A DNA stretch of 64,000 nucleotides from Allochromatium vinosum DSM 180 (lineage in GTDB: Bacteria > Pseudomonadota > Gammaproteobacteria > Chromatiales > Chromatiaceae). Under the pieces are notes generated by a model. It searched no databases. It saw only the letters and a list, made by a program, of their open reading frames with translations, and was not told the origin of the DNA. The translations under genes were made by a program, and so were the position numbers. Shown piece after piece: positions 1 to 64,000 of this stretch; position 1 is the stretch's first letter, and every line of letters starts with the position of its first letter. The stretch covers positions 1,589,154-1,653,153 of the forward strand of contig NC_013851.1 of the NCBI RefSeq assembly GCF_000025485.1. The letters are read 5' to 3'.

Positions 1-1243
1 GTCCGCGCGCATGGGCCGCTTTCCAGTGCTCAGGGAGATTGGGACAGACGCTGTCATACCGTTGGCCAATGAGGTTGTGTTCGAGCATCCCGATATCTTG
101 CAGCCACTGCCGGCTGACGATCAGATAGCGCATCTCACGATCGAGCATGGCCAGCGAGGCCGGCGTGCAGTCGATGAGGATTTGCAGCAGCTCCTCGTTT
201 TCACGCAGCTGTTCGAGCGCGTTGAGCCGTTCGGTCTGGGCTTCCTGGGTTGCGGCGACCAAGGCGAGCTGGTGGCGCTGTCGCAACACGCGCGCCCCGG
301 ATATGACGCTGATGCTCATCAGCACCCCAACCAGTGCAATGAGCACGATCTCAAGCGCCACGGACGCCCAGATTTCGGCCAGATCCAGTTTGGCGACCAC
401 GAACCAGTCGGTTCCGGCGACGGCTTGCGCCACGCCCAGACCGAGAACCCCCCGATAGTCGTATCCCACCGTCAACTCGCCCAATGGGAATTCGCCGCGC
501 ACCTGTCGCGCCGCCTGCAAGCGGTCGCTGGTCAGCGGCAGACGAAACCGCAGTGCCGCGTCCGGCTGATGACGCAAGGGACAGAGATACAGCACCTGAT
601 CGCCATCGCGCCGGAAGAGAAAGCTCTCGCCGCTCTGGCTGAAGTCGTGCTGGCCATTGACGGTCGGACACAGCCGATCCTCGAAGTTGGCGTTCAGAAC
701 CACCAGTGGCGTGTGTTCTTCATCCGTCTCAAGCGGTACCACATAATCCAGATGCGTTTGGCCGCTATCATCGAGATAGGGGCCGATTCGCTGAACGTGG
801 CGACTCTGGTTGGCATCCCGCAAACCTTGCAGCAGCTCGGGCGAGGTGTGTGTGTGGCTGTCCGGTGTATTCCAGACAAGCCGATCATTGTGATCGTAGA
901 GATAGATCGCCTGAAAACCGCGCGCGATGAGCAAGGGGCCCAGCCGTGCCCACATGCGCTCTGCCGCGTCGCGGTCGCCCTGAAGCCAGTGCTGATAATG
1001 ATTGCGCAGGCTGGGGCTGAAACGTATCACCTCGGCGTCGCTCTGGCGTTCGAGCAGCCAATCGGCGATCTGTCGCGCATGTAAATCGGCCATCGCCTCA
1101 AGGCGAATACCCTCGCGCGTCTGCCGTTCTTCCAGGACATAGAGGATGCCGAACACGCAGAGCGCGATGATGGCGAGGACGACCAGGAACTCGGTTGCTC
1201 GGGCGTACCGGCCAGGACGTGGAAGCGTGATCGAGGCGTTCAT
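1..1243 (-). CDS. Membrane-bound PAS sensor protein, 3' part beyond the window
   Basis: The minus strand is open from an ATG at 1241-1243 to the left edge (414 codons, no stop), so this gene is truncated by the window. A hydrophobic segment lies at residues about 19-37 and a second at about 291-315. The roughly 250-residue stretch between them should be a periplasmic Cache-like ligand-binding region. After the second membrane segment comes a short helical linker and then, from about residue 351, the start of a PAS domain (LLQILIDCTPASLAMLD). The output domain is outside the window; a histidine kinase or a GGDEF/EAL module are both usual for this architecture. Function inferred: transmembrane sensing of an extracytoplasmic signal. 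The long open frame on the opposite strand is a shadow of this gene. Confidence 0.8.
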   Translation of the reverse strand, partial: MNASITLPRPGRYARATEFLVVLAIIALCVFGILYVLEERQTREGIRLEAMADLHARQIADWLLERQSDAEVIRFSPSLRNHYQHWLQGDRDAAERMWARLGPLLIARGFQAIYLYDHNDRLVWNTPDSHTHTSPELLQGLRDANQSRHVQRIGPYLDDSGQTHLDYVVPLETDEEHTPLVVLNANFEDRLCPTVNGQHDFSQSGESFLFRRDGDQVLYLCPLRHQPDAALRFRLPLTSDRLQAARQVRGEFPLGELTVGYDYRGVLGLGVAQAVAGTDWFVVAKLDLAEIWASVALEIVLIALVGVLMSISVISGARVLRQRHQLALVAATQEAQTERLNALEQLRENEELLQILIDCTPASLAMLDREMRYLIVSRQWLQDIGMLEHNLIGQRYDSVCPNLPEHWKAAHARG

Positions 1244-1440
1244 GCGGTTTGCCTCATGGCATTGAGTCCTGGGGCGAGGTGGACGCGGCGGATCGAATTC
1301 CGACCTTCCGATGTGAAAATCCGAAGCACAGAAATCGGGTAGCGCCCTATTTTTGTCAAGGACTCCGGATTCCACTTGGCAGTCTAACTCTCGTCTGGCT
1401 GTGTTGCCGGCATCGGCCATCGTTTTTGAACGCGTCGACG

Positions 1441-1778
1441 CTGACCAGAACGGATTGGGGTGCCGAACTCGGCGAGACGCGGATCTATTACGGCCGTGCC
1501 GATGAGGAGTGCGCGAAGAAGAACGGGAAGCCCGCCGCCATCAAGGCGACTCAGGCCGCCGCCGTGCTGGCGCGGCGTGCCGGCTGCGTGGCTTCTGAGA
1601 GCGGCGAGGCGAGTCTGAAGGGCGGAAACGAGCTGATCGAGGATGCGGTGAGCGGCCGGGTCGGTCTGGACGCGCGACCGGAGGCGGCCCGGCCCCTGTG
1701 CGCGAACAGGCCGCCGAGAAGCGGCTGAGCTACGATGAGGCGGCGTCCGGCTATCGAAGTCGAGCGGGCCATGGATGA
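1441..1778 (+). pseudogene. Possible frameshifted gene relic
   Basis: The 543 bases between the sensor start and the next gene (1244-1786) hold no convincing intact gene. From about 1441 the plus frame has GC-rich third positions and a plausible hydrophilic protein (TRTDWGAELGETRIYYGRAD, then a Lys/Ala-rich part) that stops at 1728. A second frame continues from about 1703 with VREQAAEKRLSYDEAA and stops at 1776-1778. The two could be joined by a single indel near 1700, which suggests a decayed coding region. I do not recognise the family. It could instead be non-coding sequence that looks coding by chance. Confidence 0.25.
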
Positions 1779-1786
1779 CGTCCCAT

Positions 1787-2176
1787 TCAATGGTTTGCCG
1801 CTCGGGCCGCCTCTTCGCGTGTGTAGAAGCGATCCTCGTGCACGAAGCCCGAGACGACCTCGGCGACGACCGCCACCACATGGCCGGCGTTGTCACGTGC
1901 CCGCACCCAGGACTCGGGCAGTCCGTCGAGCACATGGATCGGCGCCGGCGTTCCGTCACTGAAGCGCGACAGCACGCACTCGCCACTGCGCCGATTCAGA
2001 TAACCGGGGCGGAAGCCGAGACCGGCATTGTTCCGGCTGACACCAGAGGTATTGGCATAGAGCCGGTTTTCGTGACGCAGCGTCATGTCGTTCAGGACAC
2101 CGCGCATCCGCCGTTCGCGCTCCTGGCGTTCTTGGCCGGCGACCTGTTGTTGGAGACGTTCATCGTGGTCGTTCAT
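1787..2176 (-). CDS. Conserved-looking hypothetical protein, 129 aa
   Basis: The start ATG at 2174-2176 is preceded by a good ribosome-binding site (GGAGG at 2181-2185, five bases from the start). The product is soluble and has no signal peptide. Its first 25 residues are very rich in Gln, Glu and Arg (a likely helix). A central part with GLGFRPGYLNRRSGE and DGTPAPIHVLDGLPESW looks like a conserved domain of unknown function, followed by a hydrophobic patch (HVVAVVAEVVSGFV) and a basic C-terminus. I do not recognise the family. Its context is notable: it begins just downstream of a HEARO-like RNA, where an iscB gene normally sits, although it has no HNH or RuvC features. Confidence 0.65.
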   Translation of the reverse strand: MNDHDERLQQQVAGQERQERERRMRGVLNDMTLRHENRLYANTSGVSRNNAGLGFRPGYLNRRSGECVLSRFSDGTPAPIHVLDGLPESWVRARDNAGHVVAVVAEVVSGFVHEDRFYTREEAARAANH

Positions 2177-2186
2177 CAGTTCCTCC

Positions 2187-2583
2187 GCGAGAAACCCCGT
2201 CTTTCAGGGCGGGGAGGGATAGCGGCTGCGACAGTGCCGCCGCCGAAATGGGTGCAGGCTTTCCACCTGCCGGGCCGCGAGGCTCTGCCCGTAAGGGCCT
2301 GGTGACGGGGCCACGTCTCACGACGTGGCCCGCTCCCCTCGACCATGTTATCCGTGGGTTTTCGCACCCTTTCGGGTCCATCCCTGGAGGCGGCACTGGC
2401 TTCGTACCCCGTAGACCTGTTTAACCGCCTGCCGCAGTGTCCGGGACTGAGGAAGCATCCCGGAGTGCCTATTACACCGACTCGCGTCGGATTCCACGGT
2501 AACGCTGCCCCTCTCGGGGCGTGGTCTGGTCAACGTCGGAGCTTGCTTTCACAAGCTCCCGCCTTCAGGCGGGGGTCGTTGAC
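2187..2583 (-). ncRNA. HEARO-like (IscB-type omega) RNA without an iscB gene
   Basis: Read on the minus strand, the RNA opens with an outer stem GTCAACG/CGTTGAC (2577-2583 with 2529-2535) enclosing two hairpins (CCGCC-loop-GGCGG and GGAGCTTG/CAAGCTCC). It continues into a core (about 2392-2469) closed by GGCACT/AGTGCC (2464-2469 with 2392-2397) and containing CCGGGA/TCCCGG (2458-2463 with 2441-2446). Further stems are an ACCC-GAAA-GGGT tetraloop hairpin (2366-2377), a 9-bp hairpin (2308-2331) and a terminal palindrome (2195-2214) like those at IS200/IS605-type ends. The order of elements and the wording of the core resemble, from memory, the omega RNA of IscB loci such as OgeuIscB. A guide, if present, would be the 16 bases at 2584-2599. 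No IscB is encoded nearby. This stretch also accounts for most of the gene-free 2177-2714 interval. Confidence 0.72.
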
Positions 2584-2714
2584 GGCTCACCTCGATTGGC
2601 GAGTGCGTTCTCTGTGCAAATCAGAAGGCATCGCGCGTGCCAGCCTGTCGGTTTCGTTCGGCGTCGGCTCCAGGCTCGGGGCCGGAAGAGGCTCCTGCGC
2701 CGCGCGATCTCGTA

Positions 2715-3185
2715 TCAGGTTATCGGCAGATCCCGGCGTTCCAAGACCCGTCGGAGGACGAAACTGGAATGCACGCCCGCCACACCTTCCAACCGTGTGA
2801 TCTTGTTCAACAAAAAATCCTGATAGGCCTCCATGTCGCGCACCACGACCTTGAGCTGATAGTCAGCGTCCCGTCCCGTGATGAGCAGGCATTCGAGCAC
2901 TTCCGGCATATCCTTGACGGCGGCGTCGAAGCGCTCGAAGCGCTCGGGCGTGTGGCGGTCCATGGAGATGCTCAGGATCACCATGAGACTCAGGTCGAGT
3001 TTCTTCGCATCGAGTTCGGCGTGATAGCCGGTGATGAATCCGGCTTCTTCCAGCGCGCGAACGCGCCGCAGACAGGGCGAGGGCGAGAGTCCGATGCGTT
3101 CGGCCAGATCTTGGTTGCTGAGGCGTCCGTCGCGTTGCAGTTCGACGAGGATCTGACGGTCGTAGCGGTCGAGTTTCATGTGCAT
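2715..3185 (-). CDS. Lrp/AsnC-family transcriptional regulator
   Basis: 156 residues, the usual family length. The N-terminal winged helix-turn-helix is clear: LDRYDRQILVELQRDGR, then LSNQDLAERIGLSPSPCLRR as the helix-turn-helix. It is followed by the RAM (ACT-like) effector and oligomerisation domain (about residues 70-145) with the typical DYQLKVVVRDMEAYQDFL stretch. A start three residues later (MKLDRYDRQ) is equally possible. The gene diverges from a leucine-pathway gene (leuA) across about 300 bp, so I infer that it controls leuA and itself, probably in response to an amino acid. Ligand and targets are not visible from the sequence. Confidence 0.93.
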   Translation of the reverse strand: MHMKLDRYDRQILVELQRDGRLSNQDLAERIGLSPSPCLRRVRALEEAGFITGYHAELDAKKLDLSLMVILSISMDRHTPERFERFDAAVKDMPEVLECLLITGRDADYQLKVVVRDMEAYQDFLLNKITRLEGVAGVHSSFVLRRVLERRDLPIT

Positions 3186-3492
3186 GTCTCGATGACGGCG
3201 TTCGGGCTGTCAGGGTTTGACAGAAGGGTGTCAGGATTTATCAGGGCAAAGCATTTTGGCAGGATATTGCGCAAAAAGCCTATTTCGCTGCCATCTTCGC
3301 AATCGAATGCCGGTTGGTTTGGGATAGTCTAATCACCGTCGACTCACCGGTCGACCTCCCGGTAAAGGCCCACAAGGCCCGCACCACCCCGGCTCGGTCC
3401 AACCCGGACCAGGAGCCAAGCGCCCGATCCGCGACCCGGAGACCGGCCAAGACCCTATATCGATACGACACCGACCGCACAGGAGACATCCC
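3186..3492. promoter_or_regulatory. Divergent lrp/leuA intergenic region
   Basis: This 307-bp gap should carry the promoters of both divergent genes. It contains two close copies of a TGTCAGG-like motif (around 3208-3237, within tgtcagggtttgacag and gtgtcaggatttatcag), which could be regulator half-sites, and a GTCGAC-rich inverted repeat near 3338-3355. A plausible but unproven -35/-10 pair for leuA is TTGGTT...TAGTCT near 3314-3331. I saw no leader peptide rich in leucine codons and no T-box structure. The leuA ribosome-binding site is AGGAG at about 3480. Confidence 0.4.
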
Positions 3493-5136
3493 ATGAGCCG
3501 CTTCGACCACCGACGTTACCGCCCTGGCCCGGTGGTGAACCTGCCCAACCGCCAGTGGCCCAATCGAACCATCCGCGAGGCTCCGATCTGGGCCAGCGTC
3601 GATCTGCGCGACGGCAATCAGGCGCTGCACGAGCCGATGAACGTCGAGCAGAAGCGGCGTCTCTGGGATCTGCTGGTGCGGCTCGGATTCAAGGAGATCG
3701 AGGTCGGTTTTCCCGCTGCCAGCCAGCCCGATTACGACTTCGTGCGCTGGTTGATCGAAGAGGATCGCATCCCCGAGGACGTGACCATCCAGGTCTTGGT
3801 CCAGGCGCGCGAGGATCTGATTCGCCGCACCTATGAGGCGCTCGCCGGCGTGCGTCAGGCGATCGTCCATGTCTACAACTCCACCTCGCCCGTGCAGCGC
3901 GACTGGGTGTTCGGCCAGGACCGCGAGGGCGTGAAGGCGATCGCGCGTCAGGGCGCAGAGTGGGTGGCGCAGGGCGCGCGCGATTATCCCGAGACGCGCT
4001 GGACCTTCCAGTACTCGCCCGAGAGCTACACCGCGACCGAGCCGGACTATGCCATCGAGGTCTGCGAGGCGGTGCTCGACGTCTGGCAGCCGACGCCTGA
4101 GCGGCCCTGCATCATCAATCTGCCGGCCACGGTCGAGGTGTCGAGTCCGAACGTCTTCGCCGATCAGGTCGAACATTTCGCCAACCACATCAGCCGGCGC
4201 GACGCGATCGTGCTCTCGGTGCACACCCACAACGATCGGGGCGGGGCGGTGGCGGCGGCCGAGCTGGCCTTGCTGGCCGGTGCCGACCGGGTCGAGGGCA
4301 CCCTGCTCGGCAATGGCGAGCGCACCGGCAACGCCGATCTCCTGACCCTGGCGATGAATCTCTACAGCCAGGGCATCGATCCGAAGCTCGACCTCAGCCG
4401 CCCGGACGAGATCGTCGCCGTCTGCACCGAATGCACCGGCCTGCCGGTCCATCCGCGTCATCCCTGGGTCGGCGAGCTGGTCTACATGGCTTATTCGGGC
4501 AGCCATCAGGACGCCATCCGCAAGTGTCTGTCACGCCAGACGCCGGATGCGCCCTGGAACGTGGCCTATCTGCCGATCGACCCGGCCGATCTGGGACGCA
4601 ACTATCAGGCGGTGATCCGCGTCAACAGCCAGTCGGGCAAGGGCGGCGTGGCCTTCGTGCTGGAGCAGGAGTTCGGTCTGAGTCTGCCGCGCTGGTTGCA
4701 GGTCGAGCTGGCGGCGCTGGTCCAGCGCGAGAGCGAGACGCGCGGCGGGGTGTTGGACGCGGCGCAGATTCGCGCCATCTTCGAGCGGCACTTCATCGTC
4801 GATCAGGCGCCGCATCGGTTGCTCGGCTATCGGCTCGACCGCAATGGGCACGACGTCATCGAGGCGCGGATCGGCACCCCGGACGGTGAACGGATGCTGC
4901 ACGGCCAAGGGCAGGGCGCGATGGCGGCCTTCGTGGATGCCTGGACGCGCTGGAGCGGCCGGAGCCTCTCGGTGCTGGACTACCAGGAGCACGCCATCGG
5001 CGAGGGCACGGATGCCGAAGCGGCGGCCTATGTCCGGGTCGAGATCGACGGGCAGGCCATCACCGGCGCGGCGATCGACCGCGATACCGTGGCCGCCTCA
5101 TTGAGAGCCTTGCTCTCAGCGCTGAATCGTCGTTAG
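3493..5136 (+). CDS. leuA: 2-isopropylmalate synthase (LeuA, type 2 form)
   Basis: Condenses acetyl-CoA with 2-ketoisovalerate, the first committed step of leucine synthesis. At 547 aa it belongs to the longer LeuA type that begins with a region like [20 protein letters not shown], not the roughly 515-aa E. coli type. The TIM barrel carries the catalytic [10 protein letters not shown] near residue 37 and the metal-binding HTHND motif near residue 235, followed by [15 protein letters not shown]. The C-terminal LeuA dimer/allosteric domain (about 430-540) should give leucine feedback inhibition. An AGGAG site precedes the ATG. It stands alone, divergent from an Lrp-family regulator; other leucine genes are not in the window. 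Confidence 0.95.
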
Positions 5137-5158
5137 AGTGTGATCCTACAACCCGTCC

Positions 5159-5194
5159 GCGCCACGGAATCCGTGATCGGCGGTTCCGTGGCGC
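5159..5194 (+). terminator. Stem-loop after leuA
   Basis: GCGCCACGGAA at 5159-5169 pairs perfectly with TTCCGTGGCGC at 5184-5194 (11 bp, 14-base loop). It lies 23 bases after the leuA stop. No U-run follows, so it may end transcription weakly or protect the 3' end. Confidence 0.5.
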
Positions 5195-5291
5195 CGGTGT
5201 CATCCCGCTGGAGTGCGCCGGATACGCACCCCCATGGCTTGACGGCACGGTTTGACGGATTTCCACCCTCTCGCTTCGGATGCGCTGTTGC

Positions 5292-6515
5292 ATGATCAAG
5301 AAGATCGACGTCGCCGACCTGCGTGTCGGCATGTATGTCCACGACCTCAACTGCGGTTGGCTGGATCACAGCTTTTTGCGCAGTCGGTTCCAGATCAAGT
5401 CCGAATCCAACATCGACCGCATCCGGCGTCTGGGTGTCCAGGAACTCTATATCGACACCGACAGGGGCGACGATCTGTCCGAGGCGCCGACCGAGGGCGA
5501 GGTCGTCGAACGGCTCGAACAGGAACTGGTCGAGGTCGGCGAGCAGGAGCACGTCCTGCCGCAACCGGTCTCGCTGGCCGAGGAGCGGGTGCAGGCCCGG
5601 CGCATCCACAACGAAGCGCTCCAGGTCATCAACGGACTCATGCGCGATGCCCGGCTCGGACTCCCGATCACGCTGGAACAGGTGCGCAACACCATCGGCG
5701 AGATGGTCGGCTCGATCTTCCGCAATCAGAACGCGCTCATGGCACTGGCGCGTATCCGCCATACCGACCGCTATACCTTCGAGCACTCGGTCAATGTCTC
5801 GGTACTCATGGTCTCGTTCGCGCGCGAACTGAACCTGGAGCCAGGCGTGATCGAGGAGATCGGGATCGGTGCCCTGCTGCACGACATCGGCAAGACCCAG
5901 GTGCCGGACGCGATCCTGAACAAACCCGGACGGCTCTCGGACGAGGAATTCGCGATCATGCGCAGCCATGCCGCCCACAGCCGCGACATACTCGCCGCCA
6001 TTCCGGGGTTTTCGCCGACGGCGCTCGCGGTCGCCGCCGAGCATCACGAGCGTTTCGACGCCACCGGCTATCCCGACGGCAAGGGCGGCGAGTCGATCTC
6101 GCTCTATGGCCGGATGGCGGCCATCGTCGACGTCTATGACGCCATCACCTCGGATCGCGTCTATCACAAGGGCATGGAGCCGCATCAGGCGTTGCGCAAA
6201 CTGCTCGAATGGGGCCGCTTTCATTTCGATCCGCAACTGGTGCGTCAATTCATCCGCTGTGTCGGTATCTATCCGGTCGGCAGTCTGGTGCGGCTGGAGA
6301 GCAACCGGCTCGGCGTGGTGCTGGAAAACGGTCGCGAAGGACTCATGGAACCCATCGTGCGCGTGGTGATGGATGCGCGCTGGCGGCGCTTTCTGCCGGT
6401 CGAGGACGTGGATCTGTCGCGCAGGGTCCGAGGTCGGCCGGATCAGATTCTCGGCGCCGAGGCGCCCGAACAGTGGGGGATCGATTGCGAGGAGGTGCTG
6501 CGCCTGCCCTGCTGA
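5292..6515 (+). CDS. HD-GYP domain protein (probable cyclic-di-GMP phosphodiesterase)
   Basis: The N-terminal region (IKKIDVADLRVGMYVHDLNCGW) is the DUF3391 domain that usually precedes HD-GYP. The HD-GYP domain spans about residues 155-330 with the metal-binding pair HDIGK, the HAAHS and EHHER histidines, and the signature GYP inside FDATGYPDGKGG. All expected residues are present, so I infer active hydrolysis of c-di-GMP. It is cytoplasmic, with no membrane segment. The start at 5292 (MIKKIDV) fits the family better than the ATG four codons upstream at 5280. It is followed by a convergent STAS gene. Confidence 0.92.
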   Translation: MIKKIDVADLRVGMYVHDLNCGWLDHSFLRSRFQIKSESNIDRIRRLGVQELYIDTDRGDDLSEAPTEGEVVERLEQELVEVGEQEHVLPQPVSLAEERVQARRIHNEALQVINGLMRDARLGLPITLEQVRNTIGEMVGSIFRNQNALMALARIRHTDRYTFEHSVNVSVLMVSFARELNLEPGVIEEIGIGALLHDIGKTQVPDAILNKPGRLSDEEFAIMRSHAAHSRDILAAIPGFSPTALAVAAEHHERFDATGYPDGKGGESISLYGRMAAIVDVYDAITSDRVYHKGMEPHQALRKLLEWGRFHFDPQLVRQFIRCVGIYPVGSLVRLESNRLGVVLENGREGLMEPIVRVVMDARWRRFLPVEDVDLSRRVRGRPDQILGAEAPEQWGIDCEEVLRLPC

Positions 6516-6519
6516 CGCG

Positions 6520-6546
6520 CCGAGGCCCGCGTGCAGCGGGCCTCGG
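6520..6546. terminator. Stem-loop between convergent HD-GYP and STAS genes
   Basis: CCGAGGCCCGC at 6520-6530 and GCGGGCCTCGG at 6536-6546 form a perfect 11-bp stem with a 5-base loop just after the HD-GYP stop. It sits between convergent genes, so a bidirectional terminator is likely, though no U-run is present on either strand. Confidence 0.6.
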
Positions 6547-6576
6547 TGTCTGCTCGATCGTCGTGATCGCTGTTCT

Positions 6577-6921
6577 TCAGCCCGTCCTCGCGGTGAGGGC
6601 CGAGTCCTGGGGCACGACGCTCAGGACGTTACTCATGATGCGCGGGATGCGGCGGAGGATCTCGGGATGATCGCTCAGGACCACGACCCGCGCGCCGATG
6701 TGCTGGAGTCGTTCGTTGAGCATCCAAAGCAGCGCCAGACCGGAGTCGAAGACCCGATCCAGGGAGGTCAGATCCATGATGCAGGTCTGAAGGTTGGCGG
6801 GGATCGCGGCGAACACGCGGCAGACTTCGTCGGTGATCGTCAGATCCAGGTTGCCATGGAAGGAGAGGTCGAGCCTGTCCTCGCTTGGGATGAACGATGT
6901 TGTCAACGGCATAGTAACCAT
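6577..6921 (-). CDS. STAS-domain protein (anti-sigma factor antagonist type)
   Basis: 114 residues forming one STAS fold: an initial beta-strand pair (RLDLSFHGNLDLTI), the central LQTCIMDLTSLDRVFDSGLALLWMLNERL and a final strand ARVVVLSDHP. The serine of DSGLALL is where anti-sigma kinases phosphorylate this family (DSxGL-type loop), so phospho-regulation is possible. No kinase or phosphatase partner is adjacent. A GGAGG-like site lies just upstream of the ATG. Its role is probably in a partner-switching signalling chain, perhaps linked to the neighbouring c-di-GMP gene, but that link is guesswork. Confidence 0.82.
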   Translation of the reverse strand: MVTMPLTTSFIPSEDRLDLSFHGNLDLTITDEVCRVFAAIPANLQTCIMDLTSLDRVFDSGLALLWMLNERLQHIGARVVVLSDHPEILRRIPRIMSNVLSVVPQDSALTARTG

Positions 6922-7226
6922 CCTCCAGTGATGTGCCGCAAGCCGGTCAGGGTTTACGGCAACGGGTTGGGTCTCTTATGAGCACTCGGGACGCCCTGAC
7001 GACCGGCCGGCGCTGATTATGGACCCATTGATCAGTGTTTGGCCAGTGTCCCGTCAGGTGATCCCGCGGCTCTCGAGGGCCGAGCAGGAGGGTCTTTGCG
7101 TGCAAGCCCACCATTAACATGGGTTTCGGGTCTGCGAGGAATCCGTATGACTACTCAAGTGCAGTCGTTTCCACGACAGGACCCGGAGCGACGACCTGCG
7201 GTTCGACCGCGAATCGGGCGCGGCGT
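6922..7226. other. Intergenic region upstream of the STAS gene
   Basis: These 305 bases separate the recN stop from the STAS start; both genes are on the minus strand. The region should hold the STAS promoter. I find no strong -35/-10 pair, no terminator with a U-run and no recognisable riboswitch. Small frames here lack ribosome-binding sites and family resemblance. Confidence 0.4.
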
Positions 7227-8894
7227 TCAGCGTGTCCAATCGAGCATCTCGCTGGCATGGTCGCGGGTACGCGCGGTGATCTCGGTGCCGCCGAGCATTC
7301 GGGCGATCTCGTCGACGCGCGCGCGGTCGTCGAGCGGTTCGATGCGGGTGAAGGTCTGGCCGTCGATGGTCTCCTTGCGCACGCGCAACTGATGGTGGGC
7401 CTGGGCGGCGACTTGGGGCAGGTGGGTGACGCACAGCACCTGACGCGACTCGCCGAGCCGGCGCAGCAGCCGCCCGACGATCTCGGCCACGCCGCCGCCG
7501 ATCCCGACATCCACCTCGTCGAAGACCAGCGTCGGCACCCGCCCGCATTCGGCGGTGGCGACCTGGATGGCGAGACTGATGCGCGAGAGTTCGCCGCCGG
7601 AGGCGACCCTGGTCAGCGGCTGTAGCGGCTGACCGGGATTGGCGCTGACCAACATCTCGACGCGCTCCAGTCCATTGGCGCTCGCGCGCTCCTCGGGCAG
7701 CGGGTCGAGCTGAAGGCTGAACTGACCGCCGTTCATGCCGAGCTGCTGCATCGAGCGCGTGACCGTGGTCGAGAGACGCTCGGCGGCGACTTGGCGTGTG
7801 CGTGTGAGTTTGGCGGCGGCGGAGAGGAAGTCGCGCCAGACCCGTTCGCGGCGTTCGCGCAGATCGCCGAGCGTGACATCGGACTGTTCGAGCGCTTCCA
7901 GCTCGGCGCGGCGCTGGTCGAGCAGCTCGGGCAGTTCGGTCGGCTTGACGCGGTACTTGCGCGACAGGTCGTGGAGCTGGCTGAGACGGATTTCGACCTC
8001 CTGGAGCGCGGCCGGGTCCAGATCCAGCCCGTCGAGGTAGCGGCGCAGTCCGGCCGCCGCTTCGCCGGCATGGATGGCGGCCGTCTCCAGCAGGTCGCGG
8101 CTCTCGGCCAGTGCCGGATCGATGCCGGCCAGTTCCTCGATCTCGCGCGTGGCACCGCGCAACTGATCGTCGATCGCCGGCTCTCCATCCGCGAGCAGGA
8201 TTAGCAGGCGCCCAACCGTCTCCTGAAGCCGTCCGATGTGACTCAGACGACGCTGTTCCTGATCCAGCGACTCGATCGCTTCGACCGTCAGCCCGAGCGC
8301 CGAGAGTTCATCGACCTGGAAGCGCAGCAGATCCAGCCGCGCGGCGCGATCGGCACTGGCCGCTTCGAGCGCCTGGAGCCGCTGATCGAGGTCGCGGAAG
8401 GTGCGAAAAGTCGTCGCGACCGCCGCGACCTGATCGCCATGCCCGCCATAGGCGTCGAGCAGCTCGCGCTGGGCATTGGCGCGCAGCAGCGATTGATGCG
8501 CGTGCTGGCCGTGAATATCCACCAGCCGTTCGCCCAGATCACGCAACTGGGCGCCCGTGGCCGCGCGCCCGTTGATGAAAGCGCGCGAGCGCCCTTCGCG
8601 CACGATCAGCCGCCGCACCACGCAGGCGTTGTCATCGTCCAGGCCCTGCTCGACCAGCCAGTCGCGCGCATCCGGGGCGTGATCGAGATCGATCTCGGCC
8701 AGGATCTCGGCGCGTTCGCGTCCGGCGCGGATCAGGCTCGCGTCGGCCTTGTCGCCGAGCACCAGACCGAGCGCCTCGATCAGGATCGACTTGCCGGCGC
8801 CCGTCTCGCCGGTGAGCGCGGTCATGCCGGCATGGCATTCGAGTTCGAGATGACTGACGATGGCCAGATCCCGGACCTGGAGATAAGTCAGCAT
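7227..8894 (-). CDS. recN: DNA repair protein RecN
   Basis: SMC-like ATPase for double-strand-break repair, 555 aa, normal length. Walker A GETGAGKS is at residues 29-36 of the N-terminal half-ATPase. A long coiled-coil middle (about 150-380) is followed by the C-terminal half with the ABC signature region VASGGELSRISLAIQ and Walker B LVFDEVDVGIGG. The gene overlaps the upstream nadK by seven bases, giving a nadK-recN pair that is common in gammaproteobacteria. RecN is often SOS-controlled; I did not see a clear LexA box in the short overlap, so it would have to be transcribed from the nadK promoter. Confidence 0.97.
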   Translation of the reverse strand: MLTYLQVRDLAIVSHLELECHAGMTALTGETGAGKSILIEALGLVLGDKADASLIRAGRERAEILAEIDLDHAPDARDWLVEQGLDDDNACVVRRLIVREGRSRAFINGRAATGAQLRDLGERLVDIHGQHAHQSLLRANAQRELLDAYGGHGDQVAAVATTFRTFRDLDQRLQALEAASADRAARLDLLRFQVDELSALGLTVEAIESLDQEQRRLSHIGRLQETVGRLLILLADGEPAIDDQLRGATREIEELAGIDPALAESRDLLETAAIHAGEAAAGLRRYLDGLDLDPAALQEVEIRLSQLHDLSRKYRVKPTELPELLDQRRAELEALEQSDVTLGDLRERRERVWRDFLSAAAKLTRTRQVAAERLSTTVTRSMQQLGMNGGQFSLQLDPLPEERASANGLERVEMLVSANPGQPLQPLTRVASGGELSRISLAIQVATAECGRVPTLVFDEVDVGIGGGVAEIVGRLLRRLGESRQVLCVTHLPQVAAQAHHQLRVRKETIDGQTFTRIEPLDDRARVDEIARMLGGTEITARTRDHASEMLDWTR

Positions 8895-9787
8895 GGCGGA
8901 GTCCGTGTGATGTGATGCCCGCCCCAGTGGAGCTTGGCGCGGAGGATCTGATAGTGATCGTGTCCCTTGGGATGGATCAGATGCGCCGCGTGCGGATGGC
9001 GCGCGATACGCACCCGCGCTTCAGGCGGCAGCCGCAGATCGGTCTGGCCGTCGCAGGTGACCTGCACATGACCCTGCTCCGAGCCGCGCACCCGAACCTC
9101 GATCGAACGCCCGCCCGGCACCACCAGCGGGCGGTTGCTGAGATCGTGCGGACAGATGGGCACCAGGAGGATCGCGTCCAGCGCTGGATCGACCAGCGGT
9201 CCGCCGCCCGAGAGCGCATAGGCGGTCGAGCCGGTCGGGGTCGAGACGATGAGTCCGTCGGAGCGCTGGGCGCTGACGAAGACGCCGTCGATCCAGATCT
9301 CCAGCTCGATCATGCGCGCCGTGCCCCACTTGTGGATGGTCACGTCGTTGAGTGCGGCCTCGGGTTCGCCGGTGTCCTGGTCGGTGACGATCCGGGCATC
9401 GAGCATGGAGCGCCGATCCGAGTCGAACTCGCCGGCCAGGACGCGGTCCAGTGCCGATTCGATGTGATCGGGCGAGACGTCGACCAGGAAGCCCAGCCGC
9501 CCGAGATTGATGCCGAGCAGCGGCACGTCGTGCGGCGCCATGACGCGCGCGGCGTGCAGCAGGGTGCCGTCGCCGCCGACCACGACGATCAGGTCACAGA
9601 CCGCACCGAGCCGAGCCGGCGCCAGCGCCTCGCCGACCGGGGCGCCGAGCAGATGGGCGCTCTCGGCCTCCAGCCGCACCTCGATGGCGCGCGCGCGCAG
9701 ATGTTCGCGCAGGCGCACGAGGGTTCCGCGAACCCGCTCGGGGTCGCCCTGCTTGGCGATGAGGCCGAGCGTCTGGAAAGCGGGCAT
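8888..9787 (-). CDS. nadK: NAD kinase
   Basis: ATP-dependent NAD kinase that makes NADP, 299 aa from the ATG at 9785-9787 (MPAFQTLGLI). The frame stays open upstream, but the added residues do not look like the family. The GGDG nucleotide-binding motif is at residues 71-74 within VVVGGDGTLLHAARV, followed by GINLGRLGFL. The second conserved block, TPTGSTAYALSGGGP, holds the NAD-binding residues. Its 3' end overlaps the recN start by seven bases, so translational coupling is likely. It is divergent from the hrcA heat-shock operon. Confidence 0.96.
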   Translation of the reverse strand: MPAFQTLGLIAKQGDPERVRGTLVRLREHLRARAIEVRLEAESAHLLGAPVGEALAPARLGAVCDLIVVVGGDGTLLHAARVMAPHDVPLLGINLGRLGFLVDVSPDHIESALDRVLAGEFDSDRRSMLDARIVTDQDTGEPEAALNDVTIHKWGTARMIELEIWIDGVFVSAQRSDGLIVSTPTGSTAYALSGGGPLVDPALDAILLVPICPHDLSNRPLVVPGGRSIEVRVRGSEQGHVQVTCDGQTDLRLPPEARVRIARHPHAAHLIHPKGHDHYQILRAKLHWGGHHITRTPPC

Positions 9788-9908
9788 AGGTTCAACCGCG
9801 TCTGTGGGTGGATGAAAAGGTGTCCTGTCGGACGACGTCGCGGATTCTAGCAATGGCTCCAGCCGTTTTCGATGACCGGATCGCTGTGCGCCCAAGTGTG
9901 TCCCAACC

Positions 9909-9937
9909 TTGACAGCTTGAGTAGGAATCCCTAAATT
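9909..9937 (+). promoter_or_regulatory. Sigma70-type promoter of hrcA
   Basis: A perfect -35 TTGACA at 9909-9914 and -10 TAAATT at 9932-9937 are separated by the ideal 17 bases. The operator CIRCE follows immediately, so the transcription start would lie in or at the edge of the operator. Confidence 0.85.
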
Positions 9938-9942
9938 GCGTG

Positions 9943-9969
9943 TTAGCACTCTAGCTCAGTGAGTGCTAA
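9943..9969 (+). promoter_or_regulatory. CIRCE operator (HrcA binding site)
   Basis: TTAGCACTC (9943-9951), a 9-base spacer, and GAGTGCTAA (9961-9969): an exact match to the CIRCE inverted repeat. It overlaps the start region of the hrcA promoter, so HrcA should repress its own operon and release it on heat stress. Confidence 0.96.
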
Positions 9970-10014
9970 ACGTCATTCACGCATGCGGTTCTGACAGCAT
10001 CCAACAGGAACATC

Positions 10015-11091
10015 GTGGGCACCGGGAAACGCACATCCGCCGGCGACAGGCTCCAGACCTCCGAGGGTCAGGTCAGCGAGCGCGCGCAGCATTTCCTCAA
10101 GGCGCTCGTCGAGCGCTATATCCGCGAAGGCCAGCCGGTCGGCTCGCGCACCCTGGCCAAGGATACCGGACTCGATCTCAGTCCGGCGACCGTGCGCAAC
10201 GTCATGGCCGATCTGGAGGATCTGGGGCTGATCGCCTCGCCGCACACCTCGGCGGGACGGGTGCCGACGGTGGCCGGTTACCGGCTGTTCGTCGACGCGC
10301 TATTGACGGTGCGTCCGCCATCGGAAAACGACATCGCCGCACTGCGCACCCAGTTCAACGCGCGTCTGGACCCCAAGGCCCTGATCGAGACGGCCTCGAA
10401 CCTGCTTTCGGGTATCACGCATCTGGCCGGCGTGGTCATGCTGCCGCGTCACGAGCGCCACGCCTTTCGTCAGATCGAGTTGCTGCCGCTGTCGGACTCG
10501 CGTGTGCTGGCGATCCTGATCACCAGCGAGGGCGAGGTCCACAACCGCATTCTCAACACCGACCGGCGCTTCACGCCCTCGCAGCTCGAACAGGCGGCGA
10601 ACTATCTCAACCTGATGTTCACCGGTCAGGACATCAAGGATGTGCGCAAGCGGTTGCTGGAGGATCTCCGGCGCACCCACGCCCATATGGATCAGATGAT
10701 GATGCGCGCCCTGGCTCTGGCGCAGGACGTGATGGCCTCGGCCGAGGGCCGCGACGACTGCTACATCGCCGGTCAGACCAATCTGATGGAATTCGGCGAG
10801 CTGGCCAGTATGGACCGGCTCAAGTCGCTGTTCGACGCCTTCACCCAGAAGCACGAGATCCTGCACATCCTGGACCGCTGCATCGCCGCCGATGGGGTGC
10901 AGATCTTCATCGGCGAGGAATCGGGTTATTCGCTGCTCGACGACTGTAGTCTCGTCACCACGCCCTATCGGGTCGAGGAACGGGTCGTCGGGGTACTGGG
11001 CGTCATCGGCCCGACGCGCATGGATTATCAGCGTGTGATCCCGATCGTCGATGTCACGGCACGGCTGCTGTCGGCGGCGCTGCGGCAGTGA
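10015..11091 (+). CDS. hrcA: Heat-inducible transcription repressor HrcA
   Basis: 358 aa, starting at a GTG (10015-10017). The N-terminal winged helix-turn-helix (about residues 20-95) contains SERAQHFLKALVERYIREGQPVGSRTL and the strongly conserved SPATVRNVMADLEDLGLI. The rest is the GAF-like dimerisation and inserted dimerising domains, ending with IGPTRMDYQRVIPIVD. HrcA binds CIRCE, and a perfect copy lies 46 bases upstream, so autoregulation is clear. It heads the order hrcA-grpE-dnaK-dnaJ, the classic class I heat-shock arrangement, although dnaK also has what looks like a sigma32 promoter of its own. Confidence 0.97.
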   Translation: MGTGKRTSAGDRLQTSEGQVSERAQHFLKALVERYIREGQPVGSRTLAKDTGLDLSPATVRNVMADLEDLGLIASPHTSAGRVPTVAGYRLFVDALLTVRPPSENDIAALRTQFNARLDPKALIETASNLLSGITHLAGVVMLPRHERHAFRQIELLPLSDSRVLAILITSEGEVHNRILNTDRRFTPSQLEQAANYLNLMFTGQDIKDVRKRLLEDLRRTHAHMDQMMMRALALAQDVMASAEGRDDCYIAGQTNLMEFGELASMDRLKSLFDAFTQKHEILHILDRCIAADGVQIFIGEESGYSLLDDCSLVTTPYRVEERVVGVLGVIGPTRMDYQRVIPIVDVTARLLSAALRQ

Positions 11092-11191
11092 GGCCCGATC
11101 GCGAAGGCAAAGGCAGGCCCCACCGGCGGGCCGCTGACACTGAATCAACGATTGCGCCCCCAGGGGCGGAATTTCAACCGGAGGTTTTTTG

Positions 11192-11848
11192 ATGAGCACG
11201 GAACCACAGCGCCCGGAGTCGGCGCCCCAGGAAGCGCCCCAGCGCGACGAGGCGGCCCTGCGCGCGGCCGTGGAAGCCTACAAGGAAGCCGACACCACGC
11301 TCGACGAGCTGCCCGTGTCGGCGGACGGGGCGAGCGCCGAGTCCGAGGCCCAGACCGAGGAGCGTTCGATCGAGGAGCTGAGCGCCGCCCTGGATGCCGC
11401 GCGCGCCGAGATCGAAGACAGCCGCGACCAGGTACTGCGCGCGCGCGCCGAACTGGAGAACCTCAGGCGCCGTCACGCCCAGGAGCTGGAGAAGGCGCAC
11501 AAGTTCGCGCTCGACGGCTTCGTGCGCGAGCTGCTCCAGGTGCGCGACAGTCTCGAACTCGGCTGCAACGCGGCACAGGAAGCGAGCGCGGATGTCGACA
11601 AACTGCGCGAGGGCACGGAACTGACGCTCAAGCTGCTCGGCGACGTGATGGAGAAGTTCGGCGTGGGCGTGGTCGATCCGGCCAACCAGCCCTTCGATCC
11701 CGAGTTCCATCAGGCCATGTCGATGCAGCCGCGCGAAGACGTGCCGCCGAACACGGTGGTGCTGGTCATCCAGAAGGGCTACACGCTCAATGGACGGCTG
11801 GCGCGCCCGGCGCTGGTCATGGTCTCGCAGGCGGCGGTCGCGCAATAG
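11192..11848 (+). CDS. grpE: Nucleotide exchange factor GrpE
   Basis: 218 aa from the ATG at 11192, preceded by GGAGG at 11180-11184; a TTG one codon upstream is less likely. The acidic, disordered N-terminus (about 60 residues) is followed by the long helical coiled coil (about 65-130) and the C-terminal beta domain with VGVVDPANQPFDPEFHQAMS and the end motif VIQKGYTLNGRLARPALVMVS. GrpE releases ADP from DnaK and acts as a thermosensor. It sits 100 bases after hrcA and is probably co-transcribed with it from the CIRCE-controlled promoter. Confidence 0.96.
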   Translation: MSTEPQRPESAPQEAPQRDEAALRAAVEAYKEADTTLDELPVSADGASAESEAQTEERSIEELSAALDAARAEIEDSRDQVLRARAELENLRRRHAQELEKAHKFALDGFVRELLQVRDSLELGCNAAQEASADVDKLREGTELTLKLLGDVMEKFGVGVVDPANQPFDPEFHQAMSMQPREDVPPNTVVLVIQKGYTLNGRLARPALVMVSQAAVAQ

Positions 11849-11849
11849 A

Positions 11850-11878
11850 CTTGAAGGGCTTGGGGGCTTGCCCCAACT
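11850..11878 (+). promoter_or_regulatory. Sigma32-type promoter of dnaK
   Basis: CTTGAAG at 11850-11856, a 14-base spacer, and CCCCAACT at 11871-11878 closely match the sigma32 consensus (CTTGAA, 13-15 bases, CCCCATNT). It begins one base past the last coding position of grpE and lies 57 bases before the dnaK start. Confidence 0.8.
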
Positions 11879-11934
11879 GAACCAATCATTTGGCGCCCGA
11901 GCGCCATTCCAAACGCTTTCGGAGAATAGAACCC

Positions 11935-13869
11935 ATGGGAAAGATCATCGGCATCGATCTCGGCACCACGAACTCGTGCGTGGCCGTGATGGAAGGCGAC
12001 AACGTCAAGGTCATCGAGAACGCTGAAGGCGACCGCACCACGCCCTCGATCATCGCCTACACCGGCGACGGCGAGGTGCTGGTCGGTCAGTCGGCCAAGC
12101 GCCAGTCCGTTACCAACCCCAAGAACACGCTGTTTGCCATCAAGCGCCTGATCGGACGGCGTTTCGAGGACGGTGTGGTCGGCAAGGACAAGGACATGGT
12201 CCCCTACCGGATCGTCAAGGCCGACAATGGCGACGCCTGGGTCGAGGTCAACGGCAAGAAGATGGCCCCGCCCGAGATCTCGGCCAAGGTCTTGCAGAAG
12301 ATGAAGAAGACCGCCGAGGACTATCTCGGTCATGCGGTCACTGAGGCCGTCATCACGGTCCCGGCCTACTTCAACGACTCGCAGCGTCAGGCGACCAAGG
12401 ACGCCGGACGCATCGCCGGTCTCGAGGTCAAGCGCATCATCAACGAGCCGACGGCCGCCGCGCTCGCCTATGGCATGGACAAGAAGCGCGGGGATCAGAA
12501 GATCGCCGTCTATGACCTGGGCGGCGGCACCTTCGACGTCTCGATCATCGAGATCGCCGAGATCGAGGGCGAGCATCAGTTCGAAGTGCTCTCGACCAAC
12601 GGCGACACCTTCCTCGGCGGCGAAGACTTCGACATGCGCATCATCGACTTCCTGGTCGATGACTTCAAAAAGTCGCAGGGCTTCGATCTGCGCAACGACC
12701 CGCTGGCGCTCCAACGTCTGAAGGAGGCGGCTGAGAAGGCCAAGATCGAGCTGTCCTCCAGCCAGCAGACTGACATCAATCTGCCCTACATCACGGCGGA
12801 TCAGACCGGGCCGAAGCATCTGAACGTCAAGCTCACCCGCGCCAAGCTGGAGTCGCTGGTCGAGGATCTGATCGAGCGCACCATGGAACCCTGCCGCATC
12901 GCGCTCAAGGACGCGGGCCTAGCGGCCGGTCAGATCGACGAAGTCATCCTGGTCGGCGGTCAGACCCGTATGCCCAAGGTGCAGGAGAAGGTCGAGCAGT
13001 TCTTCGGCAAGACCCCGCGCAAGGACGTCAACCCCGATGAGGCCGTGGCCATCGGTGCGGCGATCCAGGGCGGTGTGCTCGGCGGCGAGGTCAAGGACGT
13101 GCTGCTGCTGGACGTCACCCCGCTGTCGCTCGGTATCGAGACCCTCGGCGGCGTGATGACCAAGCTGATCGAGAAGAACACCACCATCCCGACCTCGGCC
13201 CAGCAGGTGTTCTCGACGGCGGATGACAACCAGACCGCCGTCACCGTGCACGTGCTCCAGGGTGAGCGCGAGCGCGCCGCGAGCAATAAGTCGCTGGGTC
13301 GCTTCGACCTGTCCGACATCCCGCCGGCGCCGCGCGGCGTGCCGCAGATCGAGGTCAAGTTCGACATCGACGCCAACGGCATCCTCAACGTCTCGGCCAA
13401 GGACAAGGCGACCGGCAAGCAGCAGTCGATCGTGATCAAGGCGTCCTCGGGTCTCTCCGAGGCCGAGATCGCGCAGATGGTCAAGGACGCCGAGGCCCAT
13501 GCCGAGGACGACCGTCAGTTCCATCAGTTGGTCGCCGCGCGCAACCAGGCCGACACCATGATCCACGCTGCGCGCAAGTCGATGGAGCAACTCGGCGATC
13601 AGGTCGAGAGCGGTGAGAAGGAAGCGATCGAAGCGGCCATCAAGGAGCTGGAAGAAGCCATGAAGGGCGAGGACAAGGATCGCATCGAGTCGCTGACCAA
13701 GAAGCTCGGCGATGCCTCCGGCAAGATGGCCGAGCGCCTCTATGCCAAGTCCGGCGACGCGGGCGCGGCGGGTGCCGAGCACGACCAGCCCGGTGCCGGC
13801 GCGAGCGGTGCGGGCCACGACGACGTGGTCGACGCCGAGTTCGAAGAAGTCAAGGACGACAAGCGATAA
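11935..13869 (+). CDS. dnaK: Molecular chaperone DnaK (Hsp70)
   Basis: 644 aa from the ATG at 11935 ([14 protein letters not shown]). The nucleotide-binding domain shows the phosphate-1 loop [11 protein letters not shown], the phosphate-2 motif [15 protein letters not shown] and the adenosine motif LVGGQTRMP. The interdomain linker is [13 protein letters not shown], followed by the substrate-binding beta domain, the helical lid and a Gly/Ala-rich tail ending with [14 protein letters not shown]. The frame is open for 15 codons upstream without family similarity. It is the central Hsp70, working with DnaJ and GrpE encoded beside it. Confidence 0.99.
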
Positions 13870-13884
13870 GGTGCCAGGCTCGCG

Positions 13885-13914
13885 CGCCCGTCGGTCTTTA
13901 AGGCCGGACGGGCG
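13885..13914 (+). other. Stem-loop between dnaK and dnaJ
   Basis: CGCCCGTC at 13885-13892 pairs with GACGGGCG at 13907-13914. It lies in the 65-base dnaK-dnaJ gap and may lower dnaJ expression relative to dnaK by partial termination or RNA processing. No U-run follows. Confidence 0.5.
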
Positions 13915-13934
13915 TAGCAGCCGGAAACAGATAC

Positions 13935-15092
13935 ATGGCAAAACGCGACTATTACGAAGTGCTGGGGGTTCAGCGCAACGCCAGTGAGGCCGACATCAAG
14001 AAGGCCTTCCGGCGGCTGGCGATGAAATATCACCCCGACCGCAATCCGGGCGACAGCGAGGCTGAGGCCAAGTTCAAAGAGGCCAAGCTGGCCTATGACG
14101 TGCTGACCGATCCCAAGAAGCGTTCGGCCTACGATCAGTTCGGCCATGCCGGCGTCGATGGCGCCGGCCCCGGCTTCGGCGGTTTCGGCGGCGGCGGTCC
14201 GGGCGACTTCGCCGGTGCCGGTTCCTTCTCGGATATCTTCGGCGACGTCTTCGGCGACATCTTCGGCGGCGGTGGACGCGCCGGTGGTCGGCGTTCACAG
14301 CGCGGGGTCGATCTGCGCTATGACCTGTCGCTGACGCTGGAAGAGGCAGTCGCCGGCAAAGAGGTCAAGATCCGGCTGCCGACCTGGGTCGACTGCCAGT
14401 TCTGCAACGGTAGCGGCGCCAAGCCCGGCACCAAGCCCAAGACCTGTCCGACCTGTGGCGGACATGGTCAGGTACGGATGCAGCAGGGTTTCTTCTCGAT
14501 CCAGCAGACCTGTCCCGAGTGTCGGGGCACGGGTGCGGTGATCGAGGAACCCTGTTCGCACTGTCGCGGACGCGGGCGCATCCAGGAAGAGAAGACGCTG
14601 TCGGTCAAGGTACCGGCGGGCGTCGACACCGGCGACCGCATCCGGCTGGCAGGCGAGGGCGAACGTGGGGAGCAGGGCGGGCCTCCGGGCGATCTCTATG
14701 TCCAGATTCAGGTCATGGAGCATCCGATCTTCACCCGCGAGGACGCCAATCTCTACTGTCAGGTGCCGATCAGCTTCGTCACGGCGGCGCTCGGCGGCGA
14801 GCTGGAAGTGCCGACGCTCGACGGCAAGGTGATGCTCAAGATCCCGCCCGGCACCCAGACCGGCAAGATGTTCCGGGTGCGCAACAAGGGCGTCAAACCC
14901 GTGCGCGGCGGTGTAGTCGGGGATCTCATCTGCCGGGTGCTGATCGAAACGCCCGTGGATCTCACCGACCGCCAGAAGGAGCTGCTGCGCGAGTTCGAGG
15001 CCAGCGTTCAGGAAGGCGGATCGCGGCACAATCCGCAATCGCACTCCTGGCTCGACGGGGTCAAGAGCTTCTTCGAGAAGATGGGACTCTAG
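13935..15092 (+). CDS. dnaJ: Co-chaperone DnaJ (Hsp40)
   Basis: 385 aa, full type I DnaJ. The J-domain (1-70) carries YHPDRNPGD with the HPD triad that stimulates DnaK. A Gly/Phe-rich stretch follows (about 73-120, [12 protein letters not shown] and repeats of FGDVFGD). The zinc domain has four CxxCxGxG repeats ([32 protein letters not shown]). The C-terminal substrate-binding and dimerisation parts are complete. It lies 65 bases downstream of dnaK and is probably in the same transcript. Confidence 0.98.
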
Positions 15093-15121
15093 AAGCGTTC
15101 CAGGATCAGGCGGGTGACGTC

Positions 15122-16081
15122 ATGAGTGAAGCACTGCAAACGGCCGTCGCCCGTCAACGTCTGCTGTTGCGCGGGCGGCTGGCCGGTCTGCTGGAACGGC
15201 TGGCGCTCCAGGCCCGTGACGGCTGGCCCGAGCGCGCGTCCCTGGAGCGGCTCCTGGTCGAGGCACTGCCGAACCTGCCGTCCTGCAAGTATCTCTATGT
15301 GCTCGACCGGAGCGCACACCAGATCACGGCCAACGCCTCGCCCCAGGGGCTGTTGCCCGAGCATATGGGTCGCGACCGAAGCGACCGGCCCTATCTGGCC
15401 GAGGCGCTGGCCGGCGAGCGTTTCTCGCTCTCGCCGGTCTACATCAGCCGCAACGCGCGCCGCCCCTCACTGACCGCGATCCAGCGTATCGAGGACGAGT
15501 CGGGCAACTGGCTCGGCTTCCTCGGTGCCGACTTCGACCTGCGCGAGCTGCCGCTGACGCGCGAACTCTATCAGCCCTCCGGCGACTGGGTGCAGCTCAA
15601 GGGCGACCCGGCCATCCGGGGAGGGCTCTTCAGCCAGCAGCGCGTCGAGAGCCTGATGGACGCGCGCATCGACGAGGTGCTGGCGCTCCTGGTCGAGCTG
15701 ATGACCGCGCACGGCGTCTTCCACGGCAAGCTGCACTTCTCCAGCTCGCGCGCCACGCTCTGGACGCTGGACGATCCCTATCGCTACCGGCTACTCGACT
15801 ACGAGGATCTGGCCGATCCGGGCATCTGTCTGGCCTATCCCCGGCGCGACTACCCGAGCGATGCGTCGATCCCCGAATCGCGGATCGCCGATGTCTTCCA
15901 CACCTTCCGCGAACTGCGCTTCATGGACGAGACCATCTATCTGCGCTCCGGCTCGCTCAACATCTTCAACGGCATGGTCGGGCTGAATTTTTCCTGTGAC
16001 GGCTCGCACTACATGCCCTGGCACGAGTTCCTTCGCAAGAGTCTGGGCTTCTGGCTCGGCACGGGTGAGGCCTGCGCCTGA
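15122..16081 (+). CDS. PDC/Cache-like sensor-domain protein of unknown role
   Basis: 319 aa from the ATG at 15122, 29 bases after dnaJ. The N-terminal half (about residues 15-150) looks like a PDC/Cache-type ligand-binding fold: LLERLALQARDGWPERAS, the KYLYVLDRSAHQITANAS strand, DRSDRPYLAEALAGERFSLS and NWLGFLGADFDLREL. This layout is typical of extracytoplasmic sensors, yet there is no signal peptide or membrane segment, so the protein should be cytoplasmic. The second half (about 170-319) has no output domain that I recognise. Its closeness to dnaJ suggests co-transcription with the chaperones, but function is unknown. Confidence 0.8.
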   Translation: MSEALQTAVARQRLLLRGRLAGLLERLALQARDGWPERASLERLLVEALPNLPSCKYLYVLDRSAHQITANASPQGLLPEHMGRDRSDRPYLAEALAGERFSLSPVYISRNARRPSLTAIQRIEDESGNWLGFLGADFDLRELPLTRELYQPSGDWVQLKGDPAIRGGLFSQQRVESLMDARIDEVLALLVELMTAHGVFHGKLHFSSSRATLWTLDDPYRYRLLDYEDLADPGICLAYPRRDYPSDASIPESRIADVFHTFRELRFMDETIYLRSGSLNIFNGMVGLNFSCDGSHYMPWHEFLRKSLGFWLGTGEACA

Positions 16082-16221
16082 GCCTGATTGCGCCGACTCC
16101 GCGACAGGCGCACTGTAGCCGCGAAGAGCCGGAGCGGTTGGTTTTCGGGGGGCGGTGCGCTACCTTAGCCGTCGTTCCCAGAACTTCAACCTGTTGCCGA
16201 CCGGTTCCAGAGATCCACGCC

Positions 16222-17277
16222 ATGCTCGATCCATCCACCCGCATTCGACTGACACAACTCGCTACCTGCGCGGGCTGAGCGGCAAAACTCGGCCCAGCCG
16301 AGCTGTCGCAGGTTCTGCGCGGATTGCCGATCGTCCCCCATCCGGACGTGCTCGTCGGGCTCGAAACGCCTGACGATTGCGGGGTCATGCGTGTGCGCGA
16401 GGATCTGGCGCTGGTGACGACGGTGGATGCTTTCACGCCCGTGGTCGACGATCCCTTCGACTATGGGCGCATCGCGGCCATCAACAGTCTCTCCGACATC
16501 TATGCCATGGGCGCGCGCCCGGTCTCGGCGCTCTCGGTGGCCGGATTTCCGGATACGCGCCTGCCGCTCGACGTGCTGGCCGAGGTGCTGCGCGGACTGG
16601 TCGCGGGCGCGGCCAGCGTCGGTGTGCCCGTACTCGGCGGGCATACGGTCAAGAATCCCGAGCCGCTGTTCGGGCTGGCCGTGACCGGCGTCATCCATCC
16701 GGATCGAATCCTGCGCAAGGGAGCGGGACAGGCCGGCGATGTGCTGGTCCTCACCAAGCCGCTGGGCATCGGAGTCCTGACCACGGCGATCAAGAACGAG
16801 CGCCTCGGCGCCGAGGGCCTGCGGCGCGTCACCGAGCTGATGCTGACGGCCAATGCCCGTGCCGCCGAGATCATGGTCGAGCAGGGCGCGCGCGCGGCGA
16901 CTGATATCACCGGCTTCGGGCTGCTGGGGCATCTGCTGGAAATGGTCACGGGTGCCGGCGTCGGTGCCGAACTCCGGTTCGATGCGGTGCCGGTGCTCGA
17001 CGAGGCGTTCGAGCTGGCCCGACAGGGACTCTTTCCGGGCGGAGCCAGGACCAACCTGCGCGCGTATTCTGAACGGCTGGAGTTCGATCCTGCGCTGGAG
17101 GAATGGCAGCGTCTGCTGTTGACCGATCCCCAGACCTCGGGCGGGCTGCTGATCACCTTCGCGCCCGAGCAGGCGGAAGACGCGCTGGCGGCCCTGCAAA
17201 CGGCGGGCGTCCCAGCGACGATCATCGGTCGTCTGGTATCGTCCGCATCGCCGCGTGTCTGGGTGCGTGGGGATTGA
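16222..17277 (+). CDS. selD: Selenide, water dikinase SelD (selenoprotein, in-frame TGA)
   Basis: Makes selenophosphate from selenide and ATP. The true start is the ATG at 16222: the frame MLDPSTRIRLTQLATCAG runs into a TGA (16276-16278) and continues AAKLGPAELSQVLRGLPI in the same frame to 17277. The TGA falls where SelD has its catalytic Cys/Sec (CxxU/C), so it should be read as selenocysteine at residue 19, giving 351 residues. Downstream blocks are normal: DDCGVMRV, VTTVDAFTPVVDDP, GGHTVKNPEPLFG, TDITGFGLLGHL and LLTDPQTSGGLL. A caller that treats TGA as stop would begin the gene about 100 bases too late and lose the active site. It is convergent with selA-selB-selC. Confidence 0.95.
16276..16320 (+). 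promoter_or_regulatory. Selenocysteine codon and candidate bacterial SECIS element
   Basis: After the TGA come two possible hairpins: CTCGGC-CCA-GCCGAG and then GCA-GGTTC-TGC (16308-16318). The second resembles the apical GCAGGUCUGC of the E. coli fdhF SECIS. It starts 29 bases after the TGA, farther than in fdhF but within the range seen for bacterial elements. SelB would bind here. Confidence 0.65.
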
Positions 17278-17286
17278 GCGACGGAT

Positions 17287-17382
17287 TGGCGGAAGAGAGC
17301 AGGAGTCGAACCTACCAGGGACCGCTTGGCCGCCCCTCCCGGTTTTGAAGACCGGGCGCCCCACCGGGGAACGATCTCTTCC
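17287..17382 (-). tRNA. selC: tRNA-Sec (anticodon TCA)
   Basis: Read on the minus strand, the 96 bases start GGAAGAGATCGTTCCCC and end CTCTTCC-G-CCA, with the CCA encoded (17287-17289). The acceptor stem is GGAAGAG/CTCTTCC, extended as usual for tRNA-Sec. The anticodon loop CTTCAAA (17344-17350) gives anticodon TCA (17346-17348) on a CCCGGT/ACCGGG stem, and there is a long variable arm (AGGGGCGGCCAAGCGGTCCCT). The T arm GGTTCGACTCC is typical. It lies 10 bases after the selB stop and should be co-transcribed with selAB. Confidence 0.96.
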
Positions 17383-17392
17383 AGAGGCTGAG

Positions 17393-19321
17393 TCAGCGCG
17401 CCGTCAAGTCGTGCAGGGCGCTGTCGTGGCGCAGGACGTGATCGTCCCGCACGCGGCGAGTGTAGCCAATCCGGTCGAAGAATTCGAGGATGGCAATGGC
17501 GACCTTGCGCCCGCCGTCCCCATCGCTGAACAGGATGTCACGGAAAGGCGCAGCACGCGCCGCCCCCTGTTCGACATTGAGCTGACGCACGATCCCGGCC
17601 AGCTCGGCGACGGCTCCAGCGGTGAAATAGTGGTCGTGCGCCACGGGATAGAGTTCACCAGCGCGGGCGAGCCGCTTGAACAGCCGACGCACCTCATGCT
17701 CAGGCGTGCCTGTCGCCTTGGCCACATCGCGCACGCGCGGCGGATTGTAGGGCTTTGCGTCCAGCAACGGCCGCCACGCCGCGAAACACGCACGGTCACT
17801 GTCGCTGACGCTGGCGCGATGACTCGGCCGATGCAGCCAGGTGCGGGTCTGCGCGATCGCGCCCGAAGCCAGCAGTTCGGCGCGTAGCGCCGCAAAGACC
17901 GGACGCGCCAGCCTGACCGAAGTCAGGCGACGCAGCCGCTCGGGCTCGACCCCGATCATGTCGGGCGCGCGCGCGTGCTCCTGTTCCAGAACGTCGAGCA
18001 ACCGCGCCCGCAGTCCCGCCCAGGCCGCCGATCTGAGGCCGATCACCGTCTCGCCCTCGCGAATCACCCGCAACCCGACGCGCTGCCACAGCGCTTCCGC
18101 CGCGTCCCGATCCAGATTCCAGCTCAGGGCGAAACGCTCCAGATCGACACCGGTCGTCGACTGGTCGGCCAGATATTCCAGCGCCACGACCGGATCGTCA
18201 TCACGCAAGCGATCGAGCAAGGCCAGCCGCTCGGGCGTGCGTTTGTGACGGGTGGGCGGAAAAATGTCGAGTACCCGCCCGCCGGCGACCGTGCGCTGAG
18301 CGCCGGCATCGCGCAGGATGAAGCGATCGCCGCGCAGAGCCAGAGTCTCGCGTTCCAGCAGCAGCTCGACCAACGCCCGTTCGCCCGGCGCGACCTCCCG
18401 CGTGTCGAGCAGCGCCACGCGCCCGACGATGTCCTCGGTGCCCAGATGGACATGCACGCTCTGCATGTGTCTCAGAGCCGGCTGACTCGCCGGCACGCGC
18501 ACTTCGCCCTGCACGCGGTTCAGCGCTAGCACCAGACTCGGCTCGACCAGCCACTGGCCGCGCCGGATGTCCGATTTCTCGAACTCGCCCTTGAGCGCCA
18601 GGGCGCAGCGTTCGCCGGCCTGACCGCGCTCGGCGGGCCGATCCTGGACGTGCAGACCGCGCACGCGCGCCTTCAGTCCCGGCGGGGCGAGCATCAGCGT
18701 CTCACCGACCGCGACGGTTCCGGCATGGGCCGTACCCGTGACCACGGTGCCGACACCGGACAGTGAGAAGGCGCGGTCGATGGCCAGCCGAAAACGCCCG
18801 CCCGCGGCCGGAGGCACGAAGGCGGTCGCCTCACGTTCCAGATGATCGCGCAGGGCGTCCACGCCGTCCCCCGTGCGCCCGGATACCGGAAACAGCGGAC
18901 ACGTGGCTAGTGCCGTGCCCGCCAGCAGCTCGTGCACCGCGTGCCGGGCCGCGTCGAGCCGCTCGGGCGCGGCGACGTCGATCTTGGTCAGGGCCACGGC
19001 GCCCCGGCTCAACCCGAGCAGATCGAGCAGTTCCAGATGCTCGCGCGTCTGGGGCATGGGACCGTCATCGGCGGCGATGACCAGCAGCACGAAATCGATG
19101 GCGGTGGCCCCCGCCAGCATGTTGTGGACGAGCTTCTCGTGCCCCGGTACATCGACGAACCCGAGCACCGAGCCGTCGGCCAGCGGCGTATAGGCATAGC
19201 CCAGATCGAGCGTGATGCCGCGCGCCTTCTCCTGCGGCAGTCGGTCCGCGTCCACGCCGGTCAGCGCCTTGACCAGCGTGGTCTTGCCGTGGTCGATGTG
19301 TCCGGCCGTGCCGATCAGCAT
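17393..19321 (-). CDS. selB: Selenocysteine-specific elongation factor SelB
   Basis: 642 aa from the ATG at 19319-19321 ([20 protein letters not shown]). GTP-binding motifs are G1 GHIDHGKT (7-14), G3 DVPGHEK and a G4-like TKID. The EF-Tu-like domains 2-3 follow, then the C-terminal winged-helix repeats (about 380-640) that bind the SECIS hairpin, ending with [25 protein letters not shown]. Delivers Sec-tRNA to UGA codons such as the one in the neighbouring selD. Its start overlaps the end of selA by seven bases, indicating translational coupling. Confidence 0.97.
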
Positions 19322-20724
19322 GGGACGGCCTCCAGCCAGTCGGTGCCGGCCAGCTGAGCGGCGAATTCGGCCTCGTCCTCGGGCGCCAGACAACGCAGAT
19401 CGAGCCGGAGCGCGTCGTCCTCGATACGCCCGATGACCGGGCGCGGCAGCGCGCGCCAGGCCGCTTCGAGCCGATGCAGCCGTCCGGTCTTCCTGTCGGG
19501 CGCGCGAATGGCGAAACCGGCCGAAGGCAGCCGATCGACCGGCAGCGAACCGGAGCCGATCTGCGACCGGAGCGGGACGATCTCCAGACTCAGATCCAGC
19601 GGCGCCAGCGCGGCGTGCAGGGTCGGGAACAGTCGCTCGGCGACGGCCTGGATCTCGGCGGTCGGGCGGGTCAGATAGCGCAGGGTCGTCAGACGCTCGG
19701 CGAGCCGGTCCGGATCGCGATAGAGCCGCAGCACGGCTTCGAGCGCGGCCAGGGTGATCTTGCCGACGCGCAGGGCGCGCTTGAGCGGATTGGCCTTGAT
19801 CGCCGCGATCAGATCGCGCCGTCCGACCAGCAGTCCGGCCTGCGGTCCGCCGAGCAGCTTGTCGCCCGAGAAGCTCACCAGATCCGCACCGGCGGCGAGA
19901 GATTCGCGCGGCGTCGGCTCGTGCGGCAGCCCCCAGCGTTCCAGGTCGACCAGGGTTCCCGAACCCAGGTCGACGACGAAGGGCAGGTCATGGGCATGAG
20001 CCAGCCCGGCGAGTTCGCGTTCCGGCACCGCCTTGGTGAACCCCTGGATCGCATAATTGCTGGCATGGACCTTCATCAGCATCGCCGTGCGCGGACCGAT
20101 GGCCGTGCTGAAGTCCTTGAGATGGGTGCGGTTGGTGGTGCCGACCTCGACCAGCCTGGCTCCGGCGCGCGTCATGATGTCGGGGATGCGGAAGGCGCCG
20201 CCGATCTCGATCAGCTCGCCGCGCGAGACGATGACCTGCTTCTTCGGCGCCAGGGTATTGAGCAGCAGGAAGACGGCGGCGGCATTGTTGTTGACCACGG
20301 TCGCCGCCTCCGCGCCCGTGAGTTCGCACAACAGTTCCTCGACCAGAGCGTCACGATCGCCGCGCCGACCGTCTTCGAGCGCATATTCGAGCGCGCAGGG
20401 CTGGCGCGCGGCCGTCACCAGTGCCTCGATCGCTTCCTCGGGCAGGGGCGCGCGCCCGAGGTTGGTGTGCAGCACCGTGCCGGTCAGGTTGAAGACCGGG
20501 CGCAGTCGGGGGCGAGCCAGTGCCGAGGCCCGCGCATCGATCTGTTCGATCAGACGGGCCGTCTCCGGGACGGGCGCACCGTCGCGTGCCGCCGCTCGGG
20601 CTTCGGCCAGGGTCTCGCGGATGAGGCGGGTGATCACGGCCAGACCGTGCCGTTCACTGAGCGCGAGGATCTCCGGCTCGGACAGCAGACGGCTGACGGC
20701 GGGCAGCGTGGCGAGCGGGTTCAT
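19315..20724 (-). CDS. selA: L-seryl-tRNA(Sec) selenium transferase SelA
   Basis: PLP enzyme converting Ser-tRNA(Sec) to Sec-tRNA(Sec), 469 aa, normal length. Visible blocks are the N-terminal tRNA-binding region, [35 protein letters not shown], and the PLP-lysine site in [17 protein letters not shown]. It is the first of the three selenocysteine genes on this strand (selA-selB-selC). The stop codon of the upstream DUF808 gene directly abuts its ATG, so the operon may begin with that gene. Confidence 0.97.
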
Positions 20725-21672
20725 TCAGCGCTGTTCCAGACGTGCACGGGTCCAGGTCCAGGCCGCCAGCACGGCCGCGCCCGCCGCCAGACCGACCAGC
20801 GCATTCACGACCAGGGGCGTCAGCGCGCCGAGCAGGGGACCGATCGCAGCGACTGCGCCGAGCGATGCGCCGAGATGTTCGATCGCGTGATGCAGGACGG
20901 GCAGACCATGGACGATGATGCCGCCGCCGACCAGGAACATGGCGATGGTTCCGGCGACGGCCAGCGCCTTCATCAGCCAGGGCGCGGCGCGCAGCAGGAC
21001 GCCACCGAAGGCGCGCACCGCGACCGCCCGCCAATCCGTGCCGGGGCGGCGGCTGAGATAGAGTCCGGCGTCGTCGAGCTTGACGATTCCGGCGACCAGA
21101 CCATAGACGCCGATAGTCATGACGATCGCGATTCCGGTCAGCACCAGGATCTGGGTCAGGAAGCTGGCCTGTTCGACCGTGCCGAGCGTGATGACGATGA
21201 TCTCGGCCGACAGCACGAAATCGGTGCGGATGGCGCCCCGGATCTTGTCGCGTTCCAGGGCCGCCAGATCGACGTTCGGATCTTCGAGCGCCGCAGTCAG
21301 CTCTGCGTGACGGGACTCGGCCTCCTCGCCGCCGTGGCCGAACTTGTGCGCGATCTTCTCCGCACCCTCATAGCACAGGTAGAGTCCGCCGATCATCAGC
21401 AGCGGCAGGATCGCCCAAGGGGCCATGGCGCTGATCGCCAGCGCCAGCGGTACCAGGATCAGCTTGTTGACCGCCGACCCCTTGGCCACGCCCCAGACCA
21501 CCGGCAGCTCGCGCTCGGCGCGCACGCCGCGCACCTGCTCGGCATTGAGCGCCAGATCGTCGCCGAGCACGCTGGCGGTCTTCTTGGCCGCGACCTTGGT
21601 CAGGAGCGCCACGTCGTCCAGGACGGTGGCGATGTCGTCGAGCAGTGCGAGTAGACTCGTAGCCATGTTCAA
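20725..21672 (-). CDS. DUF808 (YedI-like) integral membrane protein
   Basis: 315 aa. The N-terminus [31 protein letters not shown] and the block [23 protein letters not shown] are hallmarks of the DUF808 family. Several hydrophobic segments follow (about 70-95, 170-215, 235-265 and 275-300), so it is an inner-membrane protein. The MATSLL start (21664-21666) is the more usual family start; an alternative begins two codons upstream. Molecular function is not known. The stop codon touches the selA start codon, so it is probably co-transcribed with the selenium genes, but I see no functional reason. Confidence 0.88.
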
Positions 21673-21873
21673 GCCGCATCCAATATGTGAAAGTGGGTCT
21701 CGCCGACCGCGCCCCGCCGGACGGTGGAACCTGACGTTCGGGGAGCGAGTCTCAGGCAGATCGCCTTCGGTGGGCGAGGGGCTATTTGACCGCCATCGCG
21801 TGCTTGTGTCGAGCGAGACGAGGGAGGAAAATCGCCCGCTATTTTCGCAACGAATCCGATCGAGACCTCTGCC

Positions 21874-22344
21874 ATGTCAGCTACACAGCGTTTTCTCTAC
21901 CCACTGACCTTTCCGCTGCGCCTGGTGCCGGGCACTCTGCACAGCCGCGCACTGGCCGGCATCCTCAATCAGGTCATGAAGGAGTCACTGGCCGAGGGTG
22001 AACTGGACTTCCTGGAAGGACGACGCATGGCGATCGAGATCGACGATGTCGGTCTGCGCTATCGGCTGGGACTGGAGAACGGGCGCATCCGTGGCTATGG
22101 CGATGACCGCCCGGCCGATGCCAGCATCGCCGGCGGTCTGCACGAATTCCTGCTGCTCGCGGCGCGGCGTGAGGATGCCGACACGCTCTTCTTCCAGCGC
22201 CGGCTGCGCATGTCGGGCGACACCGAGCTGGGGCTGTATCTCAAGAACTTCCTCGATGCCTTCGAGCCGCCGGCACGCTGGGCGCCCATGATTCGCACCC
22301 TCGAACGTCTGGCCGACATGCGTTTGCCAGGGCGCAAGGCGTAA
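21874..22344 (+). CDS. ubiT: Ubiquinone anaerobic biosynthesis accessory factor UbiT (SCP2 fold)
   Basis: 156 aa with an SCP2 lipid-binding fold: an initial [29 protein letters not shown], a beta core with [21 protein letters not shown], and the end block [31 protein letters not shown] that marks UbiT (YhbT). UbiT carries ubiquinone intermediates in the oxygen-independent pathway together with UbiU and UbiV. Those two are often adjacent but are absent here. Membership in the anaerobic route fits an anoxygenic lifestyle. It is followed by a strong hairpin and a convergent cytochrome b gene. Confidence 0.88.
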
Positions 22345-22349
22345 TCCGA

Positions 22350-22383
22350 GGGCGCCCGGGATGTACCGGCATCCCAGGCGCCC
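22350..22383. terminator. Strong stem-loop between ubiT and the cytochrome b gene
   Basis: GGGCGCCCGGGATG at 22350-22363 pairs with CATCCCAGGCGCCC at 22370-22383 (13 of 14 positions, one C/A mismatch). It sits between convergent genes and probably terminates both. No U-run. Confidence 0.65.
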
Positions 22384-22431
22384 TTGACGTTTCGGCACTT
22401 CAAGCTCCAAGCAACGACCGATCATTCACGA

Positions 22432-23085
22432 TCAGCGAATGTTCTCCGGCTCGTCCTTCAACAGATAGGCCTCCTCCTCGGGCGTCAGATCCACATCGTC
22501 GAAGCCGTTGACCATGGGCATCAGGTGCTCGCGAAACGAGTGCCCCGTGGTCAGCATGTAGACGTGCACCAGCACGAACACCAGGATGGCATAGGCCGCG
22601 CCTGTGTGGACGTAGGCGAAACCCGTCAGCCAGTCGCTCGCCTGCGGCAGATCCCGCCACAGGAAATAGAACAGATAGATCAGCCCGGTGATCCAGATCA
22701 GCGGAAAGAGCACGATCTTGAGCATCAGATAGGCCAGCGCCTGGAGCGGGTTGTGCTTGCGCCAGTAGGCTTTGCGATAGGGATGATGCTCGCCCTTGAA
22801 GATGCCGAAGCTGTAGAAATGAAAGACCTGCCACATCCCGGACAGGGTCGGGATGAAATGGCGCCAACTGCGGGTTGTGAACAACCAGAAGGTGCCGAAG
22901 GCCCAGAGCAGGAGCAACAGCAGGGCGGACAGGGTGTGGAGCGTCACGGCGGTCTCGAAGCGGATCAAATGATGGAAGCCGTGCAGCCCGAAACCGGAAA
23001 ACAGCAGCACCATGATCAGCGCCATCTGCGACCAGTGCCAGAAACGCTCGAACAGGCTGAAGATCTTGACGCGGCGGATGGTCAT
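22432..23085 (-). CDS. Cytochrome b561-type membrane subunit
   Basis: 217 aa from the ATG at 23083-23085 (MTIRRVKIFSLFERFWHW). Four to five hydrophobic helices are visible, with membrane histidines typical of the di-heme cytochrome b subunits of hydrogenases and formate/thiosulfate-type oxidoreductases (FERFWHW, LHTLSALL, YVHTGAAYAILVFVLVHVYML). The start overlaps the stop of the octaheme cytochrome gene by four bases (ATGA), so the two products are made together. Inferred role: electron exchange between the quinone pool and the periplasmic octaheme cytochrome. Confidence 0.9.
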   Translation of the reverse strand: MTIRRVKIFSLFERFWHWSQMALIMVLLFSGFGLHGFHHLIRFETAVTLHTLSALLLLLLWAFGTFWLFTTRSWRHFIPTLSGMWQVFHFYSFGIFKGEHHPYRKAYWRKHNPLQALAYLMLKIVLFPLIWITGLIYLFYFLWRDLPQASDWLTGFAYVHTGAAYAILVFVLVHVYMLTTGHSFREHLMPMVNGFDDVDLTPEEEAYLLKDEPENIR

Positions 23086-24728
23086 GAGTGCTGTCCTCTG
23101 AACGATGAAACGATCCGGATCAGGGCATGTCCCAGGATGCCGGCCAGGGTACCCATGACCGCGATGACGCCGATCAGATCCAGCCAAGCATGGTGATCGC
23201 GGCCCGGCAGATAGAGCCCCTTCAGGCCGTCGAGTCGTCCGCCCACGGCATGACAGGATTCACAACTCAGTGCCTCCTCCTTGGGCGCGACCATGTGGGT
23301 GATGGGCCAGTAGGAGACGGTCTCGACGAAGCCGTACTGACCTGAATAGGGCAATCCGGCCTTCTTCATGCCAAAGGCAATGGCCTTGCCCATGTCGTAG
23401 TTGCCCCAGTAGGAGCTGTCGTCCTCGCCCCACAGATGCGTATAGACCAGGGTGCCGTTGCCCACATCGGCCGGCATCCAGGTGTACATCGCCTTGAACG
23501 GCCAGATACGCGAATGTCCATCCTCACGGTGTCCGGTGAAGTCGTTGATGGCGATCGGCTGCCGATTGACGTCGAACTTGGTATCGATGGTGGTGTAGGT
23601 CATCTGACCGTCGAACCAGCGATAGAGCGGAACCAGGTTCTCGGCGTAGATGAAATCGCCCTTGATCGACTTGTAGGTATAGCGGTGCTCGCCGTTGCCC
23701 TGGGTGTAACCGTGCTCGTGATAGCCCTCGCCGTTGCGGGTCTTGCCGGCGGTGCGCCAGTCCCAGTGAGTCATGGTCGCCACGCCGCCGCGCGCGTACT
23801 CGGGAATGTGACAGGTCTGGCAGGCGAGGCTGGAGGCATGGTCGTTGCGCTTGAAGGAGGCGATCGAGTCGACCTGGTGCGGTGCGAGTCCATGACAGGA
23901 CTCGCAGGTCGCTACGTCGCGGCGCTGACCGGGCAGTCCGGTACCGTCCTGATCCTTGGCCTCGATCTGGTAGCGGCTACCGGCCCAGAGATGCTTGTTG
24001 GTGATGTGGCAGGCGGTACAGGCGAAGTTCAGCCCGTCGACACCCATGTGCACGTCGAGCGTGCGCGGCGGGTTCTTCAGCGCCGAGGACAGATCGCCAT
24101 GCTTGACGTTGTCCCCGCCGCCGCCGTTGAAGTGACAGGTGCCGCAGTTGGCGCGCTCGGGCAGACCGACGCTCTGGGCAATGCGGCTCAGGTCCATCGC
24201 GGGCTTGCCCTCGAACATCACCGAGCAGGCGGGGCTGCCGGGACTGTTGGGCGTCTTGTAATAGGTGCCGGTGCGGTCGTGACAGACCAGGCAGTCGATC
24301 TTGGTTTCGTCGCTGAAGTCGAAGCCCTCGTCCTTCCAGCCATAGCCGGCGTGGCACTGGGCGCACATGCCTTCGTTGCCGCGCGCGTTGGTACAGAAGT
24401 TGTTGACCAGATGCTTCTTGCCGAGCAGCTGACCGGTCGCCGGATGGCGGTACTCCCAGGTCCAGTGAATGTTCTGCATGAAGTGCTTGCCCGTCTCGGT
24501 ATGACAGCTCAGGCACGCCTGGGTGACATCCGAACCCGTGGCGAAGGACTGCTTGAGGATTTCGAACTTGGTGTGATCGGCGGTGCCGCCGGTCAACGGA
24601 CCCGAGATCTGTTCCGATGGGGTTGGGGTGGCCGGAGGTGTCGGCCATTGGCTCTGGGCGCGCGCGTCGGTCGCGACGAACGAACCGACGAACAGCACGG
24701 CCAGGGCGCATCCGAGGAGGGATCGCAT
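23082..24728 (-). CDS. Octaheme c-type cytochrome, tetrathionate reductase (OTR) family
   Basis: 548 aa from the ATG at 24726-24728. A signal peptide is clear (MRSLLGCALAVLFVGSF...ARA). Exactly eight CxxCH haem sites are present: CLSCH, CAQCH, CLVCH, CGTCH, CTACH, CESCH, CQTCH and CESCH. The middle part (MTHWDWRTAGKTRNGEGYHEHGYTQGNGEHRYTYKS) resembles the octaheme tetrathionate reductase family, whose purified members reduce tetrathionate, nitrite and hydroxylamine. Unlike soluble OTR, this one ends in a membrane helix (WLDLIGVIAVMGTLAGILGHALIRIV), so it should be anchored on the periplasmic face. It is coupled to a cytochrome b gene. Substrate and direction of electron flow are not shown by sequence. 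Confidence 0.9.
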   Translation of the reverse strand: MRSLLGCALAVLFVGSFVATDARAQSQWPTPPATPTPSEQISGPLTGGTADHTKFEILKQSFATGSDVTQACLSCHTETGKHFMQNIHWTWEYRHPATGQLLGKKHLVNNFCTNARGNEGMCAQCHAGYGWKDEGFDFSDETKIDCLVCHDRTGTYYKTPNSPGSPACSVMFEGKPAMDLSRIAQSVGLPERANCGTCHFNGGGGDNVKHGDLSSALKNPPRTLDVHMGVDGLNFACTACHITNKHLWAGSRYQIEAKDQDGTGLPGQRRDVATCESCHGLAPHQVDSIASFKRNDHASSLACQTCHIPEYARGGVATMTHWDWRTAGKTRNGEGYHEHGYTQGNGEHRYTYKSIKGDFIYAENLVPLYRWFDGQMTYTTIDTKFDVNRQPIAINDFTGHREDGHSRIWPFKAMYTWMPADVGNGTLVYTHLWGEDDSSYWGNYDMGKAIAFGMKKAGLPYSGQYGFVETVSYWPITHMVAPKEEALSCESCHAVGGRLDGLKGLYLPGRDHHAWLDLIGVIAVMGTLAGILGHALIRIVSSFRGQHS

Positions 24729-24984
24729 GGGGCTGACTCCAGGGCAGTGGATGGACGGCGTATCCTGGTGAGGATCGACGCCGTGCGCCATGACATAGGG
24801 CAATAAAACTGTAATTCGTCGTGTTGCTGACCGACGGCGTCACGGATTTCGACGTATCGTCAGAAGATCTGGACGCGCTTGAAAATCCTTCTAGAATAGC
24901 GCCGCCGTGCATGGTTCATCGCCGTCCGGCCCCGTCTCGTCCCATTCGCCCGATCGATCTCTCTGTTTTCTGAGGAGTCCCTGC

Positions 24985-25515
24985 GTGCTCGAACGCATCA
25001 TCGAACGTTTGCTCTATGCCAGCCGCTGGTTGCTGGCGCCCGTCTATCTGGCGCTCTCGCTGGTGCTCATCGCGCTCGCCGTCAAATTCTTCCAGGAGAT
25101 CTATCATCTCTTCGCCCATATCCTGACGATGAGCGAGTCGGACATGGTGCTGCGCATCCTGGCGCTGATCGATCTGTCGCTGGTGGGGAGTCTGCTGGTG
25201 ATGGTGATGTTCTCGGGCTACGAGAACTTCGTCTCGCGCATCGACGTGCGTGAAGGCGACGACCAGCTCGACTGGCTCGGCAAGCTCGACGCCGGCACGC
25301 TCAAGCTCAAGGTGGCCGCCTCGATCGTGGCCATCTCCTCGATCCATCTGCTCCAGGTCTTTGTGAACATCCCTCAGATCGAGAGCGAAAAGCTGAAGTG
25401 GTACGTCATCATCCATCTGACCTTCGTCGTCTCGGCGCTGCTGATGGGTATCCTCGATCGCATTTCGTTCGCCTCGCACCGCGAGCCGAGCGACAACAAG
25501 CCGGTCGGGCATTGA
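24985..25515 (+). CDS. UPF0114 (YqhA-like) membrane protein
   Basis: 176 aa, starting at the GTG at 24985 behind a good GAGGAG site. [26 protein letters not shown] and the block [25 protein letters not shown] are typical of the YqhA family. Three to four membrane helices lie at about 10-35, 55-75, 110-130 and 140-160. The function of the family is unknown. It diverges from the octaheme cytochrome gene and converges with a GGDEF gene, 15 bases apart. Confidence 0.9.
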
Positions 25516-25530
25516 GGAGGCCGTCCCCGT

Positions 25531-26682
25531 TCAGCGCATCTCTGGAGCCGTGACGATCCGGTCGCGGCCGCCCTTCTTGGCCGCGTAGAGTGCGCCATCG
25601 GCCATCTTGAGCCAGTGCTCGGCACTGGCCAGCGTGCCGAGTTCGGCGATCCCGATCGAGACCGTGATATCGAGTTCCAGCCCCTCGTGCTCGATGCGCA
25701 TGATGCGTATCGTATCGAGCAGGCGCTGCGCGAGCGGCAGGGCGCTCTTGAGCGAGGTGTCCTGCAGGATGGCGGCGAACTCCTCGCCGCCGTAGCGTGC
25801 AACGAAGTCGCTCTTGCGCGGAAAGCCCTTGGTGCAGCAGTTGGCCAGCCGCTTGAGAACCGTGTCACCGGCCGGATGTCCGTACTCGTCGTTGACCCGC
25901 TTGAAGTGATCGGCGTCGATCATCAGCAGACAGGCCGACTGTCCCGAGAGTTTGCAGAGTTCGAACACCCGTTCGAGTTGTCTGTCGAACGCCTTGCGGT
26001 TGTAGAGGCGCGTCAGACCGTCCAGATCGTTTTCGCGTTGTGCCGCATCCAGTTCGCCGCGTAGCGATTGGAGTTTGCCATTCAGGTCTTCGAGCAGCCC
26101 CTGATTACGCTTCGAGCGCTCGCGCGCGATACTGGAGATCAGCTCGATGGCATTCATCGCCTCGCGGCTCAAGACTTCGATCGGGGCATTGTTCTCGATC
26201 GTGCTGCGTAGTTGGTTGATGACTTGCGTGACCTTGGTCTGCTCCTCCTGGTCTTCGGCCAACACCAGTCCCAGTGTCTGCACGAACTCGCCCATGACCT
26301 GGCGGGTGCCCAGGATCTGGCGATTGACGTAGGACTGCTCACTGCGCCGGATGCGGGTGACGAAGTCGCGCAGGCCGGCCCAGTCGCGGCGAGCGCTGGT
26401 GTTCGCCGCCACGACCGATTCGTCTTGGTCCTTGGAGGCGTCCGGTGGAGCGGCCATGAGGACGTGCCGGCTCCAGCGCTCGAGTTGCTCGGCAAGGGTG
26501 GCGGCCTTGATCTCGTCGAGGTCGAAGGCGTACTGGCCCCAGGTGCGCAGGACCGAAGCGAGCTGGTCGAGTGCCGCCTGTTCCAGGGTGGCGAGTGTTT
26601 CGGAGTCGCTGGGGGTGGCGGGTGCGGCGCGCGTCGTCTCGCTTGGAACGCCGCCGGATTCTCGTTTCCAGAATTTGACCAT
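25531..26682 (-). CDS. Diguanylate cyclase (GGDEF domain)
   Basis: 383 aa from the ATG at 26680-26682. The N-terminal 210 residues are hydrophilic and helical with no membrane segment, a probable cytosolic sensory or dimerisation part. A coiled coil (about 195-225, LLEDLNGKLQSLRGELDAAQ) leads into the GGDEF domain (about 225-383), with DLDGLTRLYNRKAFDRQL, LMIDADHFKRVNDEYGH and the active-site ARYGGEEFAAIL. The GGEEF signature is intact, so c-di-GMP synthesis is expected. No RxxD inhibitory site is obvious just ahead of GGEEF. What the N-terminal part senses is unknown. Confidence 0.93.
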   Translation of the reverse strand: MVKFWKRESGGVPSETTRAAPATPSDSETLATLEQAALDQLASVLRTWGQYAFDLDEIKAATLAEQLERWSRHVLMAAPPDASKDQDESVVAANTSARRDWAGLRDFVTRIRRSEQSYVNRQILGTRQVMGEFVQTLGLVLAEDQEEQTKVTQVINQLRSTIENNAPIEVLSREAMNAIELISSIARERSKRNQGLLEDLNGKLQSLRGELDAAQRENDLDGLTRLYNRKAFDRQLERVFELCKLSGQSACLLMIDADHFKRVNDEYGHPAGDTVLKRLANCCTKGFPRKSDFVARYGGEEFAAILQDTSLKSALPLAQRLLDTIRIMRIEHEGLELDITVSIGIAELGTLASAEHWLKMADGALYAAKKGGRDRIVTAPEMR

Positions 26683-26876
26683 TTCGGTGCGTGCCCCTGG
26701 ACGCTGGATGATGTCTGCTCGGAAGGCTGGATAGAGAAGATTAGCGGGTCCGGGGCGACTAGACGAGAGAAAGCCGTTGGCGTTGACGTATGCTGCCGGG
26801 ATTCGGATGCGGCATGGGCGCGACACGATGCGTGTCACGCCCATTGCAGCCTCCAGCTTGACTGGAAGGTTTGCCG

Positions 26877-27059
26877 TCAGCTCTTGGTCGTGTCGACGTC
26901 CATCGGAATATAGACCGGGCACCAGCGGAAATAAGCCGTCGCCAGGACGACGAAACCGATCAGTCCGAGCGCGTTGGCATTGGAGATGCCCCAGAGCAGG
27001 ATGATGACGCCGGCGATGGCGCGATAGAGTCTGTCTTTTTCACCAACATTCGTGGTCAT
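26877..27059 (-). CDS. Small DUF2892 (YgaP-type) membrane protein
   Basis: 60 aa from the ATG at 27057-27059, preceded by AGGAGT nine bases upstream; a GTG three codons earlier is less likely. MTTNVGEKDRLYRAIAGVIILLWGI is the signature of the DUF2892 family, the membrane part of YgaP-like rhodaneses. Two hydrophobic helices are separated by a short loop, and WCPVYIPMDVDT is the conserved C-terminal Cys-Pro region. Here it is a stand-alone protein with no rhodanese domain. A role in sulfur handling is possible but not shown. Confidence 0.85.
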   Translation of the reverse strand: MTTNVGEKDRLYRAIAGVIILLWGISNANALGLIGFVVLATAYFRWCPVYIPMDVDTTKS

Positions 27060-27297
27060 GCGTGACACTCCTGGATGTGGTTATCGCTGTACGATGACTC
27101 GTCGAACCCGTTGCGTTCCGCCGATCCGGGTCGTGAGCCGACCGAGTCTTCGACGTATGAGACGCCGCGACGCTGTCGCGGGGGCATAACCATAAAACAA
27201 AAGGGGTTTGGACGAAACCCATTTGAAACACAGCGCGCCCCGGCATGACTCGGGCCTTAGGCGGCGCGAATGACCGCGCCCAGGCCCGGGCGATCAC
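27060..27297. other. Intergenic region between the DUF2892 and BCCT genes
   Basis: This 238-bp gap holds the DUF2892 promoter region and the tail of the BCCT transcript. I see GC-rich dyads (around 27238-27292) but no U-run terminator and no convincing gene. Confidence 0.4.
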
Positions 27298-29307
27298 TCA
27301 GCGCAGCGTTTGCAGGAAGTGCATGTGACGCTCATAGTGATCGAGCACGTCGCCGATCAGATCGGATGCGCTCCAGCCCATGACGTCATAGTCCTGCCCG
27401 CCCTCGCTGAGATGGACCTCGGCGCGACAGTACTCCAGCGTCTCGGCGCGCTCTGCTGTGGTGTCACGCAGCACGAAGCTCGGCGCCTCATAGGTGCGCG
27501 GACGCACGCAGTAGTAGAAGTCGATCTCCTCGCCGTGACGGACCTCGACCCAGACCCGGCCGTCCTCGCCCTCGCCGAGACTGGCGTCGAGCTGCATCCG
27601 GCGCAGTTCGTCGGCCACGTCGCTCAGGGCCGGGCGCACCACATCCTGGATGAAGCGCACCGTCTCCTCGCGCGTCGGCTGGTGGATCAGGTTCTGCAGC
27701 CGCTGGCGCCAGCTCAACGGCGCCGCCGGTCCGACCGGGGTGACACGCGCCTCGCGCAGGCTCAGATGCTTGATGTCGTCGATGCGCAGCGCGCGCATCA
27801 GACCCCAGCACATCAGGATCATGACGATGGTGAAGGGCAGAGCGCTGGCGATGGTGGCCGTTTGCAGCGCCGACAGTCCACCGGCGATCAACAGCGCCGC
27901 CGCGACCACGCCCTCGACCGCCGCCCAGAAGATGCGCTGCCAGACCGGCGATTCGGTCTGACCGCCGCCAGAGGTCAGCATGTCGACCACCAGTGAGCCG
28001 GAGTCCGAGGACGTGACGAAGAAGGTCACGATCAGCAGGGTGGCAAGGACTGCCGTGATGTTCGACAGCGGCAGGTACTCGAAGAACTTGAACAGCGCCA
28101 CCGAGGTATCGGCGGCCACGGCGTCGGCCAGTTCACCGATCCCCTGCATCAGGATCATGTGGATGGCGGTATCGCCGAAGAAGGTCATCCACATGAAAGT
28201 GAAGCCCGTGGGCACGAACAGCACCCCGAGCACGAACTCACGGATGGTGCGCCCACGCGAGACACGCGCGATGAACAGCCCGACGAAAGGCGCCCAGGCG
28301 ATCCACCAGCCCCAGTAGAACAGCGTCCAGCCGCCGATCCAGTCGTTGGGTTCGTAGGCGTAGAGGTTGAACGTCATCTCGAACAGGCTGGAGAGATACA
28401 TGCCGGTGTTCTGCACCAGGGTCTGGAGCAGGAACACCGTGGGCCCGGCCACCAGCACGAAGGCCAGTAGCGCCACGGCCAGGATCATGTTGAGTTCCGA
28501 GAGCCGGCGGATGCCCGCATCGAGTCCCAGTACCACCGACAGGGTGGCGATCGCGGTGATGACGGCGATCAGGACCACCTGGGTGGTGATGCCGACGGGG
28601 ATGTCGAACAGATAGTTCAGACCCGAATTGATCTGGATGACGCCGAAGCCGAGCGAGGTGGCCACACCAAAGAGCGTACCGACCACGGCGAAGATGTCGA
28701 CCGCATGTCCGATGGGGCCATAGATCCGCTCACCGATGAGCGGATAGAGCGCCGAGCGGATGGACAGCGGCAGATCGTGACGGAAGGCGAAATAGGCCAG
28801 CGACAGCGCCACCACGGCATAGATGGCCCAGGCATGGATGCCCCAGTGGAAGAAGGTGATGCGCATCGCCTGACGCGCCGCCTCGATGCCCTGCGGATCA
28901 CCGACCGGCGGGCTGGCGAAGTGCATGACCGGCTCGGCCACGCCGAAGAACATCAGGCCGATGCCCATGCCGGCCGAGAACAGCATCGCCAGCCAGGAGG
29001 CATAACCGTAGTCAGGCTGCGAGTGCTCCGGCCCGAGCTTGATGCGCCCGAGACTGGTGAAGGCCAGCACGGCGACGAACACCAGGAAACCGGCCACCGA
29101 CAGCACATAGAACCAGCCGGCCGATTCGATGACCCAGGATTGCATGCCCTTGAACAGCGGCTCGGCGATCTCGGTGGCCAGCGCGGCGAAGAGCACGAAG
29201 ATCAGCACCAGGGCCGCCGAGATGATGAAGACGGGCGGATTCCACTGGATCCAGGGACGTTTCTCAGCCGCTGGAGGTGCTCCAGCGTTCTCAGGTTTTT
29301 CGCTCAT
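27298..29307 (-). CDS. BCCT-family betaine/choline/carnitine transporter
   Basis: 669 aa with about 12 membrane helices followed by a long hydrophilic C-terminal tail (about residues 525-669) of the kind seen in BetT-like members. Diagnostic blocks: GMGIGLMFFGVAEPVMHFASPP, the tryptophan-rich substrate helix WTLFYWGWWIAWAPFVGLFIARVSRGRTIREF, and MWMTFFGDTAI. It should import a quaternary-ammonium compatible solute using Na+ or H+ and be activated by osmotic stress through the tail. The substrate cannot be assigned. It lies 12 bases after a porin gene, so the two are probably one operon. Confidence 0.93.
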   Translation of the reverse strand: MSEKPENAGAPPAAEKRPWIQWNPPVFIISAALVLIFVLFAALATEIAEPLFKGMQSWVIESAGWFYVLSVAGFLVFVAVLAFTSLGRIKLGPEHSQPDYGYASWLAMLFSAGMGIGLMFFGVAEPVMHFASPPVGDPQGIEAARQAMRITFFHWGIHAWAIYAVVALSLAYFAFRHDLPLSIRSALYPLIGERIYGPIGHAVDIFAVVGTLFGVATSLGFGVIQINSGLNYLFDIPVGITTQVVLIAVITAIATLSVVLGLDAGIRRLSELNMILAVALLAFVLVAGPTVFLLQTLVQNTGMYLSSLFEMTFNLYAYEPNDWIGGWTLFYWGWWIAWAPFVGLFIARVSRGRTIREFVLGVLFVPTGFTFMWMTFFGDTAIHMILMQGIGELADAVAADTSVALFKFFEYLPLSNITAVLATLLIVTFFVTSSDSGSLVVDMLTSGGGQTESPVWQRIFWAAVEGVVAAALLIAGGLSALQTATIASALPFTIVMILMCWGLMRALRIDDIKHLSLREARVTPVGPAAPLSWRQRLQNLIHQPTREETVRFIQDVVRPALSDVADELRRMQLDASLGEGEDGRVWVEVRHGEEIDFYYCVRPRTYEAPSFVLRDTTAERAETLEYCRAEVHLSEGGQDYDVMGWSASDLIGDVLDHYERHMHFLQTLR

Positions 29308-29319
29308 GGCGCGCGCTCC

Positions 29320-30804
29320 TTAGAAGTAGTAGCCGAGATTGAGGTTGAAGCGATAGTTCCATTCGTCGTTGCCGTTGACGCCGAAGTCGCCGACACCGTC
29401 GAGACGTCCATAGTCGTCGCTGCCGTCGCCGCTGGCCTCGTTGCCGACGAAATAGTTGCCGTTGGAGTAGGCCAGATCACTGTAGATGTACCAGCCGCCG
29501 CTGGCCCAGGCGGCGCCGATCACCCACATCTGGCTGTCGTTGAAGGCGCTTTCATCCTTGATGATGCGGCTGTATTCGACATAGGGGCGCACCGAGTCGA
29601 GCCAGGGCAGACTCGGCGTCTCCTTGAGATAGCTGAGTGAGACGGCCGGGATCCAGGCCTTGGCCGCCACCGGCCAGGCGAAGTCGTAGGCGCCCATGGG
29701 GATCAGCGTGTCGGTGCCCCAAGGGTTGTTCGCATCGATGTCGTACTCGTAGCGCGTGAGCTGGGTGGCCAGGGTGAAGTCGTCGAAGCGGTTGACCATG
29801 TGCGCCGAGGCGGCCCAGTGGCTGCCGTCGTCGGTGCGCTGGCCCTGGAGCTGGCCGTATTGCAGCGAGACACCGAGATCGGTCGGAACCCGGCTGTCGG
29901 TCAGGCTGTAGATGGCGCGCAGGTTGAACTGATGGCGTTCCTCGTAGCCGTTGTGGGCGCCGCCGTAGATCACATTGCCGTCGGCATCGACCGACTCCTC
30001 CCAGCGCACCGCGTCATAGCTGTAGCGGGCGCTGTCGAGACTGCGGCCGAAATAGCTGCCCTCGCTGGCGGCGTAATAGGCGAAGTCCAGCGACCAGGGG
30101 CCGCGTTTGGTGCTGTATTTGAGGCCCAGATCCATGTCGTCGGAGAGTCCGACATAGTAGTGCTGATCGAAGAACCAGCTCTGCGATACGCCATAGGGGC
30201 CGGGACCGAAGGGGACGCGGTTGATACCGACCTGGACTTCGCTCGCGTCGGCGAAGCGGTAGCCGAGCCAGGCGGTATGCGGGAAGTTGTAGCTGGTGCC
30301 GCTGTCGGCCGGATACCAGCGGTATTCCAGACGCCCGATGATGTTCTCGTAGTCCAGTGACAGGTTGAGGCGGAAGGTGTCGAGTTCGACGTTGCCGCCG
30401 TTGCCGCCGCGATTCGGGCCGTTGTCGAAGCCCTGATAGCTGCCGATGACGGCATTGGCGCGCAGCGCGCCGCCGATGGTCACGGGGCCGATGCGGAAGC
30501 TGTCGTCCGGTGCGGTGGTCGTCGTCGCCGTGTTCTCGGTCGTGACGGTCGCCGGATCACTGTCGGAGGCGGGCGCGATGGTGTTCACGGTCGTCCCGGC
30601 CGTCGAAGCCGTGTCGGTGCGCGCGGCCTTCAGTGCCCGTTGGGCCTCGGCCAGTTCGCGGCTCAGTTCCGAGACGCGCCGTTCGAGTTCGGCGACATTC
30701 GGGCTTGCCAGAGAGACGGGAGCCTGGGCAAGAGCGGACAGACAGACGACGCCCAACCCGGAGGCCAGGCGGCCCCGTTTGGGGCGCGAAGATTGGATTG
30801 TCAT
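29320..30804 (-). CDS. Outer-membrane porin with N-terminal coiled coil
   Basis: 494 aa. A signal peptide (GVVCLSALAQAPVSLA) is followed by a short coiled coil (VAELERRVSELSRELAEAQRALKAA) and a Thr/Ala-rich linker (about 70-95, TTVTTENTATTTTAPDD). The rest is alternating amphipathic strands rich in Tyr, Trp, Asp and Gly, ending with YRFNLNLGYYF and a terminal Phe, as in OMP85-assembled barrels. The coiled coil may give trimers or contact peptidoglycan. It sits directly upstream of a BCCT transporter gene on the same strand, suggesting it passes the same solute across the outer membrane. Confidence 0.85.
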   Translation of the reverse strand: MTIQSSRPKRGRLASGLGVVCLSALAQAPVSLASPNVAELERRVSELSRELAEAQRALKAARTDTASTAGTTVNTIAPASDSDPATVTTENTATTTTAPDDSFRIGPVTIGGALRANAVIGSYQGFDNGPNRGGNGGNVELDTFRLNLSLDYENIIGRLEYRWYPADSGTSYNFPHTAWLGYRFADASEVQVGINRVPFGPGPYGVSQSWFFDQHYYVGLSDDMDLGLKYSTKRGPWSLDFAYYAASEGSYFGRSLDSARYSYDAVRWEESVDADGNVIYGGAHNGYEERHQFNLRAIYSLTDSRVPTDLGVSLQYGQLQGQRTDDGSHWAASAHMVNRFDDFTLATQLTRYEYDIDANNPWGTDTLIPMGAYDFAWPVAAKAWIPAVSLSYLKETPSLPWLDSVRPYVEYSRIIKDESAFNDSQMWVIGAAWASGGWYIYSDLAYSNGNYFVGNEASGDGSDDYGRLDGVGDFGVNGNDEWNYRFNLNLGYYF

Positions 30805-31132
30805 GAGCGAAACTTCCTATCGATTGCACGCAGTCATGGTGTTGAGGCAATGACTGGCGAAGTGTCCCGATCGACCGGCGGGGCTGGCCCGAGAATCCGG
30901 CGGGCATGGGGACGATGATAGAGCGGCCGGATCGCTATGGGGGCGATCCGGCCGCTCAGGTATCGAGTAGCGCTGCTCTCGGCCGACTCGGAAGCAGAGC
31001 GTCGAGTTCACGACGATCTGTGTCGGTTCAGGAGAACAGCGCGCCTACGCTACCGATCGAATCGATCGAACGCAAGGCTCATGACAGTTATCTGGGCGGC
31101 TTGGCCGCCTTGCAGCACCAAGGCGTCTGGGT
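30805..31132. other. Intergenic region between nifS and the porin gene
   Basis: These 328 bases follow the nifS stop and precede the porin start on the minus strand. They contain one very strong palindrome (annotated separately) and should contain the porin promoter. No convincing small gene. Confidence 0.4.
30921..30957 (-). terminator. 15-bp perfect stem-loop downstream of nifS
   Basis: GAGCGGCCGGATCGC at 30921-30935 pairs perfectly with GCGATCCGGCCGCTC at 30943-30957 with a 7-base loop. It lies about 175 bases beyond the nifS stop and upstream of the porin gene, so it probably insulates the two units. No U-run follows. Confidence 0.6.
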
Positions 31133-32353
31133 TCAGGCGTAGGCGGGCGCAAACGCCTTTTCCGGCTCCTCGACCGGGCCGTCAACGCCCCAGTAGGGCG
31201 AGAGTTTGCGCAGTTGGGCCACGATCGGCGGCACGGCTTCGATGACGCGCTCGACTTCCTCAGCGGTGTTGTAGCGCGAGAGCGAGAAGCGGATGGTGCC
31301 GTGCGCGGCCGTGTAGGGGATGCCCATGGCACGCATCACGTGCGAGGGTTCGAGCGAGCCGGAGGTGCAGGCCGAACCGCTTGAAGCCGCGATGCCGAGC
31401 TTGTTGAGTAGTAGAAGAATGGCCTCGCCTTCGATGTATTCGAAAGCGATGTTGGCGGTGTTCGGCAACCGATTATCCGTGTCGCCGGTGACGAAGCAGT
31501 GGGGCACAGCCGCAATCAAGCCCTGTTCGAGCCGGTCGCGCAGAGCGCGCACGCTGGTCTGCTCGTGTTCCATGTATTCGAGCGCCATGTCGCACGCCTT
31601 GCCGAGTGCGACGATGGCGGCGCTGTTCTCGGTGCCGGCACGCCGTCCGCGCTCCTGATGACCGCCGCGCAGCAGCGGACGAAACCGGGTGTTGCGCCGC
31701 AGATAGAGCACGCCGATGCCCTTGGGTGCGTGCAGTTTGTGGCCTGAGAGCGACAGCATGTCGATGGCGGTCCGTTTCAGATCGATCGGCACCTTGCCGA
31801 CGGCCTGCACCGCATCGGTATGAAAGAGAACACCGGCAGCCTTGGCCATCTCAGCCATGCGCTCGACCGGAAACAGGGTTCCGGTCTCGTTGTTGGCCCA
31901 CATCACCGAGACGATGGCCACGCGCTCGGAGAGCAGTCGTCCGTAGGCGTCGAGATCGAGCCGCCCGCGACCGTCGACCGGCAGGTAGTGGACGGTATAG
32001 CCTTCTTTCTCCAGTTGCTCGCAGAGCGCCAGCACCGCCGGATGCTCGACGACCGTCGTGATGATCTCGCGTCGCTCGGGCTGAACCCTGAGCGCCGAGA
32101 GGATGGCGGTCGAATCGGACTCGGTGCCGCAGGAGGTGAAGACGATCTCGGAGTCGTGCTCGGCGCCGAGCAGGGTCTGGACCTGGACGCGCGCCTGTTT
32201 GAGTGCCTGTCCGACCCGATTGCCGAACTGATGGATCGAAGACGGATTGCCGAACTGCTCGGTGAAATAGGGCAGCATGGCCTCCACCACCTCAGGGGCG
32301 ACCATGGTGGTGGCGTTGTTGTCGAAATAGATGCCTTGAGCGGTGGCGGTCAT
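31133..32353 (-). CDS. nifS: Cysteine desulfurase NifS
   Basis: 406 aa from the ATG at 32351-32353 (MTATAQGIYFDNNATT). The PLP-lysine is in LSLSGHKLHAPKGIGVLY, and the sulfur-transferring cysteine loop is SSGSACTSGSLEPSHVM. The frame extends 15 codons upstream without family similarity. It supplies sulfur from cysteine for Fe-S assembly. It follows nifU by 38 bases on the same strand, and the NifU type and the nif-style promoter upstream identify it as NifS and not the housekeeping IscS. Confidence 0.95.
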   Translation of the reverse strand: MTATAQGIYFDNNATTMVAPEVVEAMLPYFTEQFGNPSSIHQFGNRVGQALKQARVQVQTLLGAEHDSEIVFTSCGTESDSTAILSALRVQPERREIITTVVEHPAVLALCEQLEKEGYTVHYLPVDGRGRLDLDAYGRLLSERVAIVSVMWANNETGTLFPVERMAEMAKAAGVLFHTDAVQAVGKVPIDLKRTAIDMLSLSGHKLHAPKGIGVLYLRRNTRFRPLLRGGHQERGRRAGTENSAAIVALGKACDMALEYMEHEQTSVRALRDRLEQGLIAAVPHCFVTGDTDNRLPNTANIAFEYIEGEAILLLLNKLGIAASSGSACTSGSLEPSHVMRAMGIPYTAAHGTIRFSLSRYNTAEEVERVIEAVPPIVAQLRKLSPYWGVDGPVEEPEKAFAPAYA

Positions 32354-32390
32354 GCGGTGGGCCTCCTGATTTGAAGTGTCCGAAGCGCGA

Positions 32391-33299
32391 TCAGGCACAG
32401 GCGGCCAGTTCAGGTTCCTGGGGGCGCGGCCTGGCCTCGGCCGGGATCACCCGCACGAATTCGCCCAGTGCCTCGACCATCCGTTCCTGGATGCCCTCCA
32501 GGGTCACGGCCGCCATCTGACAGCCGGCACAGGCGCCACGCATCTTGACGTAGACCTGGCGCCCATCGACATCGACCAGCTCCACGTCACCGTGATCGCG
32601 TTGCAGCGTCGGGCGGACGCTGTCTAGCACGGCTTCGATGCGGCGGATGCGCTCGACCGTGGTCAGTCGCGGGCGACCGGCCTGGACCGGCAGCGGCGTG
32701 GTGCCGGCGGCAGGCGCGAAACTCTTGCCGGACTCGCCGAGCACGCGGTTCAGGATCTCCTCGACGCCTTCGTGACAGGCCGAGCAGCCGCCACCGGCCT
32801 TGGTGTAGTTGACGACTTCTTCGACCGTGCTCAGTCCATTGGCGCGGATGGTGTTCTCGATCAGCTTTTCATCGACGGCGAAGCATTTGCAGACCAGCGC
32901 GCCTTCCTCGTGATCGTCCTTCCATTCCTCGCCGCGATAGTTGGCCACGGCCGCTTGCAGCGCCTCGCGTCCCATGACCGAGCAGTGCATCTTCTCGGGC
33001 GGAAGGCCGTCGAGATAGTCGGCGATGTCCTGGTTGCTGACCTGGAGCGCCTGATCGAGCGTCAGGCCCTTGATGATCTCGGTCAGAGCCGAGCTGGAGG
33101 CGATGGCCGAGCCGCAGCCGAAGGTCTGGAAACCGGCGTCGAGGATGGTCTCGGTCGCGGGGTCGACCTTGAGGGTCAACCGCAGCGCGTCGCCGCAGGA
33201 CAGCGAGCCGACCTCGCCGGTCGCGTTGGCGTCTTTGACCGCCCCGGCGTTGCGGGGGCTGAAGAAATGCTCCTGGACCTTTTCGGAATATTCCCACAT
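32391..33299 (-). CDS. nifU: Fe-S cluster scaffold NifU (three-domain form)
   Basis: 302 aa from the ATG at 33297-33299 ([19 protein letters not shown]). The IscU-like N-terminal scaffold carries the three cluster cysteines ([16 protein letters not shown] and HCSVMG regions). The central BFD-like [2Fe-2S] domain has CKCF and CSACHEG (about 138-175). The C-terminal Nfu domain has the CAGCQMA pair. This full three-domain form is the nitrogen-fixation-type NifU. It is the first gene of a nifU-nifS pair with a sigma54-type promoter and a NifA-type upstream site. Confidence 0.96.
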
Positions 33300-33390
33300 G
33301 GCGTGTCTCTCCAGCATCGTTTGGCTTGTACGTCCGGCGCGGGTGCCGGCGTCTGGCTTGGGTCTCGATCGAGATCGATGCGAGAGCTTA

Positions 33391-33408
33391 AGCAAACGCC
33401 ATGCCGAA
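33391..33408 (-). promoter_or_regulatory. Sigma54 (-24/-12) promoter of nifU-nifS
   Basis: Read on the minus strand: CGGCAT-GGCGT-TTGCT, matching TGGCAC-N5-TTGCW with the exact GG-N10-GC spacing (GG at 33405-33404, GC at 33393-33392). The expected start lies about 80 bases before the nifU ATG. Confidence 0.75.
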
Positions 33409-33503
33409 TAATGCTCTGGGTTTTGGCGCCTGTTTTGAAAGGGTTTTGGTTAGAGTCAGGGCGGTTGAGGCTGTCGGCTCCGGTACGGTACGGCGTGTCC
33501 GGA

Positions 33504-33519
33504 TGTAGCAAACCCGACA
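33504..33519 (-). promoter_or_regulatory. NifA-type upstream activating sequence
   Basis: TGT at 33504-33506, ten bases, ACA at 33517-33519: the TGT-N10-ACA pattern bound by NifA. It lies about 100 bp upstream of the -24 element, the normal distance for this enhancer. Confidence 0.65.
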
Positions 33520-33614
33520 AGGCCCGCCCCGCCATGCAAGTCGCCAGTACCCGGCTGGGGTGTCAGAGGGCGCAGAACTCGGCGACAGCGGGGCAGGATG
33601 TGGCCCGAAGGCGA

Positions 33615-33929
33615 TCAGGACAGGAAGGAGCAGCAGTAATCGGTCAGGCTCAGGACACGGACGCTGAATTTGGAGTCGGCCGGCACCTCGAACGATTCGC
33701 CGCCCTGGACGCGGCGCCAGCCGTCTTCGCCGGGGAGCCGGACATCGAGTTCGCCGCTCAGGATCTCCATCAGCTCGGCGGCCTGGGTGCCGAACTCGAA
33801 CTCGCCCGGCTGCATGATGCCGAGCGTCTTGCGGCTGCCGTCGGCGAAGATGAGGGTGCGGCTGGTCACTTGGCCGTCGAAATAGATGTTGGCGGCCTTG
33901 ATGATCGTGACCTGTGCAAATTCGGACAT
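33615..33929 (-). CDS. ppnP: Pyrimidine/purine nucleoside phosphorylase PpnP
   Basis: 104 aa from the ATG at 33927-33929, about the family length. One cupin-like barrel with [42 protein letters not shown] and [16 protein letters not shown] is typical of YaiE/PpnP. It cleaves a broad range of nucleosides to base plus ribose-1-phosphate. It is flanked by the Mrp operon upstream and nifU downstream on the same strand. The nifU promoter lies just after it, so it is probably a separate unit. Confidence 0.93.
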
Positions 33930-34053
33930 AGATATCGATTCCAGAGACGAATGATGGGGTTGGTTCGGACGGAGAGAATAGGCGATTCTCGAATCCTCTG
34001 CGCCAAAATTTGGCATCTGGACTTTGGCGCAGCCGGGAGCTGGGACCACTGTT

Positions 34054-35739
34054 TCAGAGCCAGCGGATCACGGCCAATACAATCGACAGCACCAATCCGG
34101 CCCAGAGCGTACCGGCGACCAGCCAGCGCTCCATCTGACGCTCGACCGGGCTGGTACGGGTCGCGTGCCACTGCCGGTCGATCCAGTCGATTCGAGGTGC
34201 GAGCAGACGCTCACGCCAAGCTACCCAGCGACACCAGATCCAGCGTTGACTCCAGCGCCACAGCGGCGGCAGCGGACGCAGCGCCTCCAGCAGATCGCCG
34301 GGCGGGATGCGGTCGAGTATCCCGTCGAGCGTGCCGGGACGCTGGAGCGCGGCCAGCAGCACCGGCAATCCGAGCGCCAGGGCGATGGCGATGAGGTTGA
34401 GATTGGTCGTCCAACCGAGCTTGGCCCCGTCGCTGAGTGCAATGGCCGGCGGCAGCACCAGGATCGCCGCGATCAGCAACCCCCAGGCCGCACCCGCCGC
34501 CCGATAGCCCGGCTCGGGATGCGGCTCAGTACGCCACATCAGCCACAGAAAGCGCGCCATCAGCAGCGCCGTGACCACGGACGCCAGCCCCAGACCCGCG
34601 CCGAGCCAGCGCCAGTCGAGCACTTCCAGCACCGGCTTGAGTCCGTCCTTGGTGATGGCCCCGCTGGTGAGCGGCGCGCCGATCATGACCAGCACCAGCA
34701 GGCTCAGCCCGGCGAGGATCATTGGCTGGCGCCCGCTCGTGTGACGCAATCCGACCCCGAGGAAGAGTCCGCCCTTGGTCAGGGCATGGTGTCCGGCATA
34801 GAAGGCGAGCGCCGGCACCCCGACAAGGGCCAACCGAGGTTCGATCAGCAGCAGCCCCAGTGCCAGGGTCATGAATCCCATCTTGGCCACGCTCGAATAG
34901 GCCAGCACCACCTTGGGGTTGGTCTGGATCAGACCGATCAGTGGGGCCAGGATCGCCGTGATCAGCCCAGCCAGCACCAGCAGCAGTCCCCAGTGCGGCA
35001 GCGCCAAGGCGCCGAGCGGCAGGAAGCGCAGCCAGCCGAGCAGGGCGGCCTTGATCATGGTTCCGCTCAGGACGGCGCTCGCCGGCACGGGCGCGGCCGG
35101 ATGCGCCAGCGGCAGCCAGACGTGCAGTGGCATCAGACCGGCCTTGACCGCCAGCCCCAGGATCAGCAGCCCGATGGCCAGATCGTCGAGTGCCGTCAGT
35201 GCGGTGGCCGAGGGCGCGAGCGAGCCGGTCTGGTGCGCGATCAGCACCAGCGCCAGGAAGAGCGTGGCCTCGCCGAGCAGGGTCAGGATCAGATAGACCT
35301 TGCCGGCGCGTAGCGACTCACGCCGTCCGTCGTAGATGACCAGACCATAGGAGGCGATCCCCATGAGCGCAAAGCCGGTGTAGAAGCTCACCAGATCGAG
35401 TGCGACGATCAGCCACAGATTGCCCGCCATCGCGAACAGGAAGAACAGATGGAAGCGCCCGGCGTGCGGACTGTCGCGCAGGGCGCGGACGGCATGGACG
35501 GCGGCGACCAGCCACAGCAGTGCCGTGAAGCCGAGAAAGATCCGCCCCGGCGTGTCCAGACCCAGGGTGGCGCCGACCAGCAACCAGGGCAGTTCGACCC
35601 GGGCGCCGGCCGGAATCCATAGCGCCGTCGCCAGCGCCGGCAGGGGCGCGAGCGCGACCAGCCAGTGCCGCCGGGGCTGGAGCACCAGCGGCGCGAGTAG
35701 CAGCGGCCACAGCCAGCTCAGGATCAACGGCAGCGTCAT
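34054..35739 (-). CDS. NuoM/MrpD-like antiporter subunit, divergent paralogue 2
   Basis: 561 aa from the ATG at 35737-35739; about 14 membrane helices and a C-terminal helical extension ending in one more membrane segment ([20 protein letters not shown]). The proton-antiporter core is present: the TM7 lysine region [43 protein letters not shown], and the TM12-type lysine in [11 protein letters not shown]. However, the region matching the TM5 glutamate (FYE in the true MrpD of this operon) reads [12 protein letters not shown], with alanine in place of Glu. Last gene of the Mrp operon; its start overlaps the end of the preceding paralogue by four bases. Confidence 0.85.
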
Positions 35740-37457
35740 GGCGTGATCAGGACCAGTAGCAGAAGGAGCACGGTTACGCCCAGCCACAACCAGCCGGCGG
35801 TGGGCCAGGCGCGTAATGTCCGCTCGGGATCGGATGGCGGCGGACCGACTCGCTTGCCCAGACCATAGAGATGCGCGCGCGCCGCCTCGACCGTTGCGTT
35901 CCAGCGTCCGAACAGCGTGCGCCCTGCCCAGAGCTGGGCGGCCAGGATCGGCTCGATCAGCACCGCCAGATCGCCCAGACTGCGCCGACGCGCGGGACGT
36001 CCCGAGCCGGGCGCCCGGCGCCAGATGGCCAGTGCCAGCGGTGCGGCGATCAGCGCGGCGACGAGCATGGCTCCGGCATTGGTCGGCCAGGCCGACGGCT
36101 CGCCGAGCACGAATGGAAAGCCCGCGACCAGTCCGAGCAGCAGAATCCAGGCCGTAAGACTCCAGATCGGAAAGACGGGCCGGGGAGCGATCGGCGTCTG
36201 AGATTCCCTGGAATCATCAGCTGTCGGTGCGGCTTCGACCACGTTCGGCGCTGGCCAGATCAACCAGACGAAGCGCGCCATCAATAGCGCAGTCGCCACC
36301 GTCGCCAGCATCAGCGCCAGATCGAGCCAGATCCAGCCTGGCGAGAGCAGCACCGGCTTGGCGACGTACTTGGCCAGTGCACCACTGGTCAGAGGCGCTC
36401 CCGCCAGCGCCAGCGCCAGCAGGATCAGCCCCGCACGCACCAAGGGCCGCGCCGGGTCCAGATCACGCAATCCCAGCCCCAGAAACAGCCCCGACTTGAC
36501 CAGCGCATGATGCGCAGCATAGAGCGTGAGCGCCCCGACCCCGACCGGCGTAAGCTGAGGTTCGAGCAACAGCAACCCTAGCAGCAGCACGAACAGACCC
36601 GCCTTGCTGATGCTCGAATAGGCCAGCACCCGACGCGGATCGGTCTGCACCAGCCCCACGCCCAGCGCCACCAGCAGACTGACCAGCCCCAGCCACACGA
36701 ACAGCATCCCCCATTCTGGCAGCGCGACCTGTCCCAGCGGCAGCAGTCGCAGCCAGCCGAGCAGTGCGACCTTGCTCATGGCCCCGCTCAGCACGGCGGC
36801 GGCCGGCGCAGGTGCGGCGCCATAGGCCAGCGGCAGCCAGGGGTGCAGCGGCATGAGTCCGGCCTTGATGCCGAACCCGAGCAGCAGCAGCGTGATCACC
36901 GCGCCATCGGGCGTCGGCGTCTCGGGCAGACTCCAGGTCACGCCCTGAGTCCGCGCCATCAGCAGCAGCGCCACGAACAGCGCCAACTCCCCGATCAGGG
37001 TCATGGCCAGATAGACACGCCCGGCCCGTCGGCGCATCAGCCCGCCCGGATGCAGGATCAGCCCATAGGCCGCCAGCCCCATGAGGGCGAAGCCGACATA
37101 GAACCCGACCGGCTCACGCGCCAGGATCAGCCACAGATTGCCGGCGAGCGCGAGCAGGAACAGCAGCCGGAAACGCCCGGTCCCAGGCGCCGTACCCAGC
37201 CGTTCGACCACCGACACCGCCGCCAGCGACCACACCAGCGCCGTGAACAGCAGAAAGACCCGTGTCGTCTCATCGAACCCAAGCGCGGTGCCGAGCAGCA
37301 GCCAGGGCAGTTCCAGCGTCGCGTCGGGCGGCAGCAGCGCCAGAGCGGCGAGCGCGGGTAGCGGCGCGATCAGCACCAGCCAGCGCAACGCCGGATGCAC
37401 GGCGAGCGGCGCGAACAGCAGCGGCGCCAGCACCACAGCCAGCAACAATCCACTCAT
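35736..37457 (-). CDS. NuoM/MrpD-like antiporter subunit, divergent paralogue 1
   Basis: 573 aa from the ATG at 37455-37457. It is clearly a duplicate of the next gene: same opening ([14 protein letters not shown]), same TM7 lysine block ([36 protein letters not shown]), same TM12-type lysine (SGALAKYVAKP) and a similar C-terminal extension. The TM5 segment reads VGFALMGLAAYGL, again without the glutamate that MrpD and NuoM need for antiport. It overlaps the preceding gene by four bases. I infer a proton-channel or structural role in the Mrp complex; the loss of Glu means its own ion pathway may work differently. Confidence 0.85.
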   Translation of the reverse strand: MSGLLLAVVLAPLLFAPLAVHPALRWLVLIAPLPALAALALLPPDATLELPWLLLGTALGFDETTRVFLLFTALVWSLAAVSVVERLGTAPGTGRFRLLFLLALAGNLWLILAREPVGFYVGFALMGLAAYGLILHPGGLMRRRAGRVYLAMTLIGELALFVALLLMARTQGVTWSLPETPTPDGAVITLLLLGFGIKAGLMPLHPWLPLAYGAAPAPAAAVLSGAMSKVALLGWLRLLPLGQVALPEWGMLFVWLGLVSLLVALGVGLVQTDPRRVLAYSSISKAGLFVLLLGLLLLEPQLTPVGVGALTLYAAHHALVKSGLFLGLGLRDLDPARPLVRAGLILLALALAGAPLTSGALAKYVAKPVLLSPGWIWLDLALMLATVATALLMARFVWLIWPAPNVVEAAPTADDSRESQTPIAPRPVFPIWSLTAWILLLGLVAGFPFVLGEPSAWPTNAGAMLVAALIAAPLALAIWRRAPGSGRPARRRSLGDLAVLIEPILAAQLWAGRTLFGRWNATVEAARAHLYGLGKRVGPPPSDPERTLRAWPTAGWLWLGVTVLLLLLVLITP

Positions 37458-38953
37458 CGCCCATACTCCCGCTCGGCGATCAGAGTCGCCCATTCGAGCG
37501 GACTGAAGGGCGCGGCGGCCAGCAGACCCGCGACTACGGCCAGTAACGCCGTCACCACCGGCGGCCACAGCAGGGACGGGGCCGTCTCCAGCCGTTTCGA
37601 CAACACATGCTCCTTCGGCCAGTGCTCCGGCGGCGGACGGAACCAGGCGCGATAGAGGATCGGCAGGAAATAGGCGGCATTGAGCAGACTGCTGACCAAC
37701 AGCACGCCGATCACCCAGTAGGCCCCGGCCGAGGCCGCGCCCAGCCCCAGATACCACTTGGTGACGAACCCGGCCACCGGCGGAATGCCGATCATGCCGA
37801 GCGCGCCGACCGTGAAGGCCAGTGTCGTCCAGGGCATGCGCTGGCCGACACCGTTCATCTCGCTGACCTTGTGCACGCCGAGCGTCTCGGCATAGTTCCC
37901 GGCACAGAAGAACAGCGTGATCTTCATGATGCCCTGATGCACCAGATGCACCAGACCGCCGATGGTCGCGATCGGGCCGAGCACCGAGGCGCCGAGCGCG
38001 ATATAGGACACCTGACTGACGGTCGAATAGGCCAGCCGCTTCTTCAGCCCGTCCTGCGACAGCGCCTTGACCGATCCATAGACGATGGTGGTGGCCGCCA
38101 GCACGCCGAGCACGGTCAGCAGCCCCAGATCATGGGCGAATTCGACGCCATAGACGTCATAGACCACGCGCACGATACCGAAGGCGCCGGCCTTGACCAC
38201 GGCGACCGCGTGCAGCAGCGCACTGACCGGCGCCGGCGCGACCATCGCCTGCGGCAGCCAGCCGTGCAGAGGCACCAGCGCCGCCTTCACGCCCAGCCCG
38301 GCCAGCAGCAGGAAGAAGATGACGATGAACTGACCGTGCAGCGCCTCGGGCGCCGCCCCGAGCAGACCGCCCTGGGTGAAAGCCAGTTGACCGACCAGGG
38401 TCTGGAGCCAGACCGCACCGACGAACAGCAGCACGCCGCCGCTCATGGTGTAGGCCAGATAGACCTTGGCCCCGTGATCGGCGTCCGGCGTGCCGCGATG
38501 GGCGACCAGCGGATAGGTCGCCAGCGTGAGGATTTCGTAGAAGACCACGAAGGTCATCAGATTCCCCGCGAGCGCGATACCCACGGTCGCTGAGACGCAG
38601 AGACTGAAGAAACCGAAGAAGCGGCTACGGTTCGGCGAGTGCTCCAGATAACCGATGGCATAGATGGTCGTCACCAGCCACAGCACGGTCGACAGCGCCA
38701 CGAACAGCACCGAGAGCGCATCGGCGCTCAGCACCAGCTCCAGACCCGGCATCAGCGTCAGCCGGCTCTCGTAGACATGGCCGTGGAAGACGCCCCAGAT
38801 CATCCAGCCGACCAGGACGATCTTGAGCAGGGCGCCGAACATATTGAGCAGGGTTCGCCGCCAGTGACTCTCCTCGCCCAGCAGGAAGATGAGCACGCCC
38901 GGCAGGGCGGAACTGAGCACGATGGCCAGCGGCAGATAGGGATCGAGATTCAT
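37454..38953 (-). CDS. Na+/H+ antiporter subunit MrpD-like (second D subunit)
   Basis: 499 aa with about 14 membrane helices. The TM5 glutamate is present (MTFVVFYEILTLATYPLVAHRG), as are the TM7 lysine (LGVKAALVPLHGWLPQAMVAPAPVSALLHAVAVVKAG) and the TM12 lysine (VAGFVTKWYLG). RLAYSTVSQVSYIALG and LVHLVHQGIMKITLFFCAGN match the proton_antipo_M family. It is a canonical NuoM/MrpD-type subunit, so it is expected to be a working half-channel. It lies four bases after the first D subunit in the operon. Confidence 0.92.
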   Translation of the reverse strand: MNLDPYLPLAIVLSSALPGVLIFLLGEESHWRRTLLNMFGALLKIVLVGWMIWGVFHGHVYESRLTLMPGLELVLSADALSVLFVALSTVLWLVTTIYAIGYLEHSPNRSRFFGFFSLCVSATVGIALAGNLMTFVVFYEILTLATYPLVAHRGTPDADHGAKVYLAYTMSGGVLLFVGAVWLQTLVGQLAFTQGGLLGAAPEALHGQFIVIFFLLLAGLGVKAALVPLHGWLPQAMVAPAPVSALLHAVAVVKAGAFGIVRVVYDVYGVEFAHDLGLLTVLGVLAATTIVYGSVKALSQDGLKKRLAYSTVSQVSYIALGASVLGPIATIGGLVHLVHQGIMKITLFFCAGNYAETLGVHKVSEMNGVGQRMPWTTLAFTVGALGMIGIPPVAGFVTKWYLGLGAASAGAYWVIGVLLVSSLLNAAYFLPILYRAWFRPPPEHWPKEHVLSKRLETAPSLLWPPVVTALLAVVAGLLAAAPFSPLEWATLIAEREYGR

Positions 38954-38957
38954 GCGT

Positions 38958-40394
38958 TCAGACTCCCGCTCCGAGCAGGACGGCGATGGGCTGGGCGGCC
39001 AGACCGACGGCCAGAGCCGAGAGCGCGGCCAGCAGCAGGGCCGGGATCTCGGTGCGCGGATCGGTCAGGAAGCACTTGGGCGTCGGTTCACGGTTGAAGG
39101 CGCGCGCCAGCACCCGAAACACATAGGCCGCCGCCAGCAGGGTACCGGCCATCGCCACCAGCGCCCACCACCATTGACCCAGGGCAATGGCCTGCCCGAC
39201 CAGTATCCACTTGGCAAAAAAGGTACCACTCGGCGGCAGGCCGATCAGGGCCACACCCGCCAGACCGATGGTGAAGGTCGCCGCCGGCAGACTCTGGGCC
39301 GCGCCGCCGAGTTCGCGGATGCGATCATGCCCGGTGCTCTTCTGCACCAGCCCGGCGGCGAGGAAGAAACCGGCCTTGGCGAAGCCGTGGGTGAGCGCCA
39401 GCAGCACCAGCGCCGTGAGTAGCCGTTCGCGCGTGTCCCCGTCCGGCGCGGCCGTCAGCAGCGGCAGGAACAGGAATAGATAGCCGATCTGGGCCACGGT
39501 CGAATAGGCCGCCAGCAGCTTGAGCCGTTCGGCCCGCAGCGCACGCCAGGAACCCCAGAGCACCGCGCCCGCCCCGAGCAGTCCGAGCAGCATGGCCGCC
39601 GGCAGGGTCGCGATCCCGTCGAACAGATCCAGCCACAGCCGCAGCACCAGATAGATCGCCGCCTTGACCACCAGCGCCGAGAGCGCCGCGCTGACCGGCG
39701 CCGGTGCATTGGCATGGGCCGGCGGCAGCCAGAAGTGCAGCGGGAACAGGGCTGATTTGAGCAGCAGTCCGCCGATCATGAGCGCCAGCGCCGACCAGGC
39801 CACTGGACCGGGCGTCAGCGCTTCGGCCACCAGCTCCAGATCCAGCACGCCATAGGCCGTGTAAAGCAGGGCCACACCGAGCAGATAGGTCATGGACCCA
39901 AGCAGGCCCACCAGCAGATAGCGCAGATTGGCCTCGGCGGCTTCGCGGGTGCCGGTGAGCGCACCGAGCGCGGCGGCCGAGAGTCCCAGCAGCTCCAGCA
40001 TCACATAGAGGTTAAACAGATCGGCGGCCAGGAACAGCCCGTTGAGCGCCGTCCACAGCAGCAGCCACAATGGCCAGAACTTTCGGCTCGATTCAGCCGC
40101 GCCGAAATAGCCGGTGGCATGGATGCTGATGGCCAGTGCGACCAGATTGGCCATGGCCACCAGCGCCGCCGCCAGACCGTCGGCGCGCAGACCGATGCCG
40201 AGTGGCACGCCCCAGCCGCCGAGATCCGAGTGCAGACTCTCGCTGCCCCAGACCGTGACAGTCAGCCACAGCGCCACGGTGGTGGTCGCCAGCGCCGTGA
40301 GCATCCCCAGGGTGCGCGACCAGCCGGGGAGCATGGTGACGAGCAGCGCCCCGAGCAGCGGCAGCGCGACCGCGAGCGCCAGTGGATCAAGCAT
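38958..40394 (-). CDS. mrpD: Na+/H+ antiporter subunit MrpD (first D subunit)
   Basis: 478 aa from the ATG at 40392-40394. Full proton_antipo_M core: TM5 Glu in FNLYVMLELLGLSAAALGALTG, TM7 Lys in GLLLKSALFPLHFWLPPAHANAPAPVSAALSALVVKAA, and TM12 Lys in SGTFFAKWILVGQA. It follows mrpC with an overlap of eight bases, the standard mrpC-mrpD order. Of the four D-like proteins in this operon it occupies the canonical mrpD place. Confidence 0.92.
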   Translation of the reverse strand: MLDPLALAVALPLLGALLVTMLPGWSRTLGMLTALATTTVALWLTVTVWGSESLHSDLGGWGVPLGIGLRADGLAAALVAMANLVALAISIHATGYFGAAESSRKFWPLWLLLWTALNGLFLAADLFNLYVMLELLGLSAAALGALTGTREAAEANLRYLLVGLLGSMTYLLGVALLYTAYGVLDLELVAEALTPGPVAWSALALMIGGLLLKSALFPLHFWLPPAHANAPAPVSAALSALVVKAAIYLVLRLWLDLFDGIATLPAAMLLGLLGAGAVLWGSWRALRAERLKLLAAYSTVAQIGYLFLFLPLLTAAPDGDTRERLLTALVLLALTHGFAKAGFFLAAGLVQKSTGHDRIRELGGAAQSLPAATFTIGLAGVALIGLPPSGTFFAKWILVGQAIALGQWWWALVAMAGTLLAAAYVFRVLARAFNREPTPKCFLTDPRTEIPALLLAALSALAVGLAAQPIAVLLGAGV

Positions 40395-40734
40395 GGGTTC
40401 CGTCCTCCCGGTCATCGATTCCGTGAACATCAGGCGTCCGTTCACCATCCTCCCGATCCAGACGCCGGCCGAAGGCAAGCGCCAGCGCCGTGGCGCTGAC
40501 CGCGACCACGATCCCGGTCAGCACCAGGGCGTGCGGTACCGGATCGGGCGGCGCATCCAGCCCGCGATAGGCGACCGCGACCAGGACATGGAACACCCCG
40601 GCGCCCATGATGTTGAGCGCGATCAGTTTGCGCCACAGGGGTTCGTGACTGATGAAGGACCAGACGCCGAGCAGGAAGAACAGGAGGCCGGCGCTGCCGT
40701 AGAGCAGTTGGGTCAGTAGGATCTCGTGGCTCAT
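40387..40734 (-). CDS. mrpC: Na+/H+ antiporter subunit MrpC (NuoK-like)
   Basis: 115 aa from the ATG at 40732-40734. Three membrane helices in NuoK style: LLYGSAGLLFFLLGVWSFI, KLIALNIMGAGVFHVLVAVAY and HALVLTGIVVAVSATALALAFG. PDPVPHALVLTGIVV is the conserved MrpC/MnhC block. A charged tail (RRLDREDGERTPDVHGIDD) follows. It overlaps its upstream neighbour by four bases and mrpD by eight, so the subunits are translated in step. Confidence 0.92.
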   Translation of the reverse strand: MSHEILLTQLLYGSAGLLFFLLGVWSFISHEPLWRKLIALNIMGAGVFHVLVAVAYRGLDAPPDPVPHALVLTGIVVAVSATALALAFGRRLDREDGERTPDVHGIDDREDGTHA

Positions 40735-41411
40735 GGTTCGGCGGGCCTCGTGGTGCGCGGCCGGCCGCCGAGGAAGGCCGCTGCCAGGGTGGCGCCGATG
40801 CTCAGGGTGGCGCCGGTCTCGATGGTCAGGATCAGCCATTTGGCCAGCGCCGGCGGATAGGTCAGGAAGCCCAGCCCCAGTCCCATGAGCGTCAGCCCGA
40901 CGAGCGCGAACACCAGGGTACCGAGCGCGGCCAGCACGCGCAGCCAAGCCTCGCCCGGCAGACCGGCGTTCGGTCGTCCCGAGAGTGCCAGGGTTACGCC
41001 GGCTGCGCCGAGCAGGGCGCCGGCCTGAAACGCCCCGCCCGGCGCCTGCCCGCCGATCCAGAGCAGATAGCCGCCGGCGATGATCAGCATGGGCACCACC
41101 CAGCCGACCAGACTGTCGAGCAACAGCGCCGCCGGCTGATAGGGCGCCGCCGCCGGGCCGAGCGACCAGATCCCGAGCAGCGCGGCCAGCAGCACCGCCA
41201 GTTCGAGCAGGGTGTCATAGGCGCGGAAGTTGAGCAGCACCGAGGTCACGGGATTGCTGGCGCCCGACTCGGGCACCCGTTCCAGCGCCAGGGCCGCCAG
41301 CCGCTCGCCCTCATGGCCGGTGAGACCGCTCCAGAAGGCCCAGAACAGTAGCGCCCCGATCGCCGCCAGCAGCAGCGGGATCAGGAGGGTTTGGGGATTC
41401 GAGGATGACAT
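40731..41411 (-). CDS. mrpB: MrpB-type subunit with MrpA C-terminal-like extension
   Basis: 226 aa. Residues about 90-215 form the MnhB domain (LLDSLVGWVVPMLIIAGGYLLWIGGQAPGGAFQAGALLGAAGVTLALSGRP). The first 85 residues add membrane segments with ESGASNPVTSVLLNFRAYDTLLELAVLLAALLGI, the piece found at the C-terminus of MrpA or as MbhE in other systems. A fusion of this piece to MrpB fits an operon that has no full-length mrpA. It starts one base after the DUF4040 gene stop and overlaps mrpC by four bases. Confidence 0.9.
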   Translation of the reverse strand: MSSSNPQTLLIPLLLAAIGALLFWAFWSGLTGHEGERLAALALERVPESGASNPVTSVLLNFRAYDTLLELAVLLAALLGIWSLGPAAAPYQPAALLLDSLVGWVVPMLIIAGGYLLWIGGQAPGGAFQAGALLGAAGVTLALSGRPNAGLPGEAWLRVLAALGTLVFALVGLTLMGLGLGFLTYPPALAKWLILTIETGATLSIGATLAAAFLGGRPRTTRPAEP

Positions 41412-41660
41412 CTATCGTCTCCGGGCCGCGCGTCGGGCGGCGGACAGCATCAGCGCCCCGGCCAGACCCGCGCCGATGGCCGCCTCGGCCAGCGCCAGAT
41501 CGGGTGCGCGCAGTCGCGCCCAGACCAGGGCCAGCAACAGGCCGAACGCAATGAAGAGAATGACCCCGCGCCGGGGTTCGCGGCTGGTGAGCGCAGCGAG
41601 CGCCAGCCCCAGCAGCGTGGTCGAGAGCAGGATGTCGAAACCGAGCAGCAGTGGATTCAA
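41412..41660 (-). CDS. DUF4040 subunit (MrpA C-terminal / MbhD-like fragment)
   Basis: 82 aa, three membrane helices: LLGFDILLSTTLLGLALAALTS, GVILFIAFGLLLALVWARL and LAEAAIGAGLAGALMLSAA. RAPDLALAEAAIGAGL is the hallmark of the DUF4040 segment, which in typical Mrp operons is part of MrpA. Here it is a separate gene, as in archaeal Mbh-type operons. It lies between mrpG (four-base overlap) and the MrpB gene. Confidence 0.88.
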   Translation of the reverse strand: MNPLLLGFDILLSTTLLGLALAALTSREPRRGVILFIAFGLLLALVWARLRAPDLALAEAAIGAGLAGALMLSAARRAARRR

Positions 41661-41962
41661 TGGGCGTCCTCCCCATCGCCGCGCAGGGCGCGCTTGGCGA
41701 TCAGATGGGCTCCGGTGGCGCTCGCCACCAGCACGAACAGCCAGACGAGCACCAGCTTGAGTCCGTTCAGGACTCCCGGTGCCTCCAGCAGCAGACCCAG
41801 GATCAGTAGCCCCAGTCCGACATTGTCGGCCTTGGTCAGGGCGTGCAGCCGGCTGAGCCGATCCGGCAGCCGCATGAGTCCGACCGTGCCGGCGACGAAG
41901 AAGAAGGCCCCGGCCAGGATGCAGGCGGTCGACAGCCAGGGCAGCAGTGTGGTGAGCGTCAT
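41657..41962 (-). CDS. mrpG: Na+/H+ antiporter subunit MrpG
   Basis: 101 aa with three membrane helices. LAGAFFFVAGTVGLMRLPDRLSRLHALTKADNVGLGLLILGL is the MrpG/PhaG signature (GLxRLPDxxxRLHAxTKADxxG). It overlaps mrpF and the DUF4040 gene by four bases each. Confidence 0.95.
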   Translation of the reverse strand: MTLTTLLPWLSTACILAGAFFFVAGTVGLMRLPDRLSRLHALTKADNVGLGLLILGLLLEAPGVLNGLKLVLVWLFVLVASATGAHLIAKRALRGDGEDAH

Positions 41963-42225
41963 GCGTCCTCGTCCTCGCGTCGGCGGGTGAAGGCGACGAT
42001 GGCCACCGCCGCCAGCAGTGAGAACACCAGCGCCACGTCGATCAGCGCCGGCACCCGGATCACCGGGATCAGCACCAGCAGCAGCCCGATCCCGGACGTG
42101 CCCAGCAATTGCGCAGCCATCAGGCGATCCGATGGCGTCGGGCCGATGGCGACCCGGATCAGACCGATACTCATGGTCGCCAGCAGCAGCAGGGCGACGG
42201 CCAGATGGATATCAGAGAGTGACAT
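41959..42225 (-). CDS. mrpF: Na+/H+ antiporter subunit MrpF
   Basis: 88 aa with three membrane helices. RVAIGPTPSDRLMAAQLLGTSGIGLLLVL and PALIDVALVFSLLAAVAIVAF match MrpF/PhaF (GPxxxDRxxAxD region and the DVAL end block), with Ala-Gln in place of the common Asp after the DR pair. It overlaps mrpG by four bases. Confidence 0.94.
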   Translation of the reverse strand: MSLSDIHLAVALLLLATMSIGLIRVAIGPTPSDRLMAAQLLGTSGIGLLLVLIPVIRVPALIDVALVFSLLAAVAIVAFTRRREDEDA

Positions 42226-42268
42226 GCGGATGTCCTCGATTCGTCATGTTTCGTCCCGAAAACGGCGT

Positions 42269-42838
42269 TCACGTCTGGGCGGCTTTGGCGTCCCGGCAGG
42301 ACAGGATGTCCGTCTGTTCAGGGCCGGCCTCACTGGTCGGGGCCACGAGCCGCTCGCCAAAGAGCGTGCCGATTCGTTGTTCCAGTTGCGCGATGTCGGC
42401 GTCGAGTAGCGCACCGTCGGCGGCGTCGAGCGCATGGACTGTCAGGACGTCGCCGCGCAGATCCGCGCTCAGCGTGCCCGGCAGCAGACTGAGCGTGTCG
42501 AGCAGCACCACCCGGGCCGAGGCGTTCGTCAGTCTGAGCCGATAGGTGTGTATGCCCGGTGCGATGTGCATCCTTGGCCGCATCACGCGCCAGGCTACGT
42601 CGAGTCCGCCCTTGAGCGACTGCCAGAGAAAGAAGGGCACGAAAACCAAAGCCGCGAGCAGGCGCGGTGATCCGCCATCGCGCCGGCTCAGGCGCAGACT
42701 GGCCCAGGTCGCCGCGATCACCGCCGGTGCGCCGATGATCCAGGAGGTCGGATCGGTCCCGGCGATCACCAGCCAGGCACAGGCAAAGAGCAGGAGGCGC
42801 AGCAGGATGGCGCCGAGGGTCGATTTGGATCCTGTCAT
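42269..42838 (-). CDS. mrpE: Na+/H+ antiporter subunit MrpE
   Basis: 189 aa from the ATG at 42836-42838. Two or three N-terminal membrane helices (GAILLRLLLFACAWLVIAGTD, PAVIAATWASLRLS, LLAALVFVPFFLWQSLKGGLDVAWRVM) are followed by the soluble domain with VVLLDTLSLLPGTLSADLRGDVLTVHALD, the MrpE signature. It is the first gene of the ten-gene operon mrpE-F-G-DUF4040-B-C-D-D2 plus two paralogues. The complex should exchange Na+ (and perhaps K+) for H+ across the inner membrane. Confidence 0.93.
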   Translation of the reverse strand: MTGSKSTLGAILLRLLLFACAWLVIAGTDPTSWIIGAPAVIAATWASLRLSRRDGGSPRLLAALVFVPFFLWQSLKGGLDVAWRVMRPRMHIAPGIHTYRLRLTNASARVVLLDTLSLLPGTLSADLRGDVLTVHALDAADGALLDADIAQLEQRIGTLFGERLVAPTSEAGPEQTDILSCRDAKAAQT

Positions 42839-43028
42839 CGATTCGGAATCTCCAGGCGTTGTGCCACGGTTTGAGCCATGTGTGGACACTCTTCAGAGAC
42901 AAGAGGTTCCGAGCGCAGCTGGAATCGAGGCGCTCGCCGGCTGGAACGCTGGCGGCTCAACCGCTGCTAGCCGGACCAGCCGGCGGTTATACTGGCCGCA
43001 TCCCGTTATCGGCCCAGGTCCGGAGTCC

Positions 43029-44588
43029 ATGGCATTCTCACGCACGCTTCCCGAACTCTTCCGGCATACCGCCAAACGCTTTGACGATGCCCCGGCCATC
43101 CTCACCGATGAGCGCATCTGGACCTATGCAGACCTCGATGACGCCAGTGACGGTATCGCCGCCGGTCTGGCCGAGCGCGGCATCGCGCCTGGCGATCGGG
43201 TCGGACTCTATTGTCCAAACGGAGCGGCCTTCGTCTGCGGCTATCTCGGCATCCTCAAGGCCGGCGCCTGTGTCGTTCCGATCAATCTGCTACTGCCGCC
43301 GACGGCCATCGCGTTCGTGCTGAACGATGCCGGCGCCAAAGCACTCTGCTTCCATGCGGCCTTTGCCGAGCAGGCTGCCGCCGCGTTGACCGAGGTGCCC
43401 GGCGTGACCCTGCGTCTGGGGATCGGTCCGGTCGACCCCGAAACGGTCGATGTCCGGCTCGACGCGCTCACCACCGCCGCCAATCCATCCGCGCCGCGCA
43501 TCGATCCCGACCAGGAGCCGGCCGTGATCCTCTACACGTCCGGTACCACAGGCCGACCCAAGGGCGCTGTGCTCACCCATGCCAATCTGGCGGCCAATGC
43601 CACGGCCGTGGCCGAGGTACTGGAGATCCGCTCCGGTGCCGACGGCGATCGCGTTCTGGTCGTGCTGCCGATGTTTCATGCCTTTGCCGCGACGGTTGGC
43701 CTGCTGATGCCCTTGCTCGCCGGGGCGGCGCTGGTTCCGGTGGCGCGCTTCGATGCCGCCCTGATCACGGAGGCCATCGGCACCCACCGCGCGACCCTCT
43801 TTCTTGGCGTGCCGAGTCTGTACGCTGTGCTGCTGCGACTCGACGACGCCCAGGTCGCGCGCTGGGGATCGGTGCGGCTGTGCGTCTCAGGCGGGGCGGC
43901 CATGCCCGAGGCGGTCATGCAGGCGTTCGAGACGCGCTTCGCGATCCCGATCCTGGAGGGCGACGGCCCCACCGAATGCGGGCCTGTCACCTGTGTCAAT
44001 CCACCAGCCGGGCCGCGCAAGCCGTGCTCGGTCGGGCCGGCGCTACCGGGTGTGGAGATGCGTATCGCCGACCCGGACGGAAACTGGCTGCCCGACGGTG
44101 AACATGGCGAGGTCTGCGTGCGCGGCCCGAGTGTCATGCGCGGCTACTGGAACCTGCCCGAGGAGACGCGGGCCAGCTTCCATGGTGACTGGTTCCGTAC
44201 CGGCGATCTCGGTTGGCGTGACAGTGACGGCTGGTTCTATCTGGTCGATCGGATCAAGGATCTGATCATCACCAACGGCATGAACGTCTACCCCCGGATC
44301 ATCGAAGAGGTGCTGATCCGCCATCCTGGCGTGGCCGAGGCCGCTGTCGTCGGCGAACCGCACCCGCTGCATGGCGAGATCCCGATCGCCTACGTCACCG
44401 CAACACCGGGACAGGGTGAACTCGACACGCACGACCTGAAGGACTGGTGCCGCGCTCGACTCGGCCGTCATGAAGTGCCCCGGCGCATCGAGTGTGTCGC
44501 GACCCTGCCGAAGAATGCCTCTGGCAAGATCCTCAAGCGCGAGCTGCGCCGTACCGGCGAGCATGAACGCGGGGTCCGGCTGTCATAG
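43029..44588 (+). CDS. Acyl-CoA ligase (AMP-forming, long-chain fatty acid type)
   Basis: 519 aa from the ATG at 43029. Adenylation signatures are complete: the P-loop-like ILYTSGTTGRPKGAVLTH, GDGPTECG (A5), WFRTGDLGWRD (A7), LVDRIKDLIITNGMNVYP (hinge, A8) and the catalytic lysine in LPKNASGKILKREL (A10). Activates a carboxylic acid, probably a fatty acid, to its CoA thioester. Frames upstream of 43029 lack similarity. It diverges from the Mrp operon and has no pathway neighbours, so the exact substrate is open. Confidence 0.92.
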   Translation: MAFSRTLPELFRHTAKRFDDAPAILTDERIWTYADLDDASDGIAAGLAERGIAPGDRVGLYCPNGAAFVCGYLGILKAGACVVPINLLLPPTAIAFVLNDAGAKALCFHAAFAEQAAAALTEVPGVTLRLGIGPVDPETVDVRLDALTTAANPSAPRIDPDQEPAVILYTSGTTGRPKGAVLTHANLAANATAVAEVLEIRSGADGDRVLVVLPMFHAFAATVGLLMPLLAGAALVPVARFDAALITEAIGTHRATLFLGVPSLYAVLLRLDDAQVARWGSVRLCVSGGAAMPEAVMQAFETRFAIPILEGDGPTECGPVTCVNPPAGPRKPCSVGPALPGVEMRIADPDGNWLPDGEHGEVCVRGPSVMRGYWNLPEETRASFHGDWFRTGDLGWRDSDGWFYLVDRIKDLIITNGMNVYPRIIEEVLIRHPGVAEAAVVGEPHPLHGEIPIAYVTATPGQGELDTHDLKDWCRARLGRHEVPRRIECVATLPKNASGKILKRELRRTGEHERGVRLS

Positions 44589-44982
44589 CGGTCATGTACC
44601 GGCTGTCCGGCCCGGAGAAGTCGATCGACGGTGCACGGTCAGACGGCAACGGTCCGGTTCGCGATGCACACCATCACATGGCCGCGCGTTCGCGCTTTTC
44701 GAGGCCAAAAAAAGACCCGGCGGTGTGCCGGGTCGAAAAGTCTCTCGTAGAAGAGAGACGAGGAGGACAGCGTGAACTGGCGCTCTGGCCAGCAAATTCG
44801 GTGCGTCGCTCAAGTGTATCAGCGACCATGGGTGAAAGTTTAGATGATTTTCGATGATTGCAATGGGTCCAATGCAAATATTTTTATCGGACCCACGGCG
44901 TTCGTTGGGGTGCGCTGAACCGGCTCCCGGCCGACCGCCACCGAGAGGCGCAGGGTTGGCGGGGCCAGTGCAAGCGCTGCGG
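44589..44982. other. Gene-poor gap between the acyl-CoA ligase and pgm
   Basis: This 394-bp gap contains the minus-strand terminator at 44707-44734, a second short hairpin (GTCTCTC 44740-44746 with GAGAGAC 44753-44759), an AT-rich stretch at 44840-44895 with a possible minus-strand promoter (TTGCAA 44858-44863, 15 bases, TAAACT 44842-44837), and a pair GGGTCC/GGACCC around 44864-44893. The arrangement could mark a small RNA on the minus strand (see findings). A 72-codon plus-strand frame from 44858 overlaps the end of pgm and is doubtful. Confidence 0.4.
44707..44734 (-). terminator. Rho-independent terminator (minus strand)
   Basis: On the minus strand GACCCGGC (44734-44727), loop ACACC, GCCGGGTC (44721-44714), then seven Ts (44713-44707). 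A textbook intrinsic terminator, serving pgm or a small RNA just upstream. Confidence 0.9.
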
Positions 44983-48728
<3,746 letters not shown>

Positions 48729-48785
48729 TCGTCGTCGACATCCGCGGCCTGACAGCGCGCGATCGGCGTTGATCGGGCGTTTTTG

Positions 48786-48819
48786 ACGGACATCCCGGGC
48801 TGACTGGGGTGTCCGTTTT
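48786..48819 (+). terminator. Rho-independent terminator of htpG
   Basis: ACGGACATCCC (48786-48796) pairs with GGG-G-TGTCCGT (48806-48816), one T-G wobble included, and the stem runs into TTTT (48816-48819). About 60 bases after the htpG stop. Confidence 0.8.
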
Positions 48820-48841
48820 CGTTATGTCGAACCGCGTTGGT

Positions 48842-48893
48842 CGAGGCGGCTTCAGCCGCCTGCTTGGCCGGTTCGGCTAAAGCCGGGGTCTAC
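48842..48893. repeat. Palindromic intergenic element (possible repeat family member)
   Basis: Two adjacent dyads, GGCGGCTTCAGCCGCC (48847-48862) and GCCGG-loop-CCGG (from about 48868), lie in the htpG-adk gap. They resemble the small palindromes that recur between genes in many proteobacteria. A second copy is not visible in this window, so repeat status is only a suspicion. The rest of the 338-bp gap (48729-49066) holds the htpG terminator and presumably the adk promoter. Confidence 0.35.
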
Positions 48894-48955
48894 GGATTTC
48901 AAACGTGCCCCAAAGTATTGAGATATGCAAAACTGATGATTGCTCAGTGCTTTGA

Positions 48956-49726
<771 letters not shown>

Positions 49727-49951
49727 GGCGATTGCCGGACAGGACGACCCGCCGGATGGGCAGAGCGAACGCCATGCCCATCTCAATCGGCCGCAATCCG
49801 CCTGAAACTGATAACGCGACCGGATCACGCGCGTTCGTTCCGGTCGCGTTTCCATGCCCCGATCCGTCGCGCCCGCCATCCGGGGCGGGTCACGGGAGCC
49901 GCCGTTTCTGTTAGTATCCCACTCAACTTTTCATCCAACGGGGAGGCTCCC

Positions 49952-50323
49952 ATGGCCGTCGTCGAGCTTGATACCGCCAATTTCGAACAAACCATCCAGA
50001 ACAACGCCTTCGTGATCGTCGATTTCTGGGCGCCCTGGTGTGGCCCCTGCCGTTCCTTCGCCCCCGTCTACGAGAAGGTCTCGGAGGACTTCCCGGACAT
50101 CGTTTTTGCCAAGCTCAACACCGAAGAGCATCAGGCGATCGCGGGCCATTTTCAGATCCGTTCCATCCCGACGCTGATGATCTTCCGCGATCAGATCATC
50201 ATCTTCTCGCAGGCCGGCGCATTGCCCGAAGGGTCCTTCCGCGATCTGCTCACCAAGGCCGGCGAACTCGACATGGACGACGTGCGCCGCCAGATCGCCG
50301 AGCAGTCCAACGCTCAGGCTTGA
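49952..50323 (+). CDS. Thioredoxin-family protein
   Basis: 123 aa with the thioredoxin fold, no signal peptide. Active site FWAPWCGPCRSFAP (WCGPC) at about residues 28-41; the cis-proline region RSIPTLMIFRD is normal. It is about 15 residues longer than E. coli thioredoxin 1, with a charged C-terminal tail (LDMDDVRRQIAEQSNAQA). Likely a cytoplasmic disulfide reductase; a dedicated partner is not evident. A DUF1249 gene follows after 80 bases. Confidence 0.92.
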   Translation: MAVVELDTANFEQTIQNNAFVIVDFWAPWCGPCRSFAPVYEKVSEDFPDIVFAKLNTEEHQAIAGHFQIRSIPTLMIFRDQIIIFSQAGALPEGSFRDLLTKAGELDMDDVRRQIAEQSNAQA

Positions 50324-50403
50324 TCGGCTGACGCCAACGACGCGAGACGACGGGTCGTGAGCGCCCCGGTCGATCGTGTCGCGCTCTGCACGTTCCACCC
50401 TCG

Positions 50404-50931
50404 ATGCAATTCGCGCTCGACCGCGCCTTTCTCCTCAAACTGATCGCGGGGCACCCGGATGTCGGCGCCCTGATGAGTCTGTGCGAGGAGAACTTCATCC
50501 TTCTGCGGCGTCTGGCCCCGGAGTTGAACGCCTATCCGGCCGGACAGCGCCTCTCGCGGCGTCCCGGAACCGTCGATCTCGCTCTGGAGGTCGAGGAGCA
50601 GGCGCGCTACACCACGCTGGTGCATCTGACCCACCGTTTCACGGACGCCGAGACGCTGGAGACCCATTCAGACCCGGATGCCCGGCTGCGCGTCTACCAT
50701 GACGCCCGGCAGGTCGAGGTGCTGGAGCTGCGCCAGTCCATGCTGCCTCTGCGCACCCGGTACGCGCATCCGGCCCTGACCGACAAATGGCGGGCCAATC
50801 TGTTCCTGTCCAAATGGCTGATGTTCTGTCTGCGTCAGGGGCATGGCTTCGCGCCCGATCCGAACCCGGTCGGCGAGCGGCACCTGCTGATCGACGGCGC
50901 ATCCTCGGTCTGTTTCGCGCAGCCTTCATAG
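50404..50931 (+). CDS. DUF1249 (YqiB-like) protein
   Basis: 175 aa, soluble. Blocks such as LMSLCEENFILLRRLAPEL, LHLTHRFTDAETLETHSDPDARLRVYHDARQVEVLEL and KWRANLFLSKWLMFCLRQGHGF are those of the DUF1249 (YqiB) family. Function unknown; in other gammaproteobacteria the gene lies near nudF and cpdA, which are not here. It follows a thioredoxin gene on the same strand. Confidence 0.88.
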   Translation: MQFALDRAFLLKLIAGHPDVGALMSLCEENFILLRRLAPELNAYPAGQRLSRRPGTVDLALEVEEQARYTTLVHLTHRFTDAETLETHSDPDARLRVYHDARQVEVLELRQSMLPLRTRYAHPALTDKWRANLFLSKWLMFCLRQGHGFAPDPNPVGERHLLIDGASSVCFAQPS

Positions 50932-50976
50932 CGTCGTTGATCGGTCCATGTGCGAGCCATGCTTGAAATAAGGGAA

Positions 50977-51000
50977 TTGTTGACTAATTTAGTCCAATGA
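50977..51000 (+). promoter_or_regulatory. IscR type 1-like binding site upstream of iscR
   Basis: TTGACTAATTTAGTCCAA (50980-50997) has the dyad GACT-AATTT-AGTC and flanking bases of the E. coli type 1 IscR site (YYGACTRWWWYAGTCRR). It lies 35 bases before the iscR start, where bound [2Fe-2S]-IscR would block transcription. Confidence 0.75.
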
Positions 51001-51031
51001 CAATTCTCACTCCCAAGCAGGCAGCACAACC

Positions 51032-51502
51032 ATGAGACTATCGACCAAAGGCAGATACGCCGTGACCGCCATGCTCGATCTGGCCCTGCACGCAGGCAAG
51101 GGACCGGTGACGCTGGCGGACATTTCATCCAGTCAAGGCATCTCGCTGTCCTATCTGGAACAGCTGTTCGCCGCCCTGCGCGCCAAGAAGCTGGTGCGCG
51201 GCGTGCGTGGTCCGGGCGGCGGCTATTATCTGGGCCGTGCTCCGAGCGAGATCTCGATCGCCAACATCATCTGTGCCGTCGACGAGTGGGTGGAGCTGAC
51301 GCGCTGCGGCGGGCGCCAGAACTGTCACGAGGGCCAGCGCTGTCTGACGCATCATCTCTGGGACCAGTTGAGCGACGAAATCTTCAGGTTTCTCAGCGAC
51401 ATCTCGCTCCAGGATCTGGTCGATCGGGGCGGGCATCCCAAGCTCGAATTCGCCGCGCCGCGCGTCACGCTCGAACCCGAAAAACAGCGTCACGCGGCCT
51501 GA
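51032..51502 (+). CDS. iscR: Fe-S cluster regulator IscR (Rrf2 family)
   Basis: 156 aa. The N-terminal winged helix opens [38 protein letters not shown] and continues [29 protein letters not shown]. The three cluster cysteines sit in [20 protein letters not shown], with the histidine ligand just after them, as in true IscR. [2Fe-2S]-IscR represses Fe-S biogenesis genes. The upstream site indicates autorepression. Unusually, no isc genes follow: prmB is next. Confidence 0.95.
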
Positions 51503-51634
51503 TCGCCGTGGGATCGCATTTCCGGCGCTGAAAAAACTGTCCCGGCAGTGGTATGCTTCACAGCTTCTGTCCAGGCCGCCTGTTTGATTCCATCGACGGA
51601 CGGCTCGGCCTTTTCAACCCTAGCTTGACGATTC

Positions 51635-52567
51635 ATGGGCGCCATGGCAGAGCAGCCAGACGGTTTGATCTCGATTCAGGACTTCGTGCGCTGGGGCGCG
51701 AGCCGCTTCAACGCGGCCGGCCTCCACTTCGGGCACGGTACCGATAACGCCATCGACGAGGCGGCGCTACTGGTGCTGAGCGCCCTGCACCTCGACCCCA
51801 ATCTGCCCGCGAACTTCCGCGACTGCCGGCTCACCCCGGCCGAGCGGGTGCGCGTCTGCGAGCTCATCGACCGCCGGGTCGTCGAGCGCGTGCCGGCGGC
51901 CTATCTGATCGGGCGTGCCTGGTTCGCGGGACTGGAGTTCCGGGTCGACGAACAGGTGCTGGTACCGCGCTCGCCGATCGCCGAGCTGGTCGAGGTCGGG
52001 TTCGATCCCTGGATCGACGCCGATCGTGTCGGCCGGGTGCTGGATCTGTGCACCGGCAGCGGCTGCATCGGCATCGCGGCGGCGGTCTATCTGCCGGACG
52101 CCGATGTCGATCTGGTCGACATCTCGCCCGAGGCGCTGGTCATCGCCCGTGACAACGTCGAGCGCCACGGCGTCGGCGACCGGGTGCATATCTTCGAGTC
52201 CGATCTGTTCGCCGCGCTCGGCGATCAGCGTTACGACGTGATCGTCTCCAACCCGCCCTATGTCTCACGCGCCGAGTTCGAAGCGCTGCCGACCGAGTAT
52301 CACAACGAGCCGCATCTGGGTCTGCTCGCCGGCGAGGACGGACTCGACATCGTGCTGCGCATCCTCGACGAAGCCGCCGACCATCTCAACGAGCGCGGCA
52401 TCCTGGTCGTCGAGGTCGGCAACTCGCTGCCCTTCCTGGAGTCGCGTCTGCCGGGCGTGCCCTTCACCTGGATCGAATTCGAGCGCGGCGGGGAGGGGGT
52501 CTTCCTGCTCACGCGCGAGCAGCTCCTCGACTACCGGCCGCTCATCGAGGAGGCACTCTATTCCTGA
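51635..52567 (+). CDS. prmB: 50S ribosomal protein L3 glutamine methyltransferase PrmB
   Basis: 310 aa (or 307 if it starts at the ATG at 51644). N-terminal helical domain with LISIQDFVRWGASRFNAAGLHFGHGTDNAIDEA and AAYLIGRAWFAGLEFRVDEQVLVPRSPIAELVE, the PrmB block. SAM-binding motif I is VLDLCTGSGCIGIAAA, and the glutamine-methylase motif is SNPPYVSRAEF. Methylates ribosomal protein L3. L3-specific PrmB is favoured over release-factor PrmC because of the YLIGRAWFAG and PRSPIAEL wording. Confidence 0.94.
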   Translation: MGAMAEQPDGLISIQDFVRWGASRFNAAGLHFGHGTDNAIDEAALLVLSALHLDPNLPANFRDCRLTPAERVRVCELIDRRVVERVPAAYLIGRAWFAGLEFRVDEQVLVPRSPIAELVEVGFDPWIDADRVGRVLDLCTGSGCIGIAAAVYLPDADVDLVDISPEALVIARDNVERHGVGDRVHIFESDLFAALGDQRYDVIVSNPPYVSRAEFEALPTEYHNEPHLGLLAGEDGLDIVLRILDEAADHLNERGILVVEVGNSLPFLESRLPGVPFTWIEFERGGEGVFLLTREQLLDYRPLIEEALYS

Positions 52568-52745
52568 TGCGCAGGCCGCGTCCTGCGATTCGCGGTACCG
52601 GCAATTGCATTCCCACATCCCGCCGCACCAGCGGCCGAATTCCGGCGCCCAGGATTCGGCCACGGCGGGGACGATGCCTGAACAGGCTTTACACGACGGG
52701 CCGCTCGGGAGCCAGAGACGCCCCCCGCGGCTGGAGGATTGAACG

Positions 52746-54131
52746 GTGGAGCAAGGCGTTTCCTTCGACCTTGATTTGATTCGTCGCTACGACCAGAGCG
52801 GTCCGCGCTATACCTCGTATCCCACGGCGGTCGAGTTCGACGAATCCTTCGACGAGGCGGCCTACAAGGCGGCCTGCGCACGCAGCAACGAAAGCGGCCG
52901 GCCGCTCTCGCTCTATTTCCACATCCCTTTCTGCGACACGGTCTGCTTCTATTGCGCCTGCAACAAGATCGCGACCAAGGACCGCTCACTGGCGCCGCCC
53001 TATCTGGAGCGCGTCTATCGCGAGCTGGAGATGCAGTCGGCCCTGTTCGACAAGTCGCGTGTCGTCGAGCAACTGCACTGGGGCGGCGGCACCCCGACCT
53101 TCCTCAGCCACGACCAGATGGTCGAGCTGATGGACGTGACGCGCCGTCATTTCACCTTGGCCGATGACGAGACCGGCGAATTCTCGATCGAGATCGACCC
53201 GCGCGAGGCCGATGCCTCCACCGTCAAGCTGCTGCGCCGGATCGGGTTCAACCGCATGAGTCTCGGCGTACAGGACTTCGACGAGCGGGTGCAGGCGGCG
53301 GTCAACCGCTTCCAGACCGAGGCCCAGACCATGACGGTGCTGGAGGCCGCGCTCGCCGAGGGGTTCCGCTCGACCAGTATCGATCTGATCTACGGCCTGC
53401 CGTTCCAGTCGGTCGAGAGCTTCATGAAGACCCTGGAGCGCGTGATCGAGGTCAATCCGCAGCGTCTGTCGGTATTCAACTATGCGCATCTGCCCGAGCG
53501 CTTCAAGCCGCAGCGACGCATCAACGAAGCCGATCTGCCCGCGCCTCAGGTCAAGCTCGACATCCTGCAATCGACCATCGCGCGTCTGACCGAGGCCGGC
53601 TATGTCTTCATCGGCATGGACCACTTCGCCCGTCCCGACGACGAGCTGGCCGTCGCCCAGCGCGCCGGCACCCTGTACCGCAACTTCCAGGGTTACTCGA
53701 CCCACGCCCATTGCGACCTGATCGGCATCGGTGTCACCTCGATCGGCATGATCGACAACACCTACGGTCAGAACCGCCGCGAACTCAACGAGTATTACGC
53801 CGACATCGACGCCGGGCGTCTGCCGGTGTTCCGGGGTCTCGAACTCAACCGTGACGATCTGATCCGGCGCGATGTCATCACCCGGCTGATCTGCCATTTC
53901 CAGCTCGACAAGGCGGCGGTTGCGGCTCAGTGGGGCATCGTCTTCGACGACTATTTCGCCGACAGTCTCGCCAAGCTCAAGGGCATGGAAGAGGATGGGC
54001 TGGTGACGGTCGACGCCGACAGTATCCGCATCCAGGCGCGTGGCCGACTGCTGGTGCGCAACATCTGTATGGCCTTCGATGCCTATCTGGCCGTCAAGAC
54101 CGGCCCGATCGGTTTCTCCAAGGTCATCTGA
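52746..54131 (+). CDS. hemN: Oxygen-independent coproporphyrinogen III oxidase HemN
   Basis: 461 aa, starting at a GTG (52746-52748) behind GGAGG. Radical-SAM core with FHIPFCDTVCFYCACNKI (CxxxCxxC plus the fourth cysteine typical of genuine HemN), GGGTPTFLS and the SAM-binding blocks, then the C-terminal HemN domain (about 365-455). The N-terminal RRYDQSGPRYTSYPTA distinguishes HemN from HemW. Converts coproporphyrinogen III to protoporphyrinogen IX without oxygen, needed for haem and, in an anaerobic phototroph, bacteriochlorophyll. Confidence 0.96.
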   Translation: MEQGVSFDLDLIRRYDQSGPRYTSYPTAVEFDESFDEAAYKAACARSNESGRPLSLYFHIPFCDTVCFYCACNKIATKDRSLAPPYLERVYRELEMQSALFDKSRVVEQLHWGGGTPTFLSHDQMVELMDVTRRHFTLADDETGEFSIEIDPREADASTVKLLRRIGFNRMSLGVQDFDERVQAAVNRFQTEAQTMTVLEAALAEGFRSTSIDLIYGLPFQSVESFMKTLERVIEVNPQRLSVFNYAHLPERFKPQRRINEADLPAPQVKLDILQSTIARLTEAGYVFIGMDHFARPDDELAVAQRAGTLYRNFQGYSTHAHCDLIGIGVTSIGMIDNTYGQNRRELNEYYADIDAGRLPVFRGLELNRDDLIRRDVITRLICHFQLDKAAVAAQWGIVFDDYFADSLAKLKGMEEDGLVTVDADSIRIQARGRLLVRNICMAFDAYLAVKTGPIGFSKVI

Positions 54132-54329
54132 GCGCGGCCGGACGCTGGAGGCGTACCAGTCTCCAGCCGCCGCTGGAAGCGTCGATGACGAATCCCGCCC
54201 GCTGTCAAGTGGGCGGTTCGTGCTATACTTCTCGGCTTTTGAAGGCGCCGCCCAGGCGAATGCGGGGCGGCGTCGAGATTTTTATTGACAGGCGTGGCGC
54301 TCCAGCTTGGCGTCCGCGGGAGAAATTCA

Positions 54330-55613
54330 ATGCAAGTGTCGGTTGAAGCGGGCGAGGGACTCGAGCGGCGGATGCGGGTCGACCTGCCGTTCGATGAGGT
54401 CGGTGCCGAGGTCGAGAAGCGGTTGCAGCAGCTCGCGCGCCGCGCCAAGCTGCCGGGTTTCCGGCCCGGCAAGGTGCCGATGAAGGTGCTGCGTCAGCGC
54501 TACAACGCGGAGCTTCACCAGGAAGTCTTCGGCGACATGGTGCAGAAGACCCTCTACAAGGCCTTCGAGCAGGAGTCGTTGATGCCGGCCGGTATGCCGC
54601 ACATCGAGCCCGATCTCGACATCGACGCCGGTCGTATGGCGTATACCGCCGTTTTCGAAGTCATGCCCGAGATCACGCTGGCCTCGGTGAGCGACAGGGT
54701 CGTCAAGCGCCCGGTGAGTGAGCTGACCGACACCGATCTGGACGACATGATCCAGCGCCTGCGCGAGCAGCGCAAGACCTGGGCCGCCGTCGAGCGTCCG
54801 GCTCAGGCCGGCGACCAGCTCAGCATCGGCTTCGTCGGCACGATCGAGGGCGAGGCCTTCGAGGGCGGTACCACCACCGGCTTCAAGCTCGAGCTCGGCT
54901 CGGGCCGTCTGATCCCCGGCTTCGAGGATGGCCTGGTCGGCGCCACTGTCGGCGAGACGCGCACGCTCGACCTGACCTTCCCCGAGGGGTATCAGGCCGA
55001 ACATCTGGCCGGCAAGCCGGTGCGCTTCGAAGTGACCGTCGAGTCGATCGCCGAGCCGCGTCTGCCCGAGGTCGATGCCGAGTTCGTCAAGAACTTCGGG
55101 GTCGAGGACGGCGACGTCGAGCGATTCAAGGCCGATGTGCGCCGCAACATGGAGCGCGAGTTGAAAGAGCGCCTCACCGCCCGCACCAAGGAGCGGGTGA
55201 TGGACATGCTCTATGAAGCCAACCCGGTCGATCTGCCCAAGGCGCTGATCCAGAGCGAGATGCGCACCATGGTTGAGCAGATGCGTCAGGCTCTGGGTGG
55301 CGGCCAGATGCAGCTGCCGCCCGAGATGTTCGAGCCCGGCGCCAAGCGTCGGGTCGCCCTGGGTCTGATCCTGGGCCAGATCATCCGCGACAACGAGATC
55401 AAGGCCGATCCGGAGCGCGTGCGCGAGACCGTCGAGCGTATGGCCGCGAGCTATGAGCAGCCGCAGGAAGTGCTCGATTACTACTATGGCGACGAAGAGC
55501 GCCTGAGTTCGGTCCGGGCGCTGGTCATGGAAGAGCAGGTGGTCGATCTGATGCTCGAACAGGTCCAGGTCGAGGACGAGCCGCTGACCTTCGCGCAACT
55601 CACCGAGCAATAG
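54330..55613 (+). CDS. tig: Trigger factor
   Basis: 427 aa from the ATG at 54330 (MQVSVEAGEGLERRMRVDLP). The ribosome-binding signature is GFRPGKVPMKVLRQRY near residue 43. The PPIase domain (about 150-240) contains GDQLSIGFVGTIEGEAFEGGTTTGFKLELGSGRLIPGFEDGLVGA, and the C-terminal chaperone arms follow. A possible -10 TATACT near 54222 lies upstream. First gene of the conserved order tig-clpP-clpX-lon-hupB. Confidence 0.97.
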   Translation: MQVSVEAGEGLERRMRVDLPFDEVGAEVEKRLQQLARRAKLPGFRPGKVPMKVLRQRYNAELHQEVFGDMVQKTLYKAFEQESLMPAGMPHIEPDLDIDAGRMAYTAVFEVMPEITLASVSDRVVKRPVSELTDTDLDDMIQRLREQRKTWAAVERPAQAGDQLSIGFVGTIEGEAFEGGTTTGFKLELGSGRLIPGFEDGLVGATVGETRTLDLTFPEGYQAEHLAGKPVRFEVTVESIAEPRLPEVDAEFVKNFGVEDGDVERFKADVRRNMERELKERLTARTKERVMDMLYEANPVDLPKALIQSEMRTMVEQMRQALGGGQMQLPPEMFEPGAKRRVALGLILGQIIRDNEIKADPERVRETVERMAASYEQPQEVLDYYYGDEERLSSVRALVMEEQVVDLMLEQVQVEDEPLTFAQLTEQ

Positions 55614-55739
55614 GGCATCCGCCACGTCCGCGTATTCAGCGGCGGCGATCAGGCGGCGGAGTCGCTCCGCCATGCGGACGCCGCCGCGATGACACGGCGC
55701 TGTCTCCCTCTTTTCAACGATCAATCGAAGATTCCAGCC

Positions 55740-56387
55740 ATGAGCACACCCCTGAGTCGCACCGATTGGCAGCCCCAAGGTCTGGGGCTGGTGCCCATCG
55801 TGGTCGAGCAGACCGCGCGCGGCGAGCGTTCGTTCGACATCTATTCGCGTCTGCTCAAGGAGCGGGTCATCTTTCTCGTCGGTCCGGTCGAGGACCACAT
55901 GGCGAATCTGGTGGTGGCGCAGCTGCTGTTCCTGGAATCGGAGAATCCGGACAAGGACATCCATCTCTATATCAACTCGCCCGGCGGCTCGGTCACGGCC
56001 GGTCTGGCCATCTATGACACCATGCGCTTCATCCGTCCCGACGTGAGCACCATGTGCATCGGTCAGGCGGCGAGCATGGGTGCGCTGCTGCTGGCCGGCG
56101 GTGCGGCGGGCAAGCGGTTCTGTCTGCCGCACTCGCGCATGATGATCCATCAGCCGCTCGGCGGCTTCCAGGGTCAGGCGACCGACATCGAGATCCATGC
56201 GCGCGAGATCCTCTACATTCGCGAGCGGCTCAATCAGATCCTGTCCCATCACACGGGGCAGCCGATCGAAAAGATCGCCGAGGATACGGATCGCGATCGT
56301 TTCATGGACGGCGAGACGGCACGCGAATATGGATTGATCGATCAGGTCATCACTGAGCGCGGCCCGGTCGCCTCCAAAAAATCCTGA
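55740..56387 (+). CDS. clpP: ATP-dependent Clp protease proteolytic subunit
   Basis: 215 aa from the ATG at 55740 ([39 protein letters not shown]). Catalytic serine in [14 protein letters not shown], histidine in [16 protein letters not shown], and aspartate in the DTDRDRFMD region. Forms the tetradecameric protease that works with ClpX, encoded next. A hairpin in the clpP-clpX gap suggests partly separate control. Confidence 0.98.
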
Positions 56388-56440
56388 GAACACCGCCCGC
56401 CCTCCAAGATCGAAAGACTGAAACAGCCATCGAAAGACCC

Positions 56441-56464
56441 GTCCCGCCGCATCGATGGCGGGAC
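56441..56464 (+). terminator. Stem-loop between clpP and clpX
   Basis: GTCCCGCC (56441-56448) pairs perfectly with GGCGGGAC (56457-56464). It sits 54 bases after clpP in a 281-bp gap and may be an attenuator; no U-run follows. The rest of the gap (to 56668) should hold a clpX promoter, but I see no clear consensus. Confidence 0.5.
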
Positions 56465-56668
56465 GACCTTCCTGAACCGGAACGACCCAGGCGCCTCTCG
56501 CCAACCAGGATGATCGGATCAGGGGCTATCCCGCCGAAATTCGTGATCGAGTCCAAGGTTCGTGCTCAAGTTTCTTGCCATATACCCCCAAATGGTTATG
56601 ATTGAACCCGCCTCATTCGGGAATGCAGGATTAGCATCCCTCACAGCCCCCCCGGAGATCTACGCCCG

Positions 56669-57928
<1,260 letters not shown>

Positions 57929-58039
57929 TCCGGACGCTGTGTTTTTGAACCGCCAGGGCGCCAAGCGCCCTGGCGGTTTCAATACCCATCCAATCGCTGG
58001 GCGCGGGTCGATCGACTCGCGTCCTTCTGGGCTCCAGGC

Positions 58040-58066
58040 GTTGAAGAGCTTGCCCCCAGCCCCGAT
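58040..58066 (+). promoter_or_regulatory. Sigma32-type promoter of lon
   Basis: GTTGAAG (58040-58046), 13 bases, CCCCGAT (58060-58066) matches the sigma32 consensus CTTGAAA-N13-15-CCCCATNT with two to three differences. It lies 115 bases upstream of the lon ATG within the 252-bp clpX-lon gap. Confidence 0.7.
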
Positions 58067-58180
58067 CCTGTCAGCATACTCACCACCCCGACGTCCCGTG
58101 CTTCGATCCGTGGCCGCTGCCCCCGGCACGGCTCACGCCCCCGTTCGGTGGAACGTCGCTTCTAACGAGAACAGGTTTCC

Positions 58181-60640
<2,460 letters not shown>

Positions 60641-60826
60641 GTCCGGCGCAATTGATGGTTGCTTCCCGCGCCCTCTGCGCATTAGGATGCCAGCACGATC
60701 GAGGCGCCCCACAGTGGGGCGCGCGGGCCTTTCCAGACGATCGAGAGGCCAGACCGTATCCGGCGACCGGGCGCGGCCCGACGCTGACCATTCAGGCATA
60801 AAACTGGGGATTCACAGGGGAAATCC

Positions 60827-61099
60827 ATGAATAAATCGGAACTCATCGAAAAAATGGCCGAGGCCGCCGACATCTCTAAGGCTGCGGCCGGTCGCGCCCT
60901 GGATGCCTTCACCGATTCGATTGCTGTTGCATTGAAGGAAGGAGATACTGTATCATTGATCGGGTTCGGTACCTTCTCGTTGAAAGAGCGTGCGGCCCGC
61001 ACCGGTCGCAACCCGCAAACGGGCGCCACCATCGAAATCAAGGCATCGAAAACGCCTTCATTTAAGGCTGGCAAAGCACTCAAAGACGCGGTACAATAG
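60827..61099 (+). CDS. hupB: DNA-binding protein HU-beta
   Basis: 90 aa, the exact HU length. [32 protein letters not shown] is the dimerising helical part. The DNA-embracing arm is [41 protein letters not shown], with the RNPQTG tip that intercalates at Pro. It follows lon, as in most gammaproteobacteria. Confidence 0.98.
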
Positions 61100-61114
61100 T
61101 CGCTCGCTTCACAA

Positions 61115-61190
61115 GGGTGCTTAGCTCAGCTGGGAGAGCATCGCCCTTACAAGGCGAGGGTCGCAGGTTCGATCCCTGCAGCACCCACCA
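61115..61190 (+). tRNA. tRNA-Val (anticodon TAC)
   Basis: 76 bases including encoded CCA. Acceptor GGGTGCT/AGCACCC, D arm AGCTCAGCTGGGAGAGC, anticodon loop CTTACAA (anticodon TAC at 61148-61150), T arm with GGTTCGATCC. Reads GTA and GTG. Confidence 0.98.
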
Positions 61191-61196
61191 AAATTT

Positions 61197-61273
61197 GGAG
61201 CGGTAGTTCAGTTGGTCAGAATACCGGCCTGTCACGCCGGGGGTCGCGGGTTCGAGCCCCGTCCGCTCCGCCA
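61197..61273 (+). tRNA. tRNA-Asp (anticodon GTC)
   Basis: 77 bases including encoded CCA. Acceptor GGAGCGG/CCGCTCC, D arm AGTTCAGTTGGTCAGAAT, anticodon GTC at 61231-61233, T arm GGTTCGAGCC. Six bases after tRNA-Val, so the pair is one transcript, probably with hupB. Confidence 0.98.
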
Positions 61274-61284
61274 ACTTCGAGTAA

Positions 61285-61321
61285 ACGGGGTATCCATCAC
61301 AAGTGGATACCCCGTTTTTTT
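61285..61321 (+). terminator. Rho-independent terminator after the tRNA pair
   Basis: ACGGGGTATCCA (61285-61296), 7-base loop, TGGATACCCCGT (61304-61315), then a run of Ts to 61321. A textbook terminator that separates the tRNAs from ppiD. Confidence 0.95.
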
Positions 61322-61351
61322 GTTTCTGGACCTGGATCTTCGCGAGTCACC

Positions 61352-63289
61352 ATGCTTCAGACCATCCGTGAACGCGCCCAAGGCTGGATCGCTTGGGCCA
61401 TCGTCATCCTGATCAGTATTCCATTCGCCCTGTGGGGGATTCAGTCCTATCTGGGTGTGGGCGGCGAGCCGATCGCGGCGACCGTCAATGGGGTCGAGAT
61501 TCCGGCGCGCGAGCTGGACCGGCGGGTCCAGGAGACGCGCTTCGAACTGCGCGAGCGCCTGGGCGCGGCCTATGATCCGGCGGCCTTCGACGATCAGCGT
61601 CTGCGCGCCGAGGTGCTCGAAACCCTGATCCAGGAAGCCTTGCTCATGGACGTCGTCGGGCGTCTCGGGTTGCGTGTCTCGGACCAAGAGGTCCAGATGC
61701 AGATCCTTTCCGATCCGGCCTTTGTCAGCGAGGGTCGGTTCGACAAGGACACCTATGAACGTCTGTTGCGCTTCCAAGGTCTGACCCCGGCGATGTACGA
61801 GGCGCAGTTGCGTCAGAAGATGAGCGCGACCCAGTTGATTCGCGCCGTCTCCAGCAGCGAGCTGGCCACGCGCGCCGAACTGGACACCTACAAACGGCTC
61901 ATGGGTCAGAAGCGCGAGATCAGCTATCTACGGCTGCCGCTGGCCGAGCATCGCACCGACGAGCCGATCGACGAGGCGCGCATCACGGCCTATTACGACT
62001 CCAATCGCGCGCGCTTCCAGAGTCCTGAGCAAGTCAGGCTCGACTATCTGGTGCTCGACACCGACGCCCTGTCCTCCAAGGTCGAGGTGAGCGAGGAGGA
62101 TCTGCGCCAGCTCTATGCGTCCGATCAGGCGCGTTTCGCCCAGCCCGAGCGGCGCGAGGTGCGTCATCTGCTACTCAAGGTCGATGCGGATGCCGACGAA
62201 GCCGCCGCGCGCGCGGTGCTCGATGAGATCCAGGCGATCCGCGCCCGGATTCAGGCGGGTGAGTCGTTCGAGGAACTGGCCAAGACGCTGTCGCAGGATC
62301 CGGGCAGTGCCGCCAAGGGCGGATCGCTCGGGGTCATCGAGTCCGGCATCATGGTTCCGGCCTTCGATCAAGCGGCTTTCGCCCTCAAGACGGGGGAGCT
62401 GAGCGAGCCGGTCCGCACCCCCTTCGGCTATCACCTGATCGAGGTGGTCCAGATCCTGCCATCCAAGGCCAAGCCGTTCGAGGACGTGCGCGAGCCGTTG
62501 CGCGCCGAGCTGGCCAAGCAGCGCGCCGAGGGGCTGTTCTATGAGCTCGCTGAGCGTCTGGCCAACATCAGTTACGAGTCGCCGGACAGTCTCGATCCGG
62601 CGGCCGAGGCGCTGGGGCTGACCATTCAGCACAGCGACTGGATCGGCCGCAATGGGGGCGATGAAGGACTGCTGTCGCACCCCAAGGTCATGGCGGCGGC
62701 CTTCAGCGAGGACGTTTTGGTCGGCGGCAACAACAGCGACCTGATCGAACCCGAGCGCGATCGGCTCCAGGCCATCGTGTTGCGCGTGGCCGAGCATCGC
62801 GAGGCCTCCGTCAAGCCGCTGGACGAGGTGCGCGAGGAAATCGTCGCCGCCATCCGTGACGAACAGGCGCGCGCGGCAGCCAAATCGGCCGCCGAGGCGC
62901 TGGCTGAAAAGCTGCGTGACGGCTCCGGCTGGTCGGTGGCCGGTGAGGAGCTGAAGCCCGAGTCGCCGGGGCTGGTCTCTCGTCAGAGCGCCGAGGTGCC
63001 GGCCGGCGTGCTGGATGCGGCCTTCAAGCTGCCGGTGCCGACCGATGGGGCCGTCAGTGTCGGAACCGCGATCCTGGACGATAGTGATGCGGTCGTGGTG
63101 CGTCTGACCAAGGTCGAGGATGGTCAGGTCGAGGCTGATGGGGAAGGCGGCGAGGATGGTTTCTCGGCCGAGTCCTTCATCATCACCCAGATCATGGGGC
63201 GTCAGGCCTACACCAATGTGCTCGAAGACATGGAGTCGCGCGCCAAGATCGAGCGCAAAGCGTCACAGGGGAGCGACGAGGCGCTGTAA
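61352..63289 (+). CDS. ppiD: Periplasmic folding chaperone PpiD (SurA_N / parvulin)
   Basis: 645 aa. An N-terminal membrane anchor (WIAWAIVILISIPFALWGIQSYL, about residues 12-34) is followed by the SurA_N chaperone region (about 40-200), the parvulin-type PPIase domain (about 265-365: VRHLLLKVDAD, LAKTLSQDPGSAAKGGSLG, TPFGYHLIEVV) and a C-terminal chaperone part. Anchored on the periplasmic side near the Sec translocon. Position after hupB matches E. coli. Confidence 0.95.
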   Translation: MLQTIRERAQGWIAWAIVILISIPFALWGIQSYLGVGGEPIAATVNGVEIPARELDRRVQETRFELRERLGAAYDPAAFDDQRLRAEVLETLIQEALLMDVVGRLGLRVSDQEVQMQILSDPAFVSEGRFDKDTYERLLRFQGLTPAMYEAQLRQKMSATQLIRAVSSSELATRAELDTYKRLMGQKREISYLRLPLAEHRTDEPIDEARITAYYDSNRARFQSPEQVRLDYLVLDTDALSSKVEVSEEDLRQLYASDQARFAQPERREVRHLLLKVDADADEAAARAVLDEIQAIRARIQAGESFEELAKTLSQDPGSAAKGGSLGVIESGIMVPAFDQAAFALKTGELSEPVRTPFGYHLIEVVQILPSKAKPFEDVREPLRAELAKQRAEGLFYELAERLANISYESPDSLDPAAEALGLTIQHSDWIGRNGGDEGLLSHPKVMAAAFSEDVLVGGNNSDLIEPERDRLQAIVLRVAEHREASVKPLDEVREEIVAAIRDEQARAAAKSAAEALAEKLRDGSGWSVAGEELKPESPGLVSRQSAEVPAGVLDAAFKLPVPTDGAVSVGTAILDDSDAVVVRLTKVEDGQVEADGEGGEDGFSAESFIITQIMGRQAYTNVLEDMESRAKIERKASQGSDEAL

Positions 63290-63320
63290 GCGGCTGGTCG
63301 ACGCTGGCGCGTCACAGGAT

Positions 63321-63346
63321 GGCTCCCACGCCTGAGCGTGGGAGCC
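63321..63346. terminator. Perfect 11-bp palindrome between ppiD and fabI
   Basis: GGCTCCCACGC (63321-63331), loop CTGA, GCGTGGGAGCC (63336-63346), between convergent genes. It can terminate both directions. Similar GTGGGAGC palindromes recur between genes in many gammaproteobacteria, so it may belong to a repeat family. Confidence 0.65.
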
Positions 63347-63381
63347 GGCAACGTTCAGCTGCAATCTCCAGGGGGGCGCGA

Positions 63382-64000
63382 TCAGCCCAGTCCGAGGATG
63401 TTGTAGCCGGTGTCGACATAGAGGATGTCGCCGGTGATGCCCGAGGCCAGATCCGAGCACAGGAAGGCGGCGGCATTGCCGACTTCCTCGATGGTGACGT
63501 TGCGCCGCAGCGGGGTGCGTTCCTCGACCTTCTTGAGCATGTCGCGGAAGTCCGAGATGCCGGCGGCGGCCAGGGTGCGGATCGGTCCGGCCGAGACGGC
63601 ATTCACGCGCGTCCCCTTGGGACCGAGCGAGGCGGCCAGATAGCGAACGTTGGCTTCCAGACTCGCCTTGGCGATGCCCATGACGTTGTAGTTCGGCACC
63701 GCGCGCACCGCACCCAGATAGGACATGGTGACGAGCGCGCCGTTGCGCCCTTCCATCATGCCGCGTCCGGCCTTGGCCAGTGCGGCGAAGCTGTAGGAGC
63801 TGATCTCGTGGGCGGTGTTGAAGCCCTCGCGGGTGACGGCGTCGACATAGTCACCTTCCAGTTGCTCGCGCGGGGCGAAGGCGATCGAGTGTACGATGCC
63901 GTCGAGTCCGTCCCAGCGCTCGCCGAGCGACTTGAACAGGGCTTCGATGTCGGCATCCTGGGCCACGTCGAGCGGCAGCACGATGTCCGACCCGCATTTG
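63382..64000 (-). CDS. fabI: Enoyl-ACP reductase FabI, 5' part beyond the window
   Basis: The frame is open from the stop at 63382-63384 to the right edge, giving the last 206 codons; the nucleotide-binding N-terminus is missing. Visible: [38 protein letters not shown], and the catalytic Tyr-x6-Lys in [20 protein letters not shown]. The end [29 protein letters not shown] is typical of FabI. Performs the last reduction in each fatty-acid elongation cycle with NADH. An apparent internal start at 63981 is not the real one. Confidence 0.96.

Follow-up and report, generated by a model that had tools for sequence, protein, structure and literature searches.

A standalone HEARO/IscB omega RNA element inserted at a conserved gene's start codon in Allochromatium vinosum, and the landing of related elements at translation-start signals

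IscB is the likely ancestor of Cas9, and its external 5' guide makes transcription of the guide after a new insertion a real problem. Integration of HEARO RNAs is said to occur at ATGA/GTGA, and standalone (trans-acting) omega RNAs of IscB systems have reportedly been seen in Ktedonobacter. Non-autonomous elements of the IS200/IS605 group (PATE/MITE type) carry a subterminal hairpin, use a fixed target motif and make no target duplication. OgeuIscB reportedly requires a TAM of the form NNRR and pairing of about 14 TAM-proximal guide nucleotides (PMC9640706). A locus related to these systems was analyzed in the window, by which is meant the whole stretch of 64,000 nt of A. vinosum DNA under study. 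The locus is a real mobile element, consisting of an omega RNA and transposon ends, with neither iscB nor tnpA. Coordinates are collected in Table 1.

Table 1. Features of the element, its insertion site and the AGGA junctions of a second lineage (positions are those of the window)
Feature	Position or locus	Strand	Basis
Whole non-autonomous element, 407 bp	2177..2583	-	Three congeners with the empty site; ends shared by nine copies
Element termini	GTCAAC 5' end at 2583, CTG 3' end at 2177	-	Nine genomic copies
HEARO / IscB omega RNA scaffold	2327..2583	-	RF02033, 124.2 bits; compensatory changes in 9 copies
Terminal hairpin CCCCGCCCTGAAAGACGGGG (minus-strand reading), IS200/IS605 type	2195..2214		Sequence; in all nine copies
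Element-borne Shine-Dalgarno GGAGG, 5 nt from ATG	2182..2186	-	Sequence; 24/30 standalone copies
ATGAA, motif at the insertion point (presumed TAM), also the downstream gene's start codon	2172..2176	-	Empty/occupied junction
Guide ccaatcgaggtgagcc, the host sequence flanking the insertion 5'	2584..2599	-	Adjoins the omega RNA on its 5' side
The host gene's native Shine-Dalgarno, GAGGTGA, now within the guide	2587..2593	-	Precedes ATG in empty sites
Candidate sigma-54-type host promoter TGGCACG-N4-ATGC	2628..2642	-	Conserved upstream of many orthologues
Host gene, 129 aa, conserved in Chromatiaceae	1787..2176	-	Start codon at element junction
AGGA junctions of the second IscB lineage	L323-L326, L333-L336, L313, L321 (G210)		

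The omega RNA was identified with the Rfam covariance model RF02033 (HEARO), which matched 2583-2327 on the minus strand at 124.2 bits (gathering score 83, E 3e-25) and over the entire model (1-211 of 211). No second HEARO copy was found in the window, and no other copy in the A. vinosum genome scored as high; 14 control genomes gave no match. Nine copies sharing this core were aligned, and 18 of the 76 predicted pairs had one or more two-sided compensatory changes. The assignment to the HEARO/IscB type, which a sequence-only reading of this DNA had made, was upheld by both the model and the covariation. The extent given there (2187-2599) was right for the guide at 2584-2599 and wrong for the element and the omega RNA, whose limits are those of Table 1. 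Elsewhere in the window a selenocysteine tRNA was located at 17291-17382 on the minus strand (RF01852, 72.7 bits).

The ends of the element were fixed by comparison of sites. In three congeners the same flank and the same gene were present with no element between them (...CGAGGTGAGCC directly followed by ATGAACGAC...), and because of these empty sites the element is exactly 2177-2583, with no target duplication. Upstream of the insertion point is the native Shine-Dalgarno of the host gene (GAGGTGA), and directly downstream is its start codon (ATGAAC). All nine HEARO copies of the genome begin with GTCAAC and share the 3' end ...CTCCCCG..GAAGGACGGGGTTTCTCGCG...CTG, after which comes ATGAA (ATTGA in one). 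The window element thus has the subterminal hairpin, the fixed target motif and the lack of target duplication by which the IS200/IS605 type is recognized. That the feature is a transposon copy, its exact ends, the identity of the guide with the insertion flank, the junction of its 3' end with a conserved gene's start codon and the putative ribosome-binding site it supplies were all absent from the sequence-only reading. A protein-coding gene in place of the RNA was considered and rejected, being contradicted by the empty sites and the covariation.

The whole genome (3.67 Mb, 3 contigs) was searched for further copies. Nine HEARO copies scored above threshold, five of them followed by an intact iscB and four standalone, the window copy included. 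A search for RRXRR (PF14239), the N-terminal domain of IscB, gave five matches, in open frames of 526-535 codons that each follow closely on a HEARO copy. One resident IscB protein scored 471 bits against NCBIfam guided_IscB (cut-off 175), and the closest relatives of these IscBs were in A. humboldtianum and A. palmeri. Since no RRXRR was found near the window copy by profile search, this copy was filed as a standalone omega RNA and not as a complete IscB locus. As previously read, the window contains no iscB, the nearest lying about 18 kb past its right edge; the description of the RNA as an orphan therefore holds locally, but not for a genome with five intact iscB genes. Guiding in trans by an IscB encoded elsewhere, proposed in the same reading, gains candidates from these five. 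The core subtype of the window omega RNA was seen in only two other genomes, where its copies are standalone or lie at contig ends, and no iscB adjoining it was found in the genomes searched, for each of which few candidates were scored; its compatibility with the five resident IscBs is for that reason something we infer.

Two Y1 transposase genes were detected in the genome. The Y1 tnpA locus L015 (C1 near 2927420) has an end hairpin resembling those of the IscB elements (nhmmer E 1e-9) and is a possible source of mobilization for these elements. A frame near this tnpA was read as TnpB-like. As a separate observation, a putative CRISPR array was noted about 0.6 kb upstream of the iscB-bearing copy C1:756011 (minus strand), measured from its 5' end, on the basis of a repeated translated motif (SSPRARGT / FIPASAGNG) at about 2350-3160 of locus L005.

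No iscB was found for this core subtype, the site is empty in congeners and the genome has no other copy that is both close and full-length, so the window copy could be taken for an inert relic: an IscB element reduced by deletion, immobile or without a functional omega RNA, whose start-codon position persists only through the purging of insertions elsewhere. This is quite unlikely, since the structure is full-length, no HEARO copy in the genome scores higher, relatives show compensatory changes and many standalone copies with conserved ends occur in related genomes. Purging alone would also predict neither the excess at start codons over non-genic ATGA nor the missing antisense neighbors that are described below.

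By the exact empty sites, the 16-nt guide is the native 5' flank of the host. Its position had been read correctly from the outset: it adjoins the omega RNA, and the flank joined to ATGAA restores the empty site, in which the TAM-proximal part of the guide is contiguous with ATGAAC. In the occupied site the guide is followed by GTCAAC and the motif is absent. A match to the guide elsewhere in the genome, for which the sequence-only reading had suggested a search, was not found: the TAM-proximal 13 guide nt plus ATGA gave no match at 0-1 mismatch in the A. vinosum genome. The empty sites of the congeners mismatch the window guide at position 12, so that it would mainly serve the home allele and would probably not cut across species. 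The guide being external to the element, at its 5' side, an RNA that includes it would have to start in host DNA and enter the element in sense. A sigma-54-like motif (YGGCACG-N4-ATGC) was found upstream of many orthologues of the host gene, distant ones included, and may be active as a promoter; a transcript beginning about 12 bases downstream of it would have a leader of about 30 nt containing the guide.

Junctions were surveyed in 146 genomes of the family and in loci from a search for IscB relatives. The 78 distinct 3' junctions were nearly all ATGA. Both ends were available for 65 insertions (30 standalone and 35 iscB-bearing; not fully independent, one orthologous pair, L024/L143, being included), and these had ATGA at the junction almost without exception. 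ATGA sites in 400 kb of the home genome were used as the null. The simple codon model by which sites were scored had been trained on a single genome and was used for other genera as well, so that single gene-start calls are uncertain while the contrasts are large: gene-start-like sites were found at 17/30 standalone (p 9e-7) and 15/35 iscB-bearing insertions (p 2e-4), the null being 132/818 non-genic ATGA. Downstream coding was in sense at 45 insertions and antisense at 0 (null 26% sense, 16% antisense), and upstream coding in sense at 19 and antisense at 1 (null 24% sense, 31% antisense). A Shine-Dalgarno core was present in the native flank of 18/30 standalone and 9/35 iscB-bearing insertions (null 16%). 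Loci of Pseudomonas, Onishia and Burkholderiales had ATGA at frames resembling gene starts.

A transposase that recognizes ATGA/TCAT, a motif common at gene starts, might produce such a pattern by target preference alone. Such a preference would account for the nearly invariant junction, and part of the family insertions do lie off recognizable gene starts (about half of the sites were not classed as such). As a substitute for the borrowing of host promoters, the one step with which it competes, it is unlikely: 32 of the 65 insertions are at start-like sites, which make up just 6.4% of ATGA overall and 16.1% of the non-genic ones, and antisense neighbors are nearly absent, neither of which follows from a preference for ATGA. 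The enrichment at starts could also reflect the removal of harmful insertions by selection, with no requirement for host transcription.

Two further standalone copies in the A. vinosum genome could likewise be matched to empty sites. One of them (L022, C1:1295776-1296171; empty sites in five congeners) lies directly before a membrane-protein gene, which is followed by aprB (NCBIfam match, 228 bits), and at its 3' junction host ATGAG is now ATTGAG, a one-base change. Its neighbors are consistent with sat and aprM, and the element is probably inside the sat-aprMBA sulfur-oxidation operon. The other copy precedes a DUF6489 gene. Some of the downstream proteins in the survey are recognizable, with the domain beginning at residue 1 (DUF6489 and, in another genus, DsrE). 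In that wider set, locus L186, from another genus, has a standalone omega RNA directly before a DsrE/TusD gene with the start codon at the junction. Two Allochromatium species carry a standalone element at the same radical-SAM gene (AmmeMemoRadiSam type; L024 and L143), with slightly diverged guides.

The host gene at the window junction has homologues in 63 of the 146 family genomes, and its start is identical in the empty sites; its product gave no match in Pfam or NCBIfam. Standalone elements have the 3' end GCGGAGGAACTG followed by ATGA, with GGAGG five bases before the ATG in 24/30. The 3' end of iscB-bearing elements is GCGCAAGACTG followed by ATGA, and GGAGG at 5 nt from ATG was found in 0/35. 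In the window GGAGG stands where the element has parted the native Shine-Dalgarno from the start codon, and it would be expected to work as a ribosome-binding site. The element is now the leader of the gene, and the L024/L143 insertions occupy one gene in two species; the omega RNA could accordingly be imagined as an exapted regulator, a 5' leader controlling the downstream gene by folding or by binding IscB. We consider this highly improbable, since the insertion at the 129-aa gene is absent in three congeners, the insertions precede unrelated genes and no sign of regulation was seen. The take-over for another use that had been raised for this RNA is likewise unsupported.

A second lineage was examined in the form of unrelated IscB elements in one metagenome-assembled genome ('Proteobacteria bacterium isolate F1-120-MAGs186'). 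These elements end in ...GGAAATTTT followed by AGGA. A start codon 8-15 bases further on, opening a frame of at least 100 codons, was found at 10/12 detected AGGA junctions (AGGG in one), compared with 17.5% of other AGGA, for which frames of 60 codons or more were counted (p 3e-6); locus L104 is a further AGGA junction without a start codon, with which the count is 10/13. In this lineage the junction is itself the predicted Shine-Dalgarno of the next gene. It is tentatively proposed, at somewhat short of even confidence, that IscB TAMs evolved to coincide with translation-start signals (ATGA in one lineage, AGGA in the other), which would bring each sense insertion, and with it the external guide, under a host promoter, and that standalone copies added a ribosome-binding site by which translation of the host gene is preserved.

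The window locus is probably best explained as a non-autonomous IscB element of the IS200/IS605 type with a host-transcribed guide and an omega RNA that is used in trans. The promoter of the host gene would read through the flank (the guide), the omega RNA and then the gene. The RNA would be bound by IscB made elsewhere in the genome, and the complex would cut only DNA in which the guide sequence is adjacent to an ATGA TAM, i.e., alleles without the insert; after such cutting, repair would copy the element back. Any sense insertion at a translation-start signal would by construction have a host promoter upstream of it or be part of an operon. A target motif that is itself a start signal would give host transcription and leave the host gene translatable.

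If this is true, sense landing on start signals solves the transcription of the guide and helps to explain the choice of TAM. It would also give a simple rule by which natural guides and TAMs can be read off genomes, and would illustrate how a transposon can spare its host gene with a ribosome-binding site of its own. The standalone omega RNA is of an already known kind; the landing logic and the built-in ribosome-binding site look new. A search of the literature other than Weinberg 2009, Altae-Tran 2021 and Kapitonov 2016 turned up no earlier notice of start-codon landing. Of these results, the landing rule most deserves follow-up.

The junction motif of the window element is the same as that of the HEARO integration at ATGA/GTGA reportedly described in Weinberg 2009. 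Both ATGA and AGGA fit the NNRR TAM of OgeuIscB (PMC9640706). The element resembles the HEARO/IscB omega RNAs (RF02033; OMEGA, PMC9640706, PMC9755519) in its full-length structure, its 5' guide of about 16 nt and an NNRR-type motif 3' of the target, and differs from them in having no iscB directly downstream and a core subtype unseen beside iscB in the searched genomes. With the non-autonomous IS200/IS605 elements it shares the hairpin, the fixed motif, the lack of duplication and a presumed mobilization in trans, to which it adds a guide RNA scaffold that looks intact, together with a ribosome-binding site. As with the standalone omega RNAs of Ktedonobacter, copies without iscB occur in a genome that contains iscB; here, however, they form a short MITE-like family that carries a Shine-Dalgarno in its own 3' end and lands on start codons.
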